From: Chondrosia reniformis
Taxonomy: Eukaryota > Porifera > Demospongiae > Chondrillida > Chondrillidae
NCBI GenBank assembly: GCA_947172415.1
Contig: OX359195.1
Location: forward strand, 6,485,501-6,549,500
Direction: 5' to 3'
DNA length: 64,000 nt
Program-made: the position numbers and the translations under genes
Notes under the pieces: model-generated
The model's database searches: none
The model's input: only the letters and a program-made list of their open reading frames with translations
Told to the model about the DNA's origin: nothing
Part shown: positions 1 to 64,000 of the stretch, one piece after another
Position numbering within the stretch: the stretch's first letter is position 1
Layout: the number at the start of each line of letters is the position of its first letter

Positions 1-3000
1 CAAAGACAGTGAATCAAAGAAAAATGGCATTTTTAAAGATAGCAAGAATGGAAAGTAAGACTGTAAATCCATGCAACATTAACTTATATACGTATATACT
101 TATGTGCACAATGATGCATGTAGGACTGGATTGAGGGACTATATTCATATGTATGTATATATACTGTATTTGTTTGTATAGAGACCTGGGCCTGATGATG
201 GCATATTATATCTTAAGCTCCCAGAATAACTTCTTGTACAATTTATATACTATTTGGTATACAATATATTTTGTATATTATTATATGTATTGCATCATGT
301 ATATATTGTATAGGTTTGGTATAGCATCCAAAATGTTTCCAAGGATACCAAAATGTAAAGGAAATGAACTACACATCTACCAGTGTGATTATCTTGAGGC
401 ATATAAATGTCAAGTTTGGGAAGCTGTATCCATTCAATGCAGTGAGTTGTATTATATGTATAATATATTACACCATCTTTAATTATTTTTGAATATCTTA
501 TATATATATATACATATAGATCTCCGTACGCATGTATATACTAGTATACATATATGACTCATGAGTTTACATAAGTATCTTTGCTATAGGCCATTATCAG
601 GGTACGTATTGTATGCTTATGTCCCAGGAGTATGTATCCATTTACGTACGTATATGCAATATAACCAACTGCAAATATAGATGAAAAATCTAAGATACCA
701 TTTTCCTACATGCTATGCCTATATATTCTGTAAAAGAGCCTATAGGGGAACTAAACCTGAAGAGAGCTTTGGATGAAGATACATGCAGGAGTCTTTTCTT
801 CCTTCTTCTCCCTTCTTTCATCTTCTTCTCCACTGGGTCAGATGTATCTTCTACACACACACATATATATACACAGTTTGAATGAAGTATTTATAAATGT
901 CTTCTGTATATAGAGCCTTTTATTCACAGCTTATACGTATGTATAATACCTGTCGTATGTTATGAAATATTTAATATATACGTACGTGTATATAATAGTG
1001 CTATCATACCCTTGCTTACATAACATTCCAGATGTTCTATAACTCATTTATAATTTTTCTATTTTATTATTATATAGCTAATATGCCTTCACAGCCCTTC
1101 TCTGGACAAGTTAGACTAACGGGAGGAACTTTTTCATCACAAGGACTGATAGAACTATTTTACAATCAAGAGTGGAGACCAATTGCTTTAGATGACCAAA
1201 ATCTAGATCCAGTGTCTACAGTAGTCTGCAGGCAGCTTGGATACAATAATATGTCATCCATTACAAGGTACATGAACATACGTACGTATGTATAGTCTGT
1301 GTGTATTAATTCTGAAGTGTATCTCATTTAATCTATTTTGTATATTTCCACAGAACCTTGGTGACTGTTGGCGAAGTTTGGTTGCTAGGCAATATTAGCA
1401 GCTGCTTAGGAACTGAAGCCTGTCTTGGGCTCTGTTTAAGTGAAGGTCAAATTACTGGTTTCAGGGATAGAACAACTCTGCAAGTCACATGTGGTAAAGA
1501 GGATTGCATCACATGTGTACACTCACAGGAAGTGGGCTGGGTCCATGACAGTTTTTCTAACAAATAAATGACCATCTACCATGACCCTAAAGATTAATTG
1601 TAGTATCGAGATAGACATGAATGAAGGCCTAGGATTGCTATATATATGTGTATATATGACAAATGGCATGAATGAAGGATTGATATATGATAAATGTAGT
1701 GAATCGTGTCAGAACATGGATTATTGTATTATACCAACAAGTCAGGGTTCAATTCTGTTGTGTTATTCTCTTTTACTGCTCAGCAGTGGGTGATTATTTA
1801 TTGTTTGATTTCCCTGAATATATACTGAATCGAAGTATGCACAAAATGTTTATAAGTGACATAATGCATGTATGGCATCATGTTAGCAATGTAGTTACAT
1901 AACGTATTAATTTATTAATTCATTATTGACCCTTCTTACTTACGTAAATACGAACATTGATATCATATGTTATTGTATTACAGTTACCAAATGATTGCCA
2001 GTGGTAGATGGGTCCAAGTCTATTTGTTCTCATGGTCTTGTAACAATAACATATTAATAGTTTCTGATTATCAGTTGGTTACAATTCTAATTGGATTAAT
2101 TATTAAGTAATCTGATGCCATGACACAATATTTCTGCTATTGTTATCTCTTTATATAATAACTTACATATATCTCTATATCACTATATACGTATATATCT
2201 CTATATCACAGCATATATCGGATATAACACAAGGCGGACATTGGGGCAACATCATTCCTTCTTACATTGCAAGGATGAGTTGCCTTCAAAAGCTATGGAT
2301 GGTGCAGTGGAACTAAGAAACTCTAATGGACTTGTATCACAAAGTAATCAAGGATTGTTAAGAGGTTATCTGAATGGAAATTGGAAATATGCTTGTCCAA
2401 TATCAGAGGATGACATTCCTATTAATAGTGCACATGTTATTTGCCGGCAACTTGGGTATCCTGCAGTCAAAACCATTAAATTAAAAGAGTGAGTACACAA
2501 GTATAAATTAATCAACTTATCTATAAGATTCGTAGAATTCAATCATGAAAGTGTAAATAAATATAATTTATAGTTGAACATAACACAATTTAGCTTTCAT
2601 TATATATACAAGCATATTACTGACTTACATACAGTACTTATACATTACAATAGCCTGAAATGGTACGTATATAACATCTTTTATACAGTTCTTCAGTTAA
2701 TGGATCAGAGTTCATCTCATCTTTGACATGTGTTGGAAGTGAGATAACCATTGCAGATTGCACAATAACCTACACAAGCGTCTGTGGAAGTTTATTGGCA
2801 CTGGAGTGTTGTAAGCTATTACTTATGTGGCATTAATATTGTATAGCTATAATAGGGAGCTCTCTTATATACGTACAGTCATGCCATTACATTTATTCTA
2901 GAAATTCTCTCCTAGGAATTATGTATGCCTATACATTTTAAGATTCTCCTCCTCTCAATCCTCATTTTGGGGTCATATATATATATATGTACATATAGAT

Positions 3001-6000
3001 GTATTAAATTAATTATCCAAGATTTATAGAATGTAATGTACGTACATAATTAGGAATTACATTCATGTTTTCATAAGCTCATCATGAATCTCTGTTATGT
3101 TTGCTATTGTCAGCGAAAAATTACCGACTTGCTCCACTGGGTGCAATTTTTCTTGATCTTGGGAGTGGGGGGAGTGGTCTACTGCGGATGGTAACTGATC
3201 CTTTAGAGTGGCCTTTAGCCATTTGTGATGAGGGCTTTGGCCTGGCAGCTGCTAATGTAGCATGCTTACAGATGGGATATGCAGGAGCACTTGCAGTCAG
3301 AGCTAACTCATAGTTAGTACATCAATCATTGAACATGTATATATACATGTATATTATATATAATATCTATAGCTATATATAATATAATGTACCTGGTGAC
3401 CATGTGAGAGCTTTGGATATATATATACGTAAGAGTTTTCTCCTTTTTTCTCCATTGGGCCAGACAGGATCTCTATCCTTCATCAGTGACCCTGAGAGTC
3501 TTTGTCTTCTTCTTGATCTTTTGTGATTACTTGGCTCATGTACTGTTGATCGATGTTACGTATGTCTTTGTAGTTATGGAGGTTATGTCTTTCACGTACC
3601 CATACCTACTAAGCTTAGCTGTAGCAGCAATGAGAGCAGTTTAATTGAGTGCCGATATGAAATAGTAAACTGTAGCGGATATGAACAGATTGGAATACAG
3701 TGTAGTAAGTAACTAAATCATACATTTTAGTTCTCAAAAGAGAGAATTATATACGTATATACGTACATGAAATAGATATTAATATTTTAGCAATCCTAAG
3801 ACAATTGTTTCTAATAGTTAGGTTGTCCATATGTGTTCCTATATAAGTCTCACATATTATGTATCACTGAATAACCTATAGCTATTTTCCTTAATATATA
3901 TGCCCTCATATATGTATATATATATAGAGAGAGAATTTATATATAAACTGTATTATAGGATATACGTACGTAAGTGATGCTTAAACTTGTGCAATATATA
4001 CACAGTTACAGAGGACAGAGATACAAGAGGTAGCCTAAGGCTGGTTGGAGCTGATTTCTTCATTTATGCTAATGACACCAATCAAGGGAATGTTTCTGGG
4101 AAACTGGAAGTGTTTGTTGGTGGAGAGTGGCAATCACTGTGTGCTCAATGGTTCCCTGGTTCTGCTGCTCATATAGCTTGCAGGGAGCTTGGCTGGGATG
4201 GGGCAAGTGAAGTGATCACAGATGGGAGGTTAGCCATTTATTGATACTCTAGCACTAGAGAGCAGGACCAAAAAATGAGCTTGTGTTACGATTTCCTTGA
4301 ATTTCCTTTTACGTAGATTTGGAAATAATGGAAGTCTCTTAAGAATTGCAGGATGTGATGGTCACGAGAAGAGACTGATTGACTGTAGATATACTCCAGT
4401 ACATTCATCTGATTGTGGTCAGGATGTCGCAATAACCTGCAGTGAGCAAGCAATATATACCTATAATATATAAGTCTAGACTTTGTAAATCCAGAGGTGT
4501 GTAATATTGTACATGTCTGGCATACTATATTCCCAAATAAGTGTCCAAAGAGGTGAAAGGGGAGGGATAGTCTATAACAGCACACCATAGATTAAATGAC
4601 ACTGTTGCCTTAATATATACTTCAACATATGTATGTCATTTTACCTATATATGAATACGTTTATCCCGGATTCCAGGTAAATGTATCTGATTGGTTGAAA
4701 AGGTGATTTAATCTATAGTGTCACTAGACTGTTCCCCCTCCATGCCTTTGGATGCTTATTCGGGACAGTCTAACAAGCCAGGCTAACTAATGGCAGGGAG
4801 TATAGTTTTAAATACTGTATAGGCCATAGTATATATAGGTACCCAACCTTATATACTACAGGTGTTCAAGATGTCTACCCTGAAGGTACTGTTCGCTTAG
4901 CAACCACTACAGCAGATGTTGCAGGTGAAGGTAGACTGGAGATATTCCTGCATGGTCGGTGGGGCACTGTGTGTCGTAGAGATTTTACACTCACAGAGGG
5001 ACATGTAGCATGTAAGGAACTTGGGTTCAGTAAAGCTATAAAAATCACCACTAGCTATAGGTGAGGTGAAGATTAATCTAAGACGTATATAGGTGTGAAA
5101 AGTGTATGTACTGTACATCTATAAGCATGTACGAAAATTGTATAGTTATATATATACACTTACTTGCCTATACACACATTTATGATGCAACAAAACTGAA
5201 ACTTTATATTATTATATATATTTAGATAGTTTCATTTACTGAATGCTGTATCTAGGTATGTACATATTTACATATATAGCTTATATAGAGCTTGACAGGT
5301 TCTATATACATATATATTTACACTGGTTCTCTGTATGTTTACTTATATATTAATTAGTTCTCAAATGCAGCTGGAAAGCCTTCCTATCAACCTTCACTCC
5401 ATATCTTGTGTTGGCATGGAAACTAGACTGATAGATTGCCAGCATGAAAACCACCTTCCCAGCAGATGTGGAGACAACTCTGATGTGTTCCTGTTTTGTG
5501 ACCTCTTGGAAGATATAGATATACAGTACTTTTTGGGTTGGTTGTCCAGACAGGATGTTGCAATCGGTAATTGGTAAAAAGGGTTATCGCTGCATGGCAA
5601 TGTCATTCTAGTGGGAAAGTTTGTATAGTCACGAGTTGCTTACCGATACCCTTATTGCAATGTCCGGTCTGGACAACCTACCCAAAAAGTATATAATTAT
5701 AATGATATATTTGTGTGTGTTCTCACTTCGTAAATTTTATTGCTTTATTATTTATAGAAGAGTCTAGTGCTCTCTGGTCTACACAGACTTGGACTACTGC
5801 TGGTGGTGTACCTTCTACAGTGGTATCTACTGTTTTCTCAAATAAATCGCTATCAACATCATCCAGTACATCTCAGACTTCTGCTAGTCCATCCTCTGCT
5901 TCACTAACTGTGATATCCTCTCGTTTGCCAATTACTCTAAGAACTCAGCAGCTGTCAACTGTTAGTTCATTAGATCCTTCTTCTGCTTCCGCTTTGAGCA

Positions 6001-9000
6001 TCCCCTTATCTCCTTCTCTGAGCACTGTCTCTTTGAGCATCCCCTTATCTCCTTCTCCGAGCACTGTCTCTTTGAGCATCCCCTTACCTCCTTCTCCGAG
6101 CACTGTCTCTTTGAGCATCCCCTTACCTCCTTCTCCGAGCACTGTCTCTTTGAGCACCCCCTTACCTCCTTCTCCGAGCACTGTCTCTTTGAGCATCCCC
6201 TTATCTCCTTCTCTGAGCACTGTCTCTTTGAGCACCCCCTTATCTCCTTCTCTGAGCACTGTCTCTTTGAGCATCCCCTTATCTCCTTCTCTGAGCACTG
6301 TCTCTTTGAGCAATACACAGGGGGTAATGTCATTAGATGCAATTACACTGTCAATCCGGACATCACAGACAGTGTTAATGTCAATGGAAATGTCATCTTC
6401 TGGAAGAACTGTGACTCCCTCTCCAACAGAAACACCTTTAAGTGTGTGCCAAGAGCAAGTGGATAGTATTTGGTGTATCAAATGGGAAGAGAGTCCAATT
6501 AACTCATCAATTAATCAAACATGTCCAAATAAGACACAAAATGATCATATTAATGGAACCGCTGTCCGATTTTGTAATGAGGATGGAGATTGGTCCATTC
6601 CTGATGTAACTAACTGCTTTAGCACCAGTATTGAAGTTATCTTAAATATGGTATGCTTTAATTTAAAGTATATGAATATCATTATGGTATGCTGCAATTT
6701 AAATATGTTCATTGATTGATATCACTATGATTATGGAATATTATGTTATCAAAGCTGTGTTTCAAGTTCAAAAACACATGTTCCTCTTTACAGGTAATAA
6801 AAAGTAATACAAACCTCTCCTTGAAGATCAGTGAATTATCTACAGTTTTTGATAATCTTTCAAATATTCTCACTACTGGAAATAACTGTACAAGCCCAGT
6901 ATATCCACAAGACATAGCTAACACAATAGACATTATCTCAATCACTTTAAAGTAAGTTTTGAACTTCGAATTCCTTATTTGTTCATCCATCCATCCATCC
7001 ATCCATCCATCCATCCATCCATCCATCCATCCATCCATCCATCCATCCATCCATCCATCCATCTAGATTGTTCCTACATACATACAGACATAATATGTCT
7101 GTTCATCTCTCCATTCTTGTGCTCAATCACACATCTGTTTGCTGTGAAGCTTTTTGAAGGAAAAATCAAATGTCTCAAGCCACAGCAACCTAATTTATGC
7201 ATTTGTTAATGTAACTGACAAAGTTTTGGACAAAAGGAATGTACCATCATGGAATAGTATCAGTGTGAAGGTAAAATACAAATCCAGTTCACACACATCT
7301 ATATGTACATACATAAAAATGGGATTTATTATACAGTATATTCTGTATTTATTATACAGTATATTCTATGTACTTACAAATATACGTAGTTTTCAATATT
7401 GATATACGTACGTATACTGTACATACGTACATGACATATAGCAAATATGTATACTTACTGTATATACATGTACATATGTACATTATCAAGTTTAATTATT
7501 ACATACAAAATTAATAATAATGGCTGTACGTATATATACGTATATGTAATACAATGCAGTATGTCACATAATATATGTACAGAATATTCTTTCTCTATAA
7601 AGGATGAAATGGCAATTACATTGCTGAACTCTTTAGAAAGTATTTCACAGCAGGCTGGAGAAATCCTTAACATCTCCAGCATTATCAAAAGAAACATCAG
7701 TTAGTATTATACAGTCTATATACGTATTTTGTCATATCTGAATACAATATATATTAATTACCTATACTGATTCTCACTTTAGTTCTAAAATCAGAACCAG
7801 TACAGATGTTGAGCAAGGCCAACCAATCCAAGGTGACTGTCACACCTGGTAACATTCAGAATAAAGAGATGTTTTCAGAAGAACCATTTATTCCTTCACT
7901 CTTTATCTCTAAAGACTATTTACCTGAGAATGGAAGAGTTGTGTATACGGTTTTCAATTCTCTTCATCACTATCTCCTTACATTGCTTGAGAGTACTGAT
8001 ATAAGGTATGGGACTACATACATATATGTATATACTATAGCTATGTACATGTATGTAAGCTTCATATATATTTATTTTGTGTATAAATATATAGTGACAC
8101 TGTTATCATAGTTATATATCACTGCCTATAAAAGTAAACATGGTATATATAAGGATTTAAATAAATCTATATATGTACATATATATACATACGTACATGT
8201 TATACAGTATTATATATGTGTAATTTAATCTGAAATATACACTATTAAGCTTATAAATATGGTAAATGCCACATGTCTGTAGACATTAATGATGCTTGTT
8301 ATTGCCCGAATATGTAATTATTCTTTTTCCTAGGAAAGCTTCCGAATTTGATCTGGTCAGTCTCATATTGTCAGTTCAAGTTGTAAGCCAATCAAATACT
8401 GTTGAGGGAGCAGCTGTACAAATTCCTCTTGAAATTGTCTTTCCCATAATGGTTAGCAGTAATGTAATATAGAAGAATGGAAAAATGCCTCTAAAATGTT
8501 GAAACCATCAATTTGGCTTACTACTAAACATATTCAGTATATAAAGGGGTCACCTGAAGGGTGGATTTCCAGAAACAGATGTCTGGCCCAGTGGAAAAAT
8601 GAAGAAAAATTGTATCCTCTCTGTAGATTTCCCTAAGTATATATAGGTCCAGGTAAACAGTCTATTGTATTTTCCTTTGCCTTATGATCATTTTAACTAT
8701 GTCTCTAAATACAAGTAAATGGGTACTTTAGATTAAAATATGCTCATGTAAACATACATACGTACATACATACAATGCAGATCGATATATATATACATAC
8801 GTATACTGCATGAACATATATGTATATAAATATAAGTATGTCACATTGTAGGTAAACCTCTCAGAACATCCTAAATACGTACCATATTGTGTGTACTGGG
8901 ATTTTAATATGGTGGAGGACACACCTAAAGGGGTGTGGTCGACTAAGGGTATCAAGACTGAAGTCATCAATGAAGATCATATTAAATGTATCAGCAACCA

Positions 9001-12000
9001 TTTAACAAGTTTTGCCATACTTATTGATACAGCTGGAATTATACATGTGAGAGCCAATCACATGCATGGACTCTCTATACATATATAAAGAGTCGCAGGC
9101 ATTCATTCAAAAGAAGGTTTTAACTACAGCAAGATGTCATATCATCAGACCATCTCTTGTATATACATATATACTGTATATATTGCATTGTATGCTGCAT
9201 ATATGTACATGTAAAACATGTACTAATTATATGTACATATAGTCATAATATCTGAATATACATATATGATGTATATATACATGTGGTTATATAGACACTT
9301 GGTGAAGTTGAATATGAAGCACTCTCTATACTGACCTATGTCGGATGTGGCATATCAGCGTTCTTCTTAATACTCTGTATCATATTTTTTCTCTGTTTGG
9401 GGTAAGATAAGCCTATTTGTACAGACATGTGATAAGCATGCAGATAGAGCTCCTTTACCATGGCAACATGCTTGACCCTTGTACATACCTATGTACATGT
9501 ATATAAGGCAAACTTTGGAGAAACACTGTATTTGTACAATTTTGCATTGTTTTTGATCATTCCATTTACAATCTATCATGCATGGATTTATACTGTATGT
9601 ACTGTATACTATATATGTACATAATAGTAGTCCATTTCATTCTCACTTGCATGGCCTATAGTAATTTTCTATCTTTAAAATTTCTATTTTACTGTAGTTT
9701 GTTTTTCTCCACTTGTAGACGAGAGCTAGTATCTAAGATTATCAACTTTGTTCATCTCAACTTGTGTATAGCACTGCTTTGTGCACTCATAGTATTCATT
9801 GGCGGAATAGAGCATGCAAAATCAATCAAGGTATTATGCATATACAGAGAGTAGTGTAAATATTTCATGTAAATTATGCTTTTTGGCCTACGTACTGTAC
9901 ATATACGTATGTACATGTATAGCAGCAATTTCATGCAAAATCGAACATTTCACGGTTTAATTTTGCAATTTGAAGCATTTCTCAATTCCTATACCCGCAT
10001 ATTGCTTACCTCACAAAGTGAAAATTTTGCGAATTTGGTCAAATCGCGAAAATCGTGTTCCCGCTATATGGTATATTGTTTCATATGTATATGCTGTATA
10101 CATGCATGACATACATATGATATACATTCTATATAATCATGGCTAATCCTCTGTTTACAGGTGGCATGTGGTATTGTGGCTGGACTGCTCCAATACCTGT
10201 TCCTAGCCTCATTCTGTTGGATGCTTTGTGAAGGTGTTCTGATCTATAATTTACTGGTGGTAGTGTTTGGTGCCAATCGCAGGAGGTGGTACTATCTATA
10301 CTCAGCCATGGGATGGGGTATGTAAGCTAACAATTGAATCTTCACCAAATAAGGAGATATTTCTCTTTTGTTTGAAGACTGTAGTCGGATACCTTTCCTT
10401 TGAATGTTTAAAAGACATTTGATCACAGAGTACACTTACAGAATATGTATAATATGACAAAGTAATAACATTAATGTATATTAATCAGAAACTTGTGAAA
10501 TTCTGATATATAATCAACTTATATTATGCACTATACATATTGAATGAATTTTAAAGGCTATTATCTATGCTTTCTGTGGCCCTTATATGTATACGTATGT
10601 ATATAGGAGAAAGATGTATTTCTGTTTTCTGTTTAATTTCAATCAACTGTAACTGATTATAGAGTTAAATAATCCCTTATATTAACTAATGTTACAGTCT
10701 CTAATTATTACGTCATACATGAGAATAGTATATTAATTTAATGTATCACAAACATAAGTGTTCTATTTCATTTTTCCACCATATCCAGGGATTCCCCTAC
10801 CAATTGTTGCTTTGACAGCTGGAATTCGATATACACATTTCCATATTAGGCAGTCAAGTAATAACAGTGATCCAGGTTACAATAACATTAGAGCGTAAGT
10901 TGACTAGTTGGCATTCCCACCCATCCATTCATTAATTTTCACTGATCACATGACCCTCCGTTGTTTTTGTCCATTGTACAGCTATCAATACATATACATA
11001 CTGTATATGCAGTGCATTTACAATGTTCCATAGTAATCTAATGTACGTATGATTGTTTTAATGTAATGTACGTATAATGTATATCCACCTACAGTATAAA
11101 CAGCAATTCAGCCATGTTGTACCTATTCATTATTGTCCTACTTTATATACACGTACAGTTTTACCTACGTATATACATATATGTATGTGTTTTACCTAAG
11201 TGTATAAGTATGTATCCTAATTTATTGAGACTCAGCAACAATTGTATGTATTTAAACAAAACTGAACGTTTTGACCCTGAGGTCTTCATCAGCATAATGA
11301 GGAAGAGGGGATTAAATAGAAAATTTGAGACATGAGTTGAGTGATGATGTAATGTAAAAAAGGCGGTGAATAATTAATGAGGATAAAAATAAATAAATTT
11401 AATGAACATGTATGTACATATATATACCTCTTCATCCAAGACCTGCTGTACATATATACTGCATGTAGTTGCTGGCTGTCCCACGAAGACGGAGTAGTGT
11501 GGGCTTTTGTAGGCCCAATGTTGGTGATTATACTTCTTAATACACTCTTCCTGATTATCAGCCTAATCTCCCTCTGGAAATCCAAGCGTAGAGTGCTAAG
11601 TCACTTGACTAACAAACCACCTCAAAATCAAATGATTAATACTGGAAGGTTAGTCAATAATTGGAAAAATATATAGGGAACTTTAAGATCTAAAGCCAAT
11701 CTTAAAGCATCAGAATTATTATCATTGATATTACCCCTGCCCACTCTTGTGTGAGTAGTGTCACCTTACTTGGACAGTCTCCTGCTCTAAGTGATTGACT
11801 GTCCAATCAAAAGTCTAGTCCCAAATTAAAACATTTGCCCCAGGTACGTACTTTTACACTAGTCCAGTTACCTACATGATAAATTGTGTGGTACATATAT
11901 AGGTGACCTGATTAGGGAGGCTTCACTGTATACACATATACATCTTTGAAATCCCTTACATTTTATACATACATACATATATTAGTATGTCTAATTGATT

Positions 12001-12819
12001 GTTCTTCCTTAATTGTAGGCAACTTCTGAAAGCATCTTTTATTCTACTTCCACTTCTTGGGCTGACTTGGGGCTTTGGAATCTTTGCTATTGGGCCTGAG
12101 TTGAAGGCACTTACTTACATTTTCCTTATTCTCAATATCTTTCAAGTAGGTAGTTCAATTAGGGAATAATAGGTATCTGTATTATAATTTGATATAGAGT
12201 ATATTGTATTAAAAGTCTATTGTTGTGTAATTACATACAGTGTGTACAGTAATACAGATTTTGCAAATATATAACATACTACATAATAGGTATCTGTATT
12301 ATATATAATTTGATATAGATTATATTGTATTGAAAGTGTATTGTTGTGTAATTACATACAGTGTGTACAGTAATACAGATTTCGCATTGCAATTACGTAC
12401 ATATACTCTTATAGGGATCTCTTATATTCTTTCTTCATGTTGTGAGACATGAGAAGGTGTGGACATGGATACAGAATAAGCTACCATGCTGGAAAAGAGT
12501 ACAGAGTTCAAGCAGTGGAGTCAAATGTAGGAGACTGGAGACTGATACTGTATATCATACAATGCTGGCAGCCAATTTATATATTTCACCATGCAGCAAT
12601 CATCCCATATATATCATTTCACCTATACACATAAATACAGTACAGTATATCAGTACAGTATATGTATCTTCATTAAAGGCTCTCTCCAGGTTTAATTCCC
12701 CTATAGGCTTTTTAGGGGCTGCCGCAGGCAGCCCCTTATATTGTTTTCATATGCCGATTACGTTGTACGGCTTCATGTTACGGAAAGATATATATATATA
12801 TATATATCTATATATATAA
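1..12819 (+). CDS. SRCR-domain adhesion G-protein-coupled receptor (5' end outside window)
   Basis: Predicted cell-surface receptor. Exons as read: <1-54 (tentative), 314-441, 1078-1267, 1354-1493, 2212-2488, 2689-2810, 3114-3312, 3574-3704, 4006-4228, 4317-4441, 4862-5060, 5358-~5566, 5758-6650, 6794-6951, 7150-7270, 7603-7699, 7783-8005, 8334-8451, 8852-9046, 9295-9401, 9719-9830, 10161-10317, 10789-10894, 11469-11648, 12019-12145, 12415-12819. All junctions are GT/AG and the frame closes over about 1664 codons. Domain order: six SRCR domains (VCRQLGY/ACRELGW-type cores), a Ser/Thr/Pro-rich stalk with eight 13-residue repeats, a Cys-rich hormone-receptor-like domain (6430-6615), a GAIN-like region, a GPS with HLT cleavage site, then seven hydrophobic helices of adhesion-GPCR type ([27 protein letters not shown]). 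The cysteines of ACGIVAG and CWLS would form the usual helix 3-loop 2 disulfide. The family's known mechanism is self-cleavage at the GPS with a tethered agonist. The donor near 5566 and the C-terminal tail are the least certain parts. Confidence 0.85.
686..842 (-). mobile_element. Dispersed hammerhead-family repeat, truncated copy
   Basis: This copy lies in an SRCR intron and runs from the conserved end (TCTAAGATACCATTTTCC read on the plus strand) to CCACTGGGTCAGA. It stops before the ribozyme-like core. It matches the copies at 22436 and 50685. Confidence 0.8.
3440..3510 (-). mobile_element. Dispersed hammerhead-family repeat, degenerate fragment
   Basis: Only the core end of the family is recognisable (TCCATTGGGCCAGACAGG, then CATCAGTGACCCTGAGA). 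It is intronic between the two halves of the fourth visible SRCR domain. Confidence 0.6.
5527..5691. mobile_element. Tc1/mariner-type MITE with TA target duplication
   Basis: An inverted-repeat element of 161 bases (5529-5689) is flanked by TA on both sides. The ends begin CTTTTTGGGT and finish ACCCAAAAAG. The complementarity continues inward for about 35 bases with few mismatches (TTGTCCAGAC against GTCTGGACAA). It has no coding capacity of its own. It sits at the end of the last SRCR exon of the receptor, and the only in-phase splice donors I can find for that exon lie inside it. Confidence 0.8.
5996..6318 (+). repeat. 39-base coding tandem repeat (mucin-like stalk)
   Basis: Eight near-perfect 39-base units encode 13 residues each, of the form [13 protein letters not shown], with I/T, S/P and L/P variants. 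The period is a multiple of three, so copy-number changes keep the receptor in frame. The composition suggests an extended O-glycosylated stalk between the SRCR block and the GAIN/GPS region. The antisense frame is also open, as a by-product of the repeat. Confidence 0.9.
6983..7063 (+). repeat. CATC microsatellite
   Basis: About 20 copies of the tetranucleotide CATC/ATCC lie in the intron between the exons 6794-6951 and 7150-7270. Confidence 0.95.
8556..8640 (+). mobile_element. Dispersed hammerhead-family repeat, degenerate fragment
   Basis: The core part of the family is recognisable (CCAGAAACAGATGTCTGG, then CCCAGTGGAAAAATG) in the intron before the GPS exon. The rest is worn. Confidence 0.6.
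8852..9046 (+). other. GPS (autoproteolysis) exon of the adhesion GPCR
   Basis: This 65-codon exon encodes the GPCR proteolysis site. It keeps the first Cys-aromatic-Trp (CVYWDF), the second Trp (GVWST) and the cleavage tripeptide HLT followed by SFAIL, so self-cleavage is predicted to remain possible. Two of the four usual cysteines are missing: the one normally after WSTxG is Ile, and the one two residues before HLT is Ser. Confidence 0.85.
12167..12385 (+). repeat. 118-base tandem duplication in the last GPCR intron
   Basis: Two copies of about 99 and 100 bases begin at AATAGGTATCTGTATTATA (12167 and 12285), with a short spacer between them. They lie directly upstream of the last exon's acceptor at 12414. 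The copies differ at only a few sites, so the duplication looks recent. Confidence 0.8.
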
Positions 12820-13166
12820 TACGGTTTCATACGCAACTGTTATAACACTTATTTTATACGTCGGTATATGTATAATACAAGTTCATACGCAACTATTGTA
12901 ACACTTAATTTATACGTCAATACATCGTTTTTGCAAATGGCGGCGTTCAGGAAGCTTTAGTTAACGAAGCTTTTCCATCGTTATTTATAAAGTTCAGGAC
13001 ACTTAAGCGTCCTCAATCGTTAGTATTACGAATATATATATTAAATCCCAACGATGCGGCCAAGTAGTTCGAGTTAATTCGGGGGCGGCAGCCCCACGAG
13101 TTTTTAAACTCGAACTACTTGTTTATAGAGTAGGCATAGCATGTAGGAAAATGGTGTATTAGATAT
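12661..13166 (+). mobile_element. Hammerhead-family repeat interrupted by a nested 407-base element
   Basis: The family segment GGCTCTCTCCAGG...CCCCTATAGGC (12661-12714) resumes at 13126 (AGAGTAGGCATAGCATGTAGG). The block between them (12715-13121) is flanked by TTTA on each side. It contains GGGGCTGCCGC near the left end and GCGGCAGCCCC near the right. It also holds a palindrome at 13061-13120 with arms AAGTAGTTCGAGTT. It therefore looks like a fold-back element inserted into an older repeat. The reading frame of the GPCR tail runs through the left junction and stops at 12819. Confidence 0.7.
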
Positions 13167-14854
13167 AAATACCCTATACCAAAACATATATGAGTATACT
13201 GCATATGACTGTCATACTTATGTGCGTATATAGTTATAATTAAAAGGCCTTCAAAGGCCCATCGATGGAATCCAAATGAGAGGGATGGAGGATCTTCAAT
13301 TGGCATCCAAAACCTTCACATAACAGAGATAAATGCCAGAATTGCTCAGCAATCATCTATGATGGATCATAGGGCCTCTATTATTGAACACTGTATCAAT
13401 GATCAGAGCCTCTAATTTATATTCATAACCTAGTCATAACAATACCAATTAGAGCACAATCATGCAATTAATTTATTGCTATACTTGTTGTGAGTATACG
13501 TGTACTACTGTTCTGAAATATTATATACCGGAGTGTTTTATATCCGTCAGTCATAAATTGTATTATAATGTATGCAAAGTGCTGAAATGAATCCCTTCTA
13601 TATATACAGCTATTTATAATATAATTAATCAGATTCTTTGTGTCATTTAAGAGTTAATTCCTATGCAACTCAATCACTGTTTTATATACGTGAATGCATT
13701 TTTGTCAGATGAACCACTCATAAAAATATCTATATTGTATTGAGCAACTATGATTTTCTGTTCTGATAAAGACCTACGTATATATAGTGGTCAAAGCATT
13801 CAAATTATCAACTTTTGTTTCATTTGGTAGAGTTAATTGCACTAAGCCCATGCAAAGAGTATGATGTGATAGAAATAACCACTGGAGATGATAATGTTGG
13901 TCAACCAAGTAAAGTCTGATCTCGGTTGGAGACCAATTGTGAAGTTCTAGCTAGGGATCCATACTCATACATCAGAAGTATACCATATGCACTCTGATAA
14001 ACTCAAAGGAGGGAGAAACAGCTGTCTGTGGTTCTTTTGATGATCTTTGTCATCTTGGATGACTGGGTGACCATCATTGGCTGCCATTTAGCAGGACTTT
14101 GGTCCCACAACCAACACCAGATTTAGATCATTTATCTCCCAGTGATTATTTCTATCATAATATATCCAATGTATATGCACCACAATGATGCATCAGTTCA
14201 AGTATATAGGAGGAATTCATACAATTATTGCATACATGGCTTAACCATATCTCTTTGAGTAGGAAATAGTCGCATTGAGTCTTATTAGTTCCAGTTCTAA
14301 GAAGACATTAGTGGCGGGTAAATCAAGAGTCAAACGGTAACTTAATAGCTGTAAATCTTGAAGTCTCTGCAAGCTCTACTTCATTAGTACACCTATTTAT
14401 TTGTGTACCCTAATTATTGTCTCATCCTTTCCCAACACCACACCAGGGGATTATACATACTTCTACCTTTTCTTTAACCACATTAGTAGTCAAAGGTAAC
14501 AAGAGTTAATTATAATTTTATAATCTCTTTTGGTATCACAAGGCACACTTAATCAATGGTCTATATGTGGACTGCTCAAATAACTGTAACACAACTCGTA
14601 TACATGGCAATGAAATGAGCCCTCAATTGGACATTTTATATATTAACCATGCTGGTAGCCATGTTGTAGTATTAGTGCTGCGTTCAAAGGGAAAGTAGAT
14701 GCCAGAACTATTCTTTATGTCGACTACATTTTATAGAATTAACAATTTTTCTGGAGGCACTTGTTATATGTATCTTGACCAGATATACCAACACGTGCCT
14801 GAACCCATAATTACAGCTTCTGTCTGCGTGCATCCCTACAAGTGCTAGCTGCGC
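13167..14854. other. Intergenic region between the two SRCR genes
   Basis: I see no convincing exon here. Around 13960-14110 there is a worn relative of the element at 51870-52090, with the shared string GAGAAACAGCTGTCTGTGG and GTCATC/GACCATC hairpin-like sequence downstream. The remainder is AT-rich and unremarkable. Confidence 0.5.
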
Positions 14855-14864
14855 GTATATAAGC
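14855..14864 (+). promoter_or_regulatory. Candidate TATA box of the SRCR receptor gene
   Basis: GTATATAAGC stands in locally GC-richer sequence about 85-95 bases upstream of the ATG at 14949, a plausible distance for a short 5' UTR. It stands out less than it would elsewhere because TATA-like words are common in this window. Confidence 0.4.
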
Positions 14865-14948
14865 AGTCACACCCTAGCATGTTGGAAACACCACCGCCGT
14901 AAGTCGAAGAAATCTCTCTATACTTAGCGGTGTAAGGACGCAAAGAGG

Positions 14949-17900
14949 ATGCGATTACAATTGCTAACTTGTCTTCTTTCTCTTGGATGTCTCCTTGGTC
15001 AGTATCGCCGCACAGATGTGGTTTTGCAAATCGTACTGCTTCCCTACTATTTGTGGTTTTGTAAACACTTCGAACTGCTCAATAATTGTTGATATTTCAT
15101 AGCTCAAGTTATATAAAAGCTATATATTTTCATGTGTGTAAGGCAAGAGACTGAAATCATCATTTTCCTCAGATTAGTTCAGACTCCTGATGCAGGATAT
15201 GCCCTATTTGTATCTCTTAATGATTGTGTGTCTATGATGTGTCTACACAGGTGATGGCCGTCCAAGTGAAGGGGACATACGTTTGACTGGATACAGACAC
15301 TCCCCTCGTGCTGGACGTTTGGAGATCTATGAAGACCAGAAATGGATGACAGTCTGTAATCATGACTTTAATTTAGCTGCAGCACATGTTGCCTGTAGGC
15401 AACTAGGATTTGGACCTGCGATGGATGTCTCCAATTTACACAAAACGGAGGAGATAGAAAAGCACAATAGGTATGCACTTGTAGTTGTATGTGTGCAGCT
15501 TTTTTAAATGTAGTGACCTTTGGTACCTATTGTTAAAAATGTAATCTCTGTAATTATGGAATTCCTTGAAGATATAGAAATAGCGTTCTTTTCAGCCAAG
15601 ACCTTTTAAAACACAAAAGTTGGCTCTAATCGGTCTGCATGGGAGTATGTTCTTATTATACCTATATTGCTTCGTTAACCTTTGGCATAAATAAATGTTC
15701 TGATAATAATTTCACCTCTTGAATAAAGACTAACGTATATACATAAATATATATAGACTGAAATGTAGTAAGAGATGAAGTAGTATTACCTTGCATTTGT
15801 ATGAAGGAATTGCCACATTTAAATGGAGTTACAGTATATTAAACACAATTATGTACATTTGCATACGTATATGTATGTGCTGAAAAGCCTCTAAATTACT
15901 GTAAATCAAATAAATAACAGGGCATAATCTGCATATTGAATAAGGGCCTGTATGTTGAATAAGGGCCTGTATGTTGAATAAGGGCCCTGTATGTTGAATA
16001 AGGACCTATATGTTGAATAAGGGCCCTGTATGTTGAATAAGGGCCCTGTATGTTGAATAAGGACCTATATGTTGAATAAGGACCCTGTATGTTGAATAAG
16101 GGCCTGTATGTTGAATAAGGGCCTGTATGTTGAATAAGGACCTATATGTTGAATAAGGGCCTGTATGTTGAATAAGGACCTATATGTTGAATAAGGGCCC
16201 TGTATGTTGAATAAGGACCTATATGTTGAATAAGGACCCTGTATGTTGAATAAGGACCTATATGTTGAATAAGGGCCCTGTATGTTGAATAAGGACCTAT
16301 ATGTTGAATAAGGACCCTGTATGTTGAATAAGGACCTATATGTTGAATAAGGACCCTGTATGTTGAATAAGGACCTATATGTTGAATAAGGACCCTGTAT
16401 GTTGAATAAGGACCCTGTATGTTGAATAAGGACCTATATGTTGAATAAGGGCCCTGTATGTTGAATAAGGACCTATATGTTGAATAAGGGCCTGTATGTT
16501 GAATAAGGGCCTGTATGTTGAATAAGGACCTATATGTTGAATAAGGACCCTGTATGTTGAATAAGGACCCTGTATGTTGAATAAGGACCTATATGTTGAA
16601 TAAGGGCCCTGTATGTTGAATAAGGACCTATATGTTGAATAAGGGCCTGTATGTTGAATAAGGGCCTGTATGTTGAATAAGGACCTATATGTTGAATAAG
16701 GACCCTGTATGTTGAATAAGGACCTATATGTTGAATAAGGGCCCTGTATGTTGAATAAGGGCCCTGTATGTTGAATAAGGGCCCTGTATGTTGAATAAGG
16801 ACCTATATGTTGATAAGGGCCTGTATGTTGAATAAGGACCTATATGTTGAATAAGGGCCCTGTATGTTGAATAAGGACCCTGTATGTTGAATAAGGACCT
16901 ATATGTTGAATAAGGGCCCTGTATGTTGAATAAGGGCCCTGTATGTTGAATAAGGGCCCTGTATGTTGAATAAGGGCCCTGTATGTTGAATAAGGGCCTG
17001 TATGTTGAATAAGGGCCTGTATGTTGAATATAAGGGCCTGTATGTTGAATAAGGGCCTGTATGTTGAAAAGGGCCTGTTTATGAATTTCAATGTTTAGGC
17101 ATTGGACTGTGTCTATGAACCTTGCTGGCTCTGACATATTATGAAGAAGTCAGTAAGACAAATAAGCCAGAGTTGTGATGTTCAATTATGTGATTGAATC
17201 AGTCCTCCATATAATTACATATAATAGATATTACTATGGTATTTTGAAAATTGCACTGTATATAGTCAACTATACTTCAATATTTACTCTGTGATTCTCT
17301 TTTTTCATTTCGATAATGGGAGAACTGTTGACTAGCTTTTTGAAACCAGTCATTATGAAAAACATTTCCATAAAGCAACCCTTCAATTGTAACAGTTGTG
17401 ACATTGCAATTGTGTCTGGAGTGATCTCATATATACAGTTATAATAGGAAGTCTGCTTTAACTTTAAATCATGAATACCTCTTATCTGTCCTGTCTGTTG
17501 ACCAAGATTTGTGGAGAGTGCATTTAATTATGACAGCACTGTATATTGAATAGATGAAATTTCTAGACAAATAAATAAGTTCTTCACAGTAACCACTGTT
17601 GCCCCTCCCTGAAGTATCATATTTTAATAGCTGTATAATAACTTATTTCATACCTGTATTTTATCCAATTAGGCTATTAGTTTTGTATATTTATCTTTAG
17701 GAAGAGCATAATGTGACATCATTCAGCTGTTAATAGTAACACTTAATTTGAATTATTTTATTAGTGTATAATTGTGTGTATATACATTACTTACTCTGGG
17801 TATACCTTGTATGTTCCTGTGGTGTTGATTAACAATGAATTTCAATAATTGAAGAACAATTGGTTCACCAATACCTAGACAATTTACTTAGTTACAGACT

Positions 17901-20900
17901 TTCCTAGTGTGCATGGTATTTTGCATAAACCACAACTCTAGTCTTTTACAGATGGGTAACAGTTTTCAAGGAAAATGAAGGACTGTTTTTTCCTGGTACA
18001 ATACACCTGTCTAATTAGTACATGTGTAGCAGTCATGCCTGGGGAAGATTAATTGAACCCCTTCAGACCTGTGAATTGCAGTGACAATGGGTCAAGTACT
18101 ATGGTAATTGATTGATATCCCATATATTCTACTTGCTGCTGCTTATTTATAGCTAGCCAATGGATTATGCCTATATAGCTGCTGACTTAAGCGCTTGTGC
18201 AATGCAATGCAGTGTGATGATACAAAGCTCATTTGAACTCTGAATGTCTGTAAGCTGTAATAGGCCTAATGCTATTTGAATTTCACACGCACCTTAGTGG
18301 CTTCTCAAAAGCCCTGCAGTCTGTTTATATTGCATGGGTAGCACTATCCATATGGCATCAACAGATGGTTTTAAATTTCATAAATTTTTCTGATGCACTT
18401 GGTAATAGCTTAATGGTTTCAGAAACCATCCTAGCCACATTAATTGACATCAGTACAAGCAAGGGTATGCTAAAAAGAGAATATTTGAGAACATTTGGCA
18501 AGTCAGCAGCTAGTCAGGTTGTGAATTAGGGACAGGAAAGTAGTGGGTTCACTTGTAGGGTATCACTACATTGCCTGCACAGTTTATGAATAAGGCTGCA
18601 ATTATTATGTGAATTTGAAGACTAAACAACTATGTTGTATTTATACACCAATATCTGTTACTAATATTAATAGCACCTTGATGTTTTCTATATAGAGACA
18701 CTTAATTTCTTTATGTACATGTTTTGAAACGTTTGTACATAAATTCCACAATCACAACTTTCTGTTGTTCTTCCAATTACCCAATTACAGACGTAGGGCT
18801 TTACTTAACATGTCTGTCTTTACTGTATACAGATATCACCTGTAGGGCATTATGTATGTATATATGTATTTGTGTAAGTATAAAGCAGTTCACATTCGTT
18901 TGCCCATACTGTAGCTCTTTTAGCATCTGTACTTGTAATGTAGCAAGTACGTGACTGTAGTAGCCCAGCCAATTCCACTTACAAGGGAAGGTGTAGAAAT
19001 TTGTAAAAGGGTTCCTAAGTTATATATATACGTAGTAATGCAGCAGAAAGGATTAAATTAGAGGTAATTAGGATCCCCTGGAAACAATATATATAGCTGA
19101 TACAAATTCAAACTCAACTCAACTTCAACGCCCACGGCTCACCTCCTCATCCCCCAAAATCTTCCACTGACTCACCACACAGAACCTGATCTAATTCTGT
19201 GGTACCAAAAAGTAAGTTAGATTGCTTAGGGGCTAGTCTGGTCTGCTTCACACTGTGAAATTACCATCTGCAGTTGATGGATGACCCCTAACCAATTAAC
19301 CTGATGTAAACTAAACTTATCACCCATTTAACCATATGTCATATACAGTTAGAGACTTGTGGTTAGCTTTATCTATTATGTTCTGACTGATCGATTTATT
19401 TCCAAATTAGTGTTTAGTCGAGAGACTAATTTAATATACTTAGTTAATTGTGTCAAATACATATTGTATGATTTTAATATTAACCTTGACTGGAAGGCTT
19501 GTTTTTAAGGTACTAGGTAGCTTAGTTTATCAGGAATTAAAATTTATAAAGTTAAATTAGAACTGACCTGGCCATGTGTAGTCCTTTTGTCATCGCTTCA
19601 GACCCCAGACATTATTTTAGCTTAATTGGTCAATCTGGACAGTTTCTCTTTAGTGGTGCTAGATTTTAGCCTTTTGAAGTAGCTTTCTTATTGTTCAGCC
19701 AATGATTAATTTTATATTAGATGCTACATACATTCTAATTTTCTTGTTTGAGTGTAAAGATACTTACAATACATATATTAAGCATTTTGCTTTTTCTTAT
19801 TACTTTTATTAAGGTATGGCTACTCCACAGAACCTGGTACTGCCAATTTAACTGTCTTCTGTGATGGATATGAAAAAAATATTCTAAATTGTGCTGGATA
19901 TTTAGAAAACAATTGTAGCAATTATGAAGTAGTAGAAATCAGCTGCAGTGAGTGAATTTATATATACATACTGTATATACACTAAAAATGGCGTCCAAAA
20001 AGACACAATTAACACATGCTTCTTGTAGAGTGCATTTGGACTTAGGGACGTCTATTCCCTAGTTCGGAAATATTTACTGTATGACGATTTATAACTTGTA
20101 CGACGATTTATAACTTGTACGTGCCCGCATAAGTTCGCATATCAGCACTAGTCCATTCAATAAAAGAAGAAAAAATGAATTTTGGAAATAGGTTTATTCC
20201 TGGTTAGCCACTTTTTGAACACTGTAGAGCGTCGAAACATGTTTTGGCATTTAGAAAAGCATGCATTAATGGCTGCAAATAACCGAATATAACTGAAAAT
20301 CACTTTGTTGATGATTTATGAGGTGTTGCTTGCTAATACATCGGATAGGGCGGCCATTTTTTCTGGCCATTCCTACTTAGAGAGTACAGTCTGATACATA
20401 CTAAATTTCTGTGTCAAATTGACAACCAAACCACATGTACCTACGTTATTTCATGAATAATCATAAATTCTTGATATGGTGCATCTTCAGTCTTTTGAGT
20501 ACATGTCCAGAGACTAACTAGAGACATCTGTAGCTAGAGACATCTATAGCTAGAGACATCTATAGCTAGGGACATCTATAGCTAGGGACATCTATAGCTA
20601 GGGACATCTATAGCTAGGGACATCTATAGCTAGGGACATCTATAGCTAGGGACATCTATAGCTAGGGACATCTATAGCTAGAGACATCTATAGCTAGGGA
20701 CATCTATAGCTAGGGACATCTATAGCTAGGGACATCTATAGCTAGGGACATCTATAGCTAGGGACATCTATAGCTAGGGACATCTATAGCTAGGGACATC
20801 TATAGCTAGGGACATCTATAGCTAGGGACATCTATAGCTAGGGACATCTATAGCTAGAGACATCTACAGCTAGAGACATCTACAGCTAGAGATATCTACA

Positions 20901-23900
20901 GCTAGAGACATCTACAGCTAGAGACATCTATAGCTAGAGACATCTAGAGACATCTATAGCTAGAGACATCTAGAGACATCTATAGCTAGAGACATCTAGA
21001 GACATCTATAGCTAGAGACATCTATAGCTAGAGACATCTATAGCTAGAGACATCTATAGCTAGAGACATCTATAGCTTGAGACATCTATAGCTAGAGACA
21101 TCTAGAGACATCTATAGCTAGAGACATCTATAGCTAGAGACATCTATAGCTTGAGACACATTTTATCTTTTCGATGGTACATCTTTCAACTTTTTGAGCA
21201 TCTAAAAACGCAGTTTGTCTTGGTAAATCTTCTGGTTGGATGTTTCGACCCTGAGGGTCTTCTTCAGCGACTGATGCAGTTTGACAGTGTGTTTCTTAAG
21301 AATCGGATCAGTCTCTGAAAATTCATAAATTTGCTGTGTCTCTATTCAATTGAAATGAAGCCATTCTGGCTCTCCCAAGGTGAACATATCCTTATTAGGA
21401 GGGGAGTTGTTATGGATACTCTAGTTGAACACATGTAAACACACACCCAATCTCTGCATTATATTATTATTACATGCATATTACATGCAGTAGTACCTAT
21501 ACATATATGTACGTATGACTGTAGGTAATTTCACAAAGCAGGCTCAACCCGGTGATGTGAGGCTAGTGGATAGTGGTATATCTGAAGGATACAGCAGATC
21601 TGAAGGAACTCTTGAAATTTACATCAATGGAGAATGGAAAAAACCTTGCAGCAAAGGATTTGATAGCAACGCAGCAGTTACAGTATGTAATCAACTTGGG
21701 TTTGCTGACCTGGAGACATTTGAATTGATAGATGGGTAAGCTCCACATACCACATATTTACTTAATTGTGGTTAACCTTATCTGTTGGTCCCCTGATAAG
21801 CATGTATGTACCAACCTGGCTTCCTAAGTTCCTAACCTTTGTTATGTATAGTAAACTTCTCAAATTGTATTCTTATGTACCGTATGTAGTAGCTGTATAG
21901 TCATTGCCGTAGAGATTCCTGTTTGTTTTGTTACCATAGCGATGAAGTGGATCCGGCCTTCTTCGAGGATTGCTACGAAGGAGATCCTTGTGTGGGACAG
22001 TGTTTATCTTTGGCTGACGAGGCTTGTCTCAACACAAGGCACATCAGACTAACTTGCAGTAAGTGTATACACATCAGACTAACTTGCAGTAAGTGTATAT
22101 ACATCAGACTAACTTGCAGTAAGTGTACAATAGACTAGCATAGATGTGACTATAAGAATACATATGTACAATGATGGCTCAAAGATGCCAATAGAGAATA
22201 TGCATTGACTCTGCCCCCTCTAAGGTCAACGGTGACTTGAAGTATGCAGCTGTATAGGAAATGGCTGGAAAAAAAAAAAAACAATCTTATTAAGGAGCTA
22301 GGCCCACTATACGTATGTACTTTGGACTAATGAAACTCTTAAGGCATTTCTTATGTAGGAGCCATTATATATCAACTGGTGGCTTGAAGATGATATTTTT
22401 TCTTGCCTTCCATATATGTCATCATGGCATCATGAAAAATCTAAGATACCATTTTCCTACATGCTAAATGCCTATTCTGTAAAAGAGCCTATAGTGGAAC
22501 TAAACCTGAAGAGAGCTTTTGGATGAGGATACAGGAGTCTTTTCTTCCTTCTTTTCCCTTCTTTCATCTTCTTCTACACTGGGTCAGACAGCCGTTTCTG
22601 GGAATTCCACCCTTCACCAGTGATCCTGGGATATATCATATATAGGGCACTATAATGTTTTGTATACATACAATACTAAATTACCATTGACCTTCTTCCA
22701 CAAGTTAAAGAGATCAGTTATTTATTCTTAGAATTACAGTGTATTCTCCTTTTCAGATATTGCGCAATCTTTTCAGATATTGTGCAATCTTTTCAGATAT
22801 TGTGCAATCTTTGCATAGCTTCTATTTAGTGTTACACTGTGTTTAGATATACAGTGTGTATACGTATGATAGATAAGTTTATTGGAGCTATCTGCTATGA
22901 AAATTGAACTAGACAGTGTCTATATATGCACTAACTTGTAAAGCAAAGACCAAGATAGTTGTTTTATATAAAACGTATGCATTAAATCACTATATACGTA
23001 ATTATGTACGTATATACATAATACAGTATGTATTGCTTGTAATAGTAGAATAATTGTTCTATTGTGAGTGTATACTGAAATCAGTTTAATCAAATTTGAT
23101 AACTTTGTGGTCAAATCTGACAACTTGATAAAGTGTGAGCATATGCTGGGAAAAGATTGTTATTAACATAATTAGTAACATGGAGACACTTTGAAAATTG
23201 ATCAATAGTATCCATGACAACATCAGTGCTGCTCCACTAAACTCCGCAACAACAGTGCTAGGATATTAGATAATGTAATTTACAGTTTAATGGACTCTCA
23301 GCATTCTAATTTTTTGTGCACAGCAAATATCTGCTTAACTGTTAGCTAAGGCACATAATGACACCCAGTTACATACATATATGTACCATGCCCATATATG
23401 GAATAGATAATTCACATGCTATACACTTATTAAGAGACTTCTACAGATGTAGGCCAAAACAGCTTAATAAAGGTGTACGAAATGAATTATATATACTCAG
23501 TAATTGTTCTTCCTCTATTTCACAACTCTATATAGTCTTACAGGCCTTACTAATGAAGTATAAGATCTCCTTATATACGTAGTACATATTAGTATTTCTC
23601 TGCATGTGCCTTAACACTAATATATATAGTGAAACCTTAGTATACGTATGTACATACAAGTATACACGCTATACAATAGTGTCTCCATTATCCTAGGCTA
23701 TCCAGACGTGCAATTGATATCAAATTTGGACAATGAAACTTGCCTCTTAGCAGACTCTTCCCCCAGCGAAGGATCTCTTCGTCTCTTAGAGGATAACACT
23801 TTAGAGATCTACAGCAATGGTGCTTGGGGGACCATCTGTGGGCGATCCGAGCATTTCTCAGTCGAAGTAGCTCATGTGGCTTGCAGGCAGCTAGGCTTCA

Positions 23901-24531
23901 TTGGTATGGACTCTGTTCATCTTTCCACAGAAAAGTAAGTTTTCAGTTTTGTCTGCAGCCTCCTGCACATTGTATATCCTCTTTGTGTGTCAACAGTAGT
24001 GTCTGTATGTCCTAGACCACTGAATAATAATATATGTGTCACTTTAATGAATACTATTATTATTATTATTAATGCATATATATACGTATATACATAGATG
24101 ATACTTAATAGCTATTTTGGCAGATTGGAATTTTTTCATGCAGACCACTGTAATATTTGTTTATAATCTGTCATCTTGCTGTTGCAGGAATGGTGTTACA
24201 ATGGTATATAATCATATCAATTGTCGTGGTGGAGAAGAAACTCTCTCAAAGTGCCAGCTTATAAAAAATGTTACCACTTCCTGTAAACCAGTTGATACAG
24301 TTGGGCTTACTTGTAGTAAGTAAATACTTGTGGTTGTATGGTACTGATTATTAGACATGTGACCACATTCCCCATCCTTATCCCCAGCTATATACGTAGG
24401 ATATCTTGTAGTTCAATTCTTTTGCGGACTGAATTAGAAATTTTTATATGCATTCATTCCACCATCATATCAATATAGTAATACACTAGTGAATACATCA
24501 GTTGTGTTGTGAAAAATATTCAATATACATA

Positions 24532-24564
<33 letters not shown>

Positions 24565-27500
24565 TCATGCAGCCAGTCTTTTGTCTCCTATTCAGGAGGT
24601 AGCTGCTAATATATATAGTAAATATATATGTCAAATAAAAATAAATATGTTCTGTGAAGGGGATGGTATCGCAGAGTCCATTTCACCTATTTAAAATTCT
24701 CGATCCATCTCTTCTTTGGTCGTCCTCTTGGTCTTATATATGTACATACATATAGTTTATGGAAATGTTAAATTTTCCATGGTTGTGTTAGCACTAGTGT
24801 GATAGATTGTCACATTAATATTTTCCTACAAAAGATAAATATATACTTTATATAAACTACAAGATATTGAAGTTCTTTTAAAGCTCATTTTATATACGAG
24901 ACACAACAAAGATTCATGGACTGCAGTAGACATCCCATTGTTCAATGTAGATTAAAACCCTTGTGGTTGCACCTTGAGATAGAGATGTGGCCTCCAATGA
25001 GTCTCAGGGTAATTCTTGCAATTTATGTAAAATACAATCAAGAGTAGTAATGCATGAGTGGGAGTGTGCAAAGTTAATTAACTCATGTGATTGTTTTCTA
25101 ATGTGAGGGTTGCCATGGCAATTAGTTATGGTTGGCTAAGTATGAAGTAGTTTGTTAGTCATTTAGGTATGGCTAAGTTGATTACTTAAGCTTGTAACCT
25201 CCAATCTTGACACTCTTTGTTTGTTGTTTATTGCCTCAGTAACTGTCCTATGTACACCCCACCATATTGTCTACCTGTTGTGGGTTATATCTATTTACAC
25301 AACTAATTATAGAACATGCTACAGGAGTAGGAGACAGTATTAGTTTGTATTGTAATCCAGCTTCATTGGACAAGTTCTAGTTTTGAAATTAGTTAAATAG
25401 CGCTTTTTTGTGCTTAGAATGGCAACATTTTTCCACACTTCATGAAATTTACCAATTGTTTGGTATTTCCTCCTAAACAGTCAATAACTATGAGAAATAT
25501 TCCTATGGATCAGTGCGGCTATTTGGAACCAGTGGAGGAAGTGGGTCATTAGCGGTCTATGATGGAACAACCTTTAAAGCAGTCTGTGATGCAAATTTCA
25601 CAATGACGGAGGCTAATGTTGCATGCCGTCAGCTAGGCTATCCGAGAGCAACAGGTTTTACTACAAGAAGCTAGTGAGTGCATTATATACATACGTATAT
25701 ACGTATGTATGTAAGTGTATGTAGCTTGCATAACCATTGTAAGGTATTATGCAATATCATCAGAATTGCTCTTTTCTTTTTACAAGTGACATAATTTATG
25801 CTTTTTATGTAGTTTTGATCACGAATTAGACATCTTTGTAACCAGTGTTAAGTGCACTGGAAAGGAAAGCTCTCTCTTAGAATGTCAATATGATAAAAGG
25901 CCAAAATCACAATGTGGGCCATATAATCATATTGGATTGTATTGTGGTATGTTTTACCTGACACACCCACCTTTCAGACCTTATTTACACACCTGCATGT
26001 TTCTCACTACAGCTGCCTTGTTTATTCAGCCTGTAAACTCCATTAGATTTTAACAATTAAAACCGCAAATTACAATAATGTGGCTAAATTGAATTAGAGT
26101 CCTTTAACCATTCATTATACCTCTGTTATATACCTGTGCAGCTGTTAGAAACATGTGACAATGGTGTGATTGAGTGTATGTACCTACATGAGCTGTCTCA
26201 TTGTCTTTTTACATGTAAAACAATAGAATTGTTTGTACTGACAGTAGCATATCCCAGAAATAATTAAGATATGAAGTTGTTAATGTGGTATAAACAAGGA
26301 TATATAGTTTTCATTAGATAAATCTAGGCATAGTCTAACCTTTAATATACAGGCTGGAATTAGCGTAATGTATGGTTTAGCAACTGAATGATACTCAAGT
26401 TCTTCAAGCACTGTATACATTTACAAATGGGACGAATGGGCATGCGTACGTATATACCAATTGGTCATGTTTACACTTTTATTGTTCAGTTGTGTCATAT
26501 TGTCGGTTAATTACAGATGCAGACCCTGAAATTCAGACAATTGGGAATTCGAAGCAGATAGATTTAGTTGACAAAAATGATGACGAGACTGGTGGAAAAC
26601 CTGTCGTAAAGATAGGACAAGACTGGTACTACATATGTTCCGATGGGTTTGATTTTAATTCTGCCCAAGTTGCATGTAGACAAATGCAGTTTGAATCTGC
26701 CGTGGTTGATGGTTTCTCAAAAACTAGTCTGTAAGTTACATGATTAGAGAAAGTGTATGACAACATAGTTAAAGTTCATCTTGTGTGATTTGCCCAGACC
26801 TTCGCATTGCCATTTATCTTTGAGATGGTTCATTTTTCACCCTCTTTCTTAACGAAGACCTCTCTATATATATTTTCTATTTTTGATAGTCCCAAAGGAA
26901 TCCATGCAGTAGTCTTGTATATGTAATTGCATATTTCTTTTGTCTCAAGAATTGTCTATGTACAATGTAGAGGGTTTTCACTATACTAGTCTTCTATAAT
27001 ATTCTCTGCGATAAGATGTAATTTATATTTATTTCCATTTTCCATTTTTTCTGTTCTTAACAGTTCATCTCAAAGTGACTTGACTGGTTTTTATATACTC
27101 TTATGTCACGGTTTTGAGAATAGCTTGAGTGAATGCAGACATCTTCCATCTCATCCGTCAGCCTGTCCGGATATAGTGAACATTGAATGCAGTAAGTTAA
27201 GAGGAAGTGTACGTGTAGTATATGAATAAAATATAATGAATCAGGTGTGACTGTTATTTAAAAGGATGGATTTTTAAGGACTTTGGTAACTGTTTTTATA
27301 GACCCCAAAAGTGACAGTGACCCTGTAGAAGGAACACTCAGGCTCGTTAATATTGATGACACTAATTATAGAGGGCTAGAAATGTATAGGTTTGGACGCT
27401 GGGGACAGATTTGTGGAAGTGTTTTTAGGAAGACAGAAGCAAACATAGCTTGTAAAGAATTGGGATATCTAGAAGCAGAAGATTTTAAATCAGTGTAAGC

Positions 27501-28817
27501 ATTTGACTATAGTTTTACCTCCTGAGGGATTCCATTATAATATTATGATAATATGATATTAGGTACACTGTGTATGCACAATTAACCATGGAACCATGAA
27601 AGGGTTAAGTCTGAAATGTTCCCAGCTATTCTGTAACACGTTCATATTCAGAACCTGAATGTGACTATTACATCAGCCCCATGGGGACAGATCTAGGATT
27701 TTGGCACGGGGGAGATTGATTAAAAGGAGTGCTATGCGCTCATCTATTCACCTCATCCAGTCAGTTTTATTAAATTAATTTGGCTTAAATATTTACTGCA
27801 CTGTTACTAAAGGAAAATGGGGCTTAAGTTCTCGCTATTCAACCTGGATCTGCCCTGAGCCAGTATCCGTTCCTGTTACTATATATAGGACCTACAAGGC
27901 CGGAAGTCCAATGTATAACATAAGAAATATAGATTGTTCAGGAAGTGAAACCAAACTTAAAGATTGTCCTAATGATGTCTCCACAGAAAGCTGCTCTGGA
28001 AATGTAATTAGAATTCATTGCAGAGGTAAGTTTCTACATGTATAATGGCATAGTTATATTCAATAAATATCCTGCAAAGCCAGCAATATTACTTACAGTG
28101 TTTCTTTCAGAGTATTTAGCAAGGGGGGGCAAAGTGATGATAATAGAAATGAAGGGGAGGGGGGGCAAACATATTTAGTGCACTCTAGCACATATTGCCC
28201 CCCCCCCCCCTGAAAGAAACCCTGATTTGTATCATACAACTTCTGTTTAAGCCTACTTGTATATCCTCATTAATTGACTGTTGTTAAGCACCTGATCACA
28301 GTGTATATATGTTGCTGAAGCTCAATAATTACATGTATGTTTTTGTTTAGCATTGTAATACGTAGAGTTTCAGGGGGGGGGGATTACAGGCTTCCCAGGT
28401 CTTCATATATACATGTACTGTACGTATGTAGTGTACACTTTACTAGGTTCCATTCCATTTACTTGTGCAGCTCCAACTGTTATTCCCACCACCGACACTC
28501 CCATCTTCATAAAACCTAAAACAGAACAGACATTTGCTACTAGCGTTCCAGCAGACACTCCTGTAGGACTAATTGTGGGCGTGGTGCTAGGAATACTAGT
28601 GCTCATTTTCCTTGCCGTCCTCCTGGTGGTTGCAATCATACTAGCAAAGAGATACTTAAAGAGAAGAAGGAGAGACAAAGAGGAATCGGACTGGGTTCCA
28701 GGAACTGGAGGAGACGAAGACATTAATTTCAATAATCCTCGCTATGAGGACCCATCAAAAGTGGCTACCTTGGGCAAGAAGGAGCCATCTCCACCCCCCG
28801 TGTACTCGTATGCATAA
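14949..28817 (+). CDS. Type I transmembrane receptor with six SRCR domains
   Basis: Fourteen exons: 14949-14997, 15251-15470, 19814-19947, 21525-21735, 21940-22058, 23697-23934, 24188-24315, 25481-25673, 25813-25946, 26517-26730, 27064-27191, 27302-27494, 27889-28025, 28471-28817. They total 2445 bases (814 residues) and stay in frame. Exon 1 encodes a hydrophobic signal peptide (MRLQLLTCLLSLGCLLG). Six group-A-like SRCR domains follow, each split over two exons. The last exon carries a short Thr/Pro linker, a membrane helix (about 28566-28637), a basic stop-transfer RYLKRRRR, and a roughly 60-residue tail with NPRY (NPxY type, an endocytosis or PTB signal) and PPPVY (PPxY-like, a WW ligand). 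SRCR receptors are abundant in sponges and are discussed in self/non-self and microbe recognition. The ligand here is unknown. Confidence 0.9.
15931..17078 (+). repeat. 19/20-base minisatellite, about 58 copies
   Basis: Units of the type TATGTTGAATAAGGGCCCTG and ATGTTGAATAAGGACCTAT fill 1.15 kb of the 4.3-kb intron between the two halves of the first SRCR domain. The two unit types are interspersed in short irregular blocks. The long open frames across it are by-products of the repeat. Confidence 0.95.
17079..19813 (+). other. Rest of SRCR receptor intron 2
   Basis: 2.7 kb of AT-rich sequence with no exon-like stretch that I can support. An 86-codon open frame at 18269-18529 has no recognisable domain and unsuitable context. 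Confidence 0.5.
20310..20395 (+). mobile_element. End of a dispersed repeat shared with 32860-32936
   Basis: The string GGCGGCCATTTTTTCTGGCC followed by a TACTTAGAGAGTAC end resembles the one at 32860-32936 (GGTGGCCATGTTTTTCCAGCC, then CTACTCAGAGAGTAC). The two share about 75 bases with scattered differences. The other boundary is not clear. Confidence 0.45.
20517..21158 (+). repeat. 16-base minisatellite, about 40 copies
   Basis: The unit is GAGACATCTATAGCTA or GGGACATCTATAGCTA. The middle of the array is homogeneous for the GGG variant and both flanks carry the GAG variant. From about 20940 on, a 26-base compound unit appears in which TCTAGAGACATC joins a shortened copy to a full one. It is intronic between SRCR domains 1 and 2. 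Confidence 0.95.
22035..22122 (+). other. Triplicated exon end and splice donor of SRCR domain 2
   Basis: The last 20 bases of the exon plus the donor GTAAGTGTA are repeated three times with a period of exactly 30 bases. Potential donors lie at 22059, 22089 and 22119. The frame stays open through all three copies, so using donor 2 or 3 would add 10 or 20 residues (SKCIHIRLTC type) with two extra cysteines per unit and leave the phase unchanged. Confidence 0.85.
22436..22632 (-). mobile_element. Dispersed hammerhead-family repeat, near full length
   Basis: About 197 bases, from TCTAAGATACCATTTTCC to AGTGATCCTGGGA on the plus strand. Read on the minus strand it has the same order as the copy at 41003: stem I strand, core, hairpin, GAAAC, GTC, closing stem I strand, pyrimidine/purine-rich middle, conserved end. 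The core differs from the consensus, so it is probably inactive. Confidence 0.8.
22752..22812 (+). repeat. 20-base direct repeat, three copies
   Basis: CTTTTCAGATATTGTGCAAT occurs three times in a row with one substitution, in the intron before SRCR domain 3. Each unit holds a TTTTCAG acceptor-like word, but no exon follows it. Confidence 0.85.
24523..24564 (+). repeat. ATT microsatellite
   Basis: A short run of about 12 ATT units in the intron after SRCR domain 3. Confidence 0.9.
28096..28224. mobile_element. hAT-like MITE with CAG-GTTTCTTTCAG ends
   Basis: The ends CAGTGTTTCTTTCAG and CTGAAAGAAACCCTG are inverted repeats. Inside them lie G-rich (AAGGGGGGGCAAA) and C-rich (TTGCCCCCCC) arms. 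The element sits in the last intron of the SRCR receptor. A similar pair of ends occurs at 49569-49720. No clear 8-base target duplication is visible. Confidence 0.6.
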
Positions 28818-29322
28818 ATTGGGCGACCACAACAATATCTATACTTAATTTGATTGGCATAATAATGGCCCCCTCAATGAGACTGGAACTGTAAAGCACA
28901 ACATTTTTGTAGCATGAATTAGCTTTGGACACTTGACTTTGTAACACATTAGTTTTACTGCCTGTTAAATGCTGATTATGATTGTATTATTATCTTACAT
29001 ATATCCTGTAATTTAACTATTATCTATTTCAACTGTTGGTGCCAAAATTGTGTTATATAAAAAACCCAGATTTTGCTCAGAGAACCAAAGACTCATGAAG
29101 GTCAATAAGATGGTAGATTCCCAGGGCCACTGGTGGAATTTCCAGAAACAGCTGTCTGGCCACCTGGAGAGAAGAGATCTAGAAAACTGGACAGTGTCTC
29201 TTTAGACACTTTGAAAGTTGAAAAATGATCATCTAAAGATAATGCATATATACGTATACACTCAACTGGATAAAATTTGTACGATGATTCATTATTCATT
29301 AAAAATATCAGGGGTTCAGAAT
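28818..29322. other. Convergent intergenic region with a repeat fragment
   Basis: This separates the stop of the SRCR receptor (plus) from the stop of the POLR3G-like gene (minus). A fragment of the hammerhead family lies at about 29110-29185 (ATTCCCAGGGCCACTGG, then CCAGAAACAGCTGTCTGGCC). I see no canonical AATAAA for either gene here. Confidence 0.6.
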
Positions 29323-30454
29323 CTAATAGCTTGGTCCATCTCTATCTTCTAACACATCTTCCTCATCTCCAAAATCATCTCCTCCGTCATCAAAATAGTT
29401 GGTTGTGTAATCGCCTGGACAGAGAAAAATGGAAAACAACACATCTGATTTAAAAATTTATAATACTATTATAATATACACATACGTAGACATTTACATA
29501 AGGTACATATGTACGTATAAGGCACTTATAAATTAGAACACAAAAGTTCAGAGTATTGGTGGACAGACCTTCTTCTTCCTCCTCTTCTTCATTATAACCA
29601 ACTTCCTGTTCATTATCTTCTTCATCTTTGTCATTGCTATCGGATTGGTCTCCATCGTTGACTTCGGGCATACTTGAAAGTGACAGATTGGGGTTGTCTA
29701 ATAAACAGATAATTATTGCCGATTAGGGTGAGTCATGTCTTGGGTTCCAAGGTAACTCATACACAGATTTACAGATATGCAGGGTCACTGATGAAGGTAT
29801 TCCCAGAAATAGCTGTCTGGCCCAGTGGAGCAGAAAATTAAGAAAAAGACTCTTCCATCCTCATCCAAAGCTCTCACTAGATTTAATTTACTATAGGAAA
29901 TTACTAAAGAATAGACAAAATTGGTACGTAGTTATAGCTCTATATTTTTTGCAATAGTTTCAACATGTCATCAATAAAAACACAACAACATAGTGCACTT
30001 TCCAATGGTACGTATTTTATGCTTTATATATATCCAATTTACTTCTGTACATGGGTGACCTTCTGGTAACACTACGAGTTTTCTTCCTTACAGCAGGAAA
30101 CAACTCGTTAGGGAACAGCGACCAATCTGGTTTCCATTCTTGGAATAATCCCTTCTGCTCTGGTTGGTTCTTCAGTGCTGTATAGCTTAGCACAACGTTC
30201 TTCTTTCGACATTGCCTCAAGTAGAAAGGCGAATGTCCCATACAGTCTCGTAGTTCTTGCTTAACAGAAATAAGATATTCGTCTTCATCGGTCAATTTCA
30301 AATCCAAAGGTTTCCTTTCCAGATGAGGATACGGAGGGGGCGGGGTCAGAATAGGAGGGGGGAGCTGTTCCCCCGGGGCTAGAGAGAGTGCATCAATTAT
30401 ACCAGATTTCGAATAACCCCTCCCCCTCCCCCTTCCCCTGCCACCGCGACTCAT
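29323..30454 (-). CDS. POLR3G: RNA polymerase III subunit RPC7 (POLR3G/POLR3GL-like)
   Basis: Three exons read on the minus strand: 30454-30043, 29697-29569, 29414-29323, giving 210 residues (vertebrate POLR3G is of similar size). The N terminus is Gly/Arg-rich (MSRGGRGRGRGRGYS). The family block follows: LAPGEQLPPPILTPPPPYPH, then YLISVKQELRDCMG and WKPDWSLFPNELFP, each with counterparts in human RPC7. The C terminus is a long Asp/Glu tail that ends with NYFDDGGDDFGDEED, as in the family. The protein joins RPC3-RPC6 in the Pol III initiation subcomplex in the nucleus. The second intron uses a GTCTGT donor, which is unusual but keeps the frame. Its start codon lies 214 bases from that of the divergent neighbour. 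Confidence 0.88.
29569..29697 (-). other. Acidic-tail exon of the POLR3G-like gene
   Basis: This 43-codon exon is almost entirely Asp, Glu, Ser and Asn and ends in a run of seven Glu. It matches the acidic C-terminal region typical of RPC7 proteins. Its phase joins both neighbours correctly. Confidence 0.8.
29775..29900 (+). mobile_element. Dispersed hammerhead-family repeat in a POLR3G intron
   Basis: It starts CAGGGTCACTGATGAAGG, continues CCCAGAAATAGCTGTCTGG and CCCAGTGGAGCAG, and ends around ATTTAATTTACTATAGG. The core hairpin is shortened relative to 41010. It lies in the intron between POLR3G exons 1 and 2, in antisense orientation to the gene. Confidence 0.7.
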
Positions 30455-30668
30455 TATATAACAGAGAAATTACTACAAATAAGGACAGTGAGGCGGTTCC
30501 CGAGTCACTTACAGCAATCAGACACACGAATATGAATACAGCTAGAGTGCCATTTTGAGTGCTTTTCGGGGCTTCCCCTTGTGGCTATGAATACGCAATA
30601 CACAAATCATTTAAAAAGAGTTAAATCATTATACTATATACGTAGGTCTAAGTTCTGGTGCTGGTTGA
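30455..30668. promoter_or_regulatory. Shared bidirectional promoter region
   Basis: Only 214 bases separate the divergent start codons of the POLR3G-like gene and the Pinocchio-like gene. The region has no TATA box near either start and is less AT-rich than its surroundings at the POLR3G side. A shared promoter is inferred from the spacing alone. Confidence 0.5.
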
Positions 30669-31846
30669 ATGAATGAATCTATGGATATCTCGAATCCTAG
30701 TTCTACTGAGCAAAATGTAGCATTTCAGACGGAGACACTGAAACAGGTGATGACGATCGACATTGACGGTTAACTAGCCATAGAGTATACGTATGTAGTG
30801 TCAGTAGTTGGTTTTTGTAGATTATACATGTTCATTGGATTATGGGTGATTGCGATTATTGTATTATATATCTTGTACTGTGTTTCAAAATATTATTCGC
30901 AAACACATTAATTTGTGTATTTACGTATTCCGTTCTTACCATACAAGTATATATAATTGTTAAAATCTGTGTCTGCTATATTCTTTTCTTCCTTTTGCGG
31001 TAGTCAGTAGCATCTCTCTATTTCTCTCTAGATCTGCTATGTGCAGCAAATATCAATGAAAGAATATGAGCAGCAGGGAACGGTCTACACGCAGCAGTCT
31101 CTTCGAGAGCTAACTAGTTCTCCTGAGTTTAAACAGCACAATCAGAAGTGTAAATTGTATGTATATATTGCTATCATAAAAAAAAAAACATTTTAATGTC
31201 AATTGGATCAGTAGTTTGCTTCTTGTAAAAATTTATGACTCTTTGTAGGTGCAGCTCATGCTGGTACCATGGCAACTGGTCTCCTGGATGTGAAGAGTGT
31301 GGTGGGTTTGCAATGAAAAGACCTTGTCCCATATGCCATGGGAAGTGTGGAGCAGTTTGGTTGAGGAGTGTTGATATGGTTTGTATATAGCTCAAGGGGA
31401 AATGCATCATATAGTGATATATGTATATACAACTGTATATATTTTATATTATATGTATAGCTGACCAATTATATAATCAGAGAGTATGATAGACTTTGGT
31501 TATATATATTCTTTGATACTATATGACAATAATAATAGATTCTATATGTACAGTATATACAATCTCTCCTCATAGAAATCCACATTTATATCTACTGTAT
31601 TATACTCTCTGCTTCTTTCTATGTAAATGTTGTTTACATGGATGAATTAAGGGGGTACGTTGTATATATTTGTTTACCGTACTTATACATGGAAACATAT
31701 AGAGTCATAGTATGGAAGCGGCTCACTGGAATGGACAATGTCTTCTTCCAGTAGAACAACAATCACATTTTCTAAGGAATATTGTACAAATGAACCACGA
31801 AGACTTGCCAACTGCTTTGAATGATATGCTGATAAACAAACAGTAG
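30669..31846 (+). CDS. Small Cys-rich protein, Pinocchio-like
   Basis: Four exons (30669-30746, 31032-31156, 31249-31378, 31703-31846) encode 158 residues in frame. The N-terminal 67 residues are polar with no domain I recognise. The middle is a compact Cys cluster: CSSCW, GCEECGGFAMKRPCPICHGKCGA (paired CxxC and CxxxC), then W and MSHSMEAAHWNGQC. This Cys pattern and the MSHxxxxAxWxGxC end resemble, from memory, the insect protein Pinocchio and its animal relatives. It probably binds zinc. Biochemical function is not established to my knowledge. A plus-strand AATAAA lies at 31915. Confidence 0.6.
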
Positions 31847-31914
31847 CATATACGTATATGTATACATAAACATTCCCTTATATTTTACCTATTTATGAAT
31901 CAATTGTATATACA

Positions 31915-31920
31915 AATAAA
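31915..31920 (+). terminator. Poly(A) signal for the Pinocchio-like gene
   Basis: AATAAA lies 69 bases after the stop codon at 31846. It is 22 bases from an oppositely oriented signal for the convergent Runx gene. Confidence 0.6.
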
Positions 31921-31941
31921 TATAAGTTGTGTGTAAATGCT

Positions 31942-31947
31942 TTTATT
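31942..31947 (-). terminator. Poly(A) signal for the Runx gene
   Basis: TTTATT on the plus strand reads AATAAA on the minus strand, 375 bases downstream of the Runx stop. This is the first canonical signal after the stop that I found. Confidence 0.5.
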
Positions 31948-32321
31948 AATTTTGTAGCAATGGACATACTCTACTAAGTAAATAACAGCACATTATAAGA
32001 ACAATTGTAAATAAGTTGGCAAAAAGTGTCATAATAATACATTGCAGGTCCATTAAGGAAACTGAACTAGACACAAACAGTAAACAAAACAAGTATGAAA
32101 AAATACCTTACAAAAATAGTATGCATATGCAATAGTCAGGACAAATATGGTGGTGAAACTCACAAGACAAAGGTTACAGATAACTACATTAATGACACAA
32201 ATAAACAGTGGGAGTTCAATATAATAAGAAAATGTTGAAGCAGCCTGTTGGCAGTTAAAACAAATAGTTAATGTACTGGTCACTTGTAAAGAGGAATAAT
32301 CAAAATTGAAGAAGAGGTTGT

Positions 32322-35300
32322 TCACATTCTTTGAAAATCAAAGTAGAGACACCCATCCTTTTCCAGGTAGTCCTTGGCCGAGTGTTTTCCTTCAATTAGT
32401 TTTGTGAATCTCTTTTTGTGCAGGGATGATGTAATGCCAAGTTCCTCCAAATCCAGTTCAGACATACTACTCAGTAGCTCTCCGTCCACGTGTTCCTACA
32501 TACAGGAAAACAAACAATTCTGGATGCTCCTGTCAACAATTACGATACAGCAAAACTTGCATGGTTACAATTTAGGCGGCATAGATGACTATTATACGGA
32601 GGTGCTATTGGGTTTTGACTAGAAATCCATTTTCAGCACTAAAATAACCTGAATTTGCCTAAACTATGTACACACACTCCATATACATTTAATGGGAAGA
32701 ATTCATTTTCACTGGGGTGCCATTTTCTGTGTTTTCTAATGGCGGCACTTACATATGACGGGCCCAAAAATATGTCCATCCTTTTAATACGTATATTAGT
32801 AATTATTTACTCATCAATTAACAATAAAGCAACATTTAACTATTCACTCGAATGTTGATTTAAGAGGTGATATTTGATAATGTATGGATAAGGGTGGCCA
32901 TGTTTTTCCAGCCATCTCTACTCAGAGAGTACTACTGTAAGGATGTTGAAGTATTTACACTATTGTTAGATGGATTACTCACTTTGATAAACATTTGGTG
33001 ATACTTTTCTAAATCCATGGCTTTCAGGAGTTTTAAAATGCCTCTGTGATCCAAGCTCTTTAAATAGGTAATGTTTTGAGCTGTATCTGTGGAAAGATTT
33101 CCCTCTCCTTTAAGACCATCACTAGTTGGAGTCTTTACCTGCAGTTTCTGGTGGATAAACTGGCTTGAGGGTACAGTCGATGGACTTGTAGTGAGAGATG
33201 GAGAGATGGGCATGAATATTGCCTGGCAACCATTGTGAACTGGATTGGGCTGGATGAAAATTGGATGCAAGTATGCACCCTTTCCTTGTCGGATGGGAAC
33301 CAAACTTGTGGTAGCCATATTCTGCGGTTTGGAGGATACATCATTTACCAAACTCTTGGTAGTAGTGGTAAGTGAGTTCATGGTAGTACCATTCAGACTT
33401 AGTCCAATGTTGGTCTGGGCTGGAATAGAAGCAGTGCCAGCCGGAGGCGAAATGACAGCTGGGGGAGAGGTTGGTAACACAATCAACTTGTGAGGCAGCA
33501 AAGTGGAATTTGATGAGGTTATCACTCTGTGATCGGGTCTTGGGGAAATTGGAGCTGTTTTTCCTTCGTATTCAATAGTGGAACTGGTCAGACTAGATGA
33601 CTTTGGTGAGGGGATGGCGGTGGCCATGCCTGTCTGAGAGACAAGGCTTGACGCAGAAGACACTTGTTTCTGTAATAGTTCCATAGGAGGAAAGTTCTTG
33701 AAAACTGGCGTGAGTATGACATTGGGGGGCGCAGAGTGCGGTTCCACATTCATCGATACATCCTCTTCTATCAAAAAAAAACTAACTTATTAACCACTGG
33801 TTGTACCCACAAGCATAGCAAATTTCAGTACATTAGTCAAAATGTAGAAGCATACGTAAACTGACCAACAGAATACACACTTTATATGAATACAAGGAAA
33901 AACTACTACCCAAACCAACATGAAAAAGAAAGAAAAAATGGTTAATCATTATAACTACATGAAAATGTCATTTTGGATTATTTATTATCTAAATGACATT
34001 GTGTGCCGCATTAAAAACAGTACTGTACAACCATAACATGCTCAATCTGATTATATCCTTGTTTACTGTAGAATCTATGTGGGAAAATTTAAATTACTCA
34101 TGCAATTGGTATTGTCCACCTACCATTTCCTGAATCTACAGAGTGAGGAGATTTCTGCACAATGGGCTCTCCATCCACAGTGAATATGCCAGGTGTACTC
34201 CAGTCAGAGGTATGCACGCTATTGGGAGAGAGCGAGCCATTACGATGTGTCCAACTGTCGGAAATATTGTAAGGGGCTGGCTTCTGTCCTGTATTCAAAA
34301 CCACACAAAACAGGTAAAACATGATAATGGTTTCATTAAAAACAACCATATTACAGAAAAGTACATCTCCTTATATAAATCATCCTAATCTAATATAAAC
34401 ATAAAAATGAAGGCATAATGTCATGCAGTAAAATAGTTATCTGTAAAGCTTGTTCATTTACAGTAAAGTTAAAACCTTCAAAATGAGATGGGGAGGAATT
34501 AACCTCCTGCCCTGTGGCAGCCCCTTGCCCCTCTGCTTCTGTGGCCCTGTTTTAGAAATGGGAACTCCTATCAGTGAAGCATCAATTGACTAGCCTAAGT
34601 CCATAAACTTTTCAACCAGTTATGAAAGCTAGACATTTGGGTTCATGTATCACATTACAGTGAGAAAACAAGTGAGTGTGGACGGCTAATATGAAAGCTG
34701 ATTCAGCAGCCCCAAAATGATTGGTGTCACATGACAGCTGGTAAATGTAATTATGTCAGCTAACTAAGTCACAAGGTCATACCATAAACACTAACTCTTA
34801 AAGTGTGTTTGAAGTACACATCAAAGCGCAGACATGATCAGGCCCCAAGGAGCCATAAGAAGTAAGGTATTGTCTCATCAATGTCACTAACACCACCTGC
34901 AGCTGACAATTCTAAATATAGTTACATATTCAGACTACAGGTTACTTTATAGGGAATCCACACTCAAGTGTGATTTGGCCACTTAGCAGGAAATAGCACT
35001 GTAAACAGGTCAATACTGGAATGTCTACTTAAAGTGAACTCTTTAGAGGCAATTGAACTAACAATCCCTAATTAGCTGCCCCACGGGGCCCCTAGACTCA
35101 ACATTAGGCTAAACAAAGTCACACCATCCAGCCATGTGCTGTATGGACTGAATGATATACGTACCTCTCAAAAGAGGGGTATTCCCCAAGGGACATGAAT
35201 CACATGATCCTTGACTCAGCTGACCAAGTCACATGAGACTTAGAGTGCCCACTTTGTCACCCAGGTTCACTCAGGTACACACACCAATGATGTCACCTTT

Positions 35301-38300
35301 AATTTTTGGTTCTTTGAAATTACAGACCACAAAATATCTTCATTTCAAAAATGAAGTCATTGGAACTATGATTTATAGAACCTACCTCTAAAAGGATGCA
35401 GACAATGATATGCTTGCATCATTTTACCAAATAAAGACCATCATAGGCCTATCTACTTAGAAGCCCTATCAGTTACCATGCCAACCCATCCCAAATGTGT
35501 TTCTCTACCTTCCTGCACAGCAGGACGAGTATAAATGCCTATCTTTGAGCGACAGGATATGAGATGCATGTGAGATGCATTCCAAGGATATCTTTGGCTA
35601 TATGGATATCACTGTGATGTGCATGTGGTCAGATAGGCGGTGAGGTCCAGCAGGAGTGTGACGGAGGTACATAATACAAAGATATTGCTGGTGGTTACCA
35701 TGGAGATGATAAATGGGATAAAAGGCAACAACCAACCAATGTCATTAGGAGAACAACATAATCAATACAATATAATAAGAGCAATATAAAATGACCTTTA
35801 TGACTTGTATAATTCTTATAAACACCAGAGACTTGTGATCAACGCGACATGAAAATGTATACAGTGGAATTGTATGTACTGTAAAGGTTTTATGTACGCA
35901 CGTATATCAATACATGTGTTTATGCCCCCTACTTACTAGGATTAAAACTGCAACTGGAACCTTGTAATGCTACACAAAATTAAGTAATTTAAATGAAAAA
36001 TTCTACAAAGTGCAGTGTCCTTTATATATTAAACAAGGGAATGCATTCATGTGTAGTTTCACCAAAAGATAGCACCATGCATGCAATCACTGAAATCATT
36101 CAAAAACTTTCGAACAACATGTGTCCACAGTTGGTGTGACTATGAACACTGAAAGTAACTCTTAACTTTCAAGGTTGAAGGCTCTCACGAGAAGGCACAT
36201 GCCTTGGTACTCCCCTTCTTGACCCCAGAACCCATTGAAATTAGGATGCTGATTCAGTGGCAGAAATTGATATTGAATTTTTCAACCAAACTATTGAGAA
36301 AATATGACTACAATATTGTTTTAATATCAAATCAAAGATTTAATTGTCTTTCTGTTTTGAAATTAGGCAAAATAAAGGAGCTATAATAAAGTATGCATTG
36401 GTCTACCATTCTTAAATGTACAAATTTAACTCGTAAAAAGAGAAGAAAAGTTTAATTCAAAGGTTATAGCATTGTCCATAAAACATCACAATCCAAAAAA
36501 GGTAGGGACTATGTACGTACTTATACATATTAACACTGGACTTAAAAGTAACAATAAGCCGCTTCTCTACAAAATGGATCTTCTAGGCCTGAAATAGCCT
36601 AGTGGCTTCTAAATTAACAGGATTGTGCACTAATATACGTAGTACTGTTACAACATTCCATAAAGAGACATGGCAGGGCAAACTTCCATACAGTTGCAAG
36701 TTGTTGAAAGTACAAATGAGAAACATTCCAAGAATTTCCTGCTCAACACATTCCTCTTAAACACAATGGCGTAATCATAAAGTGGTCATTTGCCAAAGGA
36801 ATGAATTGTGAAATATTTGGTTGAAAGGGGTCTACTATAATCAGTACACGGGACCACTCCTATGAAGTCAAATCATAATCAAGTGTGGTCTGGTGTCATG
36901 GCGACAACACACCCTGTGTATCCAATCATGCCTACTTCCATGCAGAAATGGGACAGACAGTATAGATCCCTTCGTATACCACAGACAAACTGGCTCACTT
37001 TTTATAAATACCATATTAAGATAATTAATGAATGGGTGCGATTACAGGGAAACTTAAAAACTTACTAAGAGCTCATTTTCTAGGGAAAAGAATAAACAAT
37101 CAAAAATGCAAGAAAGAAACACACTCAACAGCACCTATCAACCATTACTTTACACATATGTAACGGCATACGGCTTAATGTGTATTAAGATACTAATTAC
37201 TATATAAAATGATCTCAAATTACCACAAAATAATCATGGAATTTACAAGCGTAAAATTGATATCAAAGTACTTCCTTATGATTAGTTTTATATTGTCAAG
37301 TCAATATTGCAATATTTTCTGTATCAAAATGGGAAAACCAATTCAATGTCATGTGCCGGCACATTGGCAGGACCAGTCCGCACATGACACTGGACCCATC
37401 CTATTAAAGACAAACTAAAAGTAATAACACAAAGAGGTCTTTGTTTAATCAGCTTGAATTATACAGTATCACTTTCTTTATTTTGAGATAACAATCATGT
37501 GGTAGAGGAAGCTTTTCTATTTGAACACTGCTGCAATATACCATGCAAACTTTTGTCATCAATGGAACACGTATAGTGTACCACTGATGAAAAAAGTTTG
37601 CACACTGTTTCATTTCAACAAAAATGGTGTGCTTTTTTCTGTACAATTCCTGTCCACAGGCAACTTTGCATAGAAAATAGACATGGACGTACAAAGCAAG
37701 TTAGTATTGGATTTCAGCCACTCAATCAAAATATGTACGCATAAACACAATATTAGAATAATACATTCATTGGATCCATCAATGTTTTTAATTAATAAAA
37801 AAATGTAAATTTATCAAATTGTCTAAATTACTACACTTACATACAATTTGTAACATGTACATATCAAATAAAGAGTTGGAAGTTTCAATGACCACTTTGC
37901 AGCCATCACAGTCAAATATGTGAGAGAAGCAGCCTTAAAACTGCTCAATGGAGCAAGTAAGAGGAAATTGTCCTGAGAACATGTATACTAAAAAGAGGTT
38001 ATCTTTCACTATCCCACCTGATGAGATCTACTTCCTAGAAGTAATCTCAAGAGGTTCTACCTACTTTCTGCCTGTTGTTTTTATCAATTTTCAGTGATGA
38101 TGATGTTCAAATTACAAATCTAGTACTGATGCTGGTTGACCACAAATATCAATAGTGGAGTTGCATATTTGATGGTGTCAAATGTTGATGTTTTATTCTT
38201 TAAGAGACAAAAGTCTAGTGAGGTCAATCTAACACAGATAGTGCTAGCCACAGAACACTTTGGCAAGTTACACCTCCTCAGTAGTTTAGAAAATCACCCC

Positions 38301-41300
38301 ATATGTTCAATGACAGCTGGCCATTTTTAATTATTCTATAACATCCAATAGCCAAACAAAAGCCTTAAACATTGAAGTCCATTAAAAACAACAGTAATTA
38401 ATGTAATATATAGCTAAAATTCTATATGTATTCTCATTGTGTATTCCATAACCTCATATAGACATACATTTGGTACATTCTGTGTTAAAACTCTAAAAAG
38501 GTTATGAAGATGCTAAGTCTATGAGATTAATGTATGATAAATAATTTGACAAAAGTTAACTAATCATCTGTGTACAATTACTGGAACTCATTGACAAGTA
38601 CATTGTCATAAAGTCTTTGTAGTTGACAGTGATGCAACTATTAATAACAAAATATCTAACTAGGAATTTAACATATACCTTAACCCATATACTGTATTGC
38701 CCAACTAGTGCGTGCTTTTCATATCTTCACAAGTCCAAGTGACACATGTATGATGCAAGATACAAGCAATGCTTACTTCTAGGCTCTCTTGGTCCATCTG
38801 CTGTCACTTTAATAGCATTCTCATAGACTGCAATAATTGGAGGCTCTAATACAATGACCACTTCAATATTCAGCTTTCTACCTACAGGGTGAAACCACAG
38901 ATCTGTCTTATGCAGACATTCTTTTCTAGCATTTATGTTTACATTCATACGGCTGGATTTACAAATCAATAATGATGTATTGAATAGTGAGTTCACCAAC
39001 CACACATTATTCAGGATGTAGCGTTAATCTAAATGGATTTTTCAGATTCAAATCAAGCTTGGTTCTGTGAGAGTTATGGCTAAAGGTTATGACTTAATAC
39101 AGGCATGTCAAACATTTGTAGGTTTGCATTTTTGTGGATATAGGGAAGTGAAGGGTATGCCCAAAAAAGCCAAATGTGAGTCTATTTCAGTGTGTTTAGT
39201 GAAAGTTTATAATGACCACTGAATAATATTTGTCAGTTGGCATTCCAGAATGTGAGAAGGGAAGCTAATTTGACCACAAAGGACTCCTACATTTAACAAC
39301 TAAATTGAGCTCATAAAACTGGGTTCAAATATAAGAATCCCAGATTCCACTTCAATATTCCTTCAACAAGATCTTGTACAACAAAAGGAAATCCCTTGTA
39401 TATGCCTCTGTTTATTGTCTACTAGGTGGTTCATATAATACAATCACAACTTGACTAGTAATCAGTGTTCTATTGAAAGTAATAAACCTATAATCATTGG
39501 CTGCTACTGAAAGCATTACAAAGAAAAGAAAGGAAAACCTAGAATGATTTGACACCACTGAAGCACCACAGTTATTCCACAGCCTTGACCACAAACCACA
39601 GCTGGTCTGAGGCGTGCAGCTTTTAATTCCTCTGCCACACAGTATGGCCACAGTATGTACAGGTCATTGTCTGACTTAATTTCCTTTACACACAAATAAT
39701 CAGAAAAGGGGCTTGCCTTAATTTTGTGCATAAGGAGATGAACACATAATACAATTAATACATGCTGACACTAGACAAACCACCTAGAAATTCTAGAAGA
39801 AATACCTTTTTAAGCTCCTCACAAAATTCTATATATTTGGTAACTTCAAATTGTCTTCAACCTATTCAATATAACAATCTTATGATTTGATATTCAAATT
39901 AAGATGTCAGATGTAATAACTTTGAAGTCATTATTATGAAACAATAAACCCAGTTCCATACAAAGTGTTAAAGAATCGGTGAGTTAAGAACAGATAAACA
40001 TTTACACAAGCACAATCTTGCCTTGAAGAGCCAAGCTACTGGTAAAGAGAAAGAGATAAGGTTCTGATTTTTAAGAAGCAGACTTGAAAAAGCTAACTGG
40101 GGATTTGATTGATATACTCACTTTTTACTTTAGCACACATTTATGCACCTATCCATCTCTATATATAGCAGGTATCATATACCATTTGAATTATACTGCA
40201 GCTGTAAATGCAGTATATTGTAACGACCTGTATAGCCTAACCACAAACCACACACACATCAAACATCTCCAGATCCCCATACATACACCATAGACTAACA
40301 ATATCTTCTCTTATAGAATTTTATTTCATAATCACTTTGGTAGTGCTAGTGAGGCCAATTTGGACGGTGACATTAATCTAGTTCTATACGTAGTTACTGC
40401 CTCTTGCATTCCTGCAATAAAGGAATTATAGTTTGCCTCTGGTACTGTATATACGTAGACAAACTTCCTTCAAAGGCAGGAGGTCACATTAGTTTACCAA
40501 TGAAGAGAAGACAGCATTCCCAATTCTTTTAAGATAAGCACTTCTACCATATATTGGCTTATCAGGTAAGAATTGCTGATGTGACTAATGATCTAATACA
40601 AGTGTATTAGGGATAATATCATATACAAAGGGATTATGTAGATACAGATATGGTGCTGATAGTAGGAACTACATTAAAGCACAATTAGCAAATAGCTAAA
40701 CCGAAAAATACCCAAAAACCACAAAACAACATTTATAAATATAAATAATCATTTCATTAGGATATTATTATTATTCATAATGGCTTGTCCATATCTTTAT
40801 ATTTATCACTTATAAAAGTTGAAAATTGTGTTAATTTAATCATTTTGAAATAAACTATCCTTCCTACAGAATTGTTACAAAAGTATTTTCCTATTTACAG
40901 GGGCACAACACAGTAGCATCATTACACAGGACACTTGTACATTTACAATACATCAGCTGTATTAAATGAAATTGAAAGGATTCACAAAAGATCAAGATCA
41001 AGAAATTCCCAGGGTCACTGATGAAGGGCGGAATTCCCAGAAACAGCTGTCTGGCCCAGTGGAGCAGAAGAAGAAAGAAAAGACTCCTGTATCTTCATCC
41101 TAAGCTCTCTCCAGGCTTAGTTCCCCTATAGGCTTTTTACAGAGTAGGTATAGCATGTAGGAAAATGGTATCTTAGATTAAATTTGTTGTAACTTAATCA
41201 ACTTATACTATAAGATTTCTTATCTCTAATTGAACAACACAAATGTAAAGAAATATTTTGGCCTCATTTTGACAGCTAGCAAGGAGTATAATATGATGGC

Positions 41301-43502
41301 TTGGATGAATAGGAGGAGTGTGATTTAACATCGCTGTAGTATTTTTTGTATAGTCTTGTAGCTAAACCGGGGTGCTAGCCTCAATGACTGCAGCTTTTCA
41401 CAGTCCTTATCATGATTGTGTAAATGTGACAGATAGTACTTGGCAAATACTTGTGGTGTGTTTATCACAGAACATTTTATATTATACAGGATATATAATA
41501 TTAATTAACTAATACTGTAAGCATGACTTCTGTTCTAACACACCTTTATGTGGTTAGTGTGTACTTCCCATGACAGTGAGATCACCTGCCAAAGACAGTG
41601 TGACAAACCACAAACCTTCTTTGAAAGGATGTTGCAAGTTGAACATCTTATTTAGCTACAAATCATGCATAAATCTGTTTACATATCAGGTTTGGAATCA
41701 CTGTATCTTCAATTGAAGGGAAATCTCTAAGCATGACACCCAGTACCACAGACTTCTATATACCTAACTCAAGCCACACTTATGTATTGAATGTATGCAC
41801 AGATAGACCAAGGACTCACTGAAAATCAAAGACCAAGATTCCCAGGGTTACCAATTAAGGGTGGAATTTCCAGAAACAGCTGTCTGACCCAGTGGAGTAG
41901 AAGAGAAGTTGGTTGAAGAAGAAAACTCTATATCCTCATCCAAAGCTCTTATTAGGTTTAGGCCTTTTACTGTAAAGTAGATGTAGCTTGTAAGTGTGTT
42001 AGATTATTTATGTATGGCATTTGGCTAATTCTGAGTCAAATCCTGAAATCGTCATGTAGGGGAGAAGTCTATATGGTAAATGGTGAATTAGTATGATAAT
42101 GTTTTTCAACTATGAAGGTCAACTTTAAGTAAATGCTTACATTGGTGTCTACTGCTACACATTTTTGTAATTAGAACAGTTCACTTTAATGTAAAATGTG
42201 CACTATACACTCAGTCTGGAAGTAGGTTTACTGCCGTGGTTACAAAATAAACTGTCATCTACAAATAATCACAGTACTAGATAGATTGCAAGATTATCCT
42301 ATAATTGCTTCACTACATGTGCTGTCACACACTTGAGCAGCATAAGGTCTAGAACTAGTGCTTTTTATCAAGGTTAGCTCCGGAGGAACAATATACTGGT
42401 AATGTTTGATGTAAAAGGTTTTGAAAGATTAGGAATTTTCATGGAAATGAGGACATTAAAGAGGAATTTCCAAAATTTTAGTGCATAGTGTTGACAAGGC
42501 AAAATTGGTCAGAAGAGAAAGTTAAACTATTATACCAATAACAAACTCAAAATGTTATAAGTAATATTGTCACAGAACCATCATATAGGTATAACCAGTT
42601 GTATACATAATACTCAGAGAATATACAAGTTATAACTTTGAAGCTCTTTCCTTCATGATTTTACGATTTTTCAATAGTCAAGCACCTCTTTCAATATATT
42701 AACCAGTCAGATACTACTCCATGCAGTCATATGGCTTCCACATGTCCAAAAGACAAGTATTACACATTTTATCATCATACTCATCCATTAACCATGGATT
42801 GTTGCACTTATATTATGATCATGTCTTAACTCTTTCTCGCATTAAGCAACACATTCTTAAATGTACTTCAATCCACACAGTATATCTTATGTGAAAATAG
42901 GTAACTATCAACCTACCACGCCCAGACCGTCCTATGAATCGAACATCTGGAAATTTTGCCACTCCGTTTATCAGAGTACCATCCACATTCTTCATTTCTG
43001 CCTTGGGATTAAATTTATTGCCGGCCTTCAGTCTGACCATAGTCCCATCCGGTACGGGTAGTTTACATACGACAATAAATGGTACATGTAGAGGACTGTT
43101 ACTACGCGTATGAGCCGGTAGCCGCGTGCAGTATACACTAGGATGTGTCGTGGTAATAAGTCCACCTGCGTCACGTACAACGTGCTGGACGTTAGGCGGT
43201 GTAATGTCTTCTGGCACCGAGTTTCGCCGTGGCGAATGCTCCAGATTCGAACTGTCAGTCGCACTGGTACTACTGTCCATATCGTGTTGGTCGTATTCCA
43301 GAAAATACTGACTGCGTTTAACTAGTATCGCACCAGACTTTTCGTCATGTGGTTGTGATATTTCATCTTCGTCATCCTGTAGCAAATCGTCGTTTGTTTG
43401 CTGCTGCTGGTGTTCGAGGTTGCTGAATGGTTCCATTTCAAGGTCTGAATGTTTTGTGTTAATACTAGAGTCCGACATACAATTTTCTATCAAACTCTCC
43501 AT
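32322..43502 (-). CDS. Runx: Runx transcription factor with a C-terminal SAM domain
   Basis: Five exons read on the minus strand: 43502-42917, 38881-38777, 34288-34124, 33767-32983, 32495-32322. They total 1815 bases (604 residues) with all phases matching. Residues ~1-105 are acidic and polar. The Runt DNA-binding domain spans ~105-235 and keeps PDGTMVRLKAGN, FPDVRFIGRSGRG, YENAIKVTADG and DGPREPRRQK, including the Arg residues of PREPRR known to contact DNA in RUNX1. A Ser/Thr/Pro-rich region (~236-520) follows, typical of Runx activation regions. Residues ~523-588, across the last intron, form a SAM domain (LLKAMDLEKYHQMF, then EHVDGELLSSMSELDLEELG). The protein ends CLYFDFQRM, with no VWRPY Groucho motif. 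Runt proteins act in the nucleus, usually with CBF-beta. The Runt-SAM join rests on phase and on the lack of an ATG start for exon 4. Confidence 0.88.
32383..33054 (-). other. SAM domain encoded across Runx exons 4 and 5
   Basis: Helices 1-2 come from the end of exon 4 (SLDHRGILKLLKAMDLEKYH) and helices 3-5 from exon 5 (HVDGELLSSMSELDLEELGI, then SSLHKKRFTKLIEG). The hallmark pattern is present: L..M.LE.Y...F.....DG..L..M.E.DL.ELGI....H. The intron is phase 0 (32496-32982). Confidence 0.88.
32860..32936 (+). mobile_element. End of a dispersed repeat shared with 20310-20395
   Basis: The shared end GGTGGCCATGTTTTTCCAGCC ... CTCAGAGAGTAC lies in the last Runx intron, 47 bases from the exon 4 donor. 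Confidence 0.45.
34289..38776 (-). other. Runx intron 2
   Basis: 4.5 kb without any exon that I can support. No long tandem repeat is present, unlike most other introns of this window. The sequence is less TA-rich than the SRCR introns and could hold regulatory elements, but nothing specific is identifiable by eye. Confidence 0.5.
41003..41181 (+). mobile_element. Dispersed hammerhead-family repeat, best-preserved copy
   Basis: About 179 bases from ATTCCCAGGGTCACTGATGA to ATGGTATCTTAGATTA. It comprises the ribozyme-like core at its left end, a purine-rich AGAAGAAGAAAGAAAAG tract, and a conserved right part (CTCTCTCCAGGCTTAG, CCTATAGGC, GAGTAGGTATAGCATG). It has no coding capacity. Confidence 0.8.
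41010..41060 (+). ncRNA. Hammerhead-like ribozyme core in the dispersed repeat
   Basis: Stem I is GGGTCA (41012-41017) with TGGCCC (41052-41057), including one G-U pair. The core CTGATGA (41018-41024) is followed by a GGG/CCC hairpin (41026-41028 with 41036-41038), then GAAA (41040-41043), a two-base-pair stem III with AGCT loop, and a GTC cleavage triplet ending at 41051. The pair next to the core in stem II would be A-A instead of the usual G-C, so activity is uncertain. Confidence 0.65.
41836..41990 (+). mobile_element. Dispersed hammerhead-family repeat, worn copy
   Basis: It starts ATTCCCAGGGTTACC, continues CCAGAAACAGCTGTCTGACC and CCCAGTGGAGTAGAAG, and ends around GGCCTTTTACTGTAAAG. 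The core is degraded. Confidence 0.7.
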
Positions 43503-44436
43503 CGTACCACTGCTTCAGTGAATATTCGCATCTATTGCAATCTTTAGATCAACCCACTGTTTTAACTTACACCCTTCAAAACCGCAAACCACAAAACTTC
43601 AATTCAAAATAGGACTACATAATAACCGACATATGGGCGCTTAGCTTAACCATCCAATTATCGGGTTAGCTTCCTGCATTGTAAATTGTTATGGTATTAT
43701 TATGTAGGCAATAATCTTCGTATTACGAATCGTATAATATTATTACGAAGATTACTGCCTATCGCCTCGAGACATATATAAGAAATATATTGTTAGGCAT
43801 TTTGTTTATTTATTAATTTTAGTCAAAACACACAACAAAGCATGCGATAGGATTGAATTGGACCACCACGTGATCCACGTGATGCTTGTTGATTTGTTGC
43901 AAATCAAAAACAGGAAGCGCGATCCGAATCTTTGAATGTTATGTCTTCGGCTTACGTATATACATCCTTAATTTAATTGGATGTATGATCCATGAGAATA
44001 ACCAACAGATGCCAATTGAAGGCTATAAAACACAATATGTATCAAAATACTACATGCATCAGAGTTAAAGGGTTTTAATAACACATTTCATGCCTATACT
44101 AATTGGATCACTAAATCATTTTTAATTTGCTATCAGGCGTATGTATGTAAGCAATTGTAGATTTTTGAACACTAACTCTATACTATAAAGCATACATGTT
44201 CCTTATTCCTGTAAGGAGTATGAATTACATAACTAAACTGTTTCCAAGTGATAATAATTTATCATTAATAAAATAAATAGCTCAGTTTATAAAAACATTC
44301 AAAATAATAGTTTACATAATTTGAAATAATGTAAAATAGCAAATTAAACAAATGAATGAAAAACAAGCAGATGTGAGTACATAAATAAGTACAATGATTC
44401 ATGAGTCGTCACGATATATAACCCTTGATCCAACAA
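43503..44436. other. Region upstream of Runx with a fold-back sequence
   Basis: 934 bases separate the Runx start from the carrier stop. At 43705-43761 the arms TAGGCAATAATCTTCGTA and TACGAAGATTACTGCCTA form a near-perfect 18-base-pair hairpin, about 200 bases upstream of the Runx ATG. The rest is AT-rich and I see no gene in it. Confidence 0.6.
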
Positions 44437-47400
44437 TTATGACCACTTCACGGGAACTCCAAATAGTATCGCCTTTGAAAATTCATACGTAACAAAGGCA
44501 ATAGCCATTGAGGGAGCCACTTTAATCAAATTAGGGGTCATGCCTTTGTAGAAGCCCCTGACACCTTCTTGCTGAAAAATGGTTCTTAGGGCATCATAAG
44601 TTGAATTGTACTGAAATTTGTTCACAAATTGCCCCTTCATTTGCATTCTCCTTCGAATTACATCCAGGGGATAACTTACTGTATAAAATGATACAATAAT
44701 TAATGGCTGCTTAATGTATCCATATAATTAAGCACTTATCATTTTTATTAAGGATATACACAGTTAAATCTAGTTAAAGGTTCATAAGTACATATATGTA
44801 TACCGCAAAATAGGTTAAATACATTTCACTAAACACAGTGTCGCCATTAAGTGCTCATTTGTTGCTAAGTACATACATTCTTGCTAACACTGTTTCAAGC
44901 ACATACATACACTACACAACCTAGCCACTTAAAAACAAGAAAAGTGAAACTAAACATTTGTAAAAGGACTAGAAATTTGGTGAAAATCTAGAGAGAGCTG
45001 TGACACCGAGGCAATACCTCTTGTCTATACAAATGTTCACATGTGGTGATTCATAAAAGAATGATTAATGCTTACAGTTACTGGTTCAGGAAGAACTTAT
45101 TAATAATTTGCTGTAACGGAAGAAGAAAATACACAAACTTACTAGATTGGGCAGTAGCTCCTGATATGGCTCCACACAATAATTTCCAGTGAACAGGCAA
45201 CTCCATAAGACCACCTGCTTCAAGTTCTCCCGTTTTGTTTAGGACTCTCTCCATTACTAGACCTAATGGAGCATAGTAGCATAACGATGTATAACTTGAT
45301 CATGTTTGTATTCTAAAATGCTTACATAATTAATGGAAACTAAAAAACAGAAATTGCACAAAATTAATAAGTCTTTGAAGGTTCAAGATAGTAACGGTAC
45401 ATAAGTATGTAAATGGTTGTGTGGTGCTGAAGGTTCTAGTATACAAAGAATCAAAAGTAAGTTTAAAGACATCATGAGACAAAGAGACAGAATCTTGGCT
45501 TTAGACCGTAATAGTCAAAACCATGCACTGTAACTTTTACAGGGAAATCCTTGTTTCAATTAATTAACAACATTACCACAATGTACAACTGGCTTTCGGT
45601 GGTCTATCTATAGTGTTGGTCAAACTAGAAGCAGACAGCTTGTTAGGGTACATTCTGATTACATGACAGCTATAACCCACAAAACATGTGGTAACAAAAC
45701 GCTTCTACAACACACAAAGTGAAAAATGAGACTTGCTTGAATATGCCATACTAGGACAGGCCCTTTAGCAAGCCAATATTAACTGGTCCATCCAGGTAGT
45801 GGGGTGTGGCATGGGTGGAATTTGCCTGGCCTAGAAATGGGTGTGGCATGGGTGGAATTTGCCTGGCCTAGAAATGGGTGTGGCATGGGTGGAATTTGCC
45901 TGGCCTAGAAATGGGTGTGGCATGGGTGGAATTGCTTGGCCTGGAAATGGGTGTGGCATGGGTGAATTTGCTTTGGCCTAGAAATGGGTGTGGCATGGGT
46001 GGAATTGCTTTGGCCTGGAAATGGGTGTGGCATGGGTGGAATTGCTTTGGCCTGGAAATGGGTGTGGCATGGGCGGAATTTGCTTTGGCCTGGAAATGGG
46101 TGTGGTTTTTGGTATACTAATAGTTATCCTCCAAAATGCACATGAAACATTAACAACAGGAACATATAGACATACGTAACTGCTTTGCTGGTACAGTCTA
46201 GAAGACAACAGTTAATGGTTATAATAGCTACATGGTCTTGACTTAGATTGTGCATAAGCGTGGACCACTAAAAAGAGGTTTGGTTCCAGACTACTTGCTA
46301 TAGTTGTGTGTTAACATCTTAAATCTATGTGTTACAGTGCAATTGTTATTTTAAATAGCCGCTTAACATTACAGTTACACATGTGTAATATAATTACAGT
46401 AACACTGTGTAATCAGTCATACGTATTATGGAACAGTCCCTCTAACTATGGTTAGCTCTTAAAGAGCATAATGGGCCCATATATAAGGCTTTGTATAAAG
46501 CAGCCACCTCTCTAATAAGGCCAACTTCAGCTGGCCCCTAACTGACCACATTAGGCAGGTTTCACTGTACATACGTAGTTTAGGGAAAATGTCCAGTTTA
46601 GAGAATAGTCAGATTACTGACAATTTTGTATCACACAGATGGGGAAATTCAAAACTGCTTGATTTAAAAAAGCTCTGTCAGGGTACAGTTAAGGGAGCTT
46701 CACTGTACAGAATTACTAGCTTACCTTTCAATGATTCAAATACCATAAAATTGAAGCCAACATATGGTGCTATACCCTGCAGAAGAGAAGGGATACAAAC
46801 AGAAAATCTCAACATTTAGTTAACTAATCAAGAAAGGATTCTATTACATAGTCTCCCTTTAATCAGATTGCTATTCTAAATCAGTAGGTGTACAAAAACC
46901 AATTAGATTGGCTGTAAAAACCACATCAAAGGAGTTATAATAGGCTACAAGTATGTAGATATACGTATATTTGCAAACACATTAACTTCAATCAGAACAC
47001 GCTAGGGAATCATTCAGCTATAAAGCAACTTTGTGAAACACAGGAACATAGAGCTCTTACTAGAAGTGTAGGAAAGATGCCTCTGTACAGACAGCCACTC
47101 CAAAAACCTCCTTCCTCCTTCAGGATCGTCCGAAAGCAATGCCTGATATTCCTGTACACATACAGAAAGAGTACGTATATTTATGAATATTAAAAGATGT
47201 CAAGAAATGGATAAATTTCTACCTTACATTACCAATTTTTGACAAACAAAAGTAATGAACTAGGCCCTCAAAATATTGCCCCCCTCCAAGCAAGCAAGTT
47301 CTTTTAGTAAACATTAATTGAAAGCCTTGACCTGATGTAGTTCAAATGTATTATACATACGTATGTCCATATACTTACGTAGGTACGTACAACAAGTTTG

Positions 47401-50400
47401 TATATAAATACAGTAGAAGGCAAACATAGGTTGACTTACTTGTATTTTCTATCAGCACCATCTCCTTGAGCAGACAGCCTGGTTCTACAAGGGAAAGGAA
47501 GTCTAGGAATAAGATACATGTACAGCTACTGATACAACAGGATATTAATTCTTTACAAGACTCAAACCACAATAACATCCCACAGCACCTGATATCAGTC
47601 ACTTTGGTCAAGCAGCTGGGAAGGATGGGCAGTTACCATGCCAACAAGTCAAGCTTAACGCACTACAGTGTACCACACTGTAGCTACGTAATTATCCTCT
47701 TACATACTCTCTCTCTCCATGATCTACATGCCTCGGGGTCCTCTATTCCTCTAACACTCTTAACTTAAGACACACCCTTCAACCCAGAAATGAAAGCAGT
47801 CAGGTTACTATAGTTACTGAACTGTGACACCACACTGTACCCATTTCAGTGAGCTGTGACACTGTACCCATTTCAGTGAGCTGTGACACTGTACCCATTT
47901 CAGTGAGCTGTGACACCACACTGTACCCATTTCAGTGAGCTGTGACACTGTACCCATTTCAGTGAGCTGTGACACCACACTGTACCCATTTCAGTGAGCT
48001 GTGACACCACACTGTACCCATTTCAGTGAGCTGTGACACCACACTGTACCCATTTCAGTGAGCTGTGACACCACACTGTACCCATTTCAGTGAGTTGTGA
48101 CACTGTACCCATTTCAGTGAGCTGTGACACCACACTGTACCCATTTCAGTGAGCTGTGACACCACACTGTACCCATTTCAGTGAGCTGTGACACCACACT
48201 GTACCCATTTCAGTGAGCTGTGACACCACACTGTACCCATTTCAGTGAGCTGTGACACTGTACCCATTTCAGTGAGCTGTGACACCACACTGTACCCATT
48301 TCAGTGAGCTGTGACACCACACTGTACCCATTTCAGTGAGCTGTGACACCACACTGTACCCATTTCAGTGAGCTGTGACACCACACTGTACCCATTTCAG
48401 TGAGCTGTGACACCACACTGTACCCATTTCAGTGAGTTGTGACACTGTACCCATTTCAGTGAGCTGTGACACCACACTGTACCCATTTCAGTGAGCTGTG
48501 ACACCACACTGTACCCATTTCAGTGAGCTGTGACACCACACTGTACCCATTTCAGTGAGCTGTGACACTGTACCCATTTCAGTGAGCTGTGACACCACAC
48601 TGTACCCATTTCAGTGAGCTGTGACACCACACTGTACCCATTTCAGTGAGCTGTGACACCACACTGTACCCATTTCAGTGAGCTGTGACACCACACTGTA
48701 CCCATTTCAGTGAGTTGTGACACTGTACCCATTTCAGTGAGCTGTGACACCACACTGTACCCATTTCAGTGAGCTGTGACACCACACTGTACCCATTTCA
48801 GTGAGCTGTGACACCACACTGTACCCATTTCAGTGAGCTGTGACACTGTACCCATTTCAGTGAGCTGTGACACCACACTGTACCCATTTCAGTGAGCTGT
48901 GACACCACACTGTACCCATTTCAGCGAGCTGTGACACCACACTGTACCCATTTCAGTGAGCTGTGACACCACACTGTACCCATTTCAGTGAGTTGTGACA
49001 CTGTACCCATTTCAGTGAGCTGTGACACCACACTGTACCCATTTCAGTGAGCTGTGACACCACACTGTACCCATTTCAGTGAGCTGTGACACCACACTGT
49101 ACCCATTTCAGTGAGCTGTGACACTGTACCCATTTCAGTGAGCTGTGACACCACACTGTACCCATTTCAGTGAGCTGTGACACCACACTGTACCCATTTC
49201 AGTGAGCTGTGACACCACACTGTACCCATTTCAGTGAGCTGTGACACCACACTGTACCCATTTCAGTGAGCTGTGACACCACACTGTACCCATTTCAGTG
49301 AGCTGTGACACCACACTGTACCCATTTCAGTGAGCTGTGACACCACACTGTACCCATTTCAGTGAGCTGTGACACCACACTGTACCCATTTCAGTGAGCT
49401 GTGACACCACACTGTACCCATTTCAGTGAGCTGTGACACCACTTAGAGGCTTGAATCAATTTCCCCTTTTATGCAACCACAACTATTAATCTCTCCACAA
49501 TCACTTGAAGAAGCCATTAAAAGACAGATCAACCCACCACCTCACCATTGGCTTAGCCACTATCATTACAGGGTTTCTCTCAGAAATTATCTCAAGGGAA
49601 CATAATACATAATTTGATGGGGGAACCTAGTGGGAGGTGTTTATTATTAAAAAATTATTTTCTTTAAGAAGGAGGGGTGATTTCAAGGGGAGCCTTACTC
49701 CCTTTCTTAAAGAAATCCTGTATGACCTACAACAACAAAGATACCTCATTCCTGCTTATACACCAGAAAATACATTCAATTATCCTATACCTATAACTCA
49801 ATGGGTAAACTTACAAATACGTACGTATGTTTACAAGCCAGAATATCTGAAAAGAAGACAATCATGAATAAAATTACTCTTTAGATTCTCAAAACCATTA
49901 AAATACAAACCAAATACATACGTATACGTATGTATGTACCAACAAATAAACACAAGGCTTAACCTATAGAGGTTTGAATGAGGAAGAAAACCTTTCCTTT
50001 TCTCCCCACTGGGCCAGACAGCTTTTTCCTGGAAGTCTATGTTTGCTCGTTCTACTGTGTTTGATTTCACAGCCCATAAATATATACTAGTTATGTATAT
50101 ACATATTGCAATTTTTAATTCCCAATAATCACCTCTTTGATCTGGCACAACGCATCTCATCAGATTATACATTTCACAAATCTACCCAGTCAATTGGTGA
50201 GGAGATTTCCCTGTAACCAGGAAACACAAGCTTTGATCTCAGAGCCACCAAAAGATCTGTCCCACATTATCCTAGTCACACAAGAGGTCATTATGTTACA
50301 ACCAATTTAACTCAATTTACACAAAACTGCTTTCTACAAATGGTTTGTTGGTGAGTCCTAATTCTTTGAAGTGGTAACTTCAGACTTTAATTACCAGGGC

Positions 50401-52972
50401 ACACATTCAATAGTCAAAAACTGTGATATCTTAACTTTCAATTACTACCAAAGCATAATCTATCCAATTTAAAAACCATACATGAACAATATATACAAGT
50501 CAGAAGCTACTATAACACAAACATTAAGGAAATAATACTTAATCCAACAGACAGTGCTTAAAATAGAATTAGGACTTTCTTGAACTGATGTCTAAGGCAA
50601 TCAATTTTTGATTAGTCATTTGTCTAATTGTGTGTAGACATGTTTTCCTTACCTTTAGAAATTACATTTAGCAAGACACATGAAAAATCTAAGATACCAT
50701 TTTCCTACATGTTATGCCTATTCTGTAAAAGAGCCTATAGGGGAACTAAGCCTGAAGAGAGCTTGGGATGAAGATACAGGAGTCTTGTACTGACCAGCTC
50801 AAGAAAATGTATTTCAGGGTAGACAGATGGATTGAGAGTTGTACGTACATATGGATGTACATTATACATATGTGTTGGTCTAACAGTCTCATACTTACCG
50901 GACCAGATCCAGTGGGTAGGTGACAGAACATGAGGTGACTCCAGCTGACGCTCCAGCCAAGAGTCTCTTCAATGGATCTTGTTTACGGGGATCATCAGGT
51001 ATGCCTAGAAGCTGTGTAAGTGGAATAGAGAAGACTTGATGAAAATTGGTCCCTCTCACGGGTTCAGTCCCCCTCTCACGGGTTCAGTCCCCCTCTCACG
51101 GGTTCAGTCCCCCTCTCACGGGTTCGATCCCCCTCTCACGGGTTCGATCCCCCTCTCACGGGTTCGATCCCCCTCTCACGGGTTCGATCCCCCTCTCACG
51201 GGTTCGATCCCCCTCTCACGGGTTCGATCCCCCTCTCACAGGTTCAGTCCCCCTCTCACGGGTTCGATCCCCCTCTCACGGGTTCAGTCCCCCTCTCACG
51301 GGTTCGATCCCCCTCCCATGGGTCCAGCTCCCACTAAATAGCTTCATTTAGTTGCACAGTTCTACTTACACACGATGCACACACTAAGGTGGCTCCATAC
51401 GTAGTACCTGACACACACATACGTAAATATCAAATGTCTTAAAGACATATGTACCTTTTTGTATTCTTCATATGCTGCAAACTGTACAGCAGTATAAGGG
51501 ATTATACGCATTACATTTGTACCATTTCCCTATAAAATAAAGAATAATAATGTACGTACGTATGCCTCCATGAGAGATAATTTGAATATCACAAAGAGAG
51601 AAAAAACATTTGATCCCTACGCAGAGTGCCTGTCAACAAGACATAAAGTAATCTACGTATGGGTCGCAGATAGGCCTAGTGCTGGTACTATACATGTATC
51701 ACTAATAATTACGTCATCCTTGGACATTAAGTTCCCTAAAGCTGGAATTATGTCTACTATATACAGTAACAAATTTTATGATGCGTATATCAAATCAAAT
51801 TATTTTAAGCACTGTTATTTTTTGGTTCTACTATATACAGAAGTAGTACTTAATATGATATATTAGTGATCAGCCACACTTTGGTTGTATCCCTTATCTG
51901 CTGATAAGGAACCACAAGCTTTTTAGCTTTTGGGAGTACTTATCAGCAGATAGCCACTCAAAACCTCCATTGTATACCATACTGACGAGTCCTAATAAGG
52001 ACGAAACAGCTGTCTATGGTTTGATGGTTTGACCATCTCTTTGAGTGGCCAAGGGGAGACTCTGGTCTTTTGTTCCCCCCTACGTACGCTCATTGTGTCC
52101 CTCAGGAGACAAGAGTGGGTGTGGTAAAATCCAGAGTCCACTGATGAGACATTCGTAGTACTTAATACTTACCTTAAAGTGGTTCACCTTAAAATTTTGG
52201 AGGGTCTAGAGATGCAGTAGGTTTTTTTTCTCTGTGGACACTTTGACCCTGAGGGTCTTCTTCAGCGACTTGAGTCTAGATGCTCCAAATCTTAAGATGA
52301 ACCACTTAAAGGATAAGCTTGGTGCATTTAGAAGGAATATCAGCTACCTAATGCTTAACGGTCACAATAGACATAATGCTGATCCTACCTTGTAAAAGCC
52401 ACGTATTCCTTCCTCACTCCATATCTTCTTTAAAGAAGAAAAAACTCCATTAAACTTCTTTAGCTCAGGTTTGTTTTCAGTCTGAATCTATAATAACAGA
52501 AACAGCATTGTAATCTGTTGACAAATAAGTCTTACTAGGTAAGGAGACTAAATGGTTGTTATATGTAGTAGATGGTGTTCTACGTATATATAATCTTTCA
52601 TGCACCAAATGGACACCTGGTAACTGTACTAAATATAGTCTCGTTAGCTTCCAAAGCTGTCATTCAATGGCAGAATGACTACACTTCATACTTCCACTAT
52701 TTAGAACTACTATTGAGCTAAACATGATCAACAAGTTCACAAAGTCTGACCATACATTTATTACTTCAATAGAAGCCAAGAAGAAATCGAGGAAGTATAA
52801 ACAATAATATTAAACTAACTTGAAATAGTATTTTTATTCTTTCCAGAGGAGAGACAGTTGTCCTGGACACGGCTCCAGCTATGCCTCCGGCCGCTAGATG
52901 TTTCACTTGGGACCACGTGATAGGTCCCAAGAGGCTGGAAGGAGCGGTCGACATATTCGCCTCTTTATGCAT
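44437..52972 (-). CDS. Mitochondrial carrier (SLC25 family), adenine-nucleotide/CoA-type subgroup
   Basis: Nine exons read on the minus strand: 52972-52820, 52487-52389, 51529-51455, 51011-50899, 47484-47440, 47151-47061, 46776-46725, 45256-45143, 44678-44437. They total 984 bases (327 residues) with every phase matching. The three carrier repeats each keep the signature PxD/ExxK/R: SPLERIKILFQ, YPLDLVRTRL and YPLDVIRRRMQ. Repeat ends GFYKGNG, LYRGIFPTLL and GFYKGMTPNLIK are typical. Inner-membrane transport is predicted. The AGAVSRTTVSPLERIK signature and IQTENK-type loop resemble fungal/plant adenine-nucleotide carriers (YPR011c, ADNT1) and the SLC25A16/A42/A24 cluster. The substrate cannot be fixed from sequence alone. 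Several introns hold large minisatellites. Confidence 0.9.
45802..46106 (+). repeat. 37-38-base minisatellite, about 8 copies
   Basis: Units begin GTGTGGCATGGGTGGAATT and continue GCCTGGCCTAGAAATGG. They diverge slightly towards the right (TGCTTTGGCCTGG). It lies in a carrier intron. The open frame at 45878-46120 is a by-product of the repeat. Confidence 0.9.
47819..49442 (+). repeat. 32/27-base minisatellite with higher-order structure
   Basis: The 32-base unit runs CTGTGACACCACACTGTACC then CATTTCAGTGAG. The 27-base unit lacks five bases (ACCAC). A marked 27-base variant with GAGTTGTG recurs at about 48094, 48435, 48713 and 48992. This gives a higher-order block of about 278 bases (marked short, three long, short, four long). 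The last ten units are all long. The array occupies the intron between carrier exons 4 and 5. Confidence 0.92.
49569..49720. mobile_element. hAT-like MITE with CAGGGTTTCT ends
   Basis: The ends CAGGGTTTCTCTCAG and TTAAAGAAATCCTG resemble those of the element at 28096-28224. The interior differs (GGGGAACC..., then AGGAGGGGTGATTTC). It is intronic in the carrier gene. Confidence 0.5.
50685..50786 (-). mobile_element. Dispersed hammerhead-family repeat, truncated copy
   Basis: About 100 bases from ATCTAAGATACCATTTTCC to GATACAGGAGTCTTG, lacking the ribozyme-like core. It lies about 110 bases from carrier exon 4. Confidence 0.75.
51051..51328 (+). repeat. 20-base minisatellite of tRNA B-box-like motifs
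   Basis: Fourteen units of CCCTCTCACGGGTTCGATCC or ...GGGTTCAGTCC. Eight copies contain GGTTCGATCC, which fits the Pol III type 2 B-box consensus GGTTCGANNCC, and five carry GGTTCAGTCC. The array lies in the carrier intron between exons 3 and 4. No A box or tRNA fold accompanies it. Confidence 0.9.
51870..52090 (+). mobile_element. Hammerhead-bearing repeat element
   Basis: This non-coding element in the carrier intron between exons 2 and 3 has the inverted repeat TATCTGCTGATAAG / CTTATCAGCAGATA at its left part, followed by the ribozyme at 51976-52020. The ribozyme is clamped by the complementary strings CCACTCAAA (51954-51962) and TTTGAGTGG (52040-52048). A worn relative lies at about 13960-14110. 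Exact ends are uncertain. Confidence 0.6.
51976..52020 (+). ncRNA. Hammerhead ribozyme, complete type I motif
   Basis: Stem I is ACCATA (51976-51981) with TATGGT (52015-52020), six pairs. The core CTGACGA (51982-51988) fits CUGANGA. Stem II is GTCC (51989-51992) with GGAC (51999-52002) around a TAATAA loop. GAAA follows (52003-52006). The minimal stem III pairs A52006-C52007 with G52012-T52013 around the loop AGCT. C52014 completes a GTC cleavage triplet, with predicted self-cleavage after 52014. All conserved core bases are present. Short stem III is typical of hammerheads in Penelope-like elements and animal retrozymes. Confidence 0.85.
52172..52312. mobile_element. Inverted-repeat MITE with a hammerhead-like hairpin
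   Basis: The terminal arms are CCTTAAAGTGGTTCACCTTAA and TTAAGATGAACCACTTAAAGG (about 21 bases, two mismatches). The interior carries TTTGACCCTGAGGGTCTTC, then TTCAGCGA. On the minus strand this reads CGCTGAAGAAGACCC, then TCAGGGTCAAAG, a motif found at two other places in the window. Confidence 0.7.
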
Positions 52973-53569
52973 CCCTATTGGACAGAACAGAGTGCAAAAG
53001 AGATAAAGATGAAGCTAATATAAATCCCTAGACAGAGAATGATAAAGCGCACAGCCATATCATGAATGGATATAACGAAACGGGTCGTTAAAAAACAGAC
53101 AGTACATCTGGAAGACAGTACATCTGGAAGACGGTGTCGGGCGGGTTGACGCCGCGGGACCGCCCTCAATAATAGCGTTCTGATATCACATGCTAGTAGA
53201 CCACGTACATCTACACCGCAAGCATTTCATTTATAAGAATGTAATAATGAATGGTGATAGATGCACGAGAAGCATGCAGAAGAGTGTGCGAAATTAGAGA
53301 TAAACTTTCTTGAAAAACCTTTCTGAAATTCCCAAAACTGAAACCATCGATAGGCCCATAATTATATTAGGCAAAACGGAGTCCTAATAAAGTGATTACG
53401 ATTTAGTACAGAACCCTTCAAGTCGGATAACCTGGCGATTACTTACAAGTCCAGATTGAATTGAACATTTAACTCACCGAACGTGCTCCTCAACAATTTT
53501 GATCACAAATTTGAATGGATTGTGATCAGGTGATGGTCACCTGACAAAGGAGCATATGGAATTTCCCTA

Positions 53570-53577
53570 TGACGTCA
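53570..53577. promoter_or_regulatory. Palindromic CRE/ATF site
   Basis: TGACGTCA lies 28 bases upstream of the preferred ATG at 53605, in the 632-base divergent interval between the carrier gene (minus) and the unrecognised gene (plus). It makes the alternative ATG at 53569 less likely to be the start, as the motif would fall inside its coding sequence. Confidence 0.55.
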
Positions 53578-53604
53578 TCCCTATCCTGTGATTATATACC
53601 TATA

Positions 53605-56600
53605 ATGGAATGCAAAAATGAATATACCATCTCCTTGCCAACTCCCGAATATATAGCTGTGTGCCATAGCTTGTCGGATAGCGACACTAGAATGGACATT
53701 ATATCGCTGGAGAGCAATGACAGGAACTTTAAGCGTGCAGCCAAGTTATTGACTAGCATGTTGGATCCGCGGAACGGCAAGGTAAGAGGCTGCAGTACCG
53801 TTTTGTATCCTTTGTTTACTCGAACACGTTCATTTGTTGCAGGTTAAGTTTCGAGTGTTTGGATACGTTCGGTTTGGCCACCTTCTTCCTCCGCCCAGTG
53901 AGCTCCAGACTAGCGACCTGACCCTGGGTTGGACCAGTCTGGTCAAAGAAAAGGACCAGCTTTGTCTGTCCTTTATCGACATCAAGGTAGCTACTAGTCC
54001 CAAGTGGATAGGAAACAGTATATTAGACCGTTTAGATTTCGCACACCACCCAGGATTCATAAAATCTCTATTATCTTCTAATTTTTGGGCATAGTTCGAG
54101 TAATTATGTTTTGAGAGCATTTTATTTCTGTCTAGATACTATAGATAATTAATTATAATCAAATGTCAATAGTTGTTTCTAAGTAATTACAATAAAAACA
54201 TCTAGTAAGATGTTACAACCTGTTATTAAGGAAAAGTAATCTCTCTATATAAATATCTGCTAAATCTCAAAGTTGTCCTACTGCAACATATTGGTACATT
54301 GCAGACATACCTAAGTTTAAAGAGATTACTTTTCATAACAAACTGAGAGTTTTACTTTCACACAACTGTGCTTAACACTACTAGGGTTTTATTATCTGTT
54401 AAACAAACTCCTCCTTCTCCATGCAGTGATGGATTTAAGGGGCGTGCTCTAGGCGAAGCACCTCCTCTTATTAGCCATATTGCAAACTTTGACACTAGCT
54501 AAACCGCCTCATATCCTTTCTCTGTTGAACTCCCATATAACTTATAGCACCCCCTCTTATGCATCCGTCTCTGTTATATGTTTCTATATGTTTACTGGAT
54601 AATAGAAGGGTATTTCCTATTACTTTGTACTGTTGCTATGGGATACCAATGGTATGTGCAGGGAATGACAATATTTCTTGAAAAAAGAATGCTTTGTCAT
54701 AATGCAGCTATTTTGAATTTAGCCCTGTCACAATCTTGCCTAAGAGAGCCACTATACTCTAGTGGATGTAAGAACATCAACCCTGTATCCATCTCACTTC
54801 TGAAGGGTTGCCTTCTTTCTTGTCTCGTCTTAAACATTTTAATCTCTTTGCAACATATCTGAATATGCACAATGTCCTGATTATAATATATATCTAGCTC
54901 TTACAATAGACATATTGACTGACTATTGTGTGTTTATACAACCTTGAAGCTTTGTTATCAGACTCGAGAATATCTATTTACCAACTGAAGCATTAGTATT
55001 TTAGTATGCCAAACTAATCTCAAAAATATTTGAACTATTTCAAGTTAATTATGTTATCTCAGAATTAGATATGTCCATTTTTATGGGGTATTATCATTAA
55101 TACTACCAGCTATCATATATCAAATGAGACTAGTCTGACAGTAGTGTACTCTATTAACTGTATTATATAAATACTATTACTTGAAATTACATTTAAATGC
55201 TGTATTTTCAGTTTGTATGGTGTTATTGAGGGTACATATCACTTGCATGTATGTACATGTGGTCTTAACAACAGCAATGATCACAATCACCTCACCTGGG
55301 TACCTCCCTCCATTGAGATTAAACATTCACACTACACATATCCCTCAGCAATGGAATGCTATTAATATTCAGCCTCAAGCTGTTACCTCAGGTAGTCTGT
55401 ATGCCTCTGTACATTGTAGGATGATGACATGGAACCAACCTTCCTTGAAGACATAAACGCAGATACTACACTTGAAATTATATCTCAAATGGAAGTTATC
55501 TTTCATTTCAAGGTGGGTATGATTAAATTGCAGCATATTTATATGCATATCTACATAATACACAATTACACGTGCATGTGAATGTATGTGTATGTATGTA
55601 CATATGTACGTATGTGAATGTACATATGTGTATGTATGTATGTACGTAGGTAGTCTTTGTCCACATATAACAGTGTAGTAGCTTGTGTAGGGTTGAATAA
55701 TAGATAATAGAGGTGTGTATTGGACAGACATTCTACTGTGCCCACATCAGTAGGTGACCAACCACACCTTGATACACTTCATCTGTATCTGTACATGTGT
55801 GTATATATACGGTTGACAAAGCTAGTACGTATACGTATATAAAGCTCTCACAAGTTTTAGTTTAGATCTCTAAACTAAAATATGTAACATGTTCAAGAAT
55901 GGTGTCATGCGTATATCCTTAATATATACTATTTCACTTATATTAAGAGCAAACTTACAAACCTTTTGTAAATATTGTTGCAGAAACAGAATGGTTTATT
56001 TCATAATTTGTAGCCCACAAAACAGATGATGACTTAACAACTTTAAGATAATAAACACTTTACTTTACTAGACAGTGTAGTAAGAGTTACCGACAACTCT
56101 GGCTGTGCCGACAGTGCTATTGTCTTACCCCACTCATGTACAATATGTAACAGTTAAATTGATACTCTACTAGATGTAACATAAGCAGGATGATCATGAC
56201 TATTTATTGATTGTAACTAAGAAAATGATTTTTTGCAATGGGTTGTAAGTTATGAACTCTTTCATAACTTCTAAATACCAATGTACCATTGACATTTCAA
56301 GTCTCTTGTATATAAGTCCTTTACAGTATACGTATATGCTCTCAGAAACCCCCTCTAAATGATTCTATTCAAGTGTACCCTAAAGTAATGGATTGTGGTA
56401 TATGTATGTATGTACATTAGTACACTCTGAACTGGTTGTGTTGCCGTACTGTGTGCCAGTCAGTGTAGGGACGGTCATGTACTACAGTGCACCCTTGTAG
56501 CTGGGAACACAGTAATTATAGAATCTGTAAACCAATTTGTGGAGTCTTTCTAGAGCTATTGGACACTTTATACAGTGTCTATGGTCATCATTAACAATTG

Positions 56601-56965
56601 CTGTTATATTGTAGCTGTGAATACCTAAACTGATGAAGCATTTATTAAGCTGAGTCTACTGCTACAAAGTCTGTCCTGAAAAGAGAACAGACTATTACTT
56701 TATTACCTCAATTACTGCAACACTTGTACTATTTAGTACAGCTGTTTTACACTCTATTCAACATCTGCTGATATGGGTCTATCTCAGATTGTTCCCTGCA
56801 AGTAACTAAATATTGTATTAGCACTTTGTAAATTGTGTTGATATAACTGTGAAGGATCTGTGTCAATACGTAAACCAGTTGAATGGGTAGATATGTACAT
56901 TAGACTTAAGGGGTAATATCAAAGACTTTTGAGATTCTTGTATCAGACAATCACACACACACATG

Positions 56966-57030
<65 letters not shown>

Positions 57031-60000
57031 ACACACACACACACACATTATATTGCTACATATGTACATATATTGCATACAAGTTGCTACATATGTAGGT
57101 ACACACATGTCATTTTCATACTAGATCACTGGACTGTGTTCTTAACCTATCAACATAATGGCTACAAGGATTTTGTTTGTTTTCTTGTGTGCCCAATTAA
57201 CTGTTTGTGAGTGATGTCACATCCACACATTACTTTAAGGCAGGCTGGCAGGGTGTCTGTGACATGTGGTTGCTTCCCTCTATACCATAATGGAATGTGA
57301 CAAAGTTAAATATTTGATTACCTCAGAAGGCCTACTACAACCATGGAATTGTGATCTATTCCAATCAGCTAGCTTTGAATATTTGGACAAGATGAGAGTT
57401 GGGATTCATTTTGGCATATGTAGTCATGGCTGGGTTTGTGAACTGTGTCACATAATAGTTGTTAATTTTTGTGGTAGTCAGAGTAAATGGGTTTGTTAAC
57501 CATCCATGCCACTCTTTATTGGTTCTTTATTGAGCACAAGACTATGCTACATTGTAAGCCTATAGCTCAATTTGTCTTTCAACCATTTGGGGGAGTTCAG
57601 TTTGAAGGTACATATTTGGTGCATATTCATGGCTCAGATGTGTCACCTATTTCTTAAAGCTTTTGTTCTCTGTACAACTGTAACTGTTCACTAATGAAGG
57701 TATGAAGAGACTATTCAACTAGTAACTCCCAGAATATACAGAGTGATTGTCTTTATTTGTACAGAATAGGTAATCCAGTGACCAAATTCTATACACATAA
57801 GTGAAGATAGATTGAGTGAAGTAGAGTGTTGAGTGTAAATGTTATTCATACTGTAATTTAGCTGTATTGTATGAAGAGATGTGCATGAATATTTACATGT
57901 GCTTTATATTCTCTTATATTGCAGAAGACAAGCTTTCACGTAATATTGAACATGGAGATGGAGATTGATTATGTTATTCATCTGGTTGTCAAGTATACCA
58001 AGAGATGTGAGTACAGAAACATGTACATTTAACCCTAAAATTTACTCCATCTAAACCCTAAGTCACTTAATATTTCAACTTCTAAACCCACAATCACTCA
58101 ATATTACTACTTCTAAATCCAAAGTCACTTAATATTTCTACTTCTAAACTCAATATTTCAACTTCTAAACCCAAAACCACTTAATATTACTACTTCTAAA
58201 CCCAAAGTAATTCAATATTTCTAGCCTATTCTGTGTCACTGTGTGAGTCTATATACTTTCCATGAACTAGTTGGATGATAAGTTCACTTGTATCTCATTA
58301 TCACATTTAGTGTAATCTTGGCAAATTAAGAGTGTAAGTTTAATGGATGGTGTTTTTAAGCTTGCTTATAAGTAGTGGTTAAACTGGTTATGACCGGCTC
58401 ATATTTGATACAGTATACAGTTACAATAATGCATGTGTACGTATAGATGTTTAAATTGTTGACCGTAATCATCTCATATTGTACAATCGTATGGGTCTTT
58501 CAGAGGTGGTGTATTACTTTATATAATGACTTTGAGGCAGACGTTGCCAACCCTTTACAGTATAGACCATGGGACTTGTGAGAGATGCTATTCACTGGCT
58601 GCCTATCGCCAAATATACACATACGTACGTAGTTATACAGCAGTCTGTCAGGGTACATACATAGTTATTCAGGGATTCTACATACGTAGGTATCTCAATA
58701 AAGTATTCACTGAATCACTGTATAAGCCAAACCACCCTTTTGTATATGTGTCCTGTATGATCGCACTGTTCAGCTGAGATAATCATGCTATTCCTTTTGA
58801 CCTGACCCTCAGGCTTCACTTACTTACATGTGATAATGCTTCCTTTGCCATGTTTAATCACTCTTACATATTAGTGCATAGCTTGTGAGTAATAATAAGA
58901 ATAAGAACACATAGCAATGAATTCAAATGAGCCAACTATAGGGATGTATTTGCATATTGCACTTTTTAGTATTGCTTCACTCCAAAAACATATTTCCTAT
59001 ATATACAAAATATTGAGAATCCCTCTAAATCATAAGCATCCATTTCCAAATCAGAAACTACCAGATTTAGTTTTATTCCAAATACTAATCCTACAAGATT
59101 TTTAATGTGTACGTATTTAGTAGTCTTTTTACAGAGTAGGCATAGCATGTAGGAAAATGGTGTATTAGATTTTCATGTAAGCTGATTATGTGGTGTGTTG
59201 CATTACTGGTATCTGCTGACTGCTACACACTCACCCATCTATTGTAAACCAAAATGTAAAATCTCCCTGAAAAGTGTGTAAAAATATGTAACTTGGCTGT
59301 CCAACTACATACATATGTGCGTAGCTACATTATACCTTTTCTTTGTCATCCTGCACTTGTATGTTGCTGCTGTAGGTTTTAACAAGGCCATAAAGATGTC
59401 CAAATCAAGACACGCTTACTTTGTCAGTCGTCCAGTTCTCATCAAGTAAGACATTACCAATAGTTACAACCACTTCTCACCTACGTGTATATAACATGCT
59501 CAAAATGTAACCATTCAATTTAAAGTAAATGTGATTATATACTGAGGCTTGACCCGTGAAGGTTAGAGGTTACTGGTAACTGTATATACCCCCTTTGCTT
59601 ATATATACCACTAGTAAAAGCATGCAGACCAAATGTTTGTTATCTTGTTGACTGACTTGATTAGTACGTATTTTTGGCAATCAGATCATTACTCTACATA
59701 GCCTCTCTCAGGCCTTTACTGCTTACATCTACATATTGCATGCTAATAGCTCCGTACAGTTGAAGGGCCTCGTGCCAACATGCAATCTAGATACACTACA
59801 TACACACTGTTGCATGCACTTTACAGTTTCTGTGTTATTTGTGGCTGCTGCTTAGCTATAGGTAGTTCCATACATACTGTGTGTCTGTAGGGTAATAAAG
59901 GATAATTATGAAGAGAAAGAAGAAGATATGCTGACAAGAAACAGAGTAAGTCTCCTTTTGTACATATTTATATGTATATTCAGCAAGACCCTATGCTGTG

Positions 60001-60137
60001 TATTCTCACATCCTCAGCCTTCTACTCCTGTCATCCCTCATACGTGGAGGTCAAAGTATAAATCTGAATCTGATTCCATTTCTTTGGACGGCCTTCATCT
60101 GAAGAGTAGTTCACTCTCATCCTATTCACTTCATTGA
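53605..60137 (+). CDS. Unrecognised seven-exon gene
   Basis: Exons 53605-53781, 53843-53986, 55420-55512, 57925-58006, 59376-59445, 59891-59945 and 60018-60137 give 246 residues. All junctions are GT/AG and the phases match through seven exons, which argues for a real gene. I do not recognise the family. There is no signal peptide or membrane helix. Residues ~35-60 (MDIISLESNDRNFKRAAKLL) look helical. The middle is an alternation of acidic and hydrophobic residues (EPTFLEDINADTTLEIISQM, then VIFHFK). A basic stretch KAIKMSKSRHAYFV follows, then a Ser-rich polar tail ending SLSSYSLH. If exon 2 is read through, a stop occurs at 54094, which would give a shorter isoform. An in-frame upstream ATG exists at 53569. 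Confidence 0.7.
53987..55419 (+). other. Intron 2 of the unrecognised gene
   Basis: 1.4 kb, AT-rich, with no exon that I can support. The first 108 bases extend the reading frame of exon 2 to a stop, so retention of this intron would shorten the protein. Confidence 0.5.
55513..57924 (+). other. Intron 3 of the unrecognised gene
   Basis: 2.4 kb of AT-rich sequence with TATGTACG-type simple runs near 55580-55650 and a CA microsatellite at 56952-57048. No coding stretch is recognised. Confidence 0.5.
56952..57048 (+). repeat. CA microsatellite
   Basis: About 48 CA units with three isolated substitutions, intronic. Confidence 0.95.
58007..59375 (+). other. Intron 4 of the unrecognised gene
   Basis: It contains short degenerate direct repeats at about 58040-58220 (ACTTCTAAACCCAAA and TCACTTAATATT, about six times). 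A fragment of the hammerhead family lies at about 59131-59172 (GAGTAGGCATAGCATGTAGG). Nothing else is seen. Confidence 0.5.
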
Positions 60138-60736
60138 AATCATTCATTGCAGCAATATTCAGAGTAAGAAATTACATATATATATATATTGTATCATAGC
60201 TGCATGTTGCTATCTAAAAATATGCTGTTTCCCTTTAATTGCAGAATTTTCATTCAAAATTTCAAGCAAGAATATATCCATGAATTCAAAATTCTTTGTT
60301 TTTGTGAATAAATGTTTGTTTGCTTATTGTTATAATGTAAACAATGTCCCATGATGTGTGTTCTTTTATATATACTGTACGTACATAGCAACTGCATCTT
60401 TGAATGTTATTTCTTTTCTATTATTGATTGCATTCAAACATCTTGTTTTCCTTTTTACTTGTACAAATTTAATGATAGTTTGATGCCAATGAATCGGAGG
60501 TCATATTAATGCATGCATATATGTGCAGTCAATAAGATTAATTAGTTACAATGATTTTTGAAGTTATATAGCTGTGGATATAGAAAGTCTTTTGGATGAC
60601 AGATCTAGAGTTCTAGATCTTCAATCCACAACGCTATAGCCATTTAGTTTTATTAACAACCGAAACAGTATACCTAAATGCGCATAAGCATTCAGTATTC
60701 TCTTGTAAATTGTTGCATAACAATTTTTATAAGAAA
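60138..60736. other. Intergenic region before SF3B6
   Basis: 599 AT-rich bases between the stop of the unrecognised gene and the SF3B6 ATG. AATAAA at 60308-60313 is a candidate poly(A) signal for the upstream gene. An imperfect palindrome TGGATGACAGATCTAGAG / CTAGATCTTCAATCCA lies at about 60593-60630. Confidence 0.4.
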
Positions 60737-62573
60737 ATGGCGTTACAGGCTGCGAAAAGGGCAAGCGTAAGTTCATCGATTCTCCTATTTATTAGTCTTT
60801 GTATATAAAGTTGTATTTTTAAAACTTAAAATAGGTTCGTCTTCCACCCGAAGTGAACAGGATACTTTACGTAAGGTATGTAATACGCCACACACATGGC
60901 AAATTGAGCCATACGTAGGCTATATAAAACGTCATATTTACGTATTTGTAAGCTCATTTTTGTTTTTAGTTGTCGTCTTCTCGCACTGACAGCTATTTCT
61001 CTCATCCCTTTCCAACAGCCTTGTGATTCTTCTGTCTTCACAAATTATATGTGAACACTGTATGATAGACCTTCCTATTCGTTTTATATGTGAACACTGT
61101 ATGATAGACCTTCCTATTCGTTTTATATGTGAACACTGTGTGATAGACCTTCCTATTCGTTTTATATGTGAACACTGTATGATAGACCTTCCTATTCGTT
61201 TTATATGTGAACACTGTATGATAGACCTTCCTATTCGTTTTATATGTGAACACTGTGTGATAGACCTTCCTATTCGTTTTATATGTGAACACTGTATGAT
61301 AGACCTTCCTATTCGTTTTATATGTGAACACTGTATGATAGACCTTCCTATTCTTTTTATATGTGAACACTGTATGATAGACCTTCCTATTCGTTTTATA
61401 TGTGAACACTGTATGATAGACCTTCCTATTCGTTTTATATGTGAACACTGTATGATAGACCTTCCTATTCGTTTTATATGTGAACACTGTGTGATAGACC
61501 TTCCTATTCGTTTTTTATGTGAACACTGTGTGATAGACCTTCCTATTCATTTTATGTGTAGAAATCTACCATTTGAGATAACTGCCGAAGAAATGTATGA
61601 CATATTTGGAAAGTATGGACCCATTAGACAGATAAGATTGTAAGTTGGACTCAACAGTGTATACTTTCTTATACCACCATCTTGTATCATCCATATGTAA
61701 TTATGTGACACATTAATATCCTAATCTATTTGGTGCTACATGTATATACGTAAGAATGCTCCCAGCCAACTATTAAGAGTTCTGTACATTACAGTCACTG
61801 GATAGCCTCACCAAAAATACTGGTAGGGCAATGAGCTAGTAACCATGGTTACATGGCTAACATCTTGTATTTCTAATCAACCAATAGGAAAATATTGGCT
61901 GACAATTGTACCATCTCCAGTCCATTTAGGAGCAAATATAAATAATGTAATAATCAAACTGGCCTTTTTCCTACGTATAAGCATAAGTGGCTAAAGGAGA
62001 CAAAAGAATACATATACATAGAGACTAAAACACATAAGACTATGAGATTTAGGGCAAACCTAATATGTTGTTCAATCTGTGAGTCTCTAATCTGTTTGAG
62101 AGCACATACATACGTATATAATGTGCATCAATGTGACCAGTATTCAATTAGTAGTTCCTGTCTATTAACCTTTTTAATGCTACCATTGGCAGGGGTAATT
62201 CAGCAACAACTCGCGGTACAGCATTTGTGGTATATGAGGATATCTTTGATGCAAAGAATGCATGTGAGCATCTTTCTGGATTCAACGTCTGCAACCGATA
62301 TCTGGTAGTTCTCTACTATCAACCACATAAGGTTGGTTGTCATAGCAATGATGATGTAACAATTGTTCTATGTCATCATCTCTATAGTTTATCTTATTAT
62401 TTAAAAATAAATGATCTATCATTAATTGTGTCATCTACTGTTGTCTGTAATATAAAAGTTATCATCTTGTGGACACAAAAATGTAGGCATTCAAGAAAAT
62501 GGATAAGGAGTCAAAGAAGGAAGATCTTGATAAGCTCAAGGCAAAGTATGGTGTGGATGTTGACAAAAAATAA
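60737..62573 (+). CDS. SF3B6: Splicing factor 3B subunit 6 (SF3b14a/p14)
   Basis: Five exons (60737-60766, 60835-60875, 61562-61639, 62193-62331, 62487-62573) encode 124 residues, one fewer than human SF3B6 (125). Identity is high throughout: [23 protein letters not shown] then [40 protein letters not shown] and [10 protein letters not shown] single RRM (RNP2 YVRNLP, RNP1 RGTAFVVY) and the C-terminal helix are present. The family member sits in the U2 snRNP SF3b complex and contacts the branch-point adenosine and SF3B1 in the nucleus. Intron 2 carries a 13-copy minisatellite immediately before the exon 3 acceptor. The stop lies 94 bases before the next gene's ATG. Confidence 0.96.
61047..61553 (+). 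repeat. 39-base minisatellite abutting the SF3B6 exon 3 acceptor
   Basis: Thirteen near-identical 39-base units (ATATGTGAACACTGTATGAT, then AGACCTTCCTATTCGTTTT) end in the true splice acceptor TTTTATGTGTAG at 61561. The acceptor itself looks like the start of a fourteenth unit. Each unit contains a pyrimidine-rich tract. The frame [13 protein letters not shown] is open through all copies and continues in frame into the RRM exon. The opposite strand is open too. Confidence 0.93.
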
Positions 62574-62667
62574 CACTCGGGCTCAACTTTATCTTTCTTG
62601 TGACTGCATGTGTGTAACCTTTCGTAACTATTTTTGGGGAAATCCCTTATAAGCTGTACTCATAAAT

Positions 62668-64000
62668 ATGGCCGTCCCTAGGCTGCTAAAAAGGTGCTCC
62701 TTCGTTACGACGCCGATTTTCTACGTGAATGCTGGTAAGAGCGTATCGGATCCGGGTATAATCTAACTGCGGCCCGGAGACGGCTTATTCGGACTGTTGA
62801 CTATACTTTTACCTGTATATATCAAACAGCCCCTCATATAGGCCACCTGTACTCGGCAGTGCTGGCTGATGCTCTACACAGATGGAACGTACTGAAGGGT
62901 GCCGATAGCGCTATATTCTGTACTGGAACAGACGAACATGGTATTAAGGTATACGAAAAGATCTGTTAGCTGACGTGTGTGGGTGTGGTTGACAGTGAAG
63001 GAGGTGTGACTGAGTGAGACCAATTAATAGTAGAGACCTTTTTGTTTCATTCAGTGTATTTGTACATTTGCGTTGGATATAGTCACCAGCTAGATTTAAT
63101 TCCCATGCAAATTGAGGAACATAGTATTTTAATGATGAGGTATCTATAAACCATCGGAGGAAGATAAATTAAACCAGAAAATACAATTACCAATACAGAT
63201 AGGATATTTAGCAGTATCTGATTATCTACTAAACTGACTATATGTATAAATTATAACAACACTATTATCTGATATAGGCATATGTGTAGTGTATTCTTAC
63301 AATGGTTTTGTAGGTACAAAAGGCTGCATTGGCAGCTGGAATGGAGCCTAGGGCATACTGTGATATGGCATCTCAAAAGTTCAAGGTACGTATTCCAGTC
63401 TACCACCATTTCATCTAAGCATCCATTGGCAGGGCTGCATAGAGGGGGGCCCTTAGACTTTTGGGAACCCCCTAAACTGCTTCGACACCCTCATAGCATT
63501 GCCCCCCTAAATTTTGAAAATTTTCATATTGCCCCCTCTGGCCCCTACAGCCCTGACTAGTTTACTGATTGGCTTACTCTTGTGAGCTAACTAGACTTGA
63601 ATAACCAAAGCTTGCTCCCAAGTAGGAGTGGTAGATGTTGTTTAATAAATGTGTCATTTATGTATTAAGGACCTGTTTAATAAGAGTAACATACGCTACA
63701 CTGACTATATAAGAACAACAGAAGAGAGGCACTTAACAGCTGTTAAGCACTTTTGGGTAAGCCCACATATAATGTCTTTCTTGACTAATATTTGAATTCA
63801 CTTCTTTCTTAATACTTAGAATACATTACTCAATGGTGGTCACATTACCATGGGAACATATGAAGGATGGTACTCAGTGACTGATGAAGCATTCATACCT
63901 GACCGCGAGGTACCTCGGCAGTGGGGCCAGATGGAACTCTTCTACACTAATTTTTTTTAATGGTTGCTAGGTTGCAGGAATGAAGGAATCTGGCCAGACA
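62668..64000 (+). CDS. MARS2: Mitochondrial methionyl-tRNA synthetase (3' end outside window)
   Basis: Exons 62668-62734, 62830-62948, 63314-63385, 63670-63756, 63820-63909 and 63971->64000 are in frame. After a short basic N terminus ([10 protein letters not shown]) the class I synthetase core begins: [11 protein letters not shown], then [18 protein letters not shown] with the HIGH motif, and [17 protein letters not shown]. The next exons ([28 protein letters not shown]) match the MetRS connective region up to the start of the SGHP-type segment. The enzyme charges mitochondrial initiator and elongator tRNA-Met. The KMSKS motif lies beyond the window. The short spacing and high identity to the one-domain organelle/bacterial type favour MARS2 over the cytosolic enzyme. 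Confidence 0.92.
63430..63555. mobile_element. hAT-like MITE in a MARS2 intron
   Basis: A 126-base stretch begins CAGGGCTG and ends CAGCCCTG, with G-rich (AGAGGGGGGCCC) and C-rich (TTGCCCCCTCTGGCCCC) arms inside. The form resembles the 28096-28224 element (CAG...CTG ends, G/C-rich arms). I see no target duplication. Confidence 0.5.

Follow-up and report, generated by a model that had tools for sequence, protein, structure and literature searches.

Background

The closest described relatives of the gene reported here are the Runx genes, for which conserved introns within and after the Runt domain are given as the family pattern (PMC2527000, PMC2674455), together with a 105-nt exon found in both Nematostella and deuterostome Runx (PMC2527000). 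AmqRunx, the single Runx of Amphimedon, is described as having no WRPY motif, its tail is printed with a composition of P 12, S 16 and T 7%, and WRPY is also listed as missing from one leech and one planarian Runx paralogue (PMC2674455). The initial annotation of our locus, made from the DNA letters alone, had taken a terminal VWRPY as a general property of known Runx proteins, a generalisation contradicted by these three cases.

ETS-Pointed and Polycomb proteins are transcription regulators that carry SAM domains. LEAFY is another, and its entry to low-affinity sites or closed chromatin appears to depend on SAM oligomerisation (PMC4844672). Outside transcription, the GAREM plan is described as placing SAM at the C-terminus, after a CABIT domain and a P-rich tail (PMC8086153). 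Among the open-licence papers listed in our literature searches, no title or abstract opening describes a protein with both Runt and SAM domains. Here we describe a gene of the sponge Chondrosia reniformis that is predicted to encode such a protein.

Structure of the predicted Runt-SAM gene

We analysed a 64,000-nt stretch of the C. reniformis assembly GCA_947172415.1 (contig OX359195.1, positions 6,485,501 to 6,549,500 of the forward strand), hereafter the window. On its minus strand, from 43502 to 32322, five exons join into a single open frame of 604 aa, with the stop codon included in exon 5. All four introns are GT-AG with phases 1, 1, 1 and 0, in keeping with the agreement of exon phases noted in the initial annotation. 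Exon 1 (42917..43502, 586 nt, ending in phase 1) holds the start codon, which has an in-frame stop 12 nt upstream, then 109 residues that appear Asp/Glu-rich by eye, then the larger part of Runt, through GRSGRG. Exon 2 (38777..38881, 105 nt) has the size of the conserved Runx exon and encodes the C-terminal part of Runt as far as DGPREPR, while exon 3 (34124..34288, 165 nt) finishes RRQK and continues into a linker. These three exons are joined through conserved Runt sequence (GRSGRG/RK and PREPR/RQK, with slashes marking the introns; the exon 2-3 junction restores PREPRRQK). Exon 4 (32983..33767, 785 nt) encodes a Pro/Ser/Thr-rich tail and the first part of the SAM domain, and exon 5 (32322..32495, 174 nt with the stop) encodes the rest of SAM, 22 residues beyond the SAM_1 match and the stop codon, so that the protein ends in YFDFQRM. 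A candidate poly(A) signal for the whole gene, AATAAA at 31942..31947 on the minus strand, lies about 375 nt past the stop codon. On the same strand the gene is flanked upstream by a mitochondrial carrier exon (profile match of 79.5 bits) and downstream by an ORF of the Rpc31/POLR3G type (33.9 bits, cut-off 30.2).

Both domains of the predicted protein were found in Pfam searches. The Runt profile PF00853 matched residues 110-232 over profile positions 7-129 of 129 (132 bits, cut-off 27, e-value = 1.2e-38), and SAM_1 matched residues 531-582 (40.1 bits, cut-off 23, e-value = 4.9e-10) with an overlapping SAM_2 match (32.6 bits, cut-off 20.5). These results bear out the initial assignment of Runt to exons 1-3 and of SAM to exons 4-5 of one minus-strand gene, by the Runt and SAM_1 profile searches it had proposed. 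Nothing besides Runt, SAM_1 and SAM_2 was found in the 604-aa protein at e-values up to 1, and CABIT, p53 tetramerisation and CP2 domains were absent from that scan. Against PDB sequences, the Runt domain had RUNX1 as its top match (e-value = 9.6e-34), and all 17 of its 17 matches were RUNX/CBF-alpha chains. The SAM domain matched 45 PDB sequences at e-values up to 1, with tir-1 best, followed by a SHIP2 fusion, Caskin and SARM1. None of these 45 was an ETS or Polycomb SAM, contrary to the likeness to the ETS Pointed domain and Polycomb proteins that had initially been drawn.

Exons 1-3 are thus tied together by Runt and exons 4-5 by SAM, whose SAM_1-matching stretch (32391..33033, minus strand) is split by a 487-nt phase-0 intron at IK/EHVDG, and intron 3 (33768..34123, 356 nt, minus strand) is the link between the two blocks and the junction that carries the fusion. 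Its acceptor includes a run of nine T (GTTTTTTTTTGATAG), the exon-4 frame opens just 19 nt ahead of that acceptor, and the phases of exons 3 and 4 agree (a chance of 1/3). When introns 1 and 2 were sampled at random on the sense strand in three frames, an open frame was found in 0 of 2000 windows of 785 bases and in 96 of 2000 windows of 165 bases, which makes exon 4 strong and exon 3 on its own weak. With codon preference trained on 7 long ORFs from other loci, the claimed frame was the best of the six in every exon but exon 3, where it came second (0.237) to an antisense frame with 2 stops (0.281). The exon-4 tail (232 residues) is composed of P 12.1, S 14.7 and T 11.2%, and the tail of the second C. 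reniformis Runx, on chromosome 1, is also P/S/T-rich (P 15, S 13 and T 6%). The two tails show no significant similarity to each other, with 269 of 1000 shuffles scoring as high. We consider it very probable that the Runt exons 1-3 and exons 4-5 are joined in one predicted transcript, a junction also favoured by the P/S/T content that exon 4 shares with Runx tails and by the lack of a WRPY-like ending elsewhere on this strand of the gene, and the Runt-SAM gene is well supported, as a gene model, as a real predicted fusion.

Other features of the window

Further plus-strand regions of the window contain profile matches. At 60990-61640 a 39-bp minisatellite (61045-61559, 13.2 copies) runs straight into the start of an RRM (25.6 bits, cut-off 20.7), which we take to be SF3B6-like, and a second RRM piece lies downstream at 62155-62649 (20.1 bits, just under the cut-off of 20.7). 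In an ORF at 5706-6716, a 39-bp coding repeat rich in Ser and Pro (5992-6312) precedes an HRM hormone-receptor domain (36.2 bits, cut-off 26.2), and an SRCR-like exon at 2124-2489 scored 23.3 bits, below the cut-off of 26.1. We also observed a 1.6-kb tandem array at 47818-49442, with a 32-bp unit in 52.5 copies and 93% matches, which sits in the stretch of highest G+C in the window (0.454 at 48001-50000).

A second Runx gene in the same genome

Our search with the Runt profile covered 117,379,552 bases in 15 contigs and gave four matching places belonging to two genes, the Runt-SAM gene on contig C7 and a paralogue on C1 (C1:3236455-3237266). Over 120 Runt residues, the C1 Runx has 92 identical residues in common with the RUNX1 chain 3wtu and Runt-SAM has 58, and the two paralogues share 60 of 120 with each other. 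In both, exon 2 is 105 nt long and exon 1 ends in phase 1. We did not find SAM at the C1 Runx: 3 of the 71 SAM_1 matches genome-wide are on C1, and the nearest is about 240 kb away. In the C1 gene the final long ORF terminates in LALKY, and the 29.7 kb examined around the gene yielded no WRPY-like motif. Likewise, the strict WRPY pattern had no match in the window or at the C1 Runx locus (L007), and the minus strand of the Runt-SAM gene has no [FW]RP[YWF] motif and so no hidden WRPY exon; the sole minus-strand occurrence of that motif in the window, FRPY followed by a stop near 52 kb, is outside the gene. The C1 locus also contains a long purine-rich low-complexity array of the GGGGAAGG type (L007:2040-2860), located between an exon-3-like ORF and the last ORF.

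Synteny with SUPT3H was considered and rejected, as the only TFIID-18kDa match genome-wide is on C13, near neither Runx; this match may be TAF13 rather than SUPT3H. Searches beyond the sponge confirmed no relatives: a 219-residue stretch spanning Runt, exon 3 and the start of exon 4 gave three pattern-matching stretches in viral contigs with none confirmed, and a 132-residue Runt stretch gave 456 in prokaryote genome contigs, again with none confirmed. By its predicted sequence, the Runt-SAM gene is a second, divergent demosponge Runx beside an ordinary one.

DNA-contact and CBF-beta-face residues

We take the DNA-contact sites of RUNX1 to be R80, K83, R135, R139, R142, G143, K167, T169, D171, R174 and R177. 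Runt-SAM keeps 10 of the 11 sites on this list, with K83 replaced by S, and its Runt domain is therefore likely to bind DNA. For the CBF-beta face we compared nine residues, four of them named in print, in a set to which T147 and F153 do not belong; V159, also printed and I in both paralogues, was excluded as its role is unsure. By this list Runt-SAM keeps 3 of 9 (A107, G108 and N109, with changes at M106, Y113, S114, T149, T161 and H163) and the C1 Runx keeps 5 of 9. M106, Y113, S114 and H163 are printed in PMC2527000 because Nematostella Runx differs at these positions too, and the same source describes an unusual and quite distinct CBF-beta face in Oscarella Runx. The C. reniformis genome has a CBF-beta gene on C12. 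Given that only four of the nine residues are named in print, that the C1 Runx itself keeps only five of nine and that the face varies in Nematostella and Oscarella, any argument from an altered CBF-beta interface in Runt-SAM would be weak.

Subfamily and possible origin of the SAM domain

At e-values up to 0.01, 34 places in the genome are similar to the Runx SAM, 2 of them within the gene itself and 32 elsewhere, and many of these relatives belong to clusters of large ORFs on C3 and C6. No other place in the genome was found to exceed 52% identity to the Runx SAM. One relative, on C11, belongs to a gene that follows the GAREM plan: its CABIT domain (24.9 bits, cut-off 24) is succeeded by a P-rich tail, and SAM stands at the C-terminus. 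That CABIT match is the only one in the genome above the Pfam cut-off; an upstream exon of the same gene gives a CABIT match of 16.6 bits, below the cut-off of 24. An intron of 101 nt, in phase 0, splits the C11 SAM at exactly the codon that the 487-nt intron interrupts in the Runx SAM (YVECFKM/EHIDGELLSS in C11 and YHQMFIK/EHVDGELLSS in Runt-SAM). Among the 26 relatives in the tree described below, C11 alone is interrupted at this point and the other 25 read through. Once spliced, the CABIT-SAM of C11 scores higher against the Runx SAM in pairwise comparison than any other relative (214, the next being 194); in the unspliced search several other relatives outrank it.

A tree of 31 SAM sequences was built from 26 genomic relatives, the Runx SAM and four PDB stretches, leaving out C12_231k (mis-extracted), C3:7436498, four weak matches without a locus and the SAMs of ETS and Polycomb proteins. 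The Runx SAM, the 26 relatives and tir-1, which is on a long branch, were separated from SHIP2 and Caskin2 with support of 98/96, and no supported sister of the Runx SAM was recovered within this subfamily. The tree program warned that the long branches C9_7681k and tir-1 may group falsely. Since the SAM subfamily is common to CABIT-SAM genes, and since the C11 intron shares codon and phase with that of the Runx SAM, the SAM-encoding 3' end of Runt-SAM was most likely gained by exon shuffling. The shared intron position also lends further support to the SAM half of the gene model.

Other members of the subfamily occur in different settings. On C4, the locus L017 (G000:C4:219500-226500) has two convergent and uninterrupted ORFs (1588-2880 on the plus strand and 3483-4655 on the minus strand), each with a Brinker-type HTH domain (51.7 and 29.7 bits, cut-off 23.4) and a C-terminal SAM of the Runx-SAM subfamily. 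They represent a second DNA-binding-plus-SAM architecture in C. reniformis; our literature search on Brinker with SAM found nothing of use. Clusters of large ORFs ending in a Runx-type SAM were observed at 7.42-7.46 Mb and 7.94 Mb on C3 and at 8.1 and 8.38 Mb on C6 (L015, L019, L020 and others). By eye these ORFs resemble CABIT-SAM genes (GAREM/THEMIS-like), although Pfam calls CABIT only in C11, and the clusters represent a lineage expansion of possible adaptor genes.

Alternative explanations

The exons might instead belong to two adjacent genes, a short Runx that ends within intron 3 (GNGRWTIPIA, then a stop) and a separate P/S/T-rich SAM protein of 314 residues starting from an ATG in exon 4. 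The initial annotation had dismissed a separate gene on the grounds that exon 4 has no ATG at its start. This argument is weak and does not exclude one, as the first in-frame ATG (33751..33753, minus strand) is the sixth residue, counting the split codon. Intron 3 also has one AATAAA (33986-33981), relatives of the Runx SAM occur in other genes, and no homology links the exon-4 tail to Runx. However, the frame of exon 4 opens 19 nt ahead of a T-tract acceptor in the right phase, a T stands at -3 of its ATG, a poly(A) site and a promoter would both have to fit into the 356-nt gap, and the Runx would lose the P/S/T-rich tail present in its paralogue and in Amphimedon Runx; as for the AATAAA itself, chance alone would place about 0.4 copies in an interval of this kind, as estimated from regional base composition. 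Two genes therefore seem distinctly unlikely to us. An assembly artefact that set a fragment of a CABIT-SAM gene beside a Runx gene would have had numerous SAM relatives in the genome to draw on, but we found no other place matching the Runx SAM above 52% identity, the pieces make one open gene, and the assembly was made from HiFi and Hi-C data with a primary QV of 69.8 (PMC12181767), so that this explanation is scarcely credible.

We also considered that the fused gene may be decaying or little used, as a divergent Runx copy under relaxed constraint. The low identity of its Runt domain to 3wtu in comparison with the paralogue (58 and 92 of 120) would fit this, but the 604-codon frame is intact, the Runt match of 132 bits spans profile positions 7-129, the DNA contacts listed above are kept at all but one of 11 sites, SAM scores above its cut-off and the exons show coding signal, making decay very unlikely. 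The alternative with the strongest claim accepts the fusion and has the SAM domain act as a monomeric docking or regulatory module without self-association. There are many SAM domains that do not polymerise. By sequence, however, SARM1 and tir-1 are among the nearest solved relatives, and their SAMs are oligomeric; we regard a monomeric SAM as quite possible without favouring it. The reading we prefer is that of one protein with a Runt domain, a P/S/T-rich tail and a C-terminal SAM that would have been derived from a CABIT-SAM gene and would oligomerise or bind partners, and we consider this reading probable. As to other transcripts, the AATAAA in intron 3 means that a SAM-less short isoform ending at the intron 3 stop is possible, and together with the in-frame ATG in exon 4 it leaves room for further possible forms.

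Proposed function

We propose that a Runx copy would have received, by exon shuffling from a CABIT-SAM (GAREM-like) gene, a 3' end with the intron-split SAM and perhaps also the rich tail that precedes it. The Runt domain of this copy would still bind Runx sites. The SAM domain would then provide self-association or binding to other SAM proteins, such as the CABIT-SAM adaptors and the Brinker-HTH-SAM proteins. From the presence of the domain we infer, as seems reasonable, that Runt-SAM recruits partners through SAM, and it may also oligomerise. The SAM domains of transcription factors can oligomerise, with LEAFY as the precedent; SAM-mediated oligomers or mixed SAM complexes may form on Runx sites and could lead to cooperative binding at clustered or weak sites. 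Perhaps SAM also compensates for an altered CBF-beta interface and the missing WRPY Groucho motif. A bolder extension, which we think unlikely, is that the common SAM subfamily wires CABIT-SAM signalling adaptors to Runt-SAM and the Brinker-HTH-SAM proteins, so that SAM-SAM contacts would bring receptor-kinase adaptor signals or co-polymers to Runx sites and replace CBF-beta and Groucho as the main Runx partners.

Comparison with known systems

Runt-SAM shares a near full-length Runt domain, conserved introns, the 105-nt exon and a P/S/T-rich tail with the Runx family (RUNX1-3, Runt, AmqRunx, OscRunx), and with AmqRunx it also shares the lack of WRPY reported in PMC2674455. It differs from the family in its C-terminal SAM and divergent Runt sequence, and it has five exons where the basic Runx plan is given as four (PMC2674455). 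With the CABIT-SAM adaptors (GAREM/THEMIS-like), represented by the C11 gene, it has in common the SAM subfamily, the position and phase of the SAM intron and a P-rich tail before SAM, whereas C11 has CABIT and Runt-SAM has Runt instead, with no CABIT by Pfam.

The Runt domain has a p53-like fold. In p63/p73 and LSF/CP2 a DNA-binding domain is likewise followed by SAM towards the C-terminus (LSF: PMC2873413), although their DNA-binding families are different and, by Pfam, Runt-SAM has neither a p53 tetramerisation nor a CP2 domain. LEAFY is similarly a transcription regulator with SAM (PMC4844672) but has a different DNA-binding domain. The ETS-Pointed and Polycomb SAM regulators also have other DNA-binding domains, and their SAMs are not among the 45 PDB matches. 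Of the initial reading of this locus as a Runx with SAM, the Runt-SAM gene model stands, the ETS/Polycomb likeness is not borne out by the PDB sequence matches, and the missing-ATG argument is weak.

We conclude that Runt-SAM is a variant of the Runx family through domain gain and not a new kind of system. What appears to be new, from the sequences compared here, is that the SAM subfamily of this Runx is common to CABIT-SAM genes and two Brinker-HTH-SAM ORFs, with an intron position shared with C11. As this genome also contains what is probably a relative of the donor, the origin of the SAM domain is testable. A second Runx with a gained SAM would show the partner logic of Runx rewired by exon shuffling, and suggests that a developmental regulator gained a new mode of assembling with its partners. 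Runt-SAM would thus repeat, within Runx, the plan of a DNA-binding domain plus SAM seen in p63/p73 and LSF.
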